A stretch of 64,000 bases of DNA from positions 1-64,000 of the forward strand of contig CAKOGP040000014.1 of the NCBI GenBank assembly GCA_933822405.4, given 5' to 3'. The translations under genes and the position numbers were made by a program. A model generated the notes under the pieces. It was given only the letters and a program-made list of their open reading frames with translations. It made no database searches and was not told where the DNA came from. Below are positions 1 to 64,000 of the stretch, one piece after another; the stretch's first letter is position 1; each line of letters starts with the position of its first letter. Origin of the DNA: Cylindrotheca closterium (Eukaryota > Bacillariophyta > Bacillariophyceae > Bacillariales > Bacillariaceae).

Positions 1-1
1 A

Positions 2-286
2 CCATTGGATGAATGCGCGGATGTTCTTTTTGATAGCTGGCATTAAGCGTATCTGTCCTTGCGCAATCGTCAATCCTGCGAGGGTCTTGAACTCTTCGTT
101 TAGTTCGTCAATGGTGCTGTCCATCGTCGTGGTGAAATCGTCCGAGAATATTTTGTAAGCAATTCTCTCGGCTTGTGTGCGTCCTTGGAAGAGGGTGACA
201 TTGTCAATGCCACAGATGACCATGTCGTCGTGTACGGTGAAGAAAGGAGGAACAGCGGCCATGTTGCCTGTATCAATGTCATACAT
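2..286 (-). CDS. partial retroelement gag-like ORF running off the window
   Basis: An open minus-strand frame from ATG at 286 to the left edge (95 codons, no stop inside the window) encodes a soluble, helical-looking protein with segments such as FSDDFTTTMDSTIDELNEEF and LTIAQGQIRLMPAIKKNIRA. The style resembles gag-like proteins of diatom retroelements as I remember them; this is inference, no catalytic motif is visible and the C-terminus is outside the window. A stop lies just upstream at 299-301, so the visible start is plausible. It could instead be an ordinary host gene. Confidence 0.4.
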   Translation of the reverse strand, partial: MYDIDTGNMAAVPPFFTVHDDMVICGIDNVTLFQGRTQAERIAYKIFSDDFTTTMDSTIDELNEEFKTLAGLTIAQGQIRLMPAIKKNIRAFIQW

Positions 287-311
287 CAAGTTGTTAGTTC
301 ACATTTCTTTT

Positions 312-559
312 ATTCGTAACAGTTTTTGTTGGTGTTGTTCAGCACGATTTGTAACAGTTTTTGTTGGTGTTGTTCAGCACAATTCGTGGCAGTTTTCGTT
401 GGTGTTGCTCAGCACCATTCGTGGCAGTTTTCGTTGGTGTTGCTCAGCACCATTCGTGGCAGTTTTCGTTGGTGTTGCTCAGCACCATTCGTGGCAGTTT
501 TCATTGGTGTTGCTCAGCACCATCATTCGTGACAGTTTTCATTGGTGTTGCTCAGCACG
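312..559. repeat. 35-bp tandem repeat, 7 copies
   Basis: Seven head-to-tail 35-bp units start at 312, 347, 382, 417, 452, 487 and 525. The last unit follows a 3-bp insertion (522-524). The middle units are nearly identical, while the first two carry gtaac/gttgttc variants. Since 35 is not divisible by 3 and the unit lacks stops in every frame, long but meaningless forward frames run through it. It lies about 25 bp beyond the start of the gag-like ORF. Confidence 0.93.
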
Positions 560-569
560 GTTCATCATA

Positions 570-632
570 ATGTTCATAACATTTGATGTCATTTCGTATA
601 TCATTATTATGTTCATAACGTTTGATGGCATT
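570..632. repeat. imperfect 24-bp direct repeat pair
   Basis: Two copies of an atgttcataac(a/g)tttgat-type sequence lie at 570-593 and 609-632 with two mismatches, next to an A/T-rich stretch of repeated 'acatttcaata' words. No function is evident. Confidence 0.7.
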
Positions 633-1359
633 GCATTTCGATACATTTCAATACAATACATTTCAATACATTTCAAACGTATTCATTTTCGTTTCGTTCG
701 TCGGATAACATTTGGCAGTTATTGCTGGATCTGATAAACCATATAAATGTGATCGTTATATTATTACGAAGGCGTTGACTTACGAAGTAGTAGATGTTAA
801 AGATAGTAACGTAGATCGAATCGTATTCTTAAAAAGAGTGTGTTATCGTCGTTTCATCGACAGGCTTCCGCGAAGGCCAATCCCGTTCACTTACGGACAC
901 GAACCATTGCATGCGTGTGCAATAGCACGGTAGCCTTCATTTGCTTTAACACCTGAGCAGTAAATGGACTGCCGGGAAAAGAATACTTTCATCTCCTTAG
1001 GAATCGTCTTGCCAACTGATTTTGCTCGTCGGCTCGTCTACTCGCTGTTTGGGTTTTCATAAATCGAAAATTTTGCGTGACCGCGAATAATTAGGTGCTA
1101 AAAAGTTAGTCCTGATTTTGTTGTTTCAGTCAAGCTCGCGGCACTCGTGTACGTGTACCATTCTGTCCCAATTACGTTGGGAACAAACATCGTCATTATG
1201 GACCCGTGTATTGTTCTTCTGATCAGAACAGGACTGACGAATGTTGATGGCAGAAATTTCAATTGGGGTGGCTCTGAAAGGGCGAAATTGAGAAAATGGC
1301 TCTTAACCAGGTCAAAATCCAAGCCTCGGCTCACAATTTCAAAATTTACAGGATTGAAA
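633..1359. other. intergenic, nothing recognised
   Basis: No supported gene. The frame of the next gene is open back to 1147 but the extra residues look like non-coding sequence. Confidence 0.5.
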
Positions 1360-2001
1360 ATGAATTTCAAAACCATCATAGAGCAAAACGACGAGACTCT
1401 TGCTTTCCTGAGAACACGAGACTACTCCAAAGCCGCCGTTGCATCATCCACAGCGCTAAAGTGTCTTAGATCGCTCCAGGAGCAGTGTGCAGGAGCTAGC
1501 AAGGGGTGCTGTAATGAGCTGTACTCCTCTACTTGTTCTGACGGTTTGGATCAATGCATGCTCCTTTCGAAGGTGGAGGATGAGTCGAGTTTTGAGGCAA
1601 ACGACGAATTCATCTACAAACATGGCATTTCGTTGCACAGCGAAGTCATTGGTGCTGAAATTATCACATCCGTTCTTCTCTTCAATACCGCGCTTGCCCA
1701 CCACATGCTTGCGATCGAACAGCAGCAACATCAAGCCCTGCTAAAAGCAAAACGATTGTACGAGCTAGCCTACAGTGCATATGAAATGGACCATAACATT
1801 TTGTTTCAGTTTGCTGTGATCAACAACATCGTCGTGATTGATAGAAAGCTGGGCAACGAGGTGATGCCAAACGAGTGCTTGGCACACTTGATATCACTGT
1901 TCATGGTTTTTGTGGACCAAGGATGCAATATGCACCTGCGCCACGTACAAGGCTTTCTAGTGAATCTTCCATGGGCTATCGATGCGGCAGTTGCAGCATG
2001 A
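1360..2001 (+). CDS. alpha-helical (TPR-like) diatom-type protein
   Basis: The product is 213 aa from the ATG at 1360. The same frame is open upstream to 1147, but this ATG was chosen because MNFKTIIEQNDETLAFLR reads like the start of a globular domain and the residues before it do not. The second half has helical hairpin-like segments (around FNTALAHHMLAIE, ALLKAKRLYELAYSAYE, FQFAVINNIVVIDRKLGN and HLISLFMVFVDQGC) typical of TPR-like proteins that I remember as a multigene family in diatoms. No signal peptide, membrane segment or catalytic motif is visible. The function is unknown; a protein-interaction scaffold is the simplest guess. Confidence 0.7.
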   Translation: MNFKTIIEQNDETLAFLRTRDYSKAAVASSTALKCLRSLQEQCAGASKGCCNELYSSTCSDGLDQCMLLSKVEDESSFEANDEFIYKHGISLHSEVIGAEIITSVLLFNTALAHHMLAIEQQQHQALLKAKRLYELAYSAYEMDHNILFQFAVINNIVVIDRKLGNEVMPNECLAHLISLFMVFVDQGCNMHLRHVQGFLVNLPWAIDAAVAA

Positions 2002-3961
2002 ATCTCCGTTCTTGTTTACAACCATACCATAAAACGAAGCCGTGTCACACACGGTGATATATATGCTTTATCAGGTGTTAAAGAACAAACTTGCATAGGC
2101 ATGCGACACATTTTCTTGATAGAATTTACTGTGATGAACCATTGAACATTTTTTTGACATCATGTTTGTCTTATCACATCTTCCCACCACTACTATTTCA
2201 TGGCAACTTAGACTAAAGCGTAAGATGGTAGTTCGGTCTTTGGTGCTTGGTGAAGCTGGGTACGTGCAGCCGAAAATGGGTATCAAGGCAACTACTAAGC
2301 GCCATGTCTGTCGTCCAACCGACACCCGCTATATAACTTCAACTTGTGCAATTCCAGTGAGAACATGTTCCGGTATCGGGTATCCTATAGGTCGGTAGGA
2401 AAAAAGATTTTCCGTTCCGCAATGATTCTGCCACGATCGACATGATTTTTTAAAACAAGGAACGACCAGAACTTCAACACAAAAGCCGTTGCACCACCAG
2501 GTAAGAAAGAGTAGAACTACGGCCGGGCTCCATCGGAAATAGCGCCCGGAAACCATCTCATCGAGAACTTCTTGTCAAGCGATGCCTCACTATCTTTGAC
2601 CATGTTTCGCCACAATAAATGTCTGATGCAGAGCCGAAGTTTATGACAAAGCTCAGAGCGCTCGTACTGAAACGTCACTCAGCTCGATACGCTCAAAACG
2701 GATACTTTGTTTTTGTTGCTATATGCTGGGGAGTACTACCGGTACTCACCGCGTGAAACACACCGAATGTCTGGCGCTTAAAATAAAACTCGTCATGAGC
2801 CCGAGCGCTGTCTAACGTACCAGGTACGTGGCGCTAATTCTTACTGCAGTCGGGCGTTCTTCTTGCTTTGGAGCGGACGATGCAACACAATATCACATTA
2901 TTTTGGCTCTTGCTGCTATATACCGGTATGTCCGCGCATTATTTGAATACGGTAGTACTATTGGATCCGGTTGGTGGGAGTCTAATAGTTCGGATCCTAG
3001 CTAATGTTTGGTGGCAAAAAGTGACCACATTGCTCCTCTTCAAAAAGTCCCTTGGATGAAAGCACTGCAGAAAAGCTCAAATGGCTTCAGGGAGTATATT
3101 AAAAGAGCTGCTGCTTGAGCGATAAGATGGAGTCGGCGTCAAAGATGATTGCGAAAATGGCATTTTCTTCCGACCACCACTGGCAGGTTCCAAGCGACCC
3201 GGTGCTTGAGAAAGCGCCCTTCAGCCTCACCGCGACAACTTCTTATTGTCATGGACAATATCATTCCTTCGTCTAGTAAGAGAGGGAGACAAACTTCACC
3301 AGAAGGAGGTGTCAGCTCATTCCAAACGGCTTTCGGATTGCACCATCGACTTGTCTTGTACACGCTCATACATCCGCCTTGTGTGCCCGCTGCCGCGGAT
3401 GTGATAGTGATGATGAAAGACGCAGCGGCCACGACGTCGTCTATACTGATAATCCCACCAAGACCTCTCAAACATCACTCTTGAACTTTACTGTGCACAA
3501 AGTGATTATACCACCAAGCTCCTAGGAATAGAAACATCATATGATGATGTTGGTTGCTTCGTTAGATGCTTTGTGTCATTGATTGCGAGTGAGTCGTGGT
3601 TGTCCTGCGTATGCAGTGTAGTCGAAGCATTCGAACTACATTAAAATGCTGGGTCATGCTGCCATGCCATTAGCCATTAGTCGTGTTTGGCGAAAGGTTC
3701 GTGATGCGGGGAGGCAATTATGTTTTCCTGCGACTTCCTTTTGGAATCGTGCAGAGTCGCTCTTGCAGCGAACGGTTGGCTCCAAGATCTATTCGACTGA
3801 GCCGATTGTTCAACGCGCTCTATCCCAGAGCGCAGTATGTCAGCCAGCAGTCCCGACTTGACGCATTATTCCAAAAAATAATCGCATCAACTGAATAACT
3901 CGGGCACTCACAATAAACTTATTCTGTCAATAATATAACAAGAAACTTCAATGCCTATAGA
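2002..3961. other. 2-kb intergenic region, no supported gene
   Basis: Only short overlapping frames on both strands with no recognisable domain. It contains two exact TACCGGTA octamers (2737-2744 and 2921-2928). Confidence 0.5.
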
Positions 3962-5199
3962 ATGTCCACTGTGATGCTATTCACCATGATGCCTCACCAA
4001 GAAGCACCGGAACGAACTAATACTGCTACCAGATCACAGGAAGAAGAGCTTCAGCAGATTGAAGCTGATTTGCAAGAGGAGAAGATTCATTCTCTTCGGA
4101 ATCGACTCGATGCCATGTTGGGATCTTTGGTACAGCAGCAACCTTCAGCGCCGTCTGGCACGTCTGTGGCCTCCACGATCACTACCGCATCCACTACTTC
4201 ATCTACCAAGAGGACAACAGCAATCCCACAAAAATCACCGCCAGCAGATCAAACTCTTTTGGCTGGTCGTATTTGGGTCACGGATCCCTGTAAGTTCAAT
4301 ACAATGCGCTCACATTACATCGGTGATGCTGGTGATAATGATACTGGTGATGTTGGTGCTGTTGACAATTCAACAACTAAAGCTAACGTATCCTCCTTCT
4401 ATCCTCCTTCTTCTATTCATTTTTTATCACTTTAGACGGCGATCAAGGCCAATACGAAGGGGATGTGGACACCAATAACATTCCTCATGGCATAGGCGAC
4501 ATGATCTATTTGGATGGCCGCACCTATCAAGGTGGCTGGAGACATGGTCATTGGGATGGTCCCGCCAAGGCAACCTTTCAAAATGGCGACCATTTCAAAG
4601 GCCACTATAAGATGGACCAACGACATGGTCCTGGCAAATATCAGTGGAAGGATGGTCGATCCTACGTCGGTGATTTTCATCAAGACCAACGGCATGGCAA
4701 GGGAGAATTCCGTTGGCCGGACAAGTCCTGTTATGTGGGAGACTTTTACAAGGGTCACCGACATGGTTATGGCAATTATAAGTTTCCAGATGGCAGTGTA
4801 TACGAAGGGACTTGGAAAAAGTCCCAAATGCACGGCCAAGGAGAATGCAAATGGGCGGACCAACGTATTTACAGTGGAGAATGGAAGAGTGGCAAGGCTC
4901 ATGGACTGGGCAAAGAGACCAGACCCGATGGATCTGTTCGTCACGATGGTTTGTGGGAAGAAGACAAGCCAATGCGAGACATTCCTTCTGAAATTGGGAT
5001 TTCAACCAATGGAACAGCAGGAGCCCCACTTCCTCCTCCACCGCCGCCGCCACCACCAGCAAGGGCGGAATCGTTAATGATGAGAGTCAACACCGACGAT
5101 CTCTCTTTTCTAGAACAAGCTGCGGCAGCTATGGCCGACGAGGCTGATGCCGGTGATAGTAGTGTTGCGGAAACGACTGACCAAGTCGTGGGAGTATGA
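3962..5199 (+). CDS. MORN-repeat protein, two exons
   Basis: Exon 1 is 3962-4289 and exon 2 is 4436-5199. The 146-bp intron begins GTAAGT and ends TTTAG; joining restores one frame (a split TAC codon) and gives 363 aa. The N-terminal ~110 residues hold a charged coiled-coil-like segment (EEELQQIEADLQEEKIHSLR) and a Ser/Thr-rich stretch. Roughly residues 113-275 are seven MORN repeats of the YxGxWxxGxxHGxG type, for example YVGDFHQDQRHGKGEFRWPD. A run of ten prolines and an acidic tail follow. MORN repeats commonly bind membrane lipids or act as structural scaffolds; the specific role is unknown. The start is the first Met of the open frame, and the nearby Met residues are alternatives. Confidence 0.85.
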
Positions 5200-5813
5200 T
5201 GACGACGCTCGCCATGATATGATATGTGAGGCTTGTATATAGGGGATATATACGGAAAAAGTCTGTTGTATGTGTGTAGTGTGTAGTTTAGCAATTGAAT
5301 GAAATAGTGAAGACTTCTTGTGAAGAGAGAGTTTTATTACCGATTCTTTTTTGTGCGTGTGCGTGTGCATAATGAACGATGATAAAGTTTTGGTTACGTC
5401 GATACCTCCTAGACGGATCCCTTTTGAATCTAACCGATCGGACACAAAAAAACCCTAATGTATGAAATATATGCAGCTTAAGGGCGTTGCCGCAGTAATG
5501 CATTGGGCATATAGGTTCGCGACGTACCAATGTATTGTATTATTAGGTTGCAAAACAATAGGCATCAGAAGTAAATCTGGTTTCTTTGATGATACCGGTG
5601 TAGATGCTGATTCGTTCCTCATATAAATAGCAAGGTACTTGCGAATCTTATTTTGTGTCTGAATAAATGAATCATATCATCATATCATCGTATCACAACA
5701 CAGCATCTCACATCCGTCTGGACCTCCAGTCCTTCCCCAAATGATGATATTGAATATATTCAGTGATAGTATTCATAAATGAAAATCCATCCATCATCCA
5801 TACCATGCATTCC
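5200..5813. other. intergenic between two convergent genes
   Basis: Holds the 3' flanks of the MORN gene (+) and the six-TM gene (-). No ORF or RNA gene is supported. Confidence 0.5.
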
Positions 5814-6671
5814 TCAGCAATCAACGACTTCTCCTCGTTCCGCTCGTTTCATTACCTTGTAGTAGTCCACAACCCCTTCGGCCCCATCCAGAATTTCCAA
5901 ATACCGCCGTTTGGGAAGAGAAATCAGCCAGAGCAGACTCGTGAACAATGGAATGGCACCAAACAAAATCGCCACGGACAAAATTGCAGCCCCCGTTGGA
6001 TTTTCTCTCCACTTCATGACATCATACAATGCATCGTCATCGTCGTCTTGCATTGGATTATACTTCAAAGCTACATTTTGAATGGCCAACCAACCACACA
6101 TGAGACAACCAATAAAAAAGGTAAAGATCATGTGTTTGATTCGTACTGGAACCCGATCCACTACAAATCCTTGCAATAAGACAATGAGCATGCAAATCCC
6201 GTGCATGTTCAAATTGTTGAGATTCAAGGAATGCCTCGAAGGATCGTACTCAAATGCCCAATAGACCACCACAATGCAACACTCCACAACGGATGCCACG
6301 GAAAACATGACCCAAGCAAATTTCGTTAGCACGCTTGCTGATTCAAAGTGATTGGTATTCTCTGGATTTGCATAATTGCAGGTCGTAAGGAAGAGGGAGG
6401 CCGCCAAATACCAGGTGCAGAAAAACACACCCCAGGGTGTCAGATAGGCAGGAAACCACGCCGTGACTGGAAACTGAAGGAACGCATACACTAAGGCCGC
6501 CACCACGAGTGCCAATGATAGCAACTTGAGCATCCCCACCCCCGAGTTGAGCCCTTGTCCCATGTGAAAGCTTGCTCGCAGATCAAGAGTCAAGACACCC
6601 CGCGGATGTTGCTCGTCCAACTCAAACATGGGGCGTCGGAATTCGAAGCAAAACCGCTGGCAACATTTCAT
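5814..6671 (-). CDS. six-TM membrane protein, family A member 1
   Basis: This intronless gene encodes 285 aa. A short cytosolic-looking N-terminus (MKCCQRFCFEFRRPMFELDE) precedes six hydrophobic segments near residues 49-66, 75-97, 119-140, 157-176, 183-203 and 230-254. Family signatures are MHG before TM4, DRVPVRIKH after TM4, WLAIQN in TM5, then KYNPMQDDDDDALYD and KWRENPTGA before TM6. Two more copies (27884-28838 and 34623-35468) share them, and 29308-29463 is a broken fragment. The layout, with a PVR..H motif and a conserved (Y)DxxKW..P segment, recalls Rolling-stone/FAR-17a (AIG1)-type proteins, but I could not confirm this. The substrate is unknown. Upstream, a CTG-rich stretch (CAG on the sense strand) lies in the probable 5' UTR. 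Confidence 0.85.
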   Translation of the reverse strand: MKCCQRFCFEFRRPMFELDEQHPRGVLTLDLRASFHMGQGLNSGVGMLKLLSLALVVAALVYAFLQFPVTAWFPAYLTPWGVFFCTWYLAASLFLTTCNYANPENTNHFESASVLTKFAWVMFSVASVVECCIVVVYWAFEYDPSRHSLNLNNLNMHGICMLIVLLQGFVVDRVPVRIKHMIFTFFIGCLMCGWLAIQNVALKYNPMQDDDDDALYDVMKWRENPTGAAILSVAILFGAIPLFTSLLWLISLPKRRYLEILDGAEGVVDYYKVMKRAERGEVVDC

Positions 6672-7532
6672 TGTTTGATGCTGCTGCTGCTGCTGTTCCT
6701 GCTGCTGCTGCTGCTGCTGTTCCTGCTGCTATTGTGTGTGGAATAGTACGTATAGTGGTAGGTATCAACCAAAGGATCCGTATAGTCTGATAGTTAAAAC
6801 ACATGCATCACCCTAGTACGTGTACGCGTGCACGTCATATACTCTGGTTCGATTGATATGATGATTCGTTCGATCTCATTGGATCTGAGTCGCGACAAAT
6901 CAAAATTCTGATTTGAGTCGCGACAAATTCAAATTCTGTTGCGCTCCTTTCGGGTGAATGACAATTTTGTGCCAGAGAGCAGTTCCCGTTACTTTACCGC
7001 AGAACAATTCTGTTAAAATTGTTACGGGACCCTATAAGTCCCGGATTTATTTTACACTGCAAAATAAAAAGAAGCATCACGCAAGAGAGAGGGACCGCAT
7101 CCTTGGCACAAGTACATGTGTTAAAATCCTGAGACAGCTCCACAGGAGCAAGGCCTCTAGATTGGGCTTTGAGTCGATAAAGGTAGTTTATACAAAGTTG
7201 GTTGATAAATAATCGAATTAATAAATTGTGAGGTTATCACTACTTGATAATACTTGGAAAGAGTTGCTGCATCGAATTTCTAAGAAAGCTAGTGAAATTC
7301 GAAGAGAGCTAGAGCATCGATCTCCAGTCGTGACTGGAGTCCCAGCTAGCGGAGTAGTGAAGGCGTCTGTGCGTCAGTACGTCTACTGAGAGCTCAATAT
7401 TCCAACATACATATAAAGCTCTCTTTATTGCCCAGGCTCTTGAGCATTGTAGCGGTTACAAAAAGCAACACAATAAAAGAATAACGCATCCGACAATATA
7501 CTTTAGTGGCAATCATATATATACTTGCAAAG
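6672..7532. other. divergent intergenic region with CAG tract and short direct repeat
   Basis: 6679-6731 is an interrupted CTG/CAG trinucleotide tract just upstream of the minus-strand six-TM gene. At 6887-6910 and 6915-6938 a 24-bp sequence starting gagtcgcgacaaat is repeated with small changes. The region serves two divergent genes, so promoters for both must lie here; none could be pinned down. Confidence 0.6.
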
Positions 7533-9393
7533 ATGAGCATCTTTGATCAGTCATTCGGTCAGCAATCATCCAACTGTTTTGGACTTTACCATCCTAGTGA
7601 TGACAATGCCTCAAGAATCACCGTCACAGCCTCACCAACGCATCCGAAACGACTCGTCCTACCACACGATGATGAAGCTTTATTACTCGAAAAAGAAGAT
7701 CAGCAAAAGAAAAAAGAAATTGATGATTTACTGTCACAAGCCATGAGTGGACTCACCTTTAAAGAACGGGAAGAGACTCAGGAAGTGATTCATGGTGTGG
7801 CGAATGAAATTGTGGAAGATGCCAGCTTGTTGGACACTTGCCTTGTGCAACTTGATGGACATTTGGCTGGTATCAAACGTGGCAACATCTACGAAATGGC
7901 CGAAAGCATGTCGCCCCAGTATGTCAGTTCCAGGGCGTTTCGAATCATGTTTCTGAGGGCCAAGGAATACGATGCCAAGGCTTCGGCCGAACAAATGATA
8001 CGATTCTTTGAATTGAAGCATCAGCTGTTTGGAATTGAGAAATTGGTAAAAGACATCACCATGGATGATCTCGATGAGCATGACATTGAATGCCTTAAGG
8101 CTGGGTGGGTACAAGTCGCTGGAAGAGATAGATCAGGGAGGCAAATCTTTGTGTTCTTTGGAAGTATGATCGAATCGTCCAAACGCCCGAAGTGCGTGAC
8201 ACGTGTATTATATTTTGTCATGATGAGAGCCATGCAGCAGTCTGAAGAGACACAGATTCGAGGAAACATTTCCGTGTGGTACACTAATGGTGACTTCCGT
8301 TCCAAAACCAATGGAAAGGGGTACTTTGAGAATTTCACGGCGGCACAAGCACTTCCACAGAAAAAGGCAGCCATTCATTTTTGTGTGGACGAGATGCGAC
8401 AGTTTGTACTGACCAATGTCGTGGTCAAGGTACGTTATGATTTCGAATTGTCGACAATTTCTATCGGGATGATTACTCAATCATTTTCATCATTGCATTC
8501 ATTCGTCATTTTAGGTTATGCAAAGCAAATTGAGAGCACGATTGCGAATACACTTTGGCTCTCAGACCGAGTGCCAATATCAGCTATCGACCTATGGAAT
8601 CATGCCACAGACTCTGCCATTAGATGCCAATGGAAGTCTTCTGTTGGACCAACACTTGCACTGGGTTCATTGTTGCGCCATGGAAGATAAATTTGGACGT
8701 TCCGTTTCGGCACCAGAAGCCCTGGAATCCAGCATAATTACGCCACACCAAAAGGATGTAATCTTTACCGGTGGCAAAAATAAGAATCATGAAGGAAACA
8801 AACGTTTCTATGTGCTCGTTCACGAACATTCTCAAGAGTATGATTCCTCTGGGAATGATGAACAAAAGAGACAAATCGTCAGCACAATAATTGATGAAAC
8901 TCATCGAATCGGAGGACGATTTCTACAGAAACAAGGTACGCAATCAAAAGTACCTTGGAAGGAAGTACCCTATGATGACGTTCGGCGGAAAGTGATGCAA
9001 GCCTTTCGCAATCGTCGACGCCAAAGTCATTTTTCCCGACAAAAAGGGGTCGGTACCAACCCTACAAACAACTGTGTTTTGATACAAGGCGAGCCTCGTC
9101 CCAACGATGTTATTTTTGGTAGAGTTATACAACGAAACCCAGGCAGCGAGCTACTCCACCGACTCATCAAGGATCATTTTGAAGAATACGAGGCGTTGAA
9201 TCGTGGTGTGAAAATTAGACTTGTGGAGACGGTAATGCAAATCATTACCGATCAGGGTGGTCGGTTCCTACAGCCGGCATCGGAAGAAGGTAGATGGTTG
9301 GAAGTACCCAAGGAAAGTGCAAGAGAACGAGTATCCAAGTACTTTCGAAACCATCGACGAGGACCATCATCATCCAGCAAGCACGTGAGATGA
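7533..9393 (+). CDS. CRAL-TRIO-like protein fused to two DUF6824-type domains
   Basis: Exon 1 is 7533-8429 and exon 2 is 8515-9393. The 85-bp intron (GTACGT...TTTTAG) joins in phase 0 to give 591 aa. The ATG at 7533 was preferred because the open frame upstream lacks an ATG. Residues ~100-350 resemble a Sec14/CRAL-TRIO module (FLRAKEYDAKASAEQMIRFF; later KLRARLRIHFGSQTE...YQLSTYGI), a fold that binds hydrophobic ligands. Residues ~379-475 (DVIFTGGKNKNHEGN...GGRFLQ) and ~494-581 (PNDVIFGR...GGRFLQ...RVSKYFRNHRR) are two copies of the DUF6824-type domain common in diatoms. Ligand and location are unknown. The fusion suggests a lipid-responsive or DNA/partner-binding regulator, which is inference only. 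Confidence 0.82.
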
Positions 9394-9507
9394 CAGCCAC
9401 AGCAAGCGGCGAATTATTCACTCGATTTGCGCTGCTTTCATGTTTGAAGTCATTCAAGGTATACTGATGATACTTTCAAAGCCATGGATCAAGTTCTGGA
9501 TGAATTC

Positions 9508-9757
9508 TCTTAGATAATAAAAGACCCTACTATACTCTGAGACACTTAGTCTTTAGTTGTTCGGCATAACGTAGTCCTAATACTATGAAATTTTAAAAAG
9601 TCGTCAAAAAACTTGCTTTAGTTTGGACAAGAGTTTTTGAATGACCAAAGCAAATCTCACGCTTTCGGTCATCCAAAAAACTCCCTACACAGTTTTAACT
9701 ATACTGTAATTCAATTGTTCATCTTTCGAACAACATCTACCCATGACTGGTTCTCCA
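9508..9757 (-). repeat. 3' LTR of the copia element (~250 bp)
   Basis: Matches 13747-13973 over its whole length, with 3- to 12-bp indels. Read on the minus strand it starts TGGAGAACC; its terminal CA has changed to GA. Confidence 0.88.
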
Positions 9758-10336
9758 TGTGCTTGTATCCCAAAACCACATCGCGAAACTTTCGAAACAA
9801 ACTACCTTGCAAACAGGCTTGATGAAAAAATCCGCCAGCATTTTTGTGATCGGACAGTACACCACATCGATTCCCTTGGACAACAATCGATCCCTAATAA
9901 AATAAAAACGATTGTCGATGTGTTTGGACTTTTTTCCGGCGGACTTCTTACCGTTCAAAAGGATCTTCTTAGCGCTCTGATTGTCCTGGTACAGCATGTT
10001 CTTTTCTAGCTCAAAACCTTGTCGTTCCAAAAACATTCTCACCCAAATCATGTTCGGCAAGAAATTGCTCATGCCCACTACTTCTCCTTTAGTTGAGCTC
10101 TTCACATTAAGCCCCTGCTTCTTACAAATTACGCCCCAGCCAAAGGAGATGTATCCTCCAGTGTGACTTTTGCAGTCGTCATGGATTCCATACGAAACAT
10201 CCAACCATGCATGCATTCTTCTGATGTTGTCTCCACCAATGATTCTTGTCAAGTCTATCGAACCTTTCAAATACTGCAAGACTCTCTTGAGTTTGACCCA
10301 ATCATCTTTGTCTGGACAGCCAACTATAGGGCACAA
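9737..10336 (-). pseudogene. copia RNase H / end of pol
   Basis: A 199-aa open stretch carries Copia RNase H signatures: the WLDVSYGIHDD segment, KSHTGGYISFG, KSSTKGEVVGMSN and YQDNQSAKKIL, then HIDNRFYFIRDRL. In related elements the third motif normally reads SST(E)AE, so the acidic position seems altered. The frame has lost continuity with the reverse transcriptase upstream. Confidence 0.85.
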
Positions 10337-10339
10337 TGT

Positions 10340-11404
10340 CTAGACAGAATCTTCTTGAGAGGGGTACAACCGTGACAGTGTCACACTGTGGAAATTGTCA
10401 GCTCTTTCTTCGTTCAAATCTTTTGCCGCTTCTCTCATGTCCAAAAGACAAGCTTTGGCAGGCAAAGTTGCCTCTCTATTGATGTCGTCCATGAACATAT
10501 TGATCGCTTTTTAAATATGTTTCTTCATGCTGATCTCAACTTTGCCGTCTTTGAGTGTAATCTTCATTCCCAAAAACGCATGCTCTTCGCCATACTTGCT
10601 CGTCATCTTTCTGGACTTGACTTTGATTGTCCCAATGATATCCTGTATGACTTCCAATTTCACATGACTGATCTTATCATTGTCTAGGTACCGGCAAATC
10701 ATGCATTCTTGTTTTCTATCAATGTCACAGTTGGCGACGCACAGATCGTATGAATTAAGCTTGAAACCCATATCCATGAGAGTTTCCTAGTAAAGTTCAT
10801 AACAAAAAAATGAGCTTTTTACACACCCATATAATGCTCTGTCCAGTTGTACATACAGCACTTTCTGACAATTTCTTGAGACTGGGATTAAGTCCACAGA
10901 AAATATCAACTTTGGGTCCCAAAATATGCTCCTCTCATGTTGCTGGTGGCCTTAAACCTTCCCTCGATTGTGTTGACGATGCAGGTGACAAAAAGTGAGT
11001 ACTGATCCACAGTAGGAGAAGCTGTCTCATCCTTGGTGCAGATTCCCTGCGGTACTCTACCGTTGAAAACGCTCCTGTCCGGATCCTCTCTTTTCTTCCA
11101 AGGAAATGCCATAGGGTCCGTCTGCTTTAACTTGGTGGAAAACTTGGAATTCCAGTACCTGAGCGAACTCGGCAATTAGCTTCAGTTCCGCTTCTTTGTA
11201 GTACTTCTTGATGCCCTGCTTGGCAGACATTTGGGCAAACGCAAGTCTGGTGGTATATTGCTCCAACAGGTTTTCCCTTGGTCTTACCAGTGACTTTTTG
11301 ACCTCTGTTGTTTGCAATGCCGAATACTTTTCAGCAGGTTTCCTTTTCTCTTTCCTCTTCCAAAGTCTTCTCCTTTGTTGGTGTTGAGATGGCCTCCTCG
11401 TCAT
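10340..11404 (-). pseudogene. copia reverse transcriptase, disrupted
   Basis: Fragments in at least three frames. 11057-11404 includes LAFAQMSAKQGIKKYYKEAE. 10906-11175 includes VFNGRVPQG and DETASPTVDQ, the start of the RT fold. 10511-10777 includes MGFKLNSYDLCVANCDID and CRYLDNDKISHV, where the usual catalytic YVDD has become YLDN. Stops and frameshifts separate the pieces, so no active enzyme can be made. Confidence 0.8.
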
Positions 11405-11657
11405 TCTTTTTCCTCCGGATCACTAGCTGCCACTAGTACTGTCTGGTCCCTGTCCTCTGTCTCGTTGGCTGTTGTCAAGTATTTTTTGGCACCTCCCAAA
11501 TCGTTGGCATCAGCTTCATCTTCCGTTTCATCGTTAGACACATCCACTTCTGCAAAAATCGACATCTTTGATTTCAATTTGCGCTCCTTGAGTTTCCGCT
11601 CCTTGTTCTTCTTGATTTTCTGGTAGTTCTGTCTCAATTTCATCCGCTCCTCACAGA

Positions 11658-12089
11658 TCATCCACACCAATGGGTACAAAAAGGATTGAGGCCTGCATTT
11701 GGCAGATTGACGACAATTGGTTCAGGCAAGGATAGAGGATCCTGCGCGGTTCTAGCAGGCAGAACAATGTCGTCCGCGGAGATTGGTTGACCCGGTCTCC
11801 ATTTGTATTTCAGCATCTTTGATTCGCGATACGGCTGCTTTTGTTCAAGACACAGTTCTTTGACTCTCTTGACCACATTGTCAGTGACAGGCTTTGCCGT
11901 TGTCACTCGTCCATTGAGCGATGGAATGAAAAACAGTGACACCTTTTTCATAGTAAAAATCAACGCAAAGCGTAACGTTTTTGAGATCTTCATACATGCT
12001 CTTTTGGATCTGGACAATATCGGGTTCCCTGACTCTTGCTGATGACTGGTGTCAAGTCCGTCCCTTAACTGGTGGTATTGTTTGTCCAT
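11658..12089 (-). pseudogene. copia region just after the integrase core
   Basis: A 143-aa frame contains NVVKRVKELCLEQKQP and KYKWRPGQPI, matching the linker after integrase in diatom Copia elements as I remember them. The zinc-finger/DDE core expected before it is absent: this frame begins within 30 bp of the end of the protease/pre-integrase frame. Confidence 0.6.
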
Positions 12090-12116
12090 AGATTATGTGG
12101 GACCTCTGCTCACCTC

Positions 12117-12653
12117 CTACGGTGACGGGACAATTTCGAATCCAATTGTTCTTGCGACAACGCGTACAAATTTGTCTTCTGCCATGTGATTGGTCCTCCG
12201 ATCGAGCAATACTGCCTCATCGGCCTTACAAATATCCCTATTTGCAAAAGATGCTTTGTTGTCTGCTACAGTTTGTAAAAAGTTGAAAGCTACGTTAAGC
12301 TTAGACATATCTACTGAAGTAACATCATAGATGTATAGACCAGGAGCAATGCAGCTGGAAATCTGTATGCTAAAAGCATTTTCAGTCTCAGTGTCCAGAG
12401 TCACACAAAATGGTTTGGCAACTAGAGCCAGAGACAGAAAATTAGCCAAGCATCTCAGGTTGTTCCACACGGTAAATCCCCCAAAATGATCAGTATTGAG
12501 AGTTCCACCGGAAGTGTGTAGTCTCAATATTTCTCCATCAGTAGTTGCCTTTTCTCCAGTCAAATAGCTCAGGTTACTGAAAATATGATCAGTGGACTCA
12601 CTATCAAGGAGAATCCAGTTCGGATTAATGTAAGTATCTGGATGCTGATTCAT
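12117..12653 (-). pseudogene. copia protease and pre-integrase region
   Basis: NWILLDSESTDHIFSN is a Copia aspartic-protease active-site region (usually D-S-G/Q-S/A at the core). Further on come the glycine-rich flap-like part and a pre-integrase-like stretch ending near MAEDKFVRVV. The frame stops shortly afterwards. Confidence 0.75.
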
Positions 12654-13678
12654 AAGAATACCACATCTGTAGTGCTTACCTCACTGACAGTAGCTTCCAA
12701 CTTTGCTCCCGTTACCGTCCTTGGCTGCGGGCAATGGCTCTGGTAGTGCCCCTTGTGCTTGCACAGGCAACAGGTGATGGTAGCGTAGAACGAGTTGAAA
12801 GCAACAAACTTGATCCGTTTCACCAGCTGTCTGTGCAAAAGAAACCAAAGGGTTCCTAATATTCGCTCCTGTTCTTGCTGAGGTCTGTCTTGCGCCATCA
12901 CTGTTATTGCAGTGACCGCGTCGGGCGACATTGTTGGGCTTCCAATTTCTAGAAGTTTTAAAACTCCAGGAACGTCTTGGGGTTCCGTTCTGCTTCTTCA
13001 GATAATTTTTAGGCAGTTCCTAGTCACATCGCTCATGATTAGCTGAAACATAGCAATTGTGTTATTCCGAAAGGCGTCCTTCTGATCTTCGTACTTATCC
13101 ATCAACCGATCGTACGTTTTGACCTTTCTGGCGTCGGCCTCTTCTGCAGCCGTTAGTGGATCAAGCTCCTTTATCTCAGGCTTTGTGTTTTCTTCCAGAA
13201 TGTAGCCCACATCATCTCCGTCCGCCCACATGATGATTGCTTTGTCAGTCAGGCCCGTGAAGAAGTCCTCGAGGTCTTGCTCTGTTCCATCTTCCTTGGG
13301 CGCCTTCAAGTGTTTGAGCCCCTTGACCGCAGTCAATCTGTATCCCATAGAGCTCATGGCGATTCCACATCTTTCTTCCTCTTCTTCAACTTCCCACTTT
13401 TTTCAAGTCCTGTGGGATTCTCTTGATTGTTTGTGTTGCCGTTTTAACCGTGACAAACTTCTTTCCAAACAATTCGATTATTCCAATCGTTTCCTGCACT
13501 TTCTTAGGCTTCTTTATCAATACTTTATCACTGCTTTGGGAAATGTCTTCTTTGGTTCCCGTTCGTTCGTTTTGCTTTCGTCGCTCCTCTCCTTTCCAAG
13601 GACTATTATCAACTTCTGGACCTTTGACTCTATTTCTTTCAAGTCTTGAACAAGCTCTTCCTTGCTCTTTTTGGTCAT
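12650..13678 (-). pseudogene. copia gag with zinc knuckle, broken
   Basis: A start-like segment MTKKSKEELVQDLKEIESK begins at 13678. 12998-13357 is a gag core fragment (DLEDFFTGLTDKAIIMWADG). 12650-12931 carries the CCHC knuckle CCLCKHKGHYQSHC. Several stops and frameshifts separate the pieces. Confidence 0.75.
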
Positions 13679-13746
13679 GTACCGTTGAAATGTAGCGACT
13701 GTTGTTCAGATATGAGAAAATGTATATATATTTTCGAAAACTCTTA

Positions 13747-13973
13747 TGTTAGATAATAAAAGACCCTACTATACTCTGAGACACTTAGTCTTCAGTTGTT
13801 TGGCGTAATGTCGTAGTCCTAATACTATGAACCTTAAAAACTTTCTTTAGTTTGGATACGAGTTTTCGAATGACCAAAGCAAATCTCACGCTTTCGGTCA
13901 TCCCAAAAACTCCCTACACAGTTTTAACTACTGTAATTCAATTGTTCATCTTTCGCCCATGACTGGTTCTCCA
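13747..13973 (-). repeat. 5' LTR of the copia element (~227 bp)
   Basis: On the minus strand it begins TGGAGAACCAG and ends TCTAACA, so the TG...CA termini are intact. It is shorter than the other LTR because of indels, including 11-12 bp gaps. Confidence 0.88.
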
Positions 13974-14197
13974 TACTCTCACGGTTGATGTATGACGGTT
14001 TAGACTTGTTACTATCTGACTCAGGGGAGTCGTCTGTACGACTTCCAACACTCTTCTAGACACATTATACCACCACCATCACCGCACTGCTACTTCATAG
14101 TACGTTTCCAGACTGGTACAAAAGCAAGTTTGAAATGTATGGCGTATCAAACATGTACTAAAAATATGCAGTATAGCTAGGCTATAACCAGGTACTA

Positions 14198-15139
14198 TCA
14201 CCATGCACCACCACGGACTCCCCAGGCAAAACCCAACCTTTCCAGTGCGGCTATTCGCTCATCAGTAATATTGGATTTCCTTCCGAGAAGTTTGTTTTTA
14301 TATTGGCGTCTTTGGCACTTGACCCATGTCGCCAATACTGGACTTCCTTTGTAGATCGATGGCACAATGCAATGGCCCCACTGCTTTCGAAATTCCGTTA
14401 GCTCTGCAAGACGCTCCTCCCACAGCGCTGCATGGATATCCCACACAAAACCAATCGCCTCTAGCTTCCGTATGCGGCCGGTCGTCATGGTCGAGGACAT
14501 ACCTTGTTGCAACAGTTTGTATTGATAACGTTGGCGTTTGGCCCATCGTACCAAGACGATGTCATCGCTACACACGTCAGAGACGTTGCAGTGGCCATCT
14601 TGTTGGCAAAAGTCACACAAGGCATGGTACTGCTCGTGCCACTGAGTCTCTTGGTACGGTCTCAGATTCAATTCAGCTCCTTCGCTCTCTTTCATTCGCT
14701 TCTTGGGTCTCTTTTTCTCTGTGTCTCTTGTTGAGGCAAATCCCCTCTTGTTCAAGTTAGTGTGCTTTCTTGTTTTAGCCGCCATCATTCTGTCAAATTC
14801 TGATTCTGTTGCTGTGAGGAGTGAGGCACCTTCACTTTCGATACCTCGATGCAGCGAATATCCTAATAGACTCAATAGGCTGTTAGAAGGAGGTTGTGAG
14901 GAGGTGCGTCTAGAAGGAAGAGTTTGAGAAGATGAGACTATAGAAAGCCGACGAGGAAGCGCATGCGGTGCAATAGGAAGCGGTTCCATCCCTGGATCTT
15001 CAAAGGGGCTGTCAAACGACGAGATAGTCAAGAAGCTTGAATCACTCAAAAACATCGAATCGTCGCTTGTAGTAGTAAAGAGTGGACTTTTAGTGGTAAA
15101 GTTTGACATCTTCGAGATTTGATCAATTTTCTCCATCAA
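14198..15139 (-). CDS. helicase-associated-domain protein
   Basis: The product is 313 aa, intronless. A Ser/Thr-rich N-terminal third is followed by a basic cluster (KKRPKKRMK, near residue 145; possible nuclear signal). Two helicase-associated (HA, PF03457-type) repeats lie at about 167-234 (WHEQYHALCDFCQQDGHCNV...LVRWAKRQRYQYK...LEAIGFVWD) and 240-306 (WEERLAELTEFRKQWGHCIV...LATWVKCQRRQYK...LERLGFAW). HA repeats are abundant in diatoms, usually without a helicase domain, and may bind nucleic acid. The start could be 15139, 15136 or 15109; the last gives MSNFTTKSP. Confidence 0.85.
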   Translation of the reverse strand: MMEKIDQISKMSNFTTKSPLFTTTSDDSMFLSDSSFLTISSFDSPFEDPGMEPLPIAPHALPRRLSIVSSSQTLPSRRTSSQPPSNSLLSLLGYSLHRGIESEGASLLTATESEFDRMMAAKTRKHTNLNKRGFASTRDTEKKRPKKRMKESEGAELNLRPYQETQWHEQYHALCDFCQQDGHCNVSDVCSDDIVLVRWAKRQRYQYKLLQQGMSSTMTTGRIRKLEAIGFVWDIHAALWEERLAELTEFRKQWGHCIVPSIYKGSPVLATWVKCQRRQYKNKLLGRKSNITDERIAALERLGFAWGVRGGAW

Positions 15140-15560
15140 AAGTTTCGCATCTAATGTAGAAGTTTAGTGTGTTCTCTGACGTTCACGTTCATGATTTCTA
15201 TTTTCCCTTTTATTTAACTGCACCACTGCCGACTGCTCAGTTCATGATTTCTAGTTGATAAAGTGTTCACAAGTTTCAATAAGTATCTTCTGGCACTTGA
15301 TTAACATTGCATCATGAACACACTGGGAGCCAACGCTCAAAAGCGCGTTGCATTTACGACCTCACGCATTGTGGTATCTTTAAATCCGAGTCTATTGCAG
15401 ATCCGCTTGCAATCCGGCAGATCGATGACTTTAGAATTCATTGTGGTTCCTTCTCGCGAGATGATCGACTTCTAAACGGAGAAGACATTTCTCGCATATA
15501 CGAGAACATCTTGTCGTTCATAAAAATAGATGAGAACCAACAGGGACATTTTCTAAATTT
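15140..15560. other. no recognised gene
   Basis: An 85-aa frame at 15307-15564 has no family resemblance and runs into the inverted repeat. It is probably debris. Confidence 0.4.
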
Positions 15561-16092
15561 TTAACCGTTTCCTGGTCAGACAATACAAATCAATACATTC
15601 GTAGATCCAGTAAAAAATGTACGTGAAATCGACTACACCGACTGCTCCAAAATAGTACCTACAATCTCCAAATACTACTCGCCAAATTTGGCCACCAAAG
15701 AACTAAACACGTAGTTGGAAGTCGTTTATATCAAAGAAGATATCCAATAAGTGTATGTAAGGAGAGTGTTGTTGGAAGCCACTTTCCTATTTTGACGTTC
15801 AAACATAGAGCTTTTTTAGTTTCTCGCACGTAGACCCAGTACATTTGCTACAGGGATGGGAAACACAGCATCAATTATCAGGAAGTGGTCCAACCAATTA
15901 TTCACACATAGGAAAGTGTTTTCAAATCTATTGCATTCAATTGTGGGCCCTTGTCCTGTTATCGACAATGCCTCTATACAGCAGATCTGGACCTGGCTAT
16001 TTATATATCAGATTGACTAATTTGACTACGTAGAGTTTGTACCAGGTCTACGAAATGTATTGATTTGTATTGTCTGACCAGGAAACGGTTAA
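15561..16092. repeat. 45-bp inverted repeat flanking ~440 bp
   Basis: 15561-15605 and 16047-16092 are reverse complements with a single 1-bp indel; both arms contain the ggtcagacaatacaaatc word or its complement. The intervening 441 bp holds no convincing gene. It could be a small foldback/MITE-like element or an inverted duplication; no target-site duplication was identified. Confidence 0.8.
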
Positions 16093-17713
16093 TCAGAAAT
16101 TTTTCATTTAAAGGCACACTTGACAGACAATCCTTTCTCCGGTTTCACCTTGGCGAGTTGTCATTCCCCAACTTCATCCTAGTCATCAAGAACTGGTCAG
16201 CTACCGACCTTGCCTACCAGAATTGCAAGATTCATGTTGAATGGGTTCCGTTGGTATTGAAGATCCTACAGACCACCAAGGTCATCAAGTCCATGATCCC
16301 ATTGACTTCCTTCTTCTCTGCATGGAAGACCCTGTGGAATTCTTGAGGGCACTCTTCCCGTTGACATCAACGCCAAACATGTTCGAGACGTGGACGATGG
16401 CCTTTCTGTGATTGTGTACCTTGATGACAGGAACAAGGGCTAGGCTCAACTCCAGACCGCTCTTCAGGGCATCAAGACCATCACTGACAAGAAAGACAGT
16501 TTGAACAGGGATTGGACGCAATGAAGGCCGACCAAGAGGCAGCTGCTGCTATGGTAGAGTTGTCTAAATTTTTTCAGGCCTGTTCCCATGCTCACAGTGG
16601 ATGTCCCTATGGGCCCACGGGACCAGACACTTGTCAGCACTACTAAACTACTCAGTCCCTTGGACCACCAGTGACCGCTCACAAACCAGACGGAGAAGAT
16701 GGGGAGGACCAACCCAATGCGTCCTCTCCTATGGACACCAATAATACCCCCATGACTTGTCCATGATAAACAAAAGATTGCCAGCAACCGGTCAGGGGCG
16801 GCTCCACACACCTCTCTTGATTCCCTTTTAAGTTCCTTCCTTCCAGGAGATGGTTCTTGCTCGTGCACAGGGTTTGGCTCAACTTTCCAATTCCTGATGA
16901 GAGTCCAACGACCCTAAACAAGCACAACTGAACCACTGGATTCAAAGCGAATGTGTGGACTTTTTACTACTGGCCAAATTGAACAAATTTTGGCCAGCAG
17001 TCACACCAACCAAACGATGGCAAGAAAGAGCCAGCACCATGGCACCCATCAACCACGGACAGCCCATTCTACCACCCAATTTGGGGGCTGTTCGACATCT
17101 GCCTTCAACAAAGTCTCTCACTGAGTCAGGATGGGCTTGGATCCGACTTCAGGGCCAAACACAAGGCGTTGACCAGCAAGACTTGGTGGTCATCTCTGCC
17201 TGCCCACAAAACCCACCAAACGACGGGCAACCAACAGTGTGGTTCCAACACAAGGCCCATTTGATTTTGACAAAAAATTGGTGCTATGACCTTGCACGTG
17301 AAACTATTTGGTGGAGCGACCGAATCAGTCGCTAGGCCCATGATCAGATGCCCCAAAGTACCCCGGATATACAAGATGATGGATGACACTACAAAATTGT
17401 TAACAGCATCACTCAACACTATACAGTAGCTACTTATTTTCACAAGCTTCCTCATAGCTAACAACAAATGAAACTGAGAACAGGAGACAAAGAATAGATT
17501 GATGATGAAAGCTGCCAATGGCAGTTGGCAATTATGATGCGTTTTTCTTGCGATTGCTCATCCTTCTCAATCGCTTTGGATTTTGCAGACTCTAATTGGG
17601 CCTAAAAGTTTCAATGACGTTTTTGGGCTGACAGTTGTTACTAGATATTGGCCCCAAATCCCCCAGCGCAAGCACTGGTTAGGGTGTGGTGTGTGGGAAA
17701 ACGCTAGTGTTCG
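16093..17713. other. retroelement-like debris, both strands
   Basis: Forward fragments with protein-like composition appear in shifting frames, for example DINAKHVRDVDDGLSVIVYL around 16350-16430 and the endonuclease-like piece at 16955-17335. Stops are frequent and no complete domain remains. Confidence 0.4.
16955..17335 (+). pseudogene. possible retroelement endonuclease fragment
   Basis: A 126-aa frame contains GWAWIRLQGQ followed by DLVVISACPQNPP and a WFQHK segment. The order (W.R..G...L.VIS.Y) resembles the early strands of exonuclease/endonuclease/phosphatase-type domains in diatom retroelements. The metal-binding acidic residues are not visible and the frame ends before the rest of the fold. 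This is tentative. Confidence 0.3.
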
Positions 17714-18285
17714 ACTTGATCATCCAGGACATTGGTCAAGCGTTGCATCAAAGGCTCGGACTGGGTGTGAAGATACCGGAAACTTCATCTGAGCGCCATG
17801 GACCAAGCAGTTTGATGAGACTAGTTGGGATATTGCCTTCGAGAAGTGGGGTAGCCCCAGTGCATAGAAGAGCACCGATTGTTGGGGGTCGATCAACCTC
17901 CACAGATAGGGCAACAGCTCTCAAATATTTTGTCATCATTGGATCTGTGAGATTGCAAGCGACTCCAAACTTGGAGTAGTAGGTGAACAGTGCGGTTTCA
18001 CCAGTTGTGAGTTGTGAGTTGACTTTGTTGAAGGTGTTGGACGATTGCAATCAGCATTGCTGTTGGGTTGTCACCATTAAATGACGGGCCCAAACCGATC
18101 CTTTATGTCACAAGTGTCGTGTCCAGGAGGCAAAGTGGAATCACGTTGCCACAAAATTCTGTGCCTCTGACACAAAACAGCACTTGTTTCAACTTGAAGG
18201 GAAATTGCGTTCCTGCTTTTGACAAATATTTGCCAGGACATAACAGAAAGAAAAACCCAGCCACATCAATCAATTCATTGCCTTT
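17714..18285 (-). pseudogene. tyrosine recombinase remnant
   Basis: From 18279 the minus strand reads NELIDVAGFFFLLCPGKY, matching the helix before 'LLRxGEY' in diatom recombinases. 17748-18050 contains GATPLLEGNIPTSLIKLLG and PWRSDE. Then, after a frameshift, RYLHTQSEPLMQRL gives the region of the catalytic tyrosine. The usual HSLRAGGA box (HxxR) reads ALLCTGATP here, so the catalytic His/Arg are gone. Confidence 0.62.
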
Positions 18286-18631
18286 GCGGCATTGGTGCTG
18301 GTAGGTCTTGTGGCAAGCTTGGACGCTTGTTGTAGTAAGGCTTTTGGCAATGGGCAAACTCATTGTGCTGCTGGATCCGCTGATGTGCTCTTTGTTCCCG
18401 TTGCAATCCTGTACGCCATGAGACTGCTGGAGTGTTGTCACAGCCAGTATCAGTGGTCTCGCCTTCCACCTGTGCGGTTTTTTCAAGGACAAAGTGATGG
18501 AGGACGGTGCCTTCCAGTTCCAGATCTGAGTTGGTAAGTTTTCCTGTCAGATTTTGATCTGAAATAACCTCCTTTCTCACGTCCTCTGTATATGATTTGC
18601 GTCAAATGAAGGCCTCTTCATCATCTGTAAA

Positions 18632-19370
18632 CTACGCTCTTCCTCTTCCTGATTTTGCTGCATCACAAGCATCTTGCAACAAGGAAAAATGTCCCTCACT
18701 GCCCAACATTCCTGGTTGCAGACTTTGTAAAACTCGTAACATGTGTTGCCATTGTTTCAGGGACACTATTTTGCAAACCAAGACCTTGCCAAGGAGTGTT
18801 TGGGCCTTGTTCACTCTTTTCTCCTTCAATTGCAGTGTCTTTGTTGTTGCTCCCCAGTTCCAACCCAAGGCTTCTTTGACTGTGTGCCAGGAGGCATCCC
18901 CCTTGGCCTTTTTTGACTGTGACTGAGGCCCCTTTCGCCATTGGTTTTCCGTGGATCAATTAGGACGGAAGACCTTGCCAATGTTGTGACTGAGGACGGC
19001 TCGCTGATTTTTCAATGGGTTGCTTGGATGGTCTTGACCCATTCCAACAAAATCATCGACGAACACTTCCATCTTTTTCAATGGGCGCTGGTAAGTCAAT
19101 GGCTGGTGTGAGTTTGGAATTTGTCTCACAGCTTGCTCGTCCTTCACTTCAAAATCAGTGATGGCCGCTTGGGATGTGGTGTCACTCGCTTCTTTTTTTG
19201 CAAGTCAAGGTTTGTCAAGGCACAGGACCATGGAGGACTGTCTGTCCAACCCGACCAACTGTGCCTTCAGGAGTGCCTCGCAGATGTGTAGTGGGGCCGT
19301 GCGGAATTGCCTAGCTCCCTCTGGGGGGAGTTTCATTGTGTTGTGGTTGAGTCCTCAGAAGGCATAATCA
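18632..19370 (-). pseudogene. reverse transcriptase core with FVDDF box
   Basis: KMEVFVDDFVGMGQ (VDDF at about 19049-19060) matches the catalytic Asp-Asp box of a reverse transcriptase. VSLKQWQHMLRVLQSLQ and GHFSLLQDA (18632-18868) match the following thumb/connection region. One in-frame stop lies near 19200 and a frameshift separates the two parts. Confidence 0.62.
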
Positions 19371-19849
19371 ACAATCATCTGTGTTGGCGGTACTCGAATT
19401 TTCATTATTGGAGAAATGGAGATCTATTTGGACTAATATATTCCCTGGATCTGATCCGTGATCGATTGTGGAATACAGGTTCCCGAATGACTAATAGGAC
19501 TGTACGATTGGACGGTTCAGAAGTACGGGTCTGGAAAGTTTGGAAAGCTTTATTTTTGATATTATGGAACTGAAAGCAGGTCCTTTTCATCCCTTTCAAC
19601 ACTCTGTGTTGAATCGATACGGAGGTCTAGGGAAAGAGCAAAGCAAATCCTATTGGGATCTGTGTTCTTTCACAGATCTGGAGGCAATACCATTGGGCTC
19701 ACAATCCAAACAAAATCCAAACTGGATACAATAAAATAAGAAAGACTGTTTCATATTGAAAGAAGTGTTCAATAGACGTTATCGACACAGGAGCTAACTA
19801 CCTAGCCGCCAAAGATCCTATTTCAGGAGAGAAGCAAGAACTAGGGGCG

Positions 19850-20272
19850 TTGAGGCACCCAAAGCTAGTTGCATTCTCATATTTCTGACAATCTGAGGTC
19901 TTCTGTTATCTTGTGGAACGCAGCCAATTGGAGAAGGGCAAAGTCCCTTCTCGCCTTTGATAAGAAGTCCAAAAAACTCCTCCATCAGAAACTCTTTGAA
20001 TTCGTTTGCTGATGAGTGACAGCCCCAAGCTGCTCGCATGTCGAGTTGGCTCTGGCTCCATGACTCATTCCCACCATAGGAGCCCCATTCTTCATTACTT
20101 GGTATAGCATAGGTGCGGCAGGGTGCAGAAGCTTATCAATGTCTGGTGCAGCATCATCTGAACGGAATAAATGAGTGACTTGCCAATCGTGTTTTAAATA
20201 AGTTTCATTAGCCAACGCAACCAGCTCACCTATAGTATTAGCACTACCTCCAATTAAAGTAGATTGTAGCAA
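19850..20272 (-). pseudogene. polymerase N-terminal fragment of the same element
   Basis: NGAPMVGMSHGARANSTCEQ followed, after a frameshift, by EFLMEEFFGLLIKGE and PIGCVPQDNRRPQIV resembles the segment before the first RT motifs ('PLGVVPQRDRRPRLI..DYS'). The expected DYSF continuation is lost. Confidence 0.55.
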
Positions 20273-20767
20273 AAGTGGGTCTGATTGAGATGGCCTGCAA
20301 GAATCCGATGATTCCTGGCCTCCATCTCACTTATTCTTATTTACACAATTTTTCATCGCAGTTGCTTCCTCATCAGTCAGCTTACAATGGGAATGCTTAC
20401 ATTCATAGTTCTCATTGCATTCGCCCTTGGTGTGTCAAATGAGGCACAGTTCCTTTCCGTTGGCATGCTTGGGAGGCTTTTCGCCTGTCCGTTTGATCAA
20501 CTTGGTAGTAGTTCTTCCGGTGTAGCGATGGTCTTCGTTCACGTCAAGATTTTGACTGATTCTCCCAGGCTCTACTTCTGGGCCTTTTCCTTCTCTCTCT
20601 TCAGCTGACTGTTGGTCTTTTCTCCTGTTCCACCGGTTCCTCCAGAGTCCTTTGCTACAACAAACAAGTCGGACTCTGGTAGGCTTCCTCCTTGGTAGCA
20701 TGTCTCCATTTAGGTGCCCAAGTCGGGTAGGTTTTCTTAGGCGCCCGTACTGGATCTTACCAAGCGC

Positions 20768-22030
20768 TCAAAGTAACAATCGATGGGGGAATAGATTCCA
20801 AAGGAATCTTTCAAGAGCTCGATCTTGCTGGGACACTCCTGTCAGTGGATGAGTCACTGTGAACACTACACGGTAGAATACCCGCATACCTGTGACCATC
20901 TCACGGAACTGCATGGGAGTCTTCAAGAATATAGCGTGCTTGATCTTGTCATGGGCTTGATGATCCTTCATGAAAGCGGTGGTATTTTCGCCCGTCAACC
21001 AATAATCGCTCTTGTTGTAATCGTTGATAGCGTTTGCATTTTTGTAGTGCTGGAAACAGACACTATTAATCACGTTCAAACCCTTTTTGACGTCGCCGCG
21101 CAAACAAAATTCCAATTCCACCAAGCTCTTAAGTACTCCGGCTGAATTCCTAGCTCGTGCCAGAGGGTGGGGAGTTGAGCTGAGGTTGTAGTACCAGCAA
21201 CTCTCTTCAGATAGGAGAGCCTTGTGGGCCACTTCCTTTCCACTGTATTTGGCGGCGCCTTGTCCGATGCTTGGCCATGGATGCCTGCTACCACTACCTC
21301 CAAAAGTGATTCCACAGAGGTCTTGGTTGTCTTGTCACTCTCTTCAACGGCTGCCATGGTCTTGGTGAGTAGTTGGTAAGTCTTGTCTGGGGAATCTCCA
21401 ATTGAGTCCTCCAAGTCTCCGAGCTGATTGCTCCAGAAACCCAACGTCTGCTTGATGTCGCAGTGAAAACAGTATGTTCTCCAAAAGCTGATCACTACCA
21501 ATGGCCGTGTTTGTCACGCGCCAATGGTCCACAAAGTGCCAGAACTTTTCCTGCGCTTTAAAAAAGATTTCGGGCTCCTCGCTGTCGCAAAACTTCGCGT
21601 GCCAAAGATCTGTCCCAAGTGATATCCAAGAACTCCTTGAGAATGGGCATTTGCTTGCGTGTGACCAGTAGGTTGTATGCTGTCTCAGGGTCTTCGTCAG
21701 TGATATCTTCCATCATGAACACTTTGGCCGGATCGGTTTTTTAGAAGGCTTTTGCCGGCCAACAGGGTTCCTTTTTTTCGCCAACCGTGGTGTATCTAAT
21801 CATCGGCCGGTGCCAGAGATGAAAGTTGCTCTCCTGTTCCTTGTGCCTTCCCGTGTACCAGGCCGGGGCACCTCCTTGAACGCCCTTTTCGACAAGGCTG
21901 TTCAGACCTTGCAACTGAAGGTCTTTGGCAGGATCGAAGGCATCGAGGACCGCCTTGGAGTCATGATTTGGATAGCTTGCCTGGGTGTGAGGTAGCTGTA
22001 GCTCTTTTTGCGCACGGGGAAGTCTGTAAT
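20768..22030 (-). pseudogene. gag-like region of the same element
   Basis: Shifting minus-strand frames: around 21980-21600 LDAFDPAKDLQLQGLNSLVE then MMEDITDEDPETAYNLLVTR; 21344-21532 FVDHWRVTNTAIGSDQLLE-like text; 21076-21501 includes WPTRLSYLKRVAG and LPTLWHELGI; then 20768-21232. Together these give one decayed ~400-aa protein of the type found before the polymerase in such elements. No zinc knuckle was seen. Confidence 0.5.
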
Positions 22031-23013
22031 AGTCATGATGATGGGTGTTAGAGGTAGAAGAGCTGTGTGCTTTCCTAATCTCAATAACTATATGTTCCTA
22101 GATTTCAATTTCACTCTGTCAGTCTTTCAAAATGAATGAGCTGCAACTCAGTTGCGCCTGTTTTACCAACATATTTCACAACCTCTTTGGTACAAAGCTT
22201 TCCACTGTCATGCTACTGTACCTTCTTCGCATACAGTCTGTCCTTCGCTAGCCAACACCTGCAGTAATCCAACGAGGTGAAGCCAAAACCGAGCCATCAA
22301 ACGATGAAGAAGAACTGTAGCAGAGTAAGAATCAAACGTTTTGCCAACAATCTACCTCCTTAGGCACAGTAGCGGTAGAAAGATTGCTAAAGAGATATTA
22401 TGAGTTTTATAGAGAACTATTTCCCTGGGCAGAAGGCGGTAGCCATACTGACATCAGAATAGAAGGTGTCGTGTACTAGATACACACCATTTCCACTGCA
22501 GCCTTGATAAGAATACATTTGTCAGGTCATCATATTGACTCGTAGACAGAGGTAATAGATGTACCTGACCTCTGGCACAATTACGTTTGGTAAGACTGCG
22601 TTTGTATGATTACTCATGTCAGTTACAGTAGTTGGAGTGACGATCTTGATTCGACTGATATGATTCGACTAGTTGGCTAGAGTGAGCCTCGGGCCACGGC
22701 AACAGGTATCGTACCTGCTGTACCAATGATGAAACGTGAGGAATGTACCGGCAGTACAGGTAATGAAGCAGAGAATAAGCATACGATCCACAATCACGCA
22801 GTCAATAGCGCTACCCATATTCTCAATATTCAACATCCATCGAACTAATCGGCATAATAGAACTACTCTTCTGAACTGATCGCTTTGTGAAAACATAACC
22901 CCCTGGGGGTTCTCCATGACTAAAACGGATGAAAAATCAAATTGATGTTAACAAAAACTGAGAACTAGAGTCGTTCGACTTTTCTTCAAATAAGCGGGGA
23001 ATATAATGTTCGA
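22031..23013. other. 1-kb intergenic region
   Basis: No supported gene or repeat. Confidence 0.5.
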
Positions 23014-23024
23014 CATTCTCCGAA
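23014..23024 (+). promoter_or_regulatory. family-B upstream motif, weak copy
   Basis: ATTCTCCGAAA lies 125 bp before the ATG at 23139. It matches the first half of the motif shared by the three downstream paralogs but lacks the ACCGTTT half. Confidence 0.4.
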
Positions 23025-23138
23025 ATCAGATGTATGATACAAAACAGATCAACATGCGGCACACAACAACTCCGACAGACATATCATACCAGTAGGGACA
23101 TACTCGTATACACAAACACAAACACGCAATACACAACC

Positions 23139-23894
23139 ATGCAAAACCATTCCTTTACAAATGAGACTCAACAGACTCTCCTACAAGAACCCATCCATTC
23201 GAGATCAGCGATAGATCTCGTAGGATTAAAACGGATGGGAGTCAAGAAGACTGAAAAGCAAGGATCCGCCCTCCATTCGAGATCAGTGATGGATCTCGTG
23301 GAACTGAAACGTGTCAAGAAGAAGAGACAAAGCAGGAGCACGACACCAAAGAAACGCAGCAGTAAACCACGACAACTGACTCCTCCTCGATGTAGCGATA
23401 CTGATGACTCGAGCCAAGTTTCAAAGAAGAGTAATTCGCCTCGGCGAAGCCGCAGTAGTAAATCCAAAAAGACGAATCGCCGCAGTGTTTCTCCCATCCC
23501 CGAGTCAGCATCCAAACTGCAAGCCATGGAGGAAGAAATCACCAGGCTAAAATCCATTCAAGATCAAATGGAAAGGCACCAAGCTTTCTTGGAAAAACAA
23601 CATCGAGACTTTGAGCGTCAAATTGAGACCATGGAACTCAGTCTTGAAATGACTGAATCCAAAAACCAGGAACTGGAGTTTCGACTGGAAGAAGTGCTTG
23701 AAGAAAACGATAGGCTTACTTACGGTCGCAAAAGCAGGCTTGTGTCCACTCCAACAATGAAAGATGATGATTCCAGCAAGGAAAACGACGTGGAACTGCT
23801 CCGCTTGGAGAATGAAATCTTGCACGGTAAGTTGGAACGTTGTGAAATGGCATTGCTTCAAACTAGCAACCATACCAGTAGCTACTGCTCGTAG
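23139..23894 (+). CDS. coiled-coil protein, family B member 1
   Basis: The product is 251 aa. The ATG at 23139 was chosen because MQN-type starts are shared by three paralogs; the frame is open further up. The N-terminus holds two copies of an HSRS(A/V)xDLVxLKR motif, then an RS/KS-rich basic region with one unit of the PPRCxxxDDSSQVSK-PRRxRSSKxK repeat that is amplified in member 2. The C-terminal half (about 155-245) is a long charged coiled coil (EEITRLKSIQDQMERHQAFL ... METMELSLEMTESKN-like ... VELLRLENEILHGKLERCE). No bZIP basic region precedes it in register. This is a family of unknown function; oligomerisation by coiled coil is inferred. Confidence 0.75.
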   Translation: MQNHSFTNETQQTLLQEPIHSRSAIDLVGLKRMGVKKTEKQGSALHSRSVMDLVELKRVKKKRQSRSTTPKKRSSKPRQLTPPRCSDTDDSSQVSKKSNSPRRSRSSKSKKTNRRSVSPIPESASKLQAMEEEITRLKSIQDQMERHQAFLEKQHRDFERQIETMELSLEMTESKNQELEFRLEEVLEENDRLTYGRKSRLVSTPTMKDDDSSKENDVELLRLENEILHGKLERCEMALLQTSNHTSSYCS

Positions 23895-24435
23895 TTGCGA
23901 GAGTGCAATAGGATATAAAAAAGTAATATAAATTTTAAAAAGCAACAGAAAAGATCATCTAAAATATTACCACCCGTTGACATGCAAACACCGCTTTGCC
24001 ATAACACCACCACTTTCATTGATTCGTTCAATTGCTGCCTAGAAATGACATTAAGATTTAGATGCCAAGACTGATACAGTAGTATCATCATGGAAAAAGA
24101 CATTGGCGCATAATACCTACCCCTCCGATCCTGCCGCATGATGCCAACCTACATTACGACCTTCGCCAATTGGTGTCTGAATGAGAACGGTTGTTATTCG
24201 GTCCCAAGTCTGAAACCAAAGCAGTCATCATGGAAGAACTCTTCAGCTTTTCTATTATGTAAAACTATTTTTTTACCCTTCCGAACCAGCCGTGTGATAC
24301 GTGATACACCATGCACCTTTCTTCGGGTGCTAAAACAACAGGTTGTTTATGTTGAAGACGTCAGCGACGCAGAAATAGGTTAACGAGTTGTCGTGTTATG
24401 CAATAAGCGGAAAATAATTAGTCTTTTTATATATA

Positions 24436-24451
24436 TTCTCCGAAACCGTTT
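24436..24451 (+). promoter_or_regulatory. family-B upstream motif TTCTCCGAAACCGTTT
   Basis: Lies 99 bp upstream of the ATG at 24535. The same 16-mer, or one with a single mismatch, occurs 95-98 bp before the next two paralogs, and a shared ACTCACAATT word lies between motif and start. Confidence 0.6.
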
Positions 24452-24534
24452 GGTCCTGTATTACTTTAGACACGACGTCAATCAACTCACAATTTTTAGA
24501 TTTTCATTCAATCCAAAAAGACACATACCCAAAG

Positions 24535-25608
24535 ATGCAAAACTTGTCCACTGAGAAAAGCCAAGAGAGCCCCCTAGAAGATTCAGCAAGATCAATGGTC
24601 GATCTCGCGGCGCCCACACGGGCAGGATCCATGAAGAGAAAAAGCAGGAGCCTAACACCGAAAAAAAGTCGCAACAGCAGCATCGGCAGTGGCGGTCTTG
24701 CTTCATCAAGACGAGTGCTGACTTCTCCTCCTCCTCGTTGCATCGTTGATGATGATGACTCGAGCCAGGTCTCAAAAATGAGTACAACGCCTCGGCGTAA
24801 CCGCAGCAGCAAAACCAAAATGGTGCTGACTTCTCCTCCTCCTCGATGCATCCTTGATGATGATGACTCGAGCCAGGTCTCAAAAATGAGTACAACGCCT
24901 CGGCGTAACCGCAGCAGCAAAACCAAAATTGTGCTGACTTCTACTCCTCGATGCATCCTTGATGATGACGACTCGAGCCAGGTCTCAAAAATGAGTAAAA
25001 CGCCTCGGCGTAACCGCAGCAGCAAAACCAAAATTGTGCTGACTTCTCCTACTCCTCGATGCATCCTTGATGATGACGACTCGAGCCAGGTCTCAAGAAA
25101 GAGTACAACACCTCGGCGCAACCGCAGTAGTAAATCCAAAGTGATGGATCGCCGCAGCGCCTCTATTACTCCCAAGTCATCTCAGCTACAAGAACAAATT
25201 CAAGAAGAAATTGTTAAGCTAAAGGCTATTCAAGATCAAATGGAGGAGCACCAAGCCTACTTGGAAAAACAACATCGAGAGTTTGAGCGTCAAATCCATA
25301 CCATGGAACTCTGTCTTGAAATGTCGGAATCCAAAAATGTTGAACTGGAATCTCAATTGGAAGAAGCCCTGGAAGAAAACGATAGACTTTCTCATGGTCG
25401 AAGAAGCAGATTTAAGTCCATTCCATCCAAAAAATTTAATTACTCGAGCAATGAGCGAGACGACGTGGATGAGGTGGAACTGCTTCGTTTGGAAAATGAA
25501 ATATTGCAAGGGAAGTTGCAACGTTGTGAAGTGGCACTTCTTCGAACCAGCGATCATATCCCAAGTAGCTTTGGAACCAGCGACCATTCCAGTAGCTACT
25601 GCTCTTAA
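24535..25608 (+). CDS. coiled-coil protein with four 36-aa repeats, family B member 2
   Basis: The product is 357 aa. After MQNLSTEKSQESPLEDSARS and a basic stretch, residues 61-203 are four tandem units of 36, 36, 35 and 36 aa (24715-24822, 24823-24930, 24931-25035, 25036-25143). Each reads like VLTS-PPRCILDDDDSSQVS, then M-TPRRNRSSKTK. Acidic (DDDD) and basic (RRNRSSK) patches alternate. The remainder is a coiled coil closely matching member 1 (IQDQMEEHQAYLEKQHREFE ... VELLRLENEILQGKLQRCE). A small extra duplication, LRTSDH...GTSDHSSSYCS, ends the protein. The repeats are rich in Ser next to acidic and basic residues, so phosphorylation is possible. Confidence 0.8.
   Translation: MQNLSTEKSQESPLEDSARSMVDLAAPTRAGSMKRKSRSLTPKKSRNSSIGSGGLASSRRVLTSPPPRCIVDDDDSSQVSKMSTTPRRNRSSKTKMVLTSPPPRCILDDDDSSQVSKMSTTPRRNRSSKTKIVLTSTPRCILDDDDSSQVSKMSKTPRRNRSSKTKIVLTSPTPRCILDDDDSSQVSRKSTTPRRNRSSKSKVMDRRSASITPKSSQLQEQIQEEIVKLKAIQDQMEEHQAYLEKQHREFERQIHTMELCLEMSESKNVELESQLEEALEENDRLSHGRRSRFKSIPSKKFNYSSNERDDVDEVELLRLENEILQGKLQRCEVALLRTSDHIPSSFGTSDHSSSYCS
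24715..25143 (+). repeat. 108-bp coding tandem repeat, 4 copies
   Basis: Units at 24715, 24823, 24931 (3 bp shorter) and 25036 are almost identical at DNA level, implying recent expansion or homogenisation. Member 1 has a single unit and members 3 and 4 have none. Confidence 0.93.
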
Positions 25609-26033
25609 TCGTGTGAGAGCAGCACCTATATGGATACATAAAATATATATTACAAGCAATTCATATTAATACTATCACCGCTTTCTCTATTTATTCAGCT
25701 GCTACCGTACGTAATATCCAATTGTCAAATCTGATACAAAACAAAACTCTTCCTTTGCGCCGTTCCCGGCCGTTTGGTGATATACCTTCCCTTCGGTACT
25801 GGTACGGAAGCCAAAACCACGCCTCCGTATTTATACAGTATGGAGACACGGGAAATAATGCATTCCATTTTATTCCATGCAGCTGCTTCCAATCGATACT
25901 ACTGGTACAAGAATCATCATGTGGAGAACCAACATTATTTTTAACCGTTGCGAATCATCGGCAAGGGTTCGTGAATACGGAGAAATCAGCAGAGTTATCT
26001 GATCGAGTTGCCGTGCTTTTGTATTCTGCAACT

Positions 26034-26049
26034 TTCTCCGAAACCGTTT
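26034..26049 (+). promoter_or_regulatory. family-B upstream motif TTCTCCGAAACCGTTT
   Basis: Exact copy of the 24436 motif, 98 bp upstream of the ATG at 26132, followed by CTCACAATT. Confidence 0.6.
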
Positions 26050-26131
26050 TGGTACATGTAATAATTTTTGCACGAGTTAAAATCACCTCACAATTCTGAC
26101 TTTTTCAATCTAAAACACACAAACAAAAACA

Positions 26132-26494
26132 ATGCAAAACTTTTCCTCCACTGAGAAACACCAGAACCTCCTTCAGGAATACATGGATCCAATATCAGTA
26201 ATGGATCTCGTGGTGAGGCACAGTAGTGCACCTGTTGCTCCCGAATCATCCAAGCTACTAGCGATGGAAGACGATTATGACGAGGAACTGGAATTCCTTC
26301 GAGAGGAGAACCAAAAACTGCAGGACAAATTAGACCGTTGTGTAATGGAATTGTCTCGATCTAGCAAACACTCCAGTTGCTACCACAGTGATGATTCCAG
26401 CGACTTGGAATTTCTTCTCGAGGAGAACGAAATCTTGCATGGCAAGTTGGAACGATGTGTAGCGGCAATGCTTCGAACCAGCAGCTTCAGCTGA
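26132..26494 (+). CDS. short coiled-coil protein, family B member 3
   Basis: The product is 120 aa. MQNFSSTEKHQNLLQEYMDP and SVMDLVV give the family N-terminus. The RS region and main coiled coil of members 1-2 are missing. Instead there are two copies of the terminal zipper-like unit (LEFLREENQKLQDKLDRCVM and LEFLLEENEILHGKLERCVA), each followed by a Ser-rich tail. It looks like a shortened paralog with an internal duplication rather than a broken gene, because member 4 has the same plan. Confidence 0.72.
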   Translation: MQNFSSTEKHQNLLQEYMDPISVMDLVVRHSSAPVAPESSKLLAMEDDYDEELEFLREENQKLQDKLDRCVMELSRSSKHSSCYHSDDSSDLEFLLEENEILHGKLERCVAAMLRTSSFS

Positions 26495-27185
26495 TAAGAC
26501 TCGTGCGAGAGCAGAAGGGATACAGGAATCATAGATATATTATAGAACAAATTACACAGTCCTACTATACTACCACTTTCCTCAAATCATTCAGTCGTTA
26601 CCTAGACAATTCAAAGATAGGAATAATACCTCGTTCCTCGACTCATTCAGCTATTGATACAATGTAGTCATCATGGACAAACGAAGAACTGCTTGCCAAA
26701 ACGATTTACCCGTTCAAACTGGCCGTGTGATATGTCGGTACTATGCTGTTCAGCAAGCTCCGCTGCTATCGCACCCAACTGTCAAATTTGATACGGTACA
26801 GGATAAAGAAGAACCATTGCCAAAACTCTTCACCCTTGTTCCGTACCGGCTGTGTGATACGGTATACCCTTCCGCGCGATGCCAAAACCAATGCGGCATT
26901 CGCTTCTTCATATTTTACACTAGATGGAACTGTTGAAGAAGAAAATCCTTTTGCAGAATCATATATTATTTTTCAAATATCTAATTGCCAAGCTGATATA
27001 TATTGAAGAGTCATCATGTTAAGAACCAATATAATTTTTTTAACTTTTGCAAATCAGCCTCTGACTCAGATACTCTTCTTCTGTAGGAGCCAAAAGCTGC
27101 TATGTAATAGCGTTGAAGACGGGGAAATATAGGAGCTGTTTTATCTGGTCTGATCGACTTTTTGGTGTTATTTGCCCCTGCGAAT

Positions 27186-27201
27186 TTCTCCGAAGCCGTT
27201 T
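27186..27201 (+). promoter_or_regulatory. family-B upstream motif, one mismatch
   Basis: TTCTCCGAAGCCGTTT lies 95 bp upstream of the ATG at 27281, followed by ACTCACAATTC as in the other copies. Confidence 0.6.
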
Positions 27202-27280
27202 TTTGCCATAAAATATTGTGACAGTATACACACTCAACTCACAATTCAAATAATTTGCTAATACATAGATACACCCAACG

Positions 27281-27634
27281 ATGCAAACATCAACAATGCT
27301 AAGCTTTTCCTCCCTTGAGAAACACGTGAACCTCCTGCAAGATACCATGGATCCAACATCAGTGATGGATCTCGGGGTGAGCCGCAGCAGTGCTTCTGTT
27401 ACCTCCGAATCATCCAAGCTACAAGCAATGGAAGAAGATGACGACATGGAATTCTTTCGCAAAGAGAATGAAGTCTTGCACGACAAGTTGGGGGCATTGC
27501 TTCAAATCAGCGAGCACTCTTATGATTCAAGCAATAAGGACTTGGAATGTCTTCGCAAGGAGAACGAAATCCTTCACGACAAGTTGGAACGCTGTATAGA
27601 GGCAATACTTGGAACCAGCAGCTACAGCTGTTAA
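27281..27634 (+). CDS. short coiled-coil protein, family B member 4
   Basis: The product is 117 aa. The family start (FSSLEKHVNLLQDTMDPTSV, MDLG) is followed by two zipper-like units (MEFFRKENEVLHDKLGALLQ and LECLRKENEILHDKLERCIE) and a short Ser/Tyr tail. Closest to member 3 in plan and length. Similar 3' flanks (gagagcaatagggatacag-type) follow members 1, 3 and 4. Confidence 0.72.
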   Translation: MQTSTMLSFSSLEKHVNLLQDTMDPTSVMDLGVSRSSASVTSESSKLQAMEEDDDMEFFRKENEVLHDKLGALLQISEHSYDSSNKDLECLRKENEILHDKLERCIEAILGTSSYSC

Positions 27635-27883
27635 TCGTCGTGAGAGAGCAATAGGGATACAGGGAATCTAAATATATCATAGAAAGATGCATATTTTACT
27701 ACCATGTGACTTGATGCATTCAGTTGTTACCTAGACAAACACAAAGTGCAACACAAACCAAATGTGTCGTAATCGTTATAGAAGAACTCTTGACTTTATG
27801 TCCAGTACCATAAAAATGTAGGATTGGCCATATCGCCGTCCTCTTAGCAATGTCATATCCAAAAATATACCCCTCCGAACTTC

Positions 27884-28838
27884 CTATACATGTCCCTCCT
27901 CTTGGTCAGCAGGTTTCTCTTGTACTTCTCCCTTGTCGACATCGTAGACCTCCTCAACCAAGTATCGTCTTTTTGGAAGGGAAACAGCCCAAAGAATTGT
28001 TTGAAAGAGTGGGACTACTAGAACTATAACCAAAACCGTCTGAATAATGGCTGAGGTAGTCTCTGTCCTCCACTTCATGGCATCATAGATAGCATCGTCG
28101 TCATCGTCAATATTCGGATTGTATTTAATAACCGTGTTTTGCTATAGGGATACGGCATGAAGAGGGAAAAGCGCAGGGTCAGCTCAGCGCTTACAAATCA
28201 TGTATATTTCACAATACTGTTATCACCGTCATAGCATAATGTCATAAATAGGTACTTACAAGTGCCAACCAAATACTGAAAATGACAGCCAATCCATCAC
28301 TAAACGCAATATGTTTGAGTCGCATCGGCACCCTATCCAATAGATTGCCTTGTAGCAAGACAATAGCGACAACTCCCCCATGCGTCATGATCTTGTCGAA
28401 CATATCATTGCTGGGATTGTCTGGATCGTAGACTGCCCCCCAAAATAAAATGGTAATGCAGCATCCAATGACTCCGGCCACCGAATACAACAGCCAGGTA
28501 ATTTTGACCAAGACGTTTTTATTCTGAGGATTGTATATGCTGCCATCTTTGGAGTAAAAGGCAGTCAGTATCCATGATCCTCCCAGCTGAAGAATCCCAA
28601 AAAAGACTGTCCACGGTGTGAGAAAGGCAGGATAAAAGGATGGAATTTCGATTACCGTAAAGGAGTACACCAAGGAAACCACAGCAATTGCAAAGGTGAT
28701 AAACTTGATGATTCCCACCACGGATAGCAATCCCTTGCCAATATGAAAGCTGGCATTGATATCAAGACTTCCCTCATTTTCTTCAATGTCAAACATGGGT
28801 CGTTTGAATTCGGAACCGCAACGTTGACCACAGCTCAT
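27884..28838 (-). CDS. six-TM membrane protein, family A member 2 (spliced)
   Basis: Exon 1 is 28260-28838 and exon 2 is 27884-28141. The 118-bp intron (GTAAGT...CTATAG) joins in phase 0 and gives 278 aa. The ATG at 28838 was chosen because MSCGQRCGSEFKRPMF aligns with the starts of both paralogs; an upstream in-frame ATG at 28901 exists. Family motifs: MTHGG, DRVPMRLKH, IWLAL, then across the intron QNTVIKYNPN and DDDDDAIYDAMKW. The NPTGA block seen in the other copies is TETTSA here. The intron sits exactly between codons for WLAL and QN, where the other two genes are uninterrupted. Confidence 0.85.
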
Positions 28839-29300
28839 GATATCTGTTGATGATGATGATGTAGGGATTGATTGATTCGATGCGGTAGGTTGGAGAATCA
28901 CTCCTGAATAGGGTATGCTCTTATGTTGTTCCCCTTGTTTGGGAGAAAGATGAAAGGTGTACTAGATAGTTTGAGTTGAGTACGAGTACCAGTGTTGTTG
29001 GCAACAATGCATGTGGTATACCGGTATAGCGGAAACAATATATCTGCCAAAAGTGACAAAATAAACAACGAACGTGAACACGTCTGATGCATCATGCAGT
29101 TTCAGAATTGTTCGATATGGCGCAAGTGAGAAAGCCGGTACGCGTGTATTTAATATAAATTGATTCAAATGACCCCAAATGATTACAACGGTAATCAAAG
29201 CGCGGCGTTATCTATATATTATTGAATATTATAATGTCAAGGTACAAAGATCCAGTAAAAGACCCTATGAGTGAGAAAGCACTAGCAGACAGAAAATAGG
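28839..29300. other. upstream region of the minus-strand six-TM gene
   Basis: Contains one TACCGGTA octamer (29019-29026), 181 bp upstream of the chosen ATG. No gene. Confidence 0.5.
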
Positions 29301-29307
29301 AAGCATC

Positions 29308-29463
29308 GAGTGCTCAAAATCATCGTATTCATTATGTGTATCAGACTTCCAGGCAGAGAGACAGTAGCATGGTGAAGAGTGGAATGGCACAAAACAACAA
29401 AGGTCAATATAGTGGTTGGTTGCTCCGGTTGGATTTTCCCTTCATTTGACAGCATATCGTACA
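29308..29463 (-). pseudogene. broken C-terminal fragment of a family-A gene
   Basis: Reading minus-strand frames in turn: RYAVK, a stop in place of Trp, RENPTGA, then after a frameshift CAIPLFTMLL, then after another SDTHNEYD. These match the end of the 34623-35468 gene piece by piece (YDAVKWRENPTGA, AIPFFTMLL, PDTHNEYD). The match to that gene's unusual tail shows it derives from that copy rather than from the adjacent 27884-28838 gene. Confidence 0.75.
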
Positions 29464-29748
29464 ACCATGCATACTAGTAGGCTAGTTGCGCAATCGGAGT
29501 ACCATATCCTTTCACATCATGTTGCATACATCTTGCTTGCGGTGGTGGTTTGTTGTCGATAGATCACATCTTGCTTGGTGGTTTATTGCCGATGGATCGC
29601 AGCATGAAATGTTTGCTGGTTTCGGAGAAGCGAGAAGTCGTATTGGCACGTCGTTTGCAAATACACCATCCAAGAAAATCGTAACCCTCAAACTGATGCC
29701 GCCCAACAAAATGCGAACGAACCCAAATCTCGTCGCTCGTCGAACAAC

Positions 29749-30290
29749 GGTATCGTTAGGTTCGCATTTCACATTGACATGTTCACCATTTTTCTTCTCC
29801 TCGCGGAAAAAAGTGCCGAATTGTCATCTTCGTTGCGGACATACCGTAATACCGATTTTGGCGGAAGACTTGATATTGCTTCATGACGCCAACTGTCGAA
29901 ATCTTCTCCTCATCAAGAAATGCCGAACGAACCCACACCTCGTCAGCTTGAAGAATAACCGGTGTCGTTAGGTTCGCATTCACATGTGCATCATCTTTCT
30001 TCTCCACACGAAAAAGTGCCGAATCGTCACCATCGATGCTTCGCGCTGCATGTTGTGGTAATATATTCAAATATGTAAATTTGGCGGGAGACTTGACATC
30101 GATGGCGCCCATGTGTCGCATCTTCTCCTCCCGAAAAAGTGCCGAGCGATCCTACATCTCATCGTCAGCTTGAATACCGGTATCGAAGGTTCGCATGGTC
30201 ATAGTCAGCTTTCTTCTCCTCACTAAAAAGTTTTGTAGAACCCTCACCATATTCCATGCTTCGCCATTTTGATTTCATGGTTGAAGATAC
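29749..30290. repeat. diverged ~215-bp tandem repeat, about 2.5 copies
   Basis: Units start at 29749, 29961 and 30179 (periods 212 and 218), each with ggt(a/g)tcg..aggttcgcat. Units share later words: ttcttctcc, aaaaagtgccga, atgcttcg and cgtcagcttgaa. The third unit is truncated. A further relic of the unit end lies at about 29700-29748. Short frames through the region are not conserved between units, so it appears non-coding. Confidence 0.75.
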
Positions 30291-30364
30291 ATATTGAATA
30301 CATCGAGTCAGCCGCCGAGAGACTAATATTCCTGACGCTCCCATGTCACAGGACTACATATTCC

Positions 30365-30380
30365 TGACACACAGATGTCA
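30365..30380 (+). promoter_or_regulatory. imperfect TGACA...TGTCA palindrome upstream of family-C gene 1
   Basis: TGACACACAGATGTCA, 386 bp before the ATG at 30751. The third family gene has a perfect version at nearly the same distance (394 bp). Confidence 0.45.
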
Positions 30381-30515
30381 CAATGACGATCGGCGAATGA
30401 TGTACGAGTACAGAATGAATTCCAAACATACCAGTCAGATAAACAGCATTTCAACGGAAAAAGTGAAAAATGCTAATCGAGCTGTAGGAACCAAATATTA
30501 CGCACCCAGTAGCAG

Positions 30516-30544
30516 CCAATCAAAATTAGCATATTATCTGACGT
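30516..30544 (+). promoter_or_regulatory. conserved CCAAT ... TGACGT block, family C gene 1
   Basis: CCAAT (30516) and TGACGT (30539) start 23 bp apart, as in the block at 45060-45088 upstream of gene 3. 26 of the 29 bases agree. TGACGT is a bZIP/CRE-like core known as a CO2/cAMP-responsive element in diatoms; whether it acts here is untested. Confidence 0.6.
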
Positions 30545-30750
30545 ATTTTCCGTCGGTGTCTTTGGTGATCGTTGGACGGGAAGTAGAGGGTCTGGCGAAT
30601 GTCTTTCTACCGTAGCTCAGTACGAAGTCCTTTTCATTGATATTTTGAAAAAATTCTACTGATTCCCAAGGTGCACGTGTGGTGTGGCACAAAAATTCGA
30701 AAGAATTTTTTAGGGAAAAAATAATCATACCGACACAACTTGCTATCATC

Positions 30751-31185
30751 ATGAATCACCTTCACCTCCCAAGCACACAAGCACCAATGCCAACCCTGAG
30801 CGCCAGACCGAAACAAGGAATTGAAACTCCTTTCAGGTCCACTTGTGATTCTTACTTTTCTGAACGAGCATTGGCACTGGCACCAATGCGGAATGTGACA
30901 CAAGAATTCGATACCAGGGCCATGATTTGCATGTCCACAAGTGCAATGCTCGATATTCCAGCACTAACATGTCCAGATGGAGCAAGCAGCAACAGCGACG
31001 AAGAAGATGAAACGATTCCCACCTTTTCTCTCCTTCGGAGGAAACGTCAACGCGATGAGAAAGATACCGTCGCCACCAGCATCACGATGGCATCAAGAAG
31101 GTCCTTCAAGAAGTTGCAAGAAGACTGTTCTTTCTCTCTGCACATGTTATCACCCATTGACAAAACAGTTTTCAAATCAGAATGA
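30751..31185 (+). CDS. small hydrophilic protein, family C member 1
   Basis: The product is 144 aa, unrecognised. The start at MNHLHLPSTQ is supported by the matching starts MDHLHIPS (32548) and MNHHLHLPSTQ (45318). Shared blocks in order: a PKQGIETPFRST-type motif, APMRNVTQEFDTRA, an acidic stretch (SDEEDE), TIPTFSLLRRKRQRDE, and SRRSFKKLQ, ending SPIDKTVFKSE. No signal peptide or membrane segment. The acidic-then-basic pattern and likely disorder suggest a nuclear or partner-binding protein, which is inference. Confidence 0.7.
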   Translation: MNHLHLPSTQAPMPTLSARPKQGIETPFRSTCDSYFSERALALAPMRNVTQEFDTRAMICMSTSAMLDIPALTCPDGASSNSDEEDETIPTFSLLRRKRQRDEKDTVATSITMASRRSFKKLQEDCSFSLHMLSPIDKTVFKSE

Positions 31186-32547
31186 GCACGAGACTCACGA
31201 TGATTGGTTCATCTTGTTTGGGTTACTAGGAAACGACTGACTGTTTCCACTACACATTACATTACCATACATATAAAACATCAACTTTACTATGAGCTAT
31301 ATCATATTATTATTATTATTTGAAGTTAGGATCCCATGATGCCAATTGTTGTCTATTGAAGCAGGCAGCAGGATAGATTTGGATCGGCAGCCTTTTCTTG
31401 GATCTTTCACTGCATTGTTTTCTTGGTCTGCGAGTGGAGTCGGGAAAGAGTCATGAAGGGGGGAAAAAGGGAACATACCGGAAAACCAAAAAGATCTCGT
31501 TCGACTAGAAACTAGTGTAACCTAACATTTTAAAAGTCTTTTGTATTGTTCCTTCCGGATTCCCTCTAGAGTGACAAATAAGTTCTGATGGTCCTGAGGT
31601 TGAGATAATGATTTCTTGAAATCTTACTTCGCAATATGGGGGCGTGTATCTTCTTTGCTTTGGTCATGATAGATGTCTGTCTCCTCCTTTTTCAAAATGA
31701 TTCGCGAAGCAGGATGGCACAAGGCGTCTGTTTTCGGCGATGATGTTGTGTTTGAAAACATTGCCTTCGCATTCGTTGAGACTTATGATGTGTGCTTTCC
31801 ATCGAGCTCTATCCATGAATCATCATAAAAAACAGCACAGAAACCTTTGGTACCTGCACTGAAGTCCTTGCTGCCTGTTAGGAGAACGATAGATATTGCT
31901 CTTGTTGTGGCCAATTGCTTTTCTGATATTTACAAACAGGTAAGATAATCAATCATACAGTGTAGCCTTGCAACGGCCACCATCTTCTTAATCGCCTTCT
32001 CGAATGCTATAAAATGGATGCATCCTCCCTATTGTGGCCCTCCATGTTTCCAAAAGAACAGTGATGTGGATGGAAGTCCCGTCAAAGGGATATCATTTTT
32101 GGCGGGAAATTGCGAACTTCATTTAATGAATCCTCGTGTCTCCAATCAAAAGTTTGGAAGGGTCTAAATAGTTAATCAACGGGAACAAAGGCGTAGGGAC
32201 AAGGACATAATTAGAACCGATCTGACGTGCTCTGTTTGGTTTGAAGGTTTTTTCCGATCGGAATGACTCACGTACATATTACGCCGAGAATCCGGTGACG
32301 GGATTCCGCTTGTACCGTACAACATGTACTAATTCTTCGTAAACCGATGACATCATACTTGCAGTTTGCGGTTCGTCCATTCGGTGCCGATGCGAGAAAT
32401 TTTTTGAGGCAAAAGACACACAATTTTCCAATCAAAATAAAAACGGGAACTCAACGAATAACGAGCACCTCAAGCTGACATAAAAGACACCAACCATCCA
32501 CACTAGCTGACACTCGTATCATATCATATCATATCATATATCGCATC
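31186..32547. other. 1.3-kb intergenic region
   Basis: No gene supported. Just upstream of the 32548 start is a run of atcat/atatc repeats (about 32516-32541) and a CCAATCAAAA word (32428-32437), a reduced form of the block upstream of the sister genes. Confidence 0.5.
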
Positions 32548-32982
32548 ATGGACCATCTTCACATTCCTTCCCTAGACTCACCCGCGCGAAGCCTCATGGC
32601 AATGCCGAAACAAGTTAGTACAGGCACTGAAACTCCTTCAAGGTCAACTTCCAGCACTCAAGACTCGTCCTCGTGTTCTCTCCCGTGCGGGGCATTGGCA
32701 TTGGCCTTGGCATTGCAACCAAGACGGAACTACACACGAGAAATTGAAACGAGGACATTGCACTTGCCTCCAATCGACTCATCGACAAGCAAGAAACTCG
32801 CACTTCCACCACTCAACTTTGAGGATGACCTTCAAGAAGACGAGGGTGAAGAAACGATTCCCACATTCTCACTCAAGAGGAAACGAAGTGGTGTTGAAGC
32901 TCAAGAAGATACCATCATTGCACCATCAAGGTCCTGCAAGAAGCTGATCTTTCGGCCTGAGGTATCACCATTTGACGAATGA
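32548..32982 (+). CDS. small hydrophilic protein, family C member 2
   Basis: The product is 144 aa. Conserved blocks: MDHLHIPSLD, TGTETPSRSTSS, REIETR, acidic DLQEDEGEE, TIPTFSLKRKRSG, PSRSCKKL and a final VSPFDE. It is more diverged than members 1 and 3, with PRRNYTREIETRT where those have APMRNVTQEFDTRA. Same strand as member 1 and 1.4 kb downstream of it. Confidence 0.7.
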   Translation: MDHLHIPSLDSPARSLMAMPKQVSTGTETPSRSTSSTQDSSSCSLPCGALALALALQPRRNYTREIETRTLHLPPIDSSTSKKLALPPLNFEDDLQEDEGEETIPTFSLKRKRSGVEAQEDTIIAPSRSCKKLIFRPEVSPFDE

Positions 32983-34622
32983 GCGATTGCATTGCAGCAA
33001 TGCATTGCATGGTTGAGTGAGCACGAGATTCATTCATTCGATTCATTCAGTCATCAGTTTTCAGACATTTGTACAAAGCTCCACAAGAAGAAGAGCATAG
33101 TGTTTAAAACTACTATTTTAGAGAATCATCTTAGATCAATCATTTACATTTGTCTGTACTAGTATCGATTATAAGGATCTGATTCATTCTCACAGGAGGG
33201 CATGTGTTTTTCAGGAAGGATTATTTCGCTCCGTGCTGCTAAAGTAGTCTAAGGGGGGTACATCATCATGGTCAAGCGTCCAAGACTAGTTGCATGCTAC
33301 ACTCTACTACGAGAATGATACGACATGGAAGTATAGGACGAGTTATTCTCTTCAAGTCGTCATTGTTGGAAACTGGACTAAACGAGACTAAAGCATTGTT
33401 TTCACAAGAACGTTTCAACAACCTTCTAAATCGCCTCCAAATTCAATGACAAGCTACGGCTACAAGACTGTTATACACAGTAGCTTCTACAGTCTAGAAT
33501 TCACAGTTGTCATTGGTTTGGTGAGTGCGTGGTTATACTAAACCTATCCTATCTGATCAGAACTTGACACTTTTTCAATCAGAATGCACGACTGCAGCGG
33601 AACAGGCGGATGAGTCCCATTGTCGAAAGATCCTCATCCACATTCACATCCTCACTCACTCTCAACTCACCATAGTCGTCATTGGTGTTGCCTGCAAACA
33701 TTCGCATTCGATAAACGTCACTCACGTCATCCTTCTTCCCGCATCCACTCACTTGGCACATTGATTGCATTTGCAATCCAACGGGCGAAAAGCGTCGGAT
33801 GAGGAACGGTGATTTTTGGCAGATGGCCCCAAAGGATGACCCAAAATTTCGAATCTTCAGGCGCGCCTCAAAATAAATTTAAATACAGCTAATTCCATTT
33901 ACATAGTTCAACTGCACGTGCCAATGATAACTACAGTTATGATTACTTAAAAAATAAACGTCGGACGGTTCTCAACAGCTGAAAGACATGAGTTGTGGGG
34001 ATGTACTTGTGCACAATTCTCTCCTGCTTCGCTTTGATGTGCGGTGGAACTGTTTGATCTTCTTTCTACTGCAGTACTAAGTGGAAGCGTTTGAATTGAA
34101 TATTCCGCCGGTGTTCTGTACCTGGTATCTTTAAGTTTTTATACTGGTAGTCTTGCAAAAATGCCTGTTTCGAGAGCTCTTTCTAGTCGAAGAAGTCGAA
34201 ACTGCCGGCGTCACATGATGCAACGAAATTTTCGGGCAGTTGAATCAATCAATCCAATCGATAAAATATAAAATAATCACCTTCCGTTTGATGTTCTATT
34301 TTTTATTATATATATCGGTACGCACGCATACCGGTATATATTTTATACCAGTAGGTACAATTCTAATGTCTTTCCCGCTGGGTCAATAAACCATTTCGAA
34401 AGAAACCATATGCCGCACAATCGTTTGCAAATTCGCATTCGATCTGCACAATCATTGAAAGTGTGGCAAGAAGGAACAGAATATTCAATATACTTGTACT
34501 GTATTCTCAGCAGTTGGTAGCAGTATAGCATATATACATCATAGAGCTTACTAGTACAGCAGCGCTATCAATCAACAAAGTTCTACACATCAAAACACGA
34601 CAACAACATCAACAACATCAAC
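32983..34622. other. 1.6-kb intergenic region
   Basis: No supported gene. It includes one TACCGGTA (34329-34336), 294 bp before the next ATG, and a CAACAACATCAA-rich probable 5' UTR immediately before 34623. Confidence 0.5.
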
Positions 34623-35468
34623 ATGAGCTGCTGCAGTCACCTTTGTTCCGAATTGAAGAACCCTCTATTCAGCGTGGAAGAACCACCCAAGGGAAGATTG
34701 GATCTTAACGCCCATTTTCATGTTGGTCAAGGTGTCAAGTCCAAGGTGGGCATTACGAAGCTAATCACCTTTTGCATTTCCATTGCCGTCTTGGTATATG
34801 CCTTTTACAAGAATCCCGAGCCTTCCTTTTATGCTGCTTATCTAACGCCTTGGGGAGTCTTTTTTTGCATTTGGTACTTGGGCGCTTCCTTTTGTGTGAC
34901 TGCCTGTGGGTTTGCTGACAATTCCACCCGGGAACGAGCCACAGTGTTGGTCAAATTTGCCTGGTTCTTTTATTCGGTGGCGGCAGTCTTGGGATGTTGC
35001 ATTGCCGGGCTCTATTGGACCGCTGTCTGGACTCCCGCGCGAGGAGTGGAACTCAATAACGTCATGACGCATGGTGGACTCTTGGTCATTGTGCTACTAC
35101 AAGGATTGTTCGTAGATCGAGTTCCATTACGAATCAAGCATAACCTTTTCGGGACGGCTCCAATTGCTCTAGCCTACAATATATGGCTGGCCATTCAGAA
35201 CCTTGCGGTCAAGTACAATCCGAATCAGGATGACGACGACGATGCGCTCTACGATGCTGTCAAGTGGAGGGAAAATCCAACGGGGGCAATCATTCTGACA
35301 ATTATCGTTTTGTTTGTTGCCATTCCATTCTTCACCATGCTACTCTGGTTGCTATCTCTACCAGGAAGACGGTATTTGGATGATGGCAACGACTACGACG
35401 ACGGCGACGACGACAGCAAGTCGCCAGATACACACAATGAATACGATGCGGGTGATGAAATGCCGTGA
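34623..35468 (+). CDS. six-TM membrane protein, family A member 3
   Basis: The product is 281 aa, intronless. MSCCSHLCSELKNPLFSVEE opens the protein, with six hydrophobic segments as in member 1. Signatures: AYLTPWGVFFC in TM2, NNVMTHGG, DRVPLRIKH, IWLAIQNLAVKYNPNQ followed by DDDDDALYD, and KWRENPTGA. The tail is very acidic (DDGNDYDDGDDD), ending in the SPDTHNEYDAGDEMP region that identifies the origin of the broken fragment at 29308-29463. Function as for member 1: unknown, with a possible distant Rolling-stone/AIG1-like relationship. Confidence 0.85.
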   Translation: MSCCSHLCSELKNPLFSVEEPPKGRLDLNAHFHVGQGVKSKVGITKLITFCISIAVLVYAFYKNPEPSFYAAYLTPWGVFFCIWYLGASFCVTACGFADNSTRERATVLVKFAWFFYSVAAVLGCCIAGLYWTAVWTPARGVELNNVMTHGGLLVIVLLQGLFVDRVPLRIKHNLFGTAPIALAYNIWLAIQNLAVKYNPNQDDDDDALYDAVKWRENPTGAIILTIIVLFVAIPFFTMLLWLLSLPGRRYLDDGNDYDDGDDDSKSPDTHNEYDAGDEMP

Positions 35469-35854
35469 GGAGCTTACGATCCCTACTACTATCTACTTCT
35501 ACCTTCTCCTTGTGGGTAAAAGATGCATATTATAGATTGACTGCTACTTGCTTTGGTTTGCAAATTTGACATATTGCTTATATACTCTATAGAATTATTA
35601 ATACATGATGGCTTATTGCGTTTTTCATACTGTAGCTATAAAAGTAGCTGTGAATGATACTTGTTTTATGGTACACATGCAAGTAGAGTATTATTAGTAT
35701 TATATTAGTATACTAGGACCTACTGTTAATTTTGAATTTGAAATCAATGGACAGGAGAATAACCCACCGCAAAATGCCACGATCCTTTCTTGACATTTGA
35801 TAATGATTCCTCCTCTCGTTTGGTTATTATGATCTATGATGCCATCATCCATTT
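35469..35854. other. convergent 3' flanks
   Basis: A/T-rich; no gene seen. Confidence 0.5.
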
Positions 35855-38296
35855 TTAGACAGACAATCGCTTGGTAGGCTTGTCCATGGAGAGCAACGAT
35901 TCTCCAGCCGATGCCTCTTCTTCTTCTTCGTCTTCCAAAGCCTGAGGATCTTCCATTTCCATTTGTGCCATGGCACTGGATGTCTCTTCTGCTTCCTTTT
36001 GTTCTTGTTCGGTTGCTTCTTCTGATTCTGCTACTGCTTCTGCTACTGCTTGAGCTGATTTGTCAGGTGTGCTGGCAGCATCGGTGGCCATTGCCTTATT
36101 ATTGTCCACTGATGGTTCCTCGACGGCAGAAGTTGTTGTTGTTGGTGGTGGTGTTGTTGCCGCCCCTTCTTCTTCTTCCTTTGGTTCGGCCAAAGCAACA
36201 TCATCTGTAGTAGTAGTCTCTGCTGCTGCTGCTGCTGCTGAAACACGATCTTCAGCAGGAGCTAGAGTAGGAGTATTCTTCTCTTGAGCAATGGCATCGT
36301 CTGTTTTGGTAGACTGATTATCAGTACTACTACTACTCGAAGCCCTCCAATCATTGACGATTCGCTCCAATTTGCGATTGACCAATGGGATTCCCTTTTG
36401 CAAGAGATCGGCAAATTTGGGTTCCTTCTTTTTCTTTTTCTTGTTGCTGTTGTTGCTGTTGTTGTTGTGATTGTCCCATGGATCCTTGACACTGGTAGCA
36501 GCAGCAGAAGCAGCAGCAGAAGCATCCCCATTCTCGGTATCGTGAAGAGTGGTAGTATCACCATCGTGAAGAGTGGTAGTATCACCATCTTGAAGAGTGG
36601 TAGTATCACCATCTTCGAGGGTGTATTCCTCACCCATGGTATCATGTTCATCACCATAATCATCATAATTATCATTACCTTGCAAGTTGGATCCAGTAGC
36701 AGCTGCCGCAACACTTCGATAGGCTCGTTCTCCGGCATCCGTTTCTTCTTCTTCATCATCATCATCACCATCATCATCATCATCGTCGTCCTGTAAAACC
36801 TCACCATTCAAGGCCTTTTCTTCCTGTTCTAGTTTACGAACAGCATCTTGCAGCATGCTCTTGGTCATTTTGGCCGTGGCTTCGGCTCCCGATTGCAAAA
36901 AGTCGGCCATTTCCAATCCCGTTTCAATGACATCTGGGCTGAATACGGCATCCAACAGGGTTTCGTCCCATCCCAAGTCTGCTTTCGATTTGCTTTCCAT
37001 TTGTCTCGATTTTTCAAGGAGTCGTTGACGACGGCGGGCCTTTGCCGATTTCTTTTTGAAATTGCCCGGAGCTTCGTCCATGGGAGTGTCGGTATCGACG
37101 GTAGAATCTCCCAAGGTGGTGGTATCGTCTCCATCGGTGTCGGTGTATTTGGAAGTATCGTCAGCCGTCCATTCGTCGTCGTCGTCGTCCTCACCACCCA
37201 GAGTCGTAGTATCATCGTCGTCGGTATCCGCATCGTCCATCATGGTCGTATCGGGAGTATTATTATGTTTGGCGGCCGCCTTTTGGATCGTGGCCGCCGT
37301 CGTGGTAATCATATTCCGCAAGGCCGTCTTGAAATTGTGCGAGGTGGTTTCATCAAAGGGCAAATCTTCCACCTGATTGGTCACCTTTTCCAATGGTTCG
37401 TATTGATAATCGTTGACCCGCAATTTCATGACGGCTTGTTGGGGACGCTTGTTTGTTCCCATGATTTTGACCGACGCTCTGGTGAAACCGGTCCCACCAG
37501 TGACGGTGGAATTCCCACAATCGCTCATGGTTCCAGGAGAACGCATGGGATCACCGGATCGCAAGGGTGTCATCCCAATGGCCATTTCGTGATTCTCGGC
37601 AGCAGCAGCAGCAGCAACTTTCAATGGCTGATTGGGATGCAAGACACGATCGGAATCTTGTACGACCTTTTCCAATTTCTTGAGAATGCCTGCTTCGGAA
37701 TCGTCCACGGGCATGCAATCAAAGGGTTCGTCAATGGGACCCTCCTCCACTTGTGCTGGTTCTTGCATCACCACCACATAATCTTCCTCTTCTTCTTCTT
37801 CAGGAATGTACGGAATGGGAGACGGGGGTGCCTCTTCTTTTGGAATCAAATGACTAATCTCCACCGATTCCTCATCGGCATCGTAATATTGAAATAATTC
37901 TTCCCGCTGTTGTTTCATGGGAGCTGCTGGAGGTTCCAACAACAACGACGACAACAATGCAGTCTTGTTGTCTTTGGTGGGGGTCGTGGTAGACGTGGCG
38001 GGAGTCATGACAGAGGCTTCGTTATTGTTTGTTTTGTTGTTCATCATATGGATGCTGCTTTGTTCGGCGGCATTCAATTGGGCCAATATGTCATCCGGAG
38101 AGACGTCATCATCATCATCATTATCCTGGACATTATCCTGGTCATCCTCGGATACTTTATTGCCAGAGTAGGCTTCTTGTTCCTTGTTTAGATATTGAAA
38201 TTCGTGCTCGTGTTCTTCCAAAGAAGTTGCAATAGTTGTAGTATTGGGATTACTAGTAGTAGGATTGGGCGTTGCGCTGACAGTTGCCATTGCCAT
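35855..38296 (-). CDS. large acidic low-complexity protein (813 aa)
   Basis: A single open frame of 813 aa, no recognised domain. Many homopeptides: DDDDD runs, a seven-Ala run, EEEEEE and KKKKKK. An 8-aa unit DGDTTTLH/Q repeats three times (DNA 36545-36620) and related DDTTTLG words occur twice earlier. A better-ordered segment lies near residues 460-510 (LLDAVFSPDVIETGLEMADF). PFDCMPVDD and TPLRSGDPM motifs lie in the first half. It may be a distant relative of the 819-aa protein at 47436-49895. The 5' UTR is rich in TTG/TTC repeats. Probably disordered; function unknown. Confidence 0.75.
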   Translation of the reverse strand: MAMATVSATPNPTTSNPNTTTIATSLEEHEHEFQYLNKEQEAYSGNKVSEDDQDNVQDNDDDDDVSPDDILAQLNAAEQSSIHMMNNKTNNNEASVMTPATSTTTPTKDNKTALLSSLLLEPPAAPMKQQREELFQYYDADEESVEISHLIPKEEAPPSPIPYIPEEEEEEDYVVVMQEPAQVEEGPIDEPFDCMPVDDSEAGILKKLEKVVQDSDRVLHPNQPLKVAAAAAAENHEMAIGMTPLRSGDPMRSPGTMSDCGNSTVTGGTGFTRASVKIMGTNKRPQQAVMKLRVNDYQYEPLEKVTNQVEDLPFDETTSHNFKTALRNMITTTAATIQKAAAKHNNTPDTTMMDDADTDDDDTTTLGGEDDDDDEWTADDTSKYTDTDGDDTTTLGDSTVDTDTPMDEAPGNFKKKSAKARRRQRLLEKSRQMESKSKADLGWDETLLDAVFSPDVIETGLEMADFLQSGAEATAKMTKSMLQDAVRKLEQEEKALNGEVLQDDDDDDDGDDDDEEEETDAGERAYRSVAAAATGSNLQGNDNYDDYGDEHDTMGEEYTLEDGDTTTLQDGDTTTLHDGDTTTLHDTENGDASAAASAAATSVKDPWDNHNNNSNNSNKKKKKKEPKFADLLQKGIPLVNRKLERIVNDWRASSSSSTDNQSTKTDDAIAQEKNTPTLAPAEDRVSAAAAAAETTTTDDVALAEPKEEEEGAATTPPPTTTTSAVEEPSVDNNKAMATDAASTPDKSAQAVAEAVAESEEATEQEQKEAEETSSAMAQMEMEDPQALEDEEEEEASAGESLLSMDKPTKRLSV
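36545..36620. repeat. 24-bp coding tandem repeat, 3 copies
   Basis: The gtggtagtatcaccatc word recurs every 24 bp and encodes the DGDTTTLH/Q units on the minus strand. Confidence 0.85.
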
Positions 38297-39164
38297 TTTG
38301 TTGTTGTTCTTTCTTCTTCTTCTTCTTGTTGTTGATCAATTCGTTCGTTCGTCTGTTTGTTTGTTTGTTTGTTTGTTCGTTCGAATCTACGAATCCTATA
38401 ACGCGCTCTCTTTTTAGTGAGTCTGTCGTTGTTGTTCAACTTGATGCTTTGGTCTGAGACTACAAATCGATACTACAACACTGCCGCTTTACTACTGTAC
38501 TGTAGATTGCGGCTATTGGGATTGGTGTTGTCGTTGTCGTTGTCGTTGTTGTTGTTGTTTCGTTAGTTTGTTCTCTTAGCGTATCTCATCTACTACCATG
38601 CGTACGCAAATACGTTGGAATCGTACCAACAATCTTCTCACTCACTCTCCCTCCAAAACCGATATTTTTTTCTTCGTCCCAAAAATCCAAAAAATTGCCC
38701 GCCATGCCCCAAATTCTGCAACGCGTTGGTGCGTCCTTCCGTTGTGGTACTTTTGGAAGTAGAAACTACGCTTGTTCCAACTCCTTAACTAAATCTCTAT
38801 GATTCGACGAAATTGGCCTCGGATTCCCACAAATGACTTATTAGGATCAAAACCAATGGCACGCACGTGTCAGGCACTCTTATCATTGGCAGGGTGCTAC
38901 CGGTACTGTGCGTGGGTATCCTATTGTGGCCGCGAGGCAGGCAGGTATTAATCGGTTGTTTGTGGGAGTGGTATGGTCTCTTTGATTGGATTGATTGATT
39001 GATTCATTCGAGTCAATGGGGTATATATTTCTTCTCCATATATCCATACAGTATCCATATTCATCAATCGCATCCATCATCCATCATCATCATCATATAT
39101 CCATCAATAAATAGATGTGTGTGTGTGTCGGCTATGTTTGAAAGTAATGAAAAACTGAAATGAA
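38297..39164. other. divergent promoter region
   Basis: Serves the acidic-protein gene (-) and the glycosyltransferase-like gene (+). It holds TTTG and TCG microsatellite-like tracts and one TACCGGTA (38898-38905). Confidence 0.55.
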
Positions 39165-41486
39165 ATGAATGTAAATTGGTGGAAACGAAAACAACAACAA
39201 CAACAACGACAACAAAGTCAACGACGACGACGACGAAACAATAATAGTAAGCTACTGAGGAGACGAAACAGCAATAGGAAGAAGAATCAGCCGCGACAAT
39301 CACAAGAGAGGAGATTCAGATGCATTCGTCGTCCAATCTTCATTCTATCATTCAGTCTTATTCTTTTGCTCATAGTCTTGTTGAGGGAACAATCATCAGA
39401 TTCAATGAAACTCTTTCAAGTTGATTCTTTGCCGTTATTATTATTGTCATCAGATGCTTCATCAGATGCTTCATCATCATCATCCTTTCAGCAGCAGGAT
39501 CAGCATGATGATTTTTCAGAACAACAAAATACTCATCAGCAACAACCACAACAAGACCATGAATTTGAACATGAACATGATCATGATCATTATCCCAAAC
39601 AACTGCAATACATTCCAAGCCATCACTTGCAACAGAAGGATTACTTTTCCGGATCTTTCTTGGTACCACGCGAGACCTTTTTGAAACAGCTTCGACCGCG
39701 GCATTATGTCAAATTGGAATCGGCTTCTTTGGAAACTTCGTCGTTTGGCAATGGCAACCAAAAAGCCAAAATGATGCAAGATTGGACGTCTTTGGCTGTG
39801 GAACACTTTTCTCACTGGTGGAAGACTTTGTACAAACTACTCGAGTATACTACTATTACTACTACTAATGATGATCATGATGCTGTCAAACGATTATTGA
39901 TGGATCGAATCGTCCAAATTTTCAAACGATACATTCAAATCCAAGCACCACGACAACTACGATGGAATTTACAGTACCACAGTAAAAAAAGGAACGAACG
40001 GGATCACCAACAACAACAACAACGACGACATCAAGAGGATCATCCCATGCAACGAACGATTGCGGCCATTGCCTTTCAACCATATCGATTGCCACAAATG
40101 GAGCAAGAACAACAATCAAAAGGACAACAGTCGCAAGTGCAAAACGAATTAGAGGATTTGTTGACGGTACATTCCTTGGCAGCCACCATTGCTTCCATGG
40201 TGGCGGCGGGATTTGGACGAATTCTAGTGGTGGGGTATCATCATCATCATCATCATCCAGAACAGGAACAGGAACAAGAAAAACAAGCACAAAAACAAGA
40301 ATCAATTCCCCCTTTCTGCGTGCTAGAGGCCTTTCGATTGGTACAAGCAGCCTTTCCACAGAATGTGATTCTTAGTACCATGGATGCAAATGATGATGCT
40401 GCAGAAGAAAGTGCAGACAAGAAGAAAGGACCAGGTACACAGAATGGCGACATTACCAATAGTACTACTACTACTATTACGTCTTTGGGATATGCTGCCA
40501 TTACCGATGAAACCTGGGTCCGAAATTATCGACGCAAGAAACTATTCAATTTGCAAATGGGAGTCGTCATTGGTTTGCAAACGGCCTTGAAGGGATACAT
40601 GAGACACAATATGACAAGACAACAAGAATGGTTGGGGATCCAAGAAAAGGATGATGGTGGCAATGATCAAAATCATAAGGATCATCCTCATGAGTATTGG
40701 AAATATGTCTTTCTCACCGAACCCGACTTGTTACTACATACCAAACCATGGGTGTTGTCGTTACTCCAAAAAGGCATGGACGAAGAGGGATTGTCCTACT
40801 TTCCACACCGATTGCAACCATTGCCACATCAAGCCGATTTTGAAATAATGCTACTACGCATCATGAATGCTACAAGTACACGTACCAAGAAGAAGAAGAA
40901 CAAGAACAAGAAGCAAGACCACAATCAGCAATCATCATCATCATCATCATCATTGCTATATTATTCTCAATTGCTTCCAGACGATATCCTGCCTTTTTCC
41001 AACATTACTGTTTTGGAGTATCCCATGGATTCCTGTTGCGATGATGATTCTTATTTTGACAATATACAATATGCTGGTGCTGCTGGTGCTGGTGCTGGTG
41101 CTGGTGGTGAATCAACATCATCATCATCATCATCATTAGTATTGCCCTATCCCGGCCGCTCCAAAGAATTTGGATGGCGTCAACATCAAGTACCCTGTAA
41201 CGATTGGTGGTGGACGTGTGGTTTTGTCCACAACAACAACAATCATGCTGGTGGTAAAGTACCCAATGCTATGGATTCTATTGAAAAGAATGCAATGCAC
41301 AATAACAATAACAACTCGACACCAAACAACAACAACAAAAACAACAACAACAACAACAGCAGCAAACATTTGCGATTGGCACGATATCCCATGTTACGGT
41401 TGCAAGGAGGCAGTGGTGTAGTGTTTGGATCGACCGAACAAGGTCGACGATGCATTCCACGGAAAGGACCTTCTTGCGACGGATGA
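39165..41486 (+). CDS. type II membrane protein, glycosyltransferase-like
   Basis: The product is 773 aa. A basic Q/R/N-rich N-terminal tail is followed by one hydrophobic segment near residues 57-72 (IFILSFSLILLLIVLL), giving the type II topology of Golgi enzymes. The luminal part has scattered folded-looking blocks: AATIASMVAAGFGRILVVGY; VLEAFRLVQAAFP; SLGYAAITDETWVRNYRRKK; and KYVFLTEPDLLLHTKPWVL (about 40705-40755), which resembles the 'Y.FTE.D..L' segment of some algal glycosyltransferase-like proteins. CNDWWWTCGF and RLQGGSG lie near the end. Homopeptides of Q, H, S and N interrupt the protein. Family, donor and acceptor are unknown. Confidence 0.7.
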   Translation: MNVNWWKRKQQQQQRQQSQRRRRRNNNSKLLRRRNSNRKKNQPRQSQERRFRCIRRPIFILSFSLILLLIVLLREQSSDSMKLFQVDSLPLLLLSSDASSDASSSSSFQQQDQHDDFSEQQNTHQQQPQQDHEFEHEHDHDHYPKQLQYIPSHHLQQKDYFSGSFLVPRETFLKQLRPRHYVKLESASLETSSFGNGNQKAKMMQDWTSLAVEHFSHWWKTLYKLLEYTTITTTNDDHDAVKRLLMDRIVQIFKRYIQIQAPRQLRWNLQYHSKKRNERDHQQQQQRRHQEDHPMQRTIAAIAFQPYRLPQMEQEQQSKGQQSQVQNELEDLLTVHSLAATIASMVAAGFGRILVVGYHHHHHHPEQEQEQEKQAQKQESIPPFCVLEAFRLVQAAFPQNVILSTMDANDDAAEESADKKKGPGTQNGDITNSTTTTITSLGYAAITDETWVRNYRRKKLFNLQMGVVIGLQTALKGYMRHNMTRQQEWLGIQEKDDGGNDQNHKDHPHEYWKYVFLTEPDLLLHTKPWVLSLLQKGMDEEGLSYFPHRLQPLPHQADFEIMLLRIMNATSTRTKKKKNKNKKQDHNQQSSSSSSSLLYYSQLLPDDILPFSNITVLEYPMDSCCDDDSYFDNIQYAGAAGAGAGAGGESTSSSSSSLVLPYPGRSKEFGWRQHQVPCNDWWWTCGFVHNNNNHAGGKVPNAMDSIEKNAMHNNNNNSTPNNNNKNNNNNNSSKHLRLARYPMLRLQGGSGVVFGSTEQGRRCIPRKGPSCDG

Positions 41487-42177
41487 TGGATGATGGATAT
41501 AATGATGATAATGACGACAATAATAATGACAATGACAATGATGAGATGGCAAGACCGCAGCTTGATGATAGTTGTAGGATTCTTCTTATTGCTATATCAG
41601 ATATGCGTATGGAATATGGTATGACTATGTTTTATGTAGTACGATATGTATAATATGTATGTTCTGACTGCACGGAGTAGTATATATGGGTCGTTCTTGT
41701 GTGTGTGTGTGTGTGTGTGTGGTCTGTTTCGTTTTGTGTCTTGGCAATAGTATAATTCCTGGATTCAAGCGGCTGGGAGGAGTTGCCGTATGATACAACA
41801 AAATCATGTTTCCTGTTGTAACCCAGGTATGGAACAACGAATCCCTTCATTTTTGGAAAGGAAAAAAAAAATTCCACTAGAGGCAGGTTCGGTGGGCGAT
41901 ATAATAATGTTGGATGATGGATGATCCCGGAGATGAATTTCTTTTCACATCGCAGCAGCAGTAGCAGCAGCAGTAGTTGATAGAATCAGGATATGTGCAT
42001 CTTGCCTTCTTGCACGAGGTCGATATTCCTGGCTTGGTATTCTACCATACAAGCAGCTTTTACTTGCTTGCTTGACAAGAAGTGCAACAACGGGAACTTC
42101 ATCTGATTGCCTCCGGGTGGACATCCAGTATATCTGCGTTCCTTGCCATTGACGCATCGCTCAGCGTTGTCATCGTT
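41487..42177. other. intergenic with (GT)n microsatellite
   Basis: 41699-41721 is an uninterrupted GT run. No gene is supported between the two convergent genes. Confidence 0.6.
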
Positions 42178-43074
42178 TTAATGTGCCGTTCGATGACTTT
42201 GTTGAGACGGAAAGGGGATGTTTCTGGCGGGTGGAGGATTGGTAGTAGTAGTAGTAGTACCGGGAGTGGCAAACGTAGTAGTAGTGGGACTTTCCCCCTC
42301 TTCTTCCTTTGCCGCAACCTTTTCTTTGTAGTCCTTATCTGAGACGACGGGATGATGATTTTCCCACATGCCATTGTAGACGACGTTGCCATCGCAGTCG
42401 CTTTCGGTTCCCTTTCCATGACGTTGAGAATTCTTCCAGTTGCCACGGTAGGTTCGGCCATCGGACCAAGTGAAGACACTGCAATGATGAGTGAAGAGCA
42501 TGTTGATGTTAGCTTGATTGCCAATAAGGATGATAACAACAACAACAACAACGACGACAACGACAACAGCGATTATATATGTGATTTCCCGCGTCTGCAC
42601 TCACCCAAATCCATCGTAATGACCATCCTTCCAGTGTCCACTGTACATATCACCTGACTTTAGAAACGTATATTGTCCAAGACCTTCTCTCTTTCCATTG
42701 ACAAATTCCCCCTTGTAAAAGTTACCATCGGGCCAAGTGAAACGTCCTTTTCCAGTGCGGGCATCTTGTTCAAACCTGCCTTCGTATTGACTGCCATCTT
42801 GCCACATGTAAGTTCCGTTCCCTTCCCGGCTACCGTTTTGGAATTCACCAACGTAACAATCTTGGGATTGAAACATGAGAGAGCCATAGCCATGCCATAT
42901 TCCTTGATCCCATTCACCGTCATACGATACCAGGTTGTTGTCGCGGCCAAAGTATTTCATGCAACCTTGACCGTGCGGCAACAGCGTGTGTTTGCACACA
43001 AATCCTGTGTAAGATCCTTCTCCGGAATCGGTGTTGTCTCGCACGTAGACGTCGTCAATGTTGCTATACGACAT
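42178..43074 (-). CDS. MORN-repeat protein, two exons
   Basis: Exon 1 is 42605-43074 and exon 2 is 42178-42478. The 126-bp intron (GTGAGT...TTGCAG) splits a Gly codon, and joining restores the frame to give 256 aa. MORN repeats start near residue 18 and run to about 200: YDGEWDQGIWHGYGSLMF, YVGEFQNGSREGNGTYMW, YEGRFEQDARTGKGRFTW, YKGEFVNGKREGLGQYTF, YSGHWKDGHYDGFG and, across the intron, VFTWSDGRTYRGNW. A Thr/Pro-rich tail follows. Unlike the 3962-5199 gene, its intron cuts within the repeat array, so the gene structures differ. Role unknown; membrane-associated scaffold by family analogy. Confidence 0.85.
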
Positions 43075-44923
43075 ACTGATGCTGTTGTATGATACTAGAT
43101 TGTTTGTGTGATTAGATTGTTTCTATTCTTCTGTGTTGTTGTTCTGTTGCAACACTGATGGATGAATGATTCACTGGTTACTAAAAGACAGACACAGAAT
43201 AATCGCACGGTTTCGAAATCACCTTTCCGTTTTCAAGTCCCAGGTGGGTTTCGCACGCAAGAGAGTGAGGAGGCGAAAAGTTTCGACTGGCAGGAAATGT
43301 GGTTGGGAGCGATTCCGGCTTGCTGCTCATTTAAGAGTGCACCAATTCCCTTTAACAATTCAATCTTGACTCTCGATTTGATATTCTTGTAAATAGCGCA
43401 AGATATTTAACACAACGGTATCTTCAAGGGGCCATAATGTTAAAAATTTACTATGATACGAAGTTTGTAAGAATTCGGCATGACAGTCGCGCGTCAACGG
43501 ATAGAAATTAAAAAACTACAGTACTGTAACATCATCGAAGCATGGAAAATCGAAACTGTCAATGGAAAAAATACCGGTACCAGTGGAGATAGTGGTACGG
43601 TACTGGTACCAGGTACCGGTGCCGTATTTGTGGTGGGGGTTCAGTTGATTAGTTGATTATTATTCTCACCCAGATTGACGGAAGCTCTTTTGTCAGTATA
43701 CGAGTATGATAATATCGTGTAGTGCTCGATCTCACACCAGCATGTTGATGATCAAAACGAGAACCTTCGTCTTCTTCCCATGACACCAAACCAACTTTAT
43801 CAAGATTGTTTGATACAGCAGGAGCAGTCTGCTACCGTATTCAATCACATTTTCATGGATTGATCAGTAATGGTAGGTTTACTGACCGGTGCGGTGAAGG
43901 GCGTAGGTATATGTATAAATGATACACATCACTGTCACAACCAAGATCGACTTTGAAGTGGCTTTAACTACGATGAGAACCTTTACGATGAGAACCCACG
44001 ATCCTTTTTCTCTTTCGGATATGGCGGCGAACAATGGTGCCATTCACGCACCGATGCTTCTTTTTTTGTATTATTTTATACCGTACACTTGACGGGGATG
44101 AGTCAAAGTATTCGAAGTAGTCAATAACTGAAATGGGAAAGTCAGTCAGCAGTCAGATCCGTAAATCCCATCGGCAAATACAGGGACAGGTTGTCAAGTC
44201 ATCCAACATTGAGGATCGAGGACTTGGTCCTTTCTTCTTGAGTCTGATCCATTTCATGTCAGCCCATCAATCCCTATAGATTATGTACACTACATATATA
44301 CCTCGATATCCATCGTGATGACAAGAGCAATGAAGCAACGAGCAGGAGCATCATCCATAAGTTTCCTGGCTGGGGGTTCTTCATTCTTCTCTGCTTCTTG
44401 ACAAACATATCGTCTACTACTACTACTACTACTGCTGCTACTTCTACTGCTACTACTACTAGCTATTTAGTAGTAGCTACATGTGTCAAGACAAAATCTT
44501 TGTTTCCGTGGTCTGAATCAATTAATCATCACGATCATATCCATCCACCATGCATTCGGTAGTATACCAGTACTTCCTACAACTATCTTGCTGCGTATTG
44601 TTCTTTGTACGACGACTGCTACTAGTGGTTTGTGGTTGTATATATTATAGTATCACCCAGCAAAAGTACTAGGAATCACCCACACCTATGTATATTTCAC
44701 CTGAACACAACAAACAACATGTCAGCCTCACAACCAGGACAATCATTGAAAGAGTAAGGAAGTATAAAAGAGTACCGGTAGTACTAGTATCCCGTCACGC
44801 AACTTTATTACTGTGTATAGCTTGACATGTTTGCATTCTGTTGGGGATCTTGGTTTTGGTATTCCTATATATTAGCACCTAGCTGACACCCCCCATGCCA
44901 TACAGTACGTGTACAAGTATTCC
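43075..44923. other. 1.8-kb intergenic region
   Basis: No supported gene. A GGTACC/ACCGGT-rich cluster lies at 43572-43620 and a CTA/CTG trinucleotide tract at about 44405-44461. TACCGGTA occurs at 43572-43579 and 44773-44780. Confidence 0.5.
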
Positions 44924-44939
44924 TGACACCCAGGTGTCA
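44924..44939 (+). promoter_or_regulatory. perfect palindrome upstream of family-C gene 3
   Basis: TGACACC-CA-GGTGTCA, 394 bp before the ATG at 45318. The matching imperfect site for gene 1 is 386 bp before its ATG. Both are preceded by tattcc or attcc. Confidence 0.5.
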
Positions 44940-45059
44940 AGAAGAAGGACAAGTTGAAAGTACCGGTAGTTTCGAAGGAACAATCTGGTGTCAGATATAT
45001 TTTTAAATATGCAGCACTTCCGAAAAAATCCGCACCAAATAGTACGCACGAAAAAACAG

Positions 45060-45088
45060 CCAATCAAAACTAGCATAGCATCTGACGT
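45060..45088 (+). promoter_or_regulatory. conserved CCAAT ... TGACGT block, family C gene 3
   Basis: CCAAT at 45060 and TGACGT at 45083, the same 23-bp spacing as at 30516-30544. Just upstream, ACCAAAT followed by TACGCAC is also shared by the two promoters. Confidence 0.6.
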
Positions 45089-45317
45089 TTATTTTGGTCT
45101 GTGATCTTGGCGAATTTCTTTTTACGACAACTCTTAGAGTACACGTAAAAGCCTTAACTAAATATATATAGTTTGTCAAACGTCAAACTGCACCCACACA
45201 ATTGAACATTGCGACCGCGCCATAAAAGGTGAACATCGATCTTTCTTGAAAGGAAAAAAAAATCACCCCCCTCCGACACCAACACACAATTTCCTATATC
45301 TTTCGCTCGTTATCATC

Positions 45318-45782
45318 ATGAATCATCATCTTCACCTCCCAAGCACACAAACAATGCAAAGCCTTAGCAGCACAAGGCCGAAGCAGGGAACTGAAACTCC
45401 TTCCAGCAGGTCAACTTCTTCTGATCCTCTCTTTTGTTCAGGAGCATTCTTCTTGGGAGGAGCACTGGCACCAATGCGAAACGTGACACAAGAATTCGAC
45501 ACCAGGGCCATTTGCATGTCCACAAGTGCAATGCGCGACATTCCAGCGCTAACATGGTGCCCAGAAGAAACAAGCGACAACAGCGACGACGACGAAGAAG
45601 AAATGATTCCCACATTTTCTCTCGTCAGGAGGAAAGAAGAACGTGGTCAACAATGCAATGAAACAGAACAAGATGCTAGTAATATCACCAGGAGCACACC
45701 ATCAAGGTCATTCAAGAAGCTGTCGCTACTCTCTCGGCCCACAGTGTCACCAATCGGCGAGATACTTTTCAAATCAGAATGA
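45318..45782 (+). CDS. small hydrophilic protein, family C member 3
   Basis: The product is 154 aa. The ATG at 45318 was chosen by alignment with member 1. Blocks: MNHHLHLPSTQ, KQGTETPSSRSTSS, APMRNVTQEFDTRAICMSTS followed by AMRDIPALT (nearly identical to member 1), acidic SDDDEEE, MIPTFSLVRRKEER, PSRSFKKL and a final GEILFKSE. It is the closest relative of member 1 despite lying 14.5 kb away. Confidence 0.72.
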   Translation: MNHHLHLPSTQTMQSLSSTRPKQGTETPSSRSTSSDPLFCSGAFFLGGALAPMRNVTQEFDTRAICMSTSAMRDIPALTWCPEETSDNSDDDEEEMIPTFSLVRRKEERGQQCNETEQDASNITRSTPSRSFKKLSLLSRPTVSPIGEILFKSE

Positions 45783-46029
45783 GCACGAGATTCATTCATC
45801 CATGATGGATGTTGGTTGAACAAGAGGTATATCTCTCCGCTCCCAAATGTTCGAAAATTTGAATTCCACTGCACGCTATCATAATGTGTCACAATAAAAA
45901 GCTAAACACGGGTGCATAAGACTAGTGTAAAATTTCAAGACTTTAAAATACAACGTTTGATCATGTAATCTCCTTTCAATTGTACCGCAAGCAGGATTGG
46001 TTTTTGTTCTTCTTTGTTGGCTAATCTCA

Positions 46030-46650
46030 TCACATCTGTGGTGGTAGATCAGCGAGCATGGAGAGATGTCGTTTGTGTTGACATCGTTCCAACTTTTGCT
46101 GTAAGATTCTGTTCTCGATCTCGAGCAATCCAATTTCAGCAGTATAGTATTGTTCCATCTTGGGTTTGGTGACGACATCCTGATGGTAACGAATCTGATT
46201 GTCAAATCGAAGTTGATCCTCCACAACGTCCCGAACTTCTTGTTCCAACTCGCGGCTCTTCATCTCGGTCATTTGTTTTGAAAATTCCATAGCCACAAGC
46301 TGCCTTTGACGACAGCGATGATCCCGTTCCAAATTGATTCGATAGCTTTCCATTTGATCCTGTTTGCACTTTAGCGTGGCAATTTCATGTCTCAAGGCTT
46401 GCACCACTTTGGCGTCGGATGCTGCTCCTGCTGCATGATTATTATTATCAGATGCCCGACGGCGTCGGAACCGTTTCGAATGGATTTGCTTTCGTCTTGA
46501 TTTGAGATCGATTTTTGTATGGCACTGGTTGGACGAAGTGTTGTTCTCGACACTCGAGCAGTCATCCGTATCGGTGCAGGATGACGATGATGATTCTTCT
46601 TCAGCTCTGAGCTGCTTTAACTCCTTCATTTTCTTGATGATGGTATGCAT
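46030..46650 (-). CDS. coiled-coil protein, diverged family B member 5
   Basis: The product is 206 aa. A basic RRR-rich patch (RKQIHSKRFRRRRASDN) precedes a coiled coil with the same order as members 1-2: IATLKCKQDQMESYRINLER, LVAMEFSKQMTEMKSRELEQ, and a terminal LLEIENRILQQKLERC. Member 1 has ITRLKSIQDQMERHQAFLEK, METMELSLEMTESKN-like and LLRLENEILHGKLERC at corresponding places. It lacks the MQN start and the DDSSQVS repeat and lies on the opposite strand. The relationship is inferred from these aligned blocks. A CAA run precedes the start. Confidence 0.72.
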   Translation of the reverse strand: MHTIIKKMKELKQLRAEEESSSSSCTDTDDCSSVENNTSSNQCHTKIDLKSRRKQIHSKRFRRRRASDNNNHAAGAASDAKVVQALRHEIATLKCKQDQMESYRINLERDHRCRQRQLVAMEFSKQMTEMKSRELEQEVRDVVEDQLRFDNQIRYHQDVVTKPKMEQYYTAEIGLLEIENRILQQKLERCQHKRHLSMLADLPPQM

Positions 46651-47435
46651 ATTGAAATATGTTGTTGTTGTTGTTGTTGTTTGTGCCGGTAGAAGTAATA
46701 TTTGTGTGCCGAAAAAAAAGAGACTGGCTGTATGGAACTAAAGGGTACCTGGTACGTTCCAAATGAACCATGTTCAAACCCTCACGATCCTGTTTGACAA
46801 TAACACGTCTGAAACGGCTGATGTTGATGGGGAATATGATCAAACATGATGATGCGGGACTCGATAATGATTCCTTCGATTTGAATTTCTTCTTTCACTG
46901 TGACAAATTTATACTTGTTTCGGTATGGAGATATCAACGTCCTTCACCAAATCATCCATTGCATGCTAATAGGTCTTCATCATTGTCATCGCATTGACAA
47001 ATATTTCAATGCGATGATATGTTTCAACGGTAATTTGGACTGCGATAATGATCCCACTGAAATACAGGAAACTCGCGCGAATCATTGCGCACTCACTGGG
47101 TACAGTTTTTTGAATCAAAAAGCAGCGTTTTGAAAAATACCGTTTTCACGCCGGCCGCGTACTTGGCATGTGATTCCATTATCACAACCATAACAAAAAT
47201 TCACACTGGCAAAATTCGAATTTCAAGTTATAAATTACGGTACAGTAATTGCATTGGATTATTATTCTGTCTCTCATTTGGAGCAAATCCCATTGAGTCT
47301 TCTATCCTTGACAAGCAAGCGTCCGACTATTGTCTATCAGACAAAGTAGAATCAATCAATCATCTATGCCACCAATATCCGCATTCATTCAATTATCCAT
47401 CTTACTCTATCACATCGGAAACTCAGTGTTGAATT
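46651..47435. other. divergent promoter region
   Basis: Lies between the minus-strand coiled-coil gene and the plus-strand acidic-protein gene; no further gene supported. Confidence 0.5.
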
Positions 47436-49895
47436 ATGCAGTCCACTCTTGCACCTCATGTGGACAAGTTCCTGTATAATCCAGAGACTAGTAGTAGTGA
47501 TGGTACAAGCAGTGGTGATGAAACACCCTTTGATTGTGCCATGACAAAAGAGCAGCCAAGAACATCATCATCGTCAACTCCAATCAAGGCGAAGACGCAG
47601 GAAGACAGCAACGATATCAAGAAGATGGTGGATTCGGAATATTCGTATGAAGACGGTCCCTCATTTGACTGTGACGGTCCTCCTCCGAACATGGAAAACG
47701 GAATCAAGGTTGATTTCGGATTGGCTAGCACTGCATTCGGTGTTACTCCCATCAAATCGAACAAAACCGATCATGCTGATCGGGATGATGCCACTGTAAT
47801 GACGGAACCAGTGACACCATCTCCCTTCAAAACGCAATCCTCAAGCAAAAAGTCTATTTCCTCTTCCACGAGACGAAGAAGACAATCGCGCAACGAAGAC
47901 TCGCCTTTTGATGAAATGCCGTTTGATGAAAGTCACGAGGCGTATATCGATAGTCCTTATCGTTTGGATACCATTGTTGCAGCGGCAAACAGGAAAACTG
48001 TTTCGGTCCTAGATCGAATGGAAATGGAACCCGATTTTCCAGAATCGAGACTGCCACCGCGACCCGAGCGTCGACGACGAAAGGACGATTTACATGGTAG
48101 TAATCACAGCGCAAGTACCTGTGAAGACGATGCTGATGCTGACATAGATTACGAAGCCGATGTGGAACGTCCCCAAGGAAACAAGGACTTTGGTGAATAT
48201 CCCTACAGCGACGATGATGATACCATCGGGACTGCGGCATCGGAAAATGTGAATAGTGTGCCAACGGTACGACGACGAAATAATCGCAAGGCCAACATGG
48301 TATTGCCGACCAAGAAGAACAAGCCAAGCAAACCTGCAATTGAAGAATGGTGTCTCAACAATGTATTTGATAATATTGCTACGGACGCTGCCTTGGATGT
48401 TGCCGATTGGTTTGCAGATGGATATGTGGAAGGCAAGAATAATGTCAAGACCCTAGTCTATGATTGTCTTGTTCCAGTGAAGGATGGGCGAGGGTATGTT
48501 GAAGATGGCGAAGAGATGGTTCAGCTCCAGAGATCCACCGATTTGAAATCAGATCTCAGGGTGAAGCTAAATGAGGCGAAAAAGAGTGCCAAGACTATGG
48601 TCGATGACTACGATCTAAGACTGAAGCTAAATGAGGTAAAGGAAAGTGCCAAGACCATGGTTGATGACTGTTTAGTTCCTGGGAAAGAAAACGCGCATGG
48701 TGGACGAGGGTATGCCGGCAGTCATGGTGGCGAAGAGATGGTTCAGCTTCTAAGAACCACAGACGAGAAATCAGATCGGGCAAAGATGGGGGTACCATTG
48801 ACTGAGGAGCCGAAGAAGCCAAAGCGAGTTCCGAGAAAATTGGCACAGAGGGGGAGAAAGTCAAGGAGGAGCATGGATGATATCCAGAACGAACATGACG
48901 AATCATCGACAAACCACTCCGCATTGCGTGCGAAGAAGGCAGGGAGCTTTCGAAATATGGCGCCCAGAAAGGAGATAAAGGCAAGAAGGAGCAGAGAGCA
49001 TCTCGATGATGATGAATCCAACTACTCCTCAATGCGATCGAAGGGCGAGACCCACCATCCAGCAAAAAAGGCTCCAACTGAAAAATCCAATCTTGCAACG
49101 CCCACCATTCTTACACGAACCCGAAGCTTGTTGGAGGATACCCCAACAAAGGTCCCGCTTCCTTTTATTCAGCGTTCTGCTACCGTTGACGATGAAGCAA
49201 TGTTCGCTGGAAATTTGGAGATGAGCCACAGTTTTGATTCCACTTCAACGACAAAAACTGACAACTTTTCCGTACACCACGAGAACAATGAAGCGGAGGA
49301 CGACGATAACGAACATGTCAGCAGCTCGATGAAGGACATCACTGTTGCCAAGCAATCGCCCCCCGACAAGCAAGGTGAAGTTCCAGCGGTAGATGATGAT
49401 GATGACGATGGCAGTGCTTTGGACCAAGCAGCAGAAATGGCGGCTATAGTGAGAACCAAGCCTCTAGTGCCAGTCTTATCACAAGAGAAGCCACCCTCCG
49501 AAGATCTTGTTTCGGAGTCGACAAATGCTACGAAGCAAAATGATCACCCTCTTCGGCAATTCAAAATGCCATTAGGCACTCAAAAAATGACTATGGCTCA
49601 GGCGAAGGAGGTGCTCAAAGCAGCAAAATCCAGTGGTGGCATCCAATCTTATCCAATGTTCCTCGAGATGGAACCAGAATCAAAGTATGCCGATACACCG
49701 CCCAAATCCATTAAGGAATGGCCGCCATCAAATAACAACCACAAGACACAGGCATCCAATCCTCCAAGTGATAGTTCCGAGCCTTCATCACGCACGAAGA
49801 AGTCGAGACCTGTGGATCGATTTGGCTACGCGGCGGCCCTAAAGGACAAATCCAACAACCAAGAGACAGACAAAGCAGGAGAGACGTGGTGGTGA
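47436..49895 (+). CDS. large acidic low-complexity protein (819 aa)
   Basis: The product is 819 aa, single frame, mostly disordered-looking, rich in Asp, Ser and Lys/Arg. DETPFDC and SPFDEMPFDE motifs lie in the first fifth, and YSDDDDTIGT near residue 260. An ordered segment lies near 305-350 (CLNNVFDNIATDAALDVADW). After it, a ~80-residue module is duplicated: DCLVPVKDGRGYVEDGEEMV ... then DCLVPGKENAHGGRGYAG ... GGEEMVQL, with KLNEAKKSAKTMVDD and KLNEVKESAKTMVDD between. A second duplication (RRSMDDIQNEHDESS / RRSREHLDDDESN) follows. The stop overlaps a GTGAGT donor-like sequence at 49892, so a further exon cannot be ruled out. Confidence 0.75.
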   Translation: MQSTLAPHVDKFLYNPETSSSDGTSSGDETPFDCAMTKEQPRTSSSSTPIKAKTQEDSNDIKKMVDSEYSYEDGPSFDCDGPPPNMENGIKVDFGLASTAFGVTPIKSNKTDHADRDDATVMTEPVTPSPFKTQSSSKKSISSSTRRRRQSRNEDSPFDEMPFDESHEAYIDSPYRLDTIVAAANRKTVSVLDRMEMEPDFPESRLPPRPERRRRKDDLHGSNHSASTCEDDADADIDYEADVERPQGNKDFGEYPYSDDDDTIGTAASENVNSVPTVRRRNNRKANMVLPTKKNKPSKPAIEEWCLNNVFDNIATDAALDVADWFADGYVEGKNNVKTLVYDCLVPVKDGRGYVEDGEEMVQLQRSTDLKSDLRVKLNEAKKSAKTMVDDYDLRLKLNEVKESAKTMVDDCLVPGKENAHGGRGYAGSHGGEEMVQLLRTTDEKSDRAKMGVPLTEEPKKPKRVPRKLAQRGRKSRRSMDDIQNEHDESSTNHSALRAKKAGSFRNMAPRKEIKARRSREHLDDDESNYSSMRSKGETHHPAKKAPTEKSNLATPTILTRTRSLLEDTPTKVPLPFIQRSATVDDEAMFAGNLEMSHSFDSTSTTKTDNFSVHHENNEAEDDDNEHVSSSMKDITVAKQSPPDKQGEVPAVDDDDDDGSALDQAAEMAAIVRTKPLVPVLSQEKPPSEDLVSESTNATKQNDHPLRQFKMPLGTQKMTMAQAKEVLKAAKSSGGIQSYPMFLEMEPESKYADTPPKSIKEWPPSNNNHKTQASNPPSDSSEPSSRTKKSRPVDRFGYAAALKDKSNNQETDKAGETWW

Positions 49896-50139
49896 GTATA
49901 ACACTTTGAAACTTTCACCAGCTCTCCTTAGGGTGAAGGAACAATGAAAGGAGTTTGCTCTTCTTCTCTTTTCATAAAAGCAATACCAGTAGCAATTTGT
50001 AATCATAAGCTTGATTGTTGCCAGCCGGAACCATACTGTTCGGGATTAAATTCTACTAAATACTCGAAGTTGTTTTGGCATGTATGATGATTTGAAGACA
50101 ATCTAAGGGTCTATGATTATAATTTTTTTGTGTGAACAA

Positions 50140-50460
50140 CGAGTGCGTGCAACATTCACATTGGAATGATTCCGAAAACAGTTTACCGGTACATATAGTC
50201 ACACCTTAGTGTCAGTCGCACGATAGGAGGAGGACGACTTGATGAAATCCGCAGAGCTTCAGAATATCTTGTGATTGAAAGATGATCCATCATCCATCAT
50301 CCTGGCGTTCTTGTAGAATCATGAAGCGCTGGTAAGCTTCCATGAATCATCGAAGAAATCTACCGTATGAAGATGGTCATCCAAATGAGCTATCGCGCGA
50401 AGCTTCTTGGATCTCACGCCGAGTCATGGTGAATGTTGTTGTGGTTGATGGGTCAGATTG
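50140..50460 (-). pseudogene. broken copy of family D
   Basis: The minus strand reads TMTRREIQEASRDSSFG, a stop, PSSYGRFLR, a stop, then MEAYQRFMILQERQ, matching TRDEIQEAAQRSSFGSSSPR / IIDFLDDEAEANQYFILQR of the intact gene at 52421-52882. DNA similarity continues through 50140-50270 (words around gaatgattcc and gtgtcagtcgcacgat). Stops and indels rule out a full product. Confidence 0.72.
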
Positions 50461-51106
50461 AAAAAATGTGGAATACTGCTTAGTGGCATCTGATGCGCAA
50501 TCTACCGGTGGCATTTTAGAAATTTACATCGCGTGCGAAATGTCGGAATAATGTCGACATCATCGATATATCGTACATGCGTGTTGTATTTTATCATTCG
50601 TTTTGCCCTCAACCGCCGTGGGCATTCTCACTGCTGTGATGTTGTTGGCTTTCTGGTTTTGACGCAAGCACGAACAAGATGTGATATTGTCGATGACGAG
50701 GATGATAAAACTGAATAGTAGTACAAAGTGCCAATTGCTCTCAATTCTGTTTGATGAACGGGACCATTATTGTCATGAGGATTGGGAAGTCTAGAGGCTA
50801 ATCGTGAGGTTCTGCAGCAATGAAGGAAGAAAGCAGGAGTGCGCTCTTCTTCCCTTTAGTTTTTAAGCTAGAACAATTCAATGTTCAAAGTGAAGGCTTT
50901 GGAATGTAAGATGGTATATTCTAAATGTGTATTATACTGATTGTATCAGCAATGAAACAGGTGTGAAAAATGTATGTACGGAATACAAACCAAGGGCGTA
51001 GAAAGAATTGGAGCTTCTTGCTCAAGCATGTATGAGTGAAATTGTAGCCTGCAAATCATCGCCTCGTAGGACGAGTTGACTACAAGAATGCAATGCAAAT
51101 AGCCCT
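50461..51106. other. flank shared with the 54.2-54.95 kb interval
   Basis: Words such as gaatactgcttag, ggctttctggttttgacgca and tgtatcagcaatgaaacag recur in the same order at 54255-54800. This is duplicated non-coding DNA. Confidence 0.75.
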
Positions 51107-51553
51107 TCAAAAAGCTAGGGGGAGCAAAAGACCGCTTGGAATATCTTCCACTTGAATCTCCAGCGTGCATTCTTGATCCGAGTAGACACTGTACTTTATC
51201 TCCCGATCTGATAGTGGTTGGGAAGTACTTGTTTGCTGCCTCGACCGTTGGGTTCTTGTAGCATTATCATTCGCATTGTTGGAATGATTCCAGAGCGAAT
51301 TGGTGCAATCATGCCTTGGTTGCAATAGTAAGAAGGGAGCAGTCGGATCGCTTGACGATGACCTCCTTGTGCTTGAAAGGTGATTTAAGTATCCATACGG
51401 ATTCTGGAGAATGAAGTTCTGGTTAGCTTCCATTTCGTCATCCAAGAAATCCATGATGCCTGTCGGAGATGATCCAAATGAAGCTTCGCGAATCTCGTGC
51501 CGAGTGGGGGATGTTGTTATTGAGGCCGACGGGTAAGGTGGTGTCGATATCAT
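51107..51553 (-). CDS. unknown protein, family D member 1
   Basis: The product is 148 aa. Three blocks are shared by the family: REIREASFGSSPTGIMDFLD followed by DEMEAN..FIL (N-terminal); PRHDCTNSLWNHSN (middle); and LEIQVEDIPSGLLLPLAF at the C-terminus. Linkers are Ser/Thr/Asn-rich and variable. No signal peptide or membrane segment; no known family recognised. The conserved terminal LLLPL(A/D/S)F suggests a functional tail motif. Confidence 0.72.
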   Translation of the reverse strand: MISTPPYPSASITTSPTRHEIREASFGSSPTGIMDFLDDEMEANQNFILQNPYGYLNHLSSTRRSSSSDPTAPFLLLQPRHDCTNSLWNHSNNANDNATRTQRSRQQTSTSQPLSDREIKYSVYSDQECTLEIQVEDIPSGLLLPLAF

Positions 51554-52420
51554 TTTGTTCTCACAAATGAATGATCGAGAAAAAATATGACCGGCATGCT
51601 ATATTGGTACGAAACCGGTGCTCTACACGTATCTTAGCGTCACCAGAATCTAGATAAGAAAGCACATGTCATCAAATTTCATACCCTGGTGGATACGCCT
51701 TTGCCCTTATTTTTGATTGGGTCCCACTCAACTTTGCTAGTAAAATTGAATCGCTCAGCATGAAAAGCCTGCAAAGCCATATCAATCTCAAAAACAAGTT
51801 TCGGATGACATTGGATTACAAGCGGCTTTTCAAACAACCAAATATCTGATCAGAAAATACCAGGGTAAAACGTAAGTGCAAGTTAATTTTAAAAATCCAG
51901 CTACCGCACCACGGTAGATTCGCCTTTTTTAAGGCTCGTGACAGCAACGCAAAAAATCTATTTGGCAGTTTCCCGCCAAAATGTTACCCTATCTTAGGAA
52001 AAAGCTATTCCGTAGGTAGTCGTTCGAAATCTGGTACCGCAAAAACCCACCTATCTAGAAGTAGGCCAGTGGTACGGAAACAAATGAAGTAGGGAGCAAT
52101 GCTAGTTTTGTAGTTCGTAGGTAAAACTCTGATCGACTAGAAGTCTGCTAGACTGTTTGGGAGGAGGAACAAGTCTGATGTTTGAGTCGATCGCGGATTC
52201 TTCGATATCAAGAGGTTTTGCTGGTTTGAAGATTTGTTATTGTATCTCTTTTATAGTCCTACCAGTGTGTATGATAATATCTATATCTCTATGTTTTATT
52301 TATTGATATTGAAGCATGTATAAGAAAGGTGCGGTACGGAGCAATGACGCCGAATAGCCGCATGAGAATCTATATTTCATCGCTGCCTACGATGGGGTGA
52401 ATGCAAGTTTCGATGGCCTT
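51554..52420. other. intergenic within the family-D array
   Basis: No gene seen. Unlike the other intervals, it shows no obvious match to the duplicated flanks. Confidence 0.45.
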
Positions 52421-52882
52421 TCAAAAGTCTAGTGGAAGCAAAAGATTGCTTGGAATCCCTCCCGCTGAAAACTCTAGGGTGGGCTGAGGAGGAGTGAGAT
52501 GTTGGGGAGTGGTTGCTTGTTGTCTTGGCGACACTTGGGTCCGGGAAGGGACACCATTCCCAGCATTCGAATGATTCCAAAGCGAATTTACACAATCGTG
52601 TCTCGGTGTCAATCGTACGATTGGAACAGGAAGATGGCTTGACGGCGACGTCAGTAGAGCTTCTGGTGTTCCTGTGGTGATTGAAAAATGATTGATGGAT
52701 CCATTCAGACGTTGTAGAATGAAGTACTGGTTAGCTTCCGCTTCATCGTCCAAGAAATCTATGATTCCTCTCGGAGATGATGATCCAAATGAGCTTCGTT
52801 GCGCAGCTTCTTGGATCTCATCCCGAGTCGTGACGAATGTTGCTGTAGTTGATGTGTCGGGAGATGTCGAGGAAGTTGCCAT
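52421..52882 (-). CDS. unknown protein, family D member 2
   Basis: The product is 153 aa. Blocks: RDEIQEAAQRSSFGSSSPRG then IIDFLDDEAEANQYFILQRL; PRHDCVNSLWNHSNAGNG; and a C-terminal GGIPSNLLLPLDF. It differs from members 1 and 3 in the last third (Pro/Gln/Thr-rich) and lacks the LEIQVE block. Confidence 0.72.
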   Translation of the reverse strand: MATSSTSPDTSTTATFVTTRDEIQEAAQRSSFGSSSPRGIIDFLDDEAEANQYFILQRLNGSINHFSITTGTPEALLTSPSSHLPVPIVRLTPRHDCVNSLWNHSNAGNGVPSRTQVSPRQQATTPQHLTPPQPTLEFSAGGIPSNLLLPLDF

Positions 52883-53789
52883 CTTGATTTCTCAGTGTGG
52901 AAGAGTCTTGCTGTTATTATGAGCCTCTAGGCAAACGATCAAATGCCACGGTCAAAAGATCTGGGGTTGTAAGGGTAGATTGTGAAGATTCTATCCGGTA
53001 GGAGAATTGGTGCGTTTGACGGCCAAAAAAGTGATGGTGCGTATCAAAAAAAATGTTGACTACTGCTTCTTTGTCTTGGGAACAAATCTGGCGCAACCTT
53101 CGGGACAATTAGAGAATTTATATCGCATACGAATGAATCCTGGGCACAGCTGATGTTGATATGTTATCATTAGTTGCTTGCAAGATAGTATTATATATGG
53201 TATTCTGATGCCACGCTTCTGATTACTTTCATTTTTTACGTAAACAAGAACAAGATAAATATCGATGATAATGATGATGATGACGATGATAAAACCGAAT
53301 GAAAGTTTCCTACTCCTATTTCTGTTCCATGAACGGGACCGACACATATGAATATTCATTATTCTGATCTGACAGTCACATGCGCAGGCATCAATCACTC
53401 TGCGCATGCATCATAAAATTGAAAACCGCAATAACTACACCATCACATTCATCCACCGGAACAGATACTAACCGCACACCTCGTTACGGTCGAAAAACGA
53501 GACCAACAATAAGCATTGGACAAGGACTAGAAACAATCTTCTTGCGCTTCCCCTCCTAAGCTTACGAGGGCCCGAGGCTTTCCCCTTTCGAAGGGATGGT
53601 GAAAGGTTTGCTATTGTGTCCATTTCTCACCAACAGGACTATGTACGATAAAACATATCTAGTATGTTTATATTGGTACTGGCAATGAAGCATTATGCAT
53701 AAGAAATGTGCGAAATACAAAGCTAAATCTATGAATCGTCGCTGGGTATGATGGGATCTTGAATGCAACGAATTAGCATCATGCTGGCC
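52883..53789. other. intergenic within the family-D array
   Basis: 53190-53330 contains a flank related to those at 50580-50770 and 54400-54590 (the ggtattctgatg..cacgcttctg and gaacgggacc words). No gene supported. Confidence 0.55.
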
Positions 53790-54226
53790 TCTCAAAAGTC
53801 TATAGGGGAAACAAATGATTGGTGGGTTGAGAAAGAGTGGTTGGAAAGTGATCGCTTGCGTTGGCTTGTTGGCTCTCTCCTTCTGGAGCGCGTGCAACAT
53901 TCTCGCATTGGAATCATAATATCCAAAACGCTGAGTCAGTCTTCGCACTCGCGCCTTATTGTCTCAATTACTGAATATGATTATCTTGTAATTGAAAGAT
54001 TATCCTCTATGGGTTCCATCATTCTTCAGACGTTATTGTAGAATTATATGAAGTGCTGCTTACCTTGCTTCCATTGCATCATTCGATTCCTCACAAGAGA
54101 TGATGATCCAAATGACCCTTCTTGGCTGGATCTTGATCCAAATGAGCCATCCCGCGAAGCTTCTTGGATCTCTTGCCGGATCGTGGCGAACCGAATGTTG
54201 TTGCTGTTGATGATGGAGGATGCCAT
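53790..54226 (-). pseudogene. broken copy of family D
   Basis: The N-terminal part is readable at 54044-54226 (TIRQEIQEASRDGSFGSRSS, then a duplicated EGSFGSSS and a shifted end). The C-terminal third is decayed in 53790-53960, where DNA words match the intact genes but frames are lost. The middle (fldde/filqr coding DNA) is recognisable only as nucleotides near 54030-54075. Confidence 0.7.
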
Positions 54227-54950
54227 TTTGGTTTTTCAGTACCGGGTAGAAAGAAAAACATGCGGAATACTGCTTAGCGGCATATATATCATTTGAAGTG
54301 CAATCAAAGCGATATCGTTTCCATAGTCCGCTCGCGCTAATTTCAAATTAGAATCTGGCAACCTGCGGACAAGGTGACGTCGATGTGAAGTTTTATTATC
54401 ACTCACCATCTGGTATTCTCACTGACTGTGATGTCACGCTTCTGGTGGCTTTCTGGTTTTGACGCAAGCAAGGGCACGATGTGATACCGGTATTACGGTA
54501 TTATCGATGATGAGGATGAGAAAACAGAATACTAGTACCAGGTACCAATTACTCCCAGCTGTGTTCGATGAATGGGATCATTGCCATGAGGATTGGGGAG
54601 TCTTGAGGCTAACGAAGATGTAGCAATGAAGGAAGGAGTGCGCTCTTCTTCTCTCTTTTGTAAATCATAACTTCTGAGTTGCAAGCTAGAAGAATTTTAC
54701 TCTGCAGGAACTCTGCTGTTCACAGTCGAGGCTTTGGAATGTAAAATGATAACATATATGTTCTAAATGTGTATTATGCTAGTTGTATCAGCAATGAAAC
54801 AGGTGTAAAAAGTGGAGGTACGGATACGGAGCAGGGCCGCAAAACACGTTTGAAGCTTGCCCGAGTACCATGGGTGAAATAATCTACAAATCATCCTCGA
54901 TGCGTAGGATGCGTTGAATGAAATGAAATGGAATGCAATGCAGATAGCTT
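54227..54950. other. flank shared with the 50.46-51.1 kb interval
   Basis: Second copy of the duplicated non-coding flank; it includes one TACCGGTA (54485-54492). Confidence 0.7.
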
Positions 54951-55424
54951 TCAAAAAGATAGTGGAAGGAAAAGACCACTGGGAATCTCCTCAACCTGAA
55001 TCTCCAGTGTGGGTTCTTGGGCCGAGTAGTAAGAGTCCGAGTTGGCTGATACTAGTGGTCGGGAAGTACTTGTCTGTTGTCTTGATCCTTGAGCTCTTGT
55101 AGCGTTGGCACTAGCATTCGCATTGCCATTCGCATTTTTGGGATGATTCCAAAGCGAATTCGCGAAATCATGCCTTGGTTTCAATAGTAGGGTGGGAGGA
55201 GGCGAAGAGGACCTCAGCTGCTCTTCTGATGTGCTTGAAATCTGATTGAAGGGTCCAATCGGACGACGACGGAGAATAAAGGGCTGGTCGTCGATTTCCA
55301 TTTCATCGTCCAAGAAATCCATGATACCTCTCGGCGATGATCCAAATGACTCTTCATACGAAGATTCGTGAATCTCATACCGAGTCGTGGAGGTTGTGGA
55401 CATGGAAGATGGTGTAAGTGTCAT
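54951..55424 (-). CDS. unknown protein, family D member 3
   Basis: The product is 157 aa. Blocks: YEIHESSYEESFGSSPRG then IMDFLDDEME..PFILRRR; KPRHDFANSLWNHPKNANGN; an NANASANAT expansion; and LEIQVEEIPSGLFLPLSF. Closest to member 1 in the last third, agreeing with duplication of the pseudogene-flank-gene block. Confidence 0.72.
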   Translation of the reverse strand: MTLTPSSMSTTSTTRYEIHESSYEESFGSSPRGIMDFLDDEMEIDDQPFILRRRPIGPFNQISSTSEEQLRSSSPPPTLLLKPRHDFANSLWNHPKNANGNANASANATRAQGSRQQTSTSRPLVSANSDSYYSAQEPTLEIQVEEIPSGLFLPLSF

Positions 55425-56298
55425 GATTGTGGTTTCTCAACAAGCTTGATCTTAGAATGTTGCGATGAGTGAGAATAACGGATTCAGGGTTGCAAGGGTA
55501 TAAATTGTGTTTGAAGATTCTTCTCAGTGGAGAAGGCTGTTTGGCCGCAAAAAAGTGAAAGCGAATGGCGTGTCATGCAATGTCGGAATGGAAAGTGAGA
55601 AGTTTATCGGTTTTGCGAATAATGTCTTGATTTGGATTGGCTTGGAAAACATCAAATTTTGGTAATTAAAGGACGGCAGATGCATACCTTGGTAATTAAA
55701 GGCGCTTAAAAAGTGTTGTTAAATCAATCGTCGTAAGGACACAAAGAGTGTGCCATGATTCTGCGGCGATTAGAGACTCAAACACTCTTGGATGTTTCCG
55801 CTTCTAAGGGATTCTTTTTGGTTGCGAAGCCAGCAGGGACAGATGCCAAGATTGATTTTCAGGCCCTTCCGGAAAAACTCGTATGTAATGTAACGCTACC
55901 GTTTTCGGTGTTCTGGGCTACAGTATGGTGAACAGACATGAAAAAGGCCCAAGGAGTTTACCAAGAGCGACCGTGCGTTCAGGTTCGGGTTGGATTGTTT
56001 GTGTTGGCCGCGTACCAGCAGGTAGGTAAAAGAATCTACAATATCATATGAGTATTATGCCAGTATTTGTACGTACCACCGGTATTATCCGATGATCCTG
56101 TAATTTCAAATTGATCCCAGAACGAGGATCCACTCGACCACATCCAATGCTAACCTAGTTCTTTTTTGCTTTGTCCCAAGCGACACAACGTCATTTAATG
56201 TCACAAAGCTTTCACGAAGTCGACGGACTTGATAAAAATCATTGGCGATGAATGACAGGACAGAAGCTTGACATTGAATGACACGAACCGACGAAAGA
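55425..56298. other. intergenic; possible tiny ORF
   Basis: A 59-codon frame at 55754-55933 (MILRRLETQTLLDVSASKGF...) is open but has no family match. Nothing else seen. Confidence 0.4.
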
Positions 56299-59200
56299 AT
56301 GCCTGCGGAAGCTGCCAAAGCTCAACCACTAGGTCAAACAGACAATGCAGAATCACGTAATGAAACGAAAATGAATGAAAACACTAGGATTGAGAATAAT
56401 CTGAAGGGTAAGAAAGTCTGACACTATTGACGTCACGCTTAAGTCTTTCTCACATTTTCGATCCCCTTCCATTTTGTCCTTCTCACGCGTTTGCCATTTC
56501 CCGTTTCAGCTTTAGATGACTTATCTTATGCATCATCGCTGTCTTCAACGCCAATCCTAAAGCTCAAAGGGAAAAGTCCAAAAGCGAAAGTCAATAAATC
56601 CACAAAAACTCCGACTAAGACATCCAAGTCATCAAAGTCATCCAAGTCGCCCTCCAAAAAGACCAACAAAGGAGAAAGCAAAGCTAGTGACACCAAAACA
56701 AAGAAGAAGCCTTCCAAATCCAAGAAGACTAGTAGCAGCAATAGCAAGAATGTCAGCGAGCAAAAGAGCAAACCAAAGTCCAAGAAGAAAAGTCGGCCTT
56801 CGAAAAGTGCCGACACGGACGAACCACCCAAAAAAAATGAGGACAAAGTGGCCTTGCCTCCAAATGGAGTGATGCAGACTACCGCTTTGAAGACGCTAAC
56901 GAAAAATCATTCGGAGAATGGTGCTTCCTCTCGAAACGGTGATAACAAAATGGCAAAGACTAGTTCCTCACCACAGCAGCAGTCGGATAAAAATGCTACA
57001 GATGATGCTTTGACCAGTATGATGAAATTAGAACCAGTCGAAACTACGAATCACACCAAGAAAAAGTCAAAGTCGACGACAAAGAGTAATAACTGTGATG
57101 GTGGCAGCACTCATGATTCTGAAGATGAGGAAGAAGAAGCTGCTTGCTGTCTCTGTCATTGTGGGGTTGACTGCAGTGATCGTGCTTTGTTTTTTGCAAA
57201 AGACAGAAAGAAGGAAATCCAAGACAGTGATGATGATCAAGAGTATTACTTTGGATTGGACGATCCCTACTTGCCGCAAGAAATGTATGATCCACACAAT
57301 GCCTTGGTTTACTGTGACGGTTGTGACCGAATGTATCATCAAAAGTGTCACTTTGTTCCGATCCTAAAATTGCCACAGGGCAATTGGAATTGCTTGATTT
57401 GCAATATGAAAACCACTCACAACAAGGCTTGTCTACCAATCCGAAATGATCCCAAAACATTCTTTGCAAGTCCTCCGAATCCCTCTTCCACCGAAATGGA
57501 ACGCAAATTTGAATTCGACACCAAAACGGAAAAGGCCAAACTGTGGCAACGGCAACTCAAGAGCGTCAAGACGTTTTTGAGTTCTCAAGTATCCAATATT
57601 CGGTTGGCAACAGCGGCACTAGATACACTCACCAGTGTCAAACGGAATCGGGCCATGATTCTATCCAATCGGCGCAAATCGCAGGAGTTGGCGCAAACTA
57701 TACTGAGAATGACTGCTGCCAAATTCAAGATACGGCAGATCCTGCAAAGTTTGGAGAGTTTGCGAGTATCCTCCTGTACCAACAGCTTGGATCCAATCAA
57801 GGTGGGAGAATGGTGCCAGGCAAATCCAAAAGACGCATGTCATGTGGTTCCTCACGGGATTGACTACTTTTTGAATCATCGACGAGTGACGCCTCGGACT
57901 GCCGAAATGAAACTGGACCAAGAACGTAAAAAGAAAGAGCAGCAAGAGGCTTCCAAGGATGCGATTCCATCCGAGATTTTATGTTCATCGCCCTCTGAAA
58001 AGGAATCATCTAGTGGAGACAAAAATAACGACAACAATGACGACAAAGACCAGTCCAAAGAAAGCAGTCCTTCCAAGAAAGAGCAAAGCACGGCGACGAG
58101 TAAGACTGAGGACGATGACAGTGGAATCACTTTGGACGATCTTCAGTGTTGCATTTGCATGGTTGGTGATTCTACGGATGACAATGACGTGCTTCTGTGC
58201 GATGGGGAAGGATGTTACCGTGCCTTTCATATGAAGTGCATTCACCCCGAAATCAAGCTTCAAGATTTGGAGGATGAAGACGAGGATTGGTTCTGTCCCC
58301 TTTGTGCGGCTACTGCCAACTATACGCACGGTATTTATGACGCCCTTCGGGAGGGCGGCGACGACGAAAGTGACGACGAAGAAGAAAAAGACAAGGAGGA
58401 AGATGAAGACGGATGGGATACTCCTCACGATGTCTTTCCAAACTCGAAATGGGAATACGAGACTGCAGTCAAGTTTTCTCGAGGAAAGCAGAATGATGAT
58501 ACGAATGAATTGTTGGCACTGTACTTGGGTGATGACGTTGTTGGGACCACGAAGGTTGCCACTCCCATGGGCTCGGATTCCGAAGATGAAAATGATTACT
58601 CCCTTTTCGATGAAGATTCCTTTGCGGAGAGACAGAAAAGAAAGGACCAAGACGACGAAGAAGACGACGAAGATGATGGCGATAGATCGAGTCAGGCGAC
58701 ATGGCTATCATCCAGCGTTGAAATGAATATTGACAAGGCCGAGCTAAATGCCCTTTCTGAAGTAGAGAACAGCGATAGTGATGAAAGCAGCTCAGACTCG
58801 GTTGCTCGCCGCCGCAGCCGGCGACTCCGGTCTACTACAGAAACAGGTCAAGCGCAACTTAAAATTGGTGTGGATTTCGACAAAGGGAATATTGTCGAAG
58901 GGAAGCGACGACGAAAGTCGGTTGACTATCGCAAGCTGAACGACACTCTCTTTGGAAAGTTGACTGAAATGCAAAAGGCCAACCTTGATGACGGTGCAGA
59001 CTACGAGACGAAGCGAAATGCAAAACGGAAATCCACTGGCGAGAATGGGAATACGACGAAACGAGCAAAATCAAATAACTCGTCCGCGGATTCATCGAAT
59101 GTCGCTAACTCCACCGCAAAGCAGAGTGACCCTCCAAGCGAGAATGGCTCTGTTGCCAATAAAAGCAGTGCTGACACCGAAAATGAAAACGATTCGGATA

Positions 59201-59328
59201 CTGGCAATAATGGGTCCGGTAGTGAGAAGGATTCGGATGGAGATGAGGAGTCACAAAGCGAGAATAATTCAAGTAGCGAAGCTGGCTCTGGCAGTGACGA
59301 TGATGATTCGGATAGTGGAAATGATTGA
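56299..59328 (+). CDS. double PHD-finger protein, two exons
   Basis: Exon 1 is 56299-56407 and exon 2 is 56510-59328. The 102-bp intron (GTAAGA...TTTCAG) restores a GCT codon and gives 975 aa. The large second exon has no ATG at its 5' end, which led to the exon-1 search; the ATG at 56299 is in frame. Residues ~50-140 are Lys/Ser-rich. PHD 1 is at ~248-335 (CCLCHCG ... a ~45-residue insert ... YCDGCDRMYHQKCH ... CLIC). PHD 2 is at ~581-635 (CCICMVGD...LLCDGEGCYRAFHMKCI...WFCPLC). A helical region lies between them and a long acidic Asp/Glu/Ser tail ends the protein. PHD fingers usually read histone H3 tails, so a nuclear chromatin role is likely; the target is unknown. Confidence 0.88.
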
Positions 59329-59886
59329 TGACACAGTGAATAAGGACGCCGAGACTGTGGCACTGGTCGCGCTATCGCCAAAAGAACTGGAACTCTTGAA
59401 ATGTAGCAATGCTAAATCTAATGATTAGGACTATTAATAGAATTAGAATGCTAAACAATATTGCAGCGATGAAGATTTCATTGTCAACCATTTCGGTATT
59501 TTCCTGCATGATAGATACTATGCAATGTTACATACCGGTAGACTGTATTATATGTTTTATGCGAACTCTAATTTTACTTCATTTTCTTTTTGCGGCAAAT
59601 AAGAGCTATGTGACGTCACAAAGACGGACTCGGTTGAAACTATTTTACAGTTCAGTGTCGTCTCTTTAGTTGAGAACTGAAAAATATCATATCGAACAAG
59701 CATACCTTACTGCACTCATCGAGAAGCAGCAACCTACTGGTTTAAGGAAATGATATTGGAGAATATATTTAATTTACTCTCTTTCACGATCTAAATAAGT
59801 ACTGGTTGGTTCACATGTAGTTGCGTCCATGCAGATTGTTGCCAGACACAAGTATATTGATACAGTTTGAAGGCAGGCATCATCAT
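59329..59886. other. convergent 3' region of PHD and SIT genes
   Basis: No gene supported; one TACCGGTA at 59533-59540. Confidence 0.5.
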
Positions 59887-61515
59887 TTAAGCCATTTCCT
59901 CAGCCTTGGCGGCCTTGGCTTCTTCCTCCTCGACTTCCAAGTCACGCATGCCCTTGTTCTCCATCTCAATGGCGTTTTGGTACACTTGTTGCTCAGCAGG
60001 AGAGGCATCAGCAGACAAGGCTTCCAAGTCAGCAATGTTAGACTGCATGCGTTCGCGCTTGGTGGCAAAGGATTCCTTTCCAGACAAGTTCTGGATGGCT
60101 TCTTCCCAGGTGGAGGGGTTTCCAACAAGGACGTTGGTTCCCATGGAAAAGTCACGTCCAGGGTGAATGGAGCGATCGGGGTGCTTTCCAGCGGCGCGTT
60201 CTTCGGCAGTTCCGACATAAACCTCATCCAATTGGAATCCAGCAACCTTCTTGTGGATGGTTCCAAAGAACCAAGAGGCGGCACAGATACCGGTAGCTTC
60301 AATGGCCAACACAACGTTCAACATGATGAAAACGAAAGGGTTGGAAAGGAAGGCAATGGGGAAGGCGGAAGCGACCAATTGCCAAGAGATGGAGGCAAGG
60401 ATGGTGGTGATGATGGCTCCAAGGAATCCCAAGTTGAAGAATTCTTGAAGACCGTCAGAAACACCAAAAATGTTCTCGTCCTCTCCGATCTTGATGTTCA
60501 AAGTGGTGACACGGGCGGCGACGAAGAAGATAAGAGTAACGGTGACTTGACGTCCAACCATGAATCCTGGAAGGTTGCGTCCCTCTCCCTTGAACAAAAG
60601 CTCGCAGGTTCGCTTGGCAACGGGATGGTCTCCGCGTTCCTCCTTCTTCAGCTTGGAAACGGCAAAGAAAGCAATTTGCATGGCCTCAAGAAGACCGACA
60701 AGGGATAGCAACACAAAGAAGATGATGACTGCGGCCCAGTTGGGGATGACGTCCCACATGGTGGTTTGTCCCTTGAAAAGAGCTTCAAGGGTGACAGCCA
60801 AAGAAAAGCAAAGGACGACCATGGAAAAGAGAACACGTCCCCAGTGGAAGAAGGCCTTCACAGCATCGCGTGGTGGTTCGTTGGTCACAATGGGCTTTCC
60901 GGCGGCCCAGTAGAAGCAGTCACGGATCAAGTAGCACACGTGCATGAATCCAGTCATCTCGATCAACAAGGTGCAGTACAAGGTAAAGGTCATGAAGTGC
61001 GTGTTGATGTAGTCAAGCATGCAGTGAGAAGCGTTCACTTGGGCAGTCAATTGTCCAATGTTCACGTTTGTCAACACCATGGCAATACCAGATCCCAAAA
61101 AGATGTCAGACACCCATTGTGGAAGACCAAGAACGGAGGCTCCCTCCAGAGGAGATCCGCAAAGAGAAATGGTAAAGTTGATGAAGATAACCATGAATTG
61201 ACGTCCCATGAGGTAACGGTCAAGGTTATCTCCCTTGTGTCCGAGAGAACAGATTTGGTAGGTGATCTTGTGGGACTCTCTGTAGAGCTCACGGTCAATT
61301 GGGGGAAGACCAACCATGGAGCATTGTCCACCTTCGACCATACTCATCCAAAGAATACCGAGCCACATGACAACAAGGGCAACGACAGGGTGAGCATCGT
61401 TGGCAACCTTGGTGTTCTCAGTGAACATCAATGCGGTGACGATGACCACAGAGAAGATGACAAGGCATGTCGAGTAGAATTGCTTGAAAATATCGAGGGG
61501 GCTGTTGGACAACAT
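59887..61515 (-). CDS. SIT: silicon (silicic acid) transporter, SIT
   Basis: The product is 542 aa from the ATG at 61515; the frame is open to 61665, but this start gives the usual SIT length and N-terminus (MLSNSPLDIFKQFYST). About ten hydrophobic segments form two related halves. Half 1: EGGQ at 61-64, GRQ at 104-106, CMLD at 165-168. Half 2: EAMQ at 277-280, GRQ at 321-323. Paired EGxQ/GRQ motifs are the SIT signature and CMLD is typical of pennates. The C-terminal ~65 residues form an acidic coiled coil. SITs are Na+-coupled silicic acid transporters of the plasma membrane that feed frustule formation. The second motif has Ala where EGMQ is usual. No intron. Confidence 0.96.
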   Translation of the reverse strand: MLSNSPLDIFKQFYSTCLVIFSVVIVTALMFTENTKVANDAHPVVALVVMWLGILWMSMVEGGQCSMVGLPPIDRELYRESHKITYQICSLGHKGDNLDRYLMGRQFMVIFINFTISLCGSPLEGASVLGLPQWVSDIFLGSGIAMVLTNVNIGQLTAQVNASHCMLDYINTHFMTFTLYCTLLIEMTGFMHVCYLIRDCFYWAAGKPIVTNEPPRDAVKAFFHWGRVLFSMVVLCFSLAVTLEALFKGQTTMWDVIPNWAAVIIFFVLLSLVGLLEAMQIAFFAVSKLKKEERGDHPVAKRTCELLFKGEGRNLPGFMVGRQVTVTLIFFVAARVTTLNIKIGEDENIFGVSDGLQEFFNLGFLGAIITTILASISWQLVASAFPIAFLSNPFVFIMLNVVLAIEATGICAASWFFGTIHKKVAGFQLDEVYVGTAEERAAGKHPDRSIHPGRDFSMGTNVLVGNPSTWEEAIQNLSGKESFATKRERMQSNIADLEALSADASPAEQQVYQNAIEMENKGMRDLEVEEEEAKAAKAEEMA

Positions 61516-62891
61516 ATTGCAAAGATGTTGTTTTGGTTCGTTCAAAATTGTGAGCCTTGGAACGAGATTTTCAGTTTGGAAAGAAAAGATCTTGGGTTCG
61601 AAATGGTGACAGTGAGTTGTACATGTTGCGCGGGCCTGGTCTGTATCGGCGAATTTTGGTTTCATAAGATCGATGTCAACACGTAGGTGCTTCGTGGAAA
61701 TGTACTGCGTTGGCTGTTTGTTGTGTTAGATCATTGGAAACTTTTGTCTGTTCGTTCTTTTGTCTGAATAACGGCAAAATACCGTGCAGTAGGGTATGCT
61801 GTCTCGAGGCCAACAGGATTGTACACCAATTGTACGGGAAGCGGTCTGCGTTTATGGGATCCAAGATCGCTGAAGTCCGCGAAATGGTTGTGAAAACGCC
61901 ACGGCCAACATCAAATGGTATCTTTTTGCATGACCGCCAACTGACGGAGGGTGGAAAGTCTCCACCCAATGCTTCCATGACAGTGCTTGTGATCGTTCGA
62001 CTGGTCCTCGTTGGTCATCTATTCTCAGCTGCACCATGACGGCGTGAGGGGCGTCCAAATCCTGTTTTTCATTTTACCATCACGTCAGTTCTGTTATCAA
62101 GCCACCATGAATCCATCTGAAGACAGTGAGATAATGTACTGCGATGTTGATGTGATGGCCGATGTAGACTATGAAGCTTTTTTTCTGGAAGTTCGAAGTT
62201 AAGCTCTTATTTGTTGGCATTTAATGAAAGCGCTGGCAGTACCGAATATCGAACCTGTGGTGTTTCACTGCTTATGCTGCCTCCGCCGTCTCCCGTTTTC
62301 CATCGATCTTGAATTCCACAACTTCATGGCCTTGGCTCGTGGAATGGCGGACTAACATTCAAGTCTCTTGGTTGTCACTTGCTATGAAAATACAGCGGAA
62401 GACCTAAGGCTTTCCATCATATTTCGCTACAGCATCATTGTTCCCTATTCCAGTTGACGTCAGTCTTTGCCGTTGTGGAGCTCAAGGATCTGACATGATA
62501 GAATTACACAAGTATTCAAAGCGACCAACCAGAGAAATGGAGCAGAAGGTAAACTTGTCAAATGCATGCGTCATGAGATGATAGAAATGATTCAGAGTGA
62601 GCCCTAGGTAGAAGTTATCAACCCATACTAAAAATCACACAAGTGCTTCCAGCCCGTCATTTCCGCACACGGACCATTTCATGCTGTTTGTTGCTTTACG
62701 ACTCCATCTGTGAGGCAACACCTATGCTGAATTCATCCATTATCCTTACACAATAGATCGCTGTCTTTTCCAAGCACACTGTTGGTCGAGGATCATCAGC
62801 ACCAACGGCGCCCGCAAATTCAAAATGGGCATTGAGTGAGATCTTCAACTAAATGCAACCCCACTTGACCGCTCATTCCAACCTTCGATTC
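61516..62891. other. upstream region of the SIT gene
   Basis: The SIT promoter must lie in its right-hand neighbourhood (61516-62000), but no element was identified. No other gene supported. Confidence 0.5.
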
Positions 62892-63999
62892 CTAAAAAAT
62901 CCTTAACCACGGCGGGATCGCAGTTCTCGTAGCTATACATGAAAGATTTGAATGATATATACCAGCCTTCGGGCATGCAATGCAGGAGGCTTGGTCGGAA
63001 GGCTTGGTGTCGCTCGTGGAATCAAAATCCACTACAACTGGTTTGCATGTTTTGTAGAATTCTTTGCATTCCGCAGCAACCGCAGTATTAACTAGATCCA
63101 TGTCAAGTCCTACTTCGCTCTCCTCATAGTTTCAGTGACATCCATCGATATCTCTTAGGTTCATGCGAAAACGTTAGATGCAGAATTATTGAATAGATCC
63201 ATTGCAAATGTTTGATACTTCTCGTTGACTTGTTGCCACTCTATAACGATACTATAGTATCGACGAGATCCAATCTCGGCTGAGACGTCATCTTCTGGGA
63301 CCCAGGGTGAAAGCAGCCATGTCCTTCGAATTGTAGTAGAAGCATTGTTATTCTTGGAATCCATAGTGAAAGAGAGAGTGGTGGTCCACGATTTTGCCAA
63401 GTGTTGGTGAGATTGCCAATGATGTATCAGGAATCAGGCTGTCGCCAATATTGCCATCGACATTTGTCAGAGTCGACAGACCTTTAGTCAACAGTTCATT
63501 CTTCTCGTAGAGTGGTTGGAAATCAGTTCAGATAGTATCCATCAGATTCACGAAAAGTTGGCGGATGCTGTGGGACAGTGGCCATATAAGCGGTTGGTAT
63601 TTGCCTTGGAATCGTCCAACCCATCAGATGCCGTGTCGAATAGATTCGATGCGAGCGTTGTTAAAAGCTGCAGAGAGCTCTTGGCAATTTCGAGGATTTC
63701 CATAGTTTGACGAATCTCAAAGCTCAAGTAGTTTGACTTGTTGGGTCGCGTAGTCGAAAAGCTATTCGTCCCACTGCTGCAATAACTCTGTTCTCATCGC
63801 CGCTACAACCATTGTCCCGACATTCGTCAATGCGCCCATATTGTGCATCTATGTCTTGATATTGTTTGTTCCAACATGTATCATACAAGACACTCGGTTA
63901 CGAAGTCTGGATCCAGCCGTTGAAGCTGTCGTCGTGTGGGGTGCATTTCCCCCCCGTATTGTAGAATAGTGTCTTCAATCGCTCCAAGCAAAGAGCGTA
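62892..63999 (-). pseudogene. unidentified gene with frameshifts, entering from the right edge
   Basis: From the edge the minus strand reads LLGAIEDTILQYGGEMHPTR ... DPDFVTECLV, then after a 1-nt shift YDTCWNKQYQDIDAQYGRID ... GRIAFRLRDPTSQ, then after another shift EIRQTMEILEIAKSSLQLLT and so on. Later pieces are WTTTLSFTMDSKNNNAST (63161-63400) and MDLVNTAVAAECKEFYKTCK (62892-63101). Each piece looks coding and on the same strand, but stops and shifts separate them. It may be a decaying gene, or a real gene with unrecognised introns. No family recognised. Confidence 0.45.
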
Positions 64000-64000
64000 G

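What the first reader, a model, noticed from the sequence alone, without database searches (positions are those of the whole stretch)
50140..55424. Array of an undescribed small-protein family with a duplicated pseudogene-flank-gene block
Three intact genes (51107, 52421, 54951) and two broken copies (50140-50460, 53790-54226) lie on one strand. Intact copies keep three short blocks: a SFGSSPxGIMDFLDDE-type start, PRHDxxNSLWNH in the middle and a terminal LLLPLxF, while linkers vary freely. The two units [broken copy, ~600-bp flank, intact gene] at 50.1-51.6 and 53.8-55.4 kb share non-coding words in the same order, so a block of at least 1.4 kb seems to have been copied as a whole. This shows birth and death of a lineage-specific family.
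Basis: seen in the sequence. Interest (0 to 1): 0.75.

Follow-up and report, generated by a model that had tools for sequence, protein, structure and literature searches.

The report
Tandem array of orphan diatom genes
Five neighbouring copies of a small, so far unnamed gene (three intact, two decayed) arose by tandem copying in what is probably a diatom genome, and selection seems to hold mainly three short motifs of an otherwise fast-changing, probably unstructured protein.

Summary
Three intact minus-strand ORFs (148, 153, 157 aa) and two decayed copies lie at 50.1-55.4 kb. The unit [broken copy, flank, intact gene] was copied as a whole: 50262-51576 aligns with 53979-55451 over 1523 columns, 65% identity, E 1e-144; the non-coding flank alone scores 455 against at most 18 in 30 shuffles. 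I add that all five copies are units of one tandem array with a dimer duplication on top: X1 and X3 group together, then with G2, against G1 and G3. Both broken copies share an 8-base insertion and lack a 5' stretch shared by G2 and G3, so X was probably dead before the dimer was copied. dN/dS of intact pairs is 0.40-0.51, intervals below 1. Against simple purifying selection, the flank and the dead pair have diverged no more than the intact pair. In its 47.6-Mb genome the family was found only here; three environmental proteins belong to it. No significant Pfam, PDB or Rfam match. Function is inferred only. A good but ordinary case of birth-and-death evolution.

The parts
50140..50460 (-). 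X1: decayed copy; start codon not kept, frames broken, C-terminal third not found
   Evidence: tblastn in three frames with stops, five-way alignment
50461..51106 (.). non-coding flank (5' side of X1, 3' side of G1), copied with the block
   Evidence: 80% identity over 601 aligned columns with 54255-54950; score 455 versus shuffle maximum 18; no match outside the array in the genome
51107..51553 (-). G1: intact gene, 148 aa
51577..52228 (.). 5' side of G1: no similarity found to the 5' side of any other copy
   Evidence: 51560-52230 matches only itself in the genome; none of four local scores is above its shuffles
52229..52420 (.). 3' flank of G2, homologous to the 3' flank of X3 (53603-53768) and of G3
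   Evidence: local scores 88 and 70, 0 of 200 randomised sequences reach either
52421..52882 (-). G2: intact gene, 153 aa, groups with the broken copies
   Evidence: split supports 0.999 and 0.95 in an unrooted tree
52964..53034 (-). short 5' stretch shared by G2 and G3 (55487-55558), not found beside X1, X3 or G1
   Evidence: local score 57, maximum 48 in 200 randomised sequences; scores at X1, X3 and G1 no better than shuffles; modest evidence
53048..53340 (.). distal 5' flank of G2, homologous to 50461-50765 and, from 53120, to 54340-54577
   Evidence: local scores 126 and 115, 0 of 200 randomised sequences reach either
53790..54226 (-). X3: decayed copy; ATG kept, first block broken, several stops
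54227..54950 (.). non-coding flank (5' side of X3, 3' side of G3)
54951..55424 (-). G3: intact gene, 157 aa

Best explanation
A five-unit tandem array of an orphan gene family. An ancestral gene was copied in tandem with its flanks (shown by homologous 3' and 5' flanks). One copy, X, lost a stretch next to its start (perhaps promoter or 5' UTR; inferred) and suffered a frameshift. The dimer [X, flank, Y] was then copied as one block, by unequal exchange or replication slippage (inferred), giving X1-G1 and X3-G3. G2 is the intact sister of X. The intact products are short, Ser/Thr/Pro-rich, probably disordered proteins in which three motifs (consensus: SFGSSPRGIMDFLDDE, PRHDxxNSLWNH, and a C-terminal LEIxxxxIPSxLLLPLxF) are the slowest-changing parts. 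Most likely they act as intracellular linear-motif adaptors or regulators that bind partners through these motifs (inferred; no partner known).
For: Whole-block homology including non-coding DNA. Tree splits X1+X3 (0.95) and X1+X3+G2 (0.999) against G1+G3. Shared 8-base insertion in X1 and X3, and absence in both of the 5' stretch common to G2 and G3. dN/dS overall 0.40, 0.41, 0.51, all 95% bootstrap intervals below 1; pooled blocks 0.29, 0.17, 0.43 against linkers 0.48, 0.70, 0.59; 7 of the 9 single-block intervals lie below 1. A neutral ORF survived in 0 of 20000 simulations at the flank's indel rate and in 1475 of 20000 with substitutions alone. The first two blocks recur in all three environmental relatives and the third in two of three; P0005 is too short to hold it. 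AlphaFold2 gave no fold: mean pLDDT 49.6, pTM 0.12, four sequences. No significant Pfam or PDB match.
Against: Flank divergence (K 0.23) is about that of coding DNA of G1-G3 (K 0.26), and the dead pair X1-X3 (K 0.27 over 287 columns, 0.23 over the best 199) has diverged about as much as the intact pair by the same aligner; by MAFFT the dead pair is less alike, 70% versus 76%. Third codon positions differ more than flank sites (49 of 141 versus 120 of 601, P 3e-4), so the flank is constrained, dS is inflated, or the two alignment methods differ; against the flank, overall dN (0.24) is about neutral. Block 1 of G2-G3 has dN/dS 0.78 (0.22-3.08) and block 3 of G1-G2 0.52 (0.15-2.24). The simulation's frameshift rate is probably too high: the same aligner puts 7 non-triplet gaps into intact G1-G3. 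In none of the three genes is the true frame the best of six by codon usage, and only G3's exceeds the non-coding 95% level. No expression data. The molecular role is a guess from composition.
Confidence: 0.75

Rival explanations
1. The whole array is drifting: the intact ORFs are survivors without present function and will follow X1 and X3.
For: Coding, flank and dead pair diverge about equally; no clear codon-usage signal; G1's 5' side is unrelated to that of the other copies; two of five copies are dead.
Against: dN/dS below 1 in all three pairs, lower in the pooled blocks than in linkers in each pair; low neutral ORF survival; the motifs recur in environmental relatives.
Confidence: 0.15
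2. The block is part of a mobile element that carries the gene.
For: Non-coding DNA was copied together with the gene.
Against: Flank and family were found only at this locus in the genome, though that DNA search is insensitive: it missed the known relatives of the G2 flank inside the array. No pair among the ten inverted repeats listed bounds the block. None of the six proteins scanned is a transposase; smaller ORFs in the flanks were not scanned, and target-site duplications were not sought.
Confidence: 0.03
3. The broken copies are functional genes with introns or regulatory RNAs rather than pseudogenes.
For: The flank beside them is more conserved than third codon positions.
Against: X1 lacks the start codon and C-terminal part; X3 has several stops and a disrupted first block; no Rfam match in the window at gathering scores. 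Splicing was not modelled.
Confidence: 0.05

Closest known systems
Species-specific tandem gene arrays of diatoms (Seminavis robusta, PMC7335047; start of abstract and passages seen)
   Same: Tandem-cluster expansion; the passages report 4594 tandem duplicates, tandem-mediated expansions largely species-specific, and tandem duplicates under less constraint than dispersed ones.
   Different: The tandem families named in the passages seen have known domains (LRR, heat-shock factors, cyclases, globins and others); this family has none and only five copies were found.
Environmental proteins P0003, P0005, P0006
   Same: Share the motifs; 62, 52 and 52% identity to G3.
   Different: On short unnamed contigs (1116, 503, 2515 bases); genome context unknown; P0005 is short and P0006 has extra residues at both ends.

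Membership tests
Tandem array under birth-and-death evolution | adjacent same-strand copies with homologous flanks | tested here: met
   (exception: 5' side of G1)
Tandem array under birth-and-death evolution | intact and inactivated copies side by side | tested here: met
Tandem array under birth-and-death evolution | copies diverge rather than being homogenised | tested here: met
   69.5, 71.5 and 76.0% DNA identity among intact copies; runs test on 70 informative sites shows no conversion tract, P 0.86
Tandem array under birth-and-death evolution | purifying selection on intact copies | tested here: inconclusive
   dN/dS 0.40-0.51, but coding, flank and dead-pair divergence are about equal
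Any known Pfam or PDB family | significant profile match | tested here: not met
   Pfam: three families, each matching 1 of 6 members, best E 0.083; PDB: best E 0.32
Lineage-specific diatom family | present only in one diatom lineage | not testable with these tools
   no named diatom proteomes; 3 relatives outside the window in the large protein set; none in the phage, viral and prokaryote searches

The most novel reading that the evidence does not exclude
A motif-only protein family in which three short motifs are held while linkers change about as fast as, or faster than, the neighbouring non-coding DNA (G1-G3 linker dN 0.41 against flank K 0.23), for example as a recognition or arms-race component whose copies are repeatedly born, change promoters and die.
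Probability: 0.1. Interest if true: 0.55.

Novelty: new member of a known kind. Interest (0 to 1): 0.3.

Why it matters
It is a compact example of how a family without known relatives grows and decays in what is probably a diatom: a dead gene seems to have been copied along as a passenger, and the shared lesions order the events. It also gives three motifs by which the family can be sought in algal transcriptomes.

Tried and rejected
Mobile element: disfavoured (limits given under the rival; one search shows how insensitive the genome DNA search is). Gene conversion as the cause of high third-position divergence: runs test negative. Described structured RNA: no Rfam match at gathering scores. 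Distant relatives: a second profile round with six members added nothing. Codon usage: in none of the three genes is the true frame the best of six; the training set was only three long neighbour ORFs and the background was joined non-coding pieces, so low power. Gap lengths: triplet gaps in a DNA-only alignment are 5 of 12 in G1-G3, 5 of 9 in G1-G2, 11 of 28 in G2-G3, 4 of 17 in X1-X3 and 8 of 32 in the flank, a weak hint. Structure: no fold, so no fold search was run. Literature: the string NSLWNH is in 0 papers of the held library; three topical searches gave nothing on this family in their listings, and only passages of PMC7335047, some from its abstract, were seen.

Short linear-motif labels (eIF4E-, PP2A- and PDZ-type) were considered from memory only and dropped or left untested.

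Full report
What is there. On the minus strand of 50.1-55.4 kb lie, left to right, X1 (decayed), G1 (intact), G2 (intact), X3 (decayed), G3 (intact). The region lies between an 819-aa ORF without a significant Pfam match and a PHD-finger protein; a silicon transporter (PF03842, E 5e-255) follows at 59887-61665. The last is characteristic of diatoms (general knowledge); the genome (47.6 Mb, 572 contigs) is unnamed.

Family. G2 and G3 share 58 and 68% identity with G1, and the three have three conserved blocks. One single-sequence search (two window proteins and P0003) and two profile searches (six proteins each) of 5.8 billion proteins together returned the window's own three and three environmental proteins, P0003, P0005 and P0006. 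In the own genome, searches with G1 DNA and with the proteins G2 and P0003 found the family only in this array; the one other hit, on contig C57, has E 1.7. None of these three found X3 and only one found X1, so more decayed copies elsewhere could be missed. G3 found nothing in phage records; profile A2 gave 126 pattern stretches in viral contigs and 41 in prokaryote contigs, none confirmed by tblastn. No significant Pfam or PDB match.

Block copying. Self-comparison gives one long alignment, 50262-51576 with 53979-55451 (65% identity, E 1e-144). The non-coding flank alone is 80% identical over 601 columns with 32 gaps under a gap-tolerant alignment; simulations put this at a true K of about 0.2-0.25. 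Stricter blastn gives 69% over a stretch that includes most of G1 and G3. Local alignments show that the other units are homologous too: the 5' side of G2 with those of X1 and X3, the 3' side of G2 with those of X3 and G3, and the 3' side of X1 with that of G3 (in each, 0 of 200 randomised sequences reach the score). Of the other pairs, the 3' sides of X1-G1 and G1-G2 are borderline (1 of 200 each), as are the 5' sides of G3-X1 (3 of 200) and G3-X3 (1 of 200). The 5' side of G1 resembles none.

Order of events. An unrooted DNA tree groups X1 with X3 (0.95) and both with G2 (0.999), against G1 and G3. In the five-way alignment X1 and X3 share an 8-base insertion in the middle motif. Both lack roughly 150-165 bases next to the start of G2 that hold a stretch shared by G2 and G3. 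This suggests that X was inactive before the dimer was copied. It rests on alignments of decayed DNA, and the G2-G3 stretch is only moderately above chance (57 against a maximum of 48 in 200, one of 20 pairs compared). G1, though intact, also lacks the stretch. In a protein tree the environmental relatives fall on the G2 side with weak support (0.79-0.85).

Selection. dN/dS (Nei-Gojobori) is 0.40 (0.24-0.62), 0.41 (0.24-0.64) and 0.51 (0.33-0.81) for G1-G2, G1-G3 and G2-G3; pooled blocks 0.29, 0.17, 0.43; linkers 0.48, 0.70, 0.59. Two of nine single-block intervals include 1 (block 3 of G1-G2, block 1 of G2-G3). Neutral ORF survival in one lineage was 0 of 20000 with the flank's frameshift rate, which is probably an overestimate, and 1475 of 20000 with substitutions alone. 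Against this, coding DNA is not more conserved than the flank (K 0.257 versus 0.232) nor clearly more than the dead pair (X1-X3 K 0.27), and third positions differ more than flank sites (49 of 141 versus 120 of 601, P 3e-4). The codon alignment and the gap-tolerant DNA alignment were made differently, which may explain part of it. Compared with flank K, the dN of the G1-G3 blocks (0.10) is low and that of their linkers (0.41) is high. No conversion tract was seen, and codon usage gives no clear support.

Mechanism. The proteins are rich in Ser, Thr and Pro, with pI 4.9-5.4, and AlphaFold2 gives no fold (mean pLDDT 49.6; with four sequences the poor model may also be due to the shallow alignment). 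I judge a disordered motif-carrying adaptor or regulator most likely, at about 0.35; the array history itself I hold at about 0.9. The 0.75 for the best explanation covers the array history with maintenance of the motifs, not the molecular role.

Verdict. The finding is real and its interpretation sound, with refinements. Tandem birth-and-death of lineage-restricted families is well known (general knowledge), and largely species-specific tandem expansions are reported for a diatom (PMC7335047, passages seen). The family itself appears undescribed within what could be searched.

Noticed in passing
51577-52228: The 5' side of intact gene G1 resembles the 5' side of none of the other copies: promoter region replaced or lost while the ORF stayed open.
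   Followed up: partly
59887-61665: Silicon transporter gene (PF03842, E 5e-255), which suggests a diatom.
   Followed up: no
48435-48777: Two internal direct-repeat pairs (58 and 139 columns, 83 and 68% identity) within the 819-aa ORF next to the array.
   Followed up: no
P0006 (environmental protein; no window coordinates): Relative with about 95 extra N-terminal residues before an internal Met and 19 residues beyond the usual terminal Phe; possibly an ORF-calling effect.
   Followed up: no
50461-51106 and 54255-54950: Non-coding flank differs at fewer sites than third codon positions of G1-G3 (120 of 601 versus 49 of 141): hidden constraint, inflated dS or an alignment effect.
   Followed up: partly
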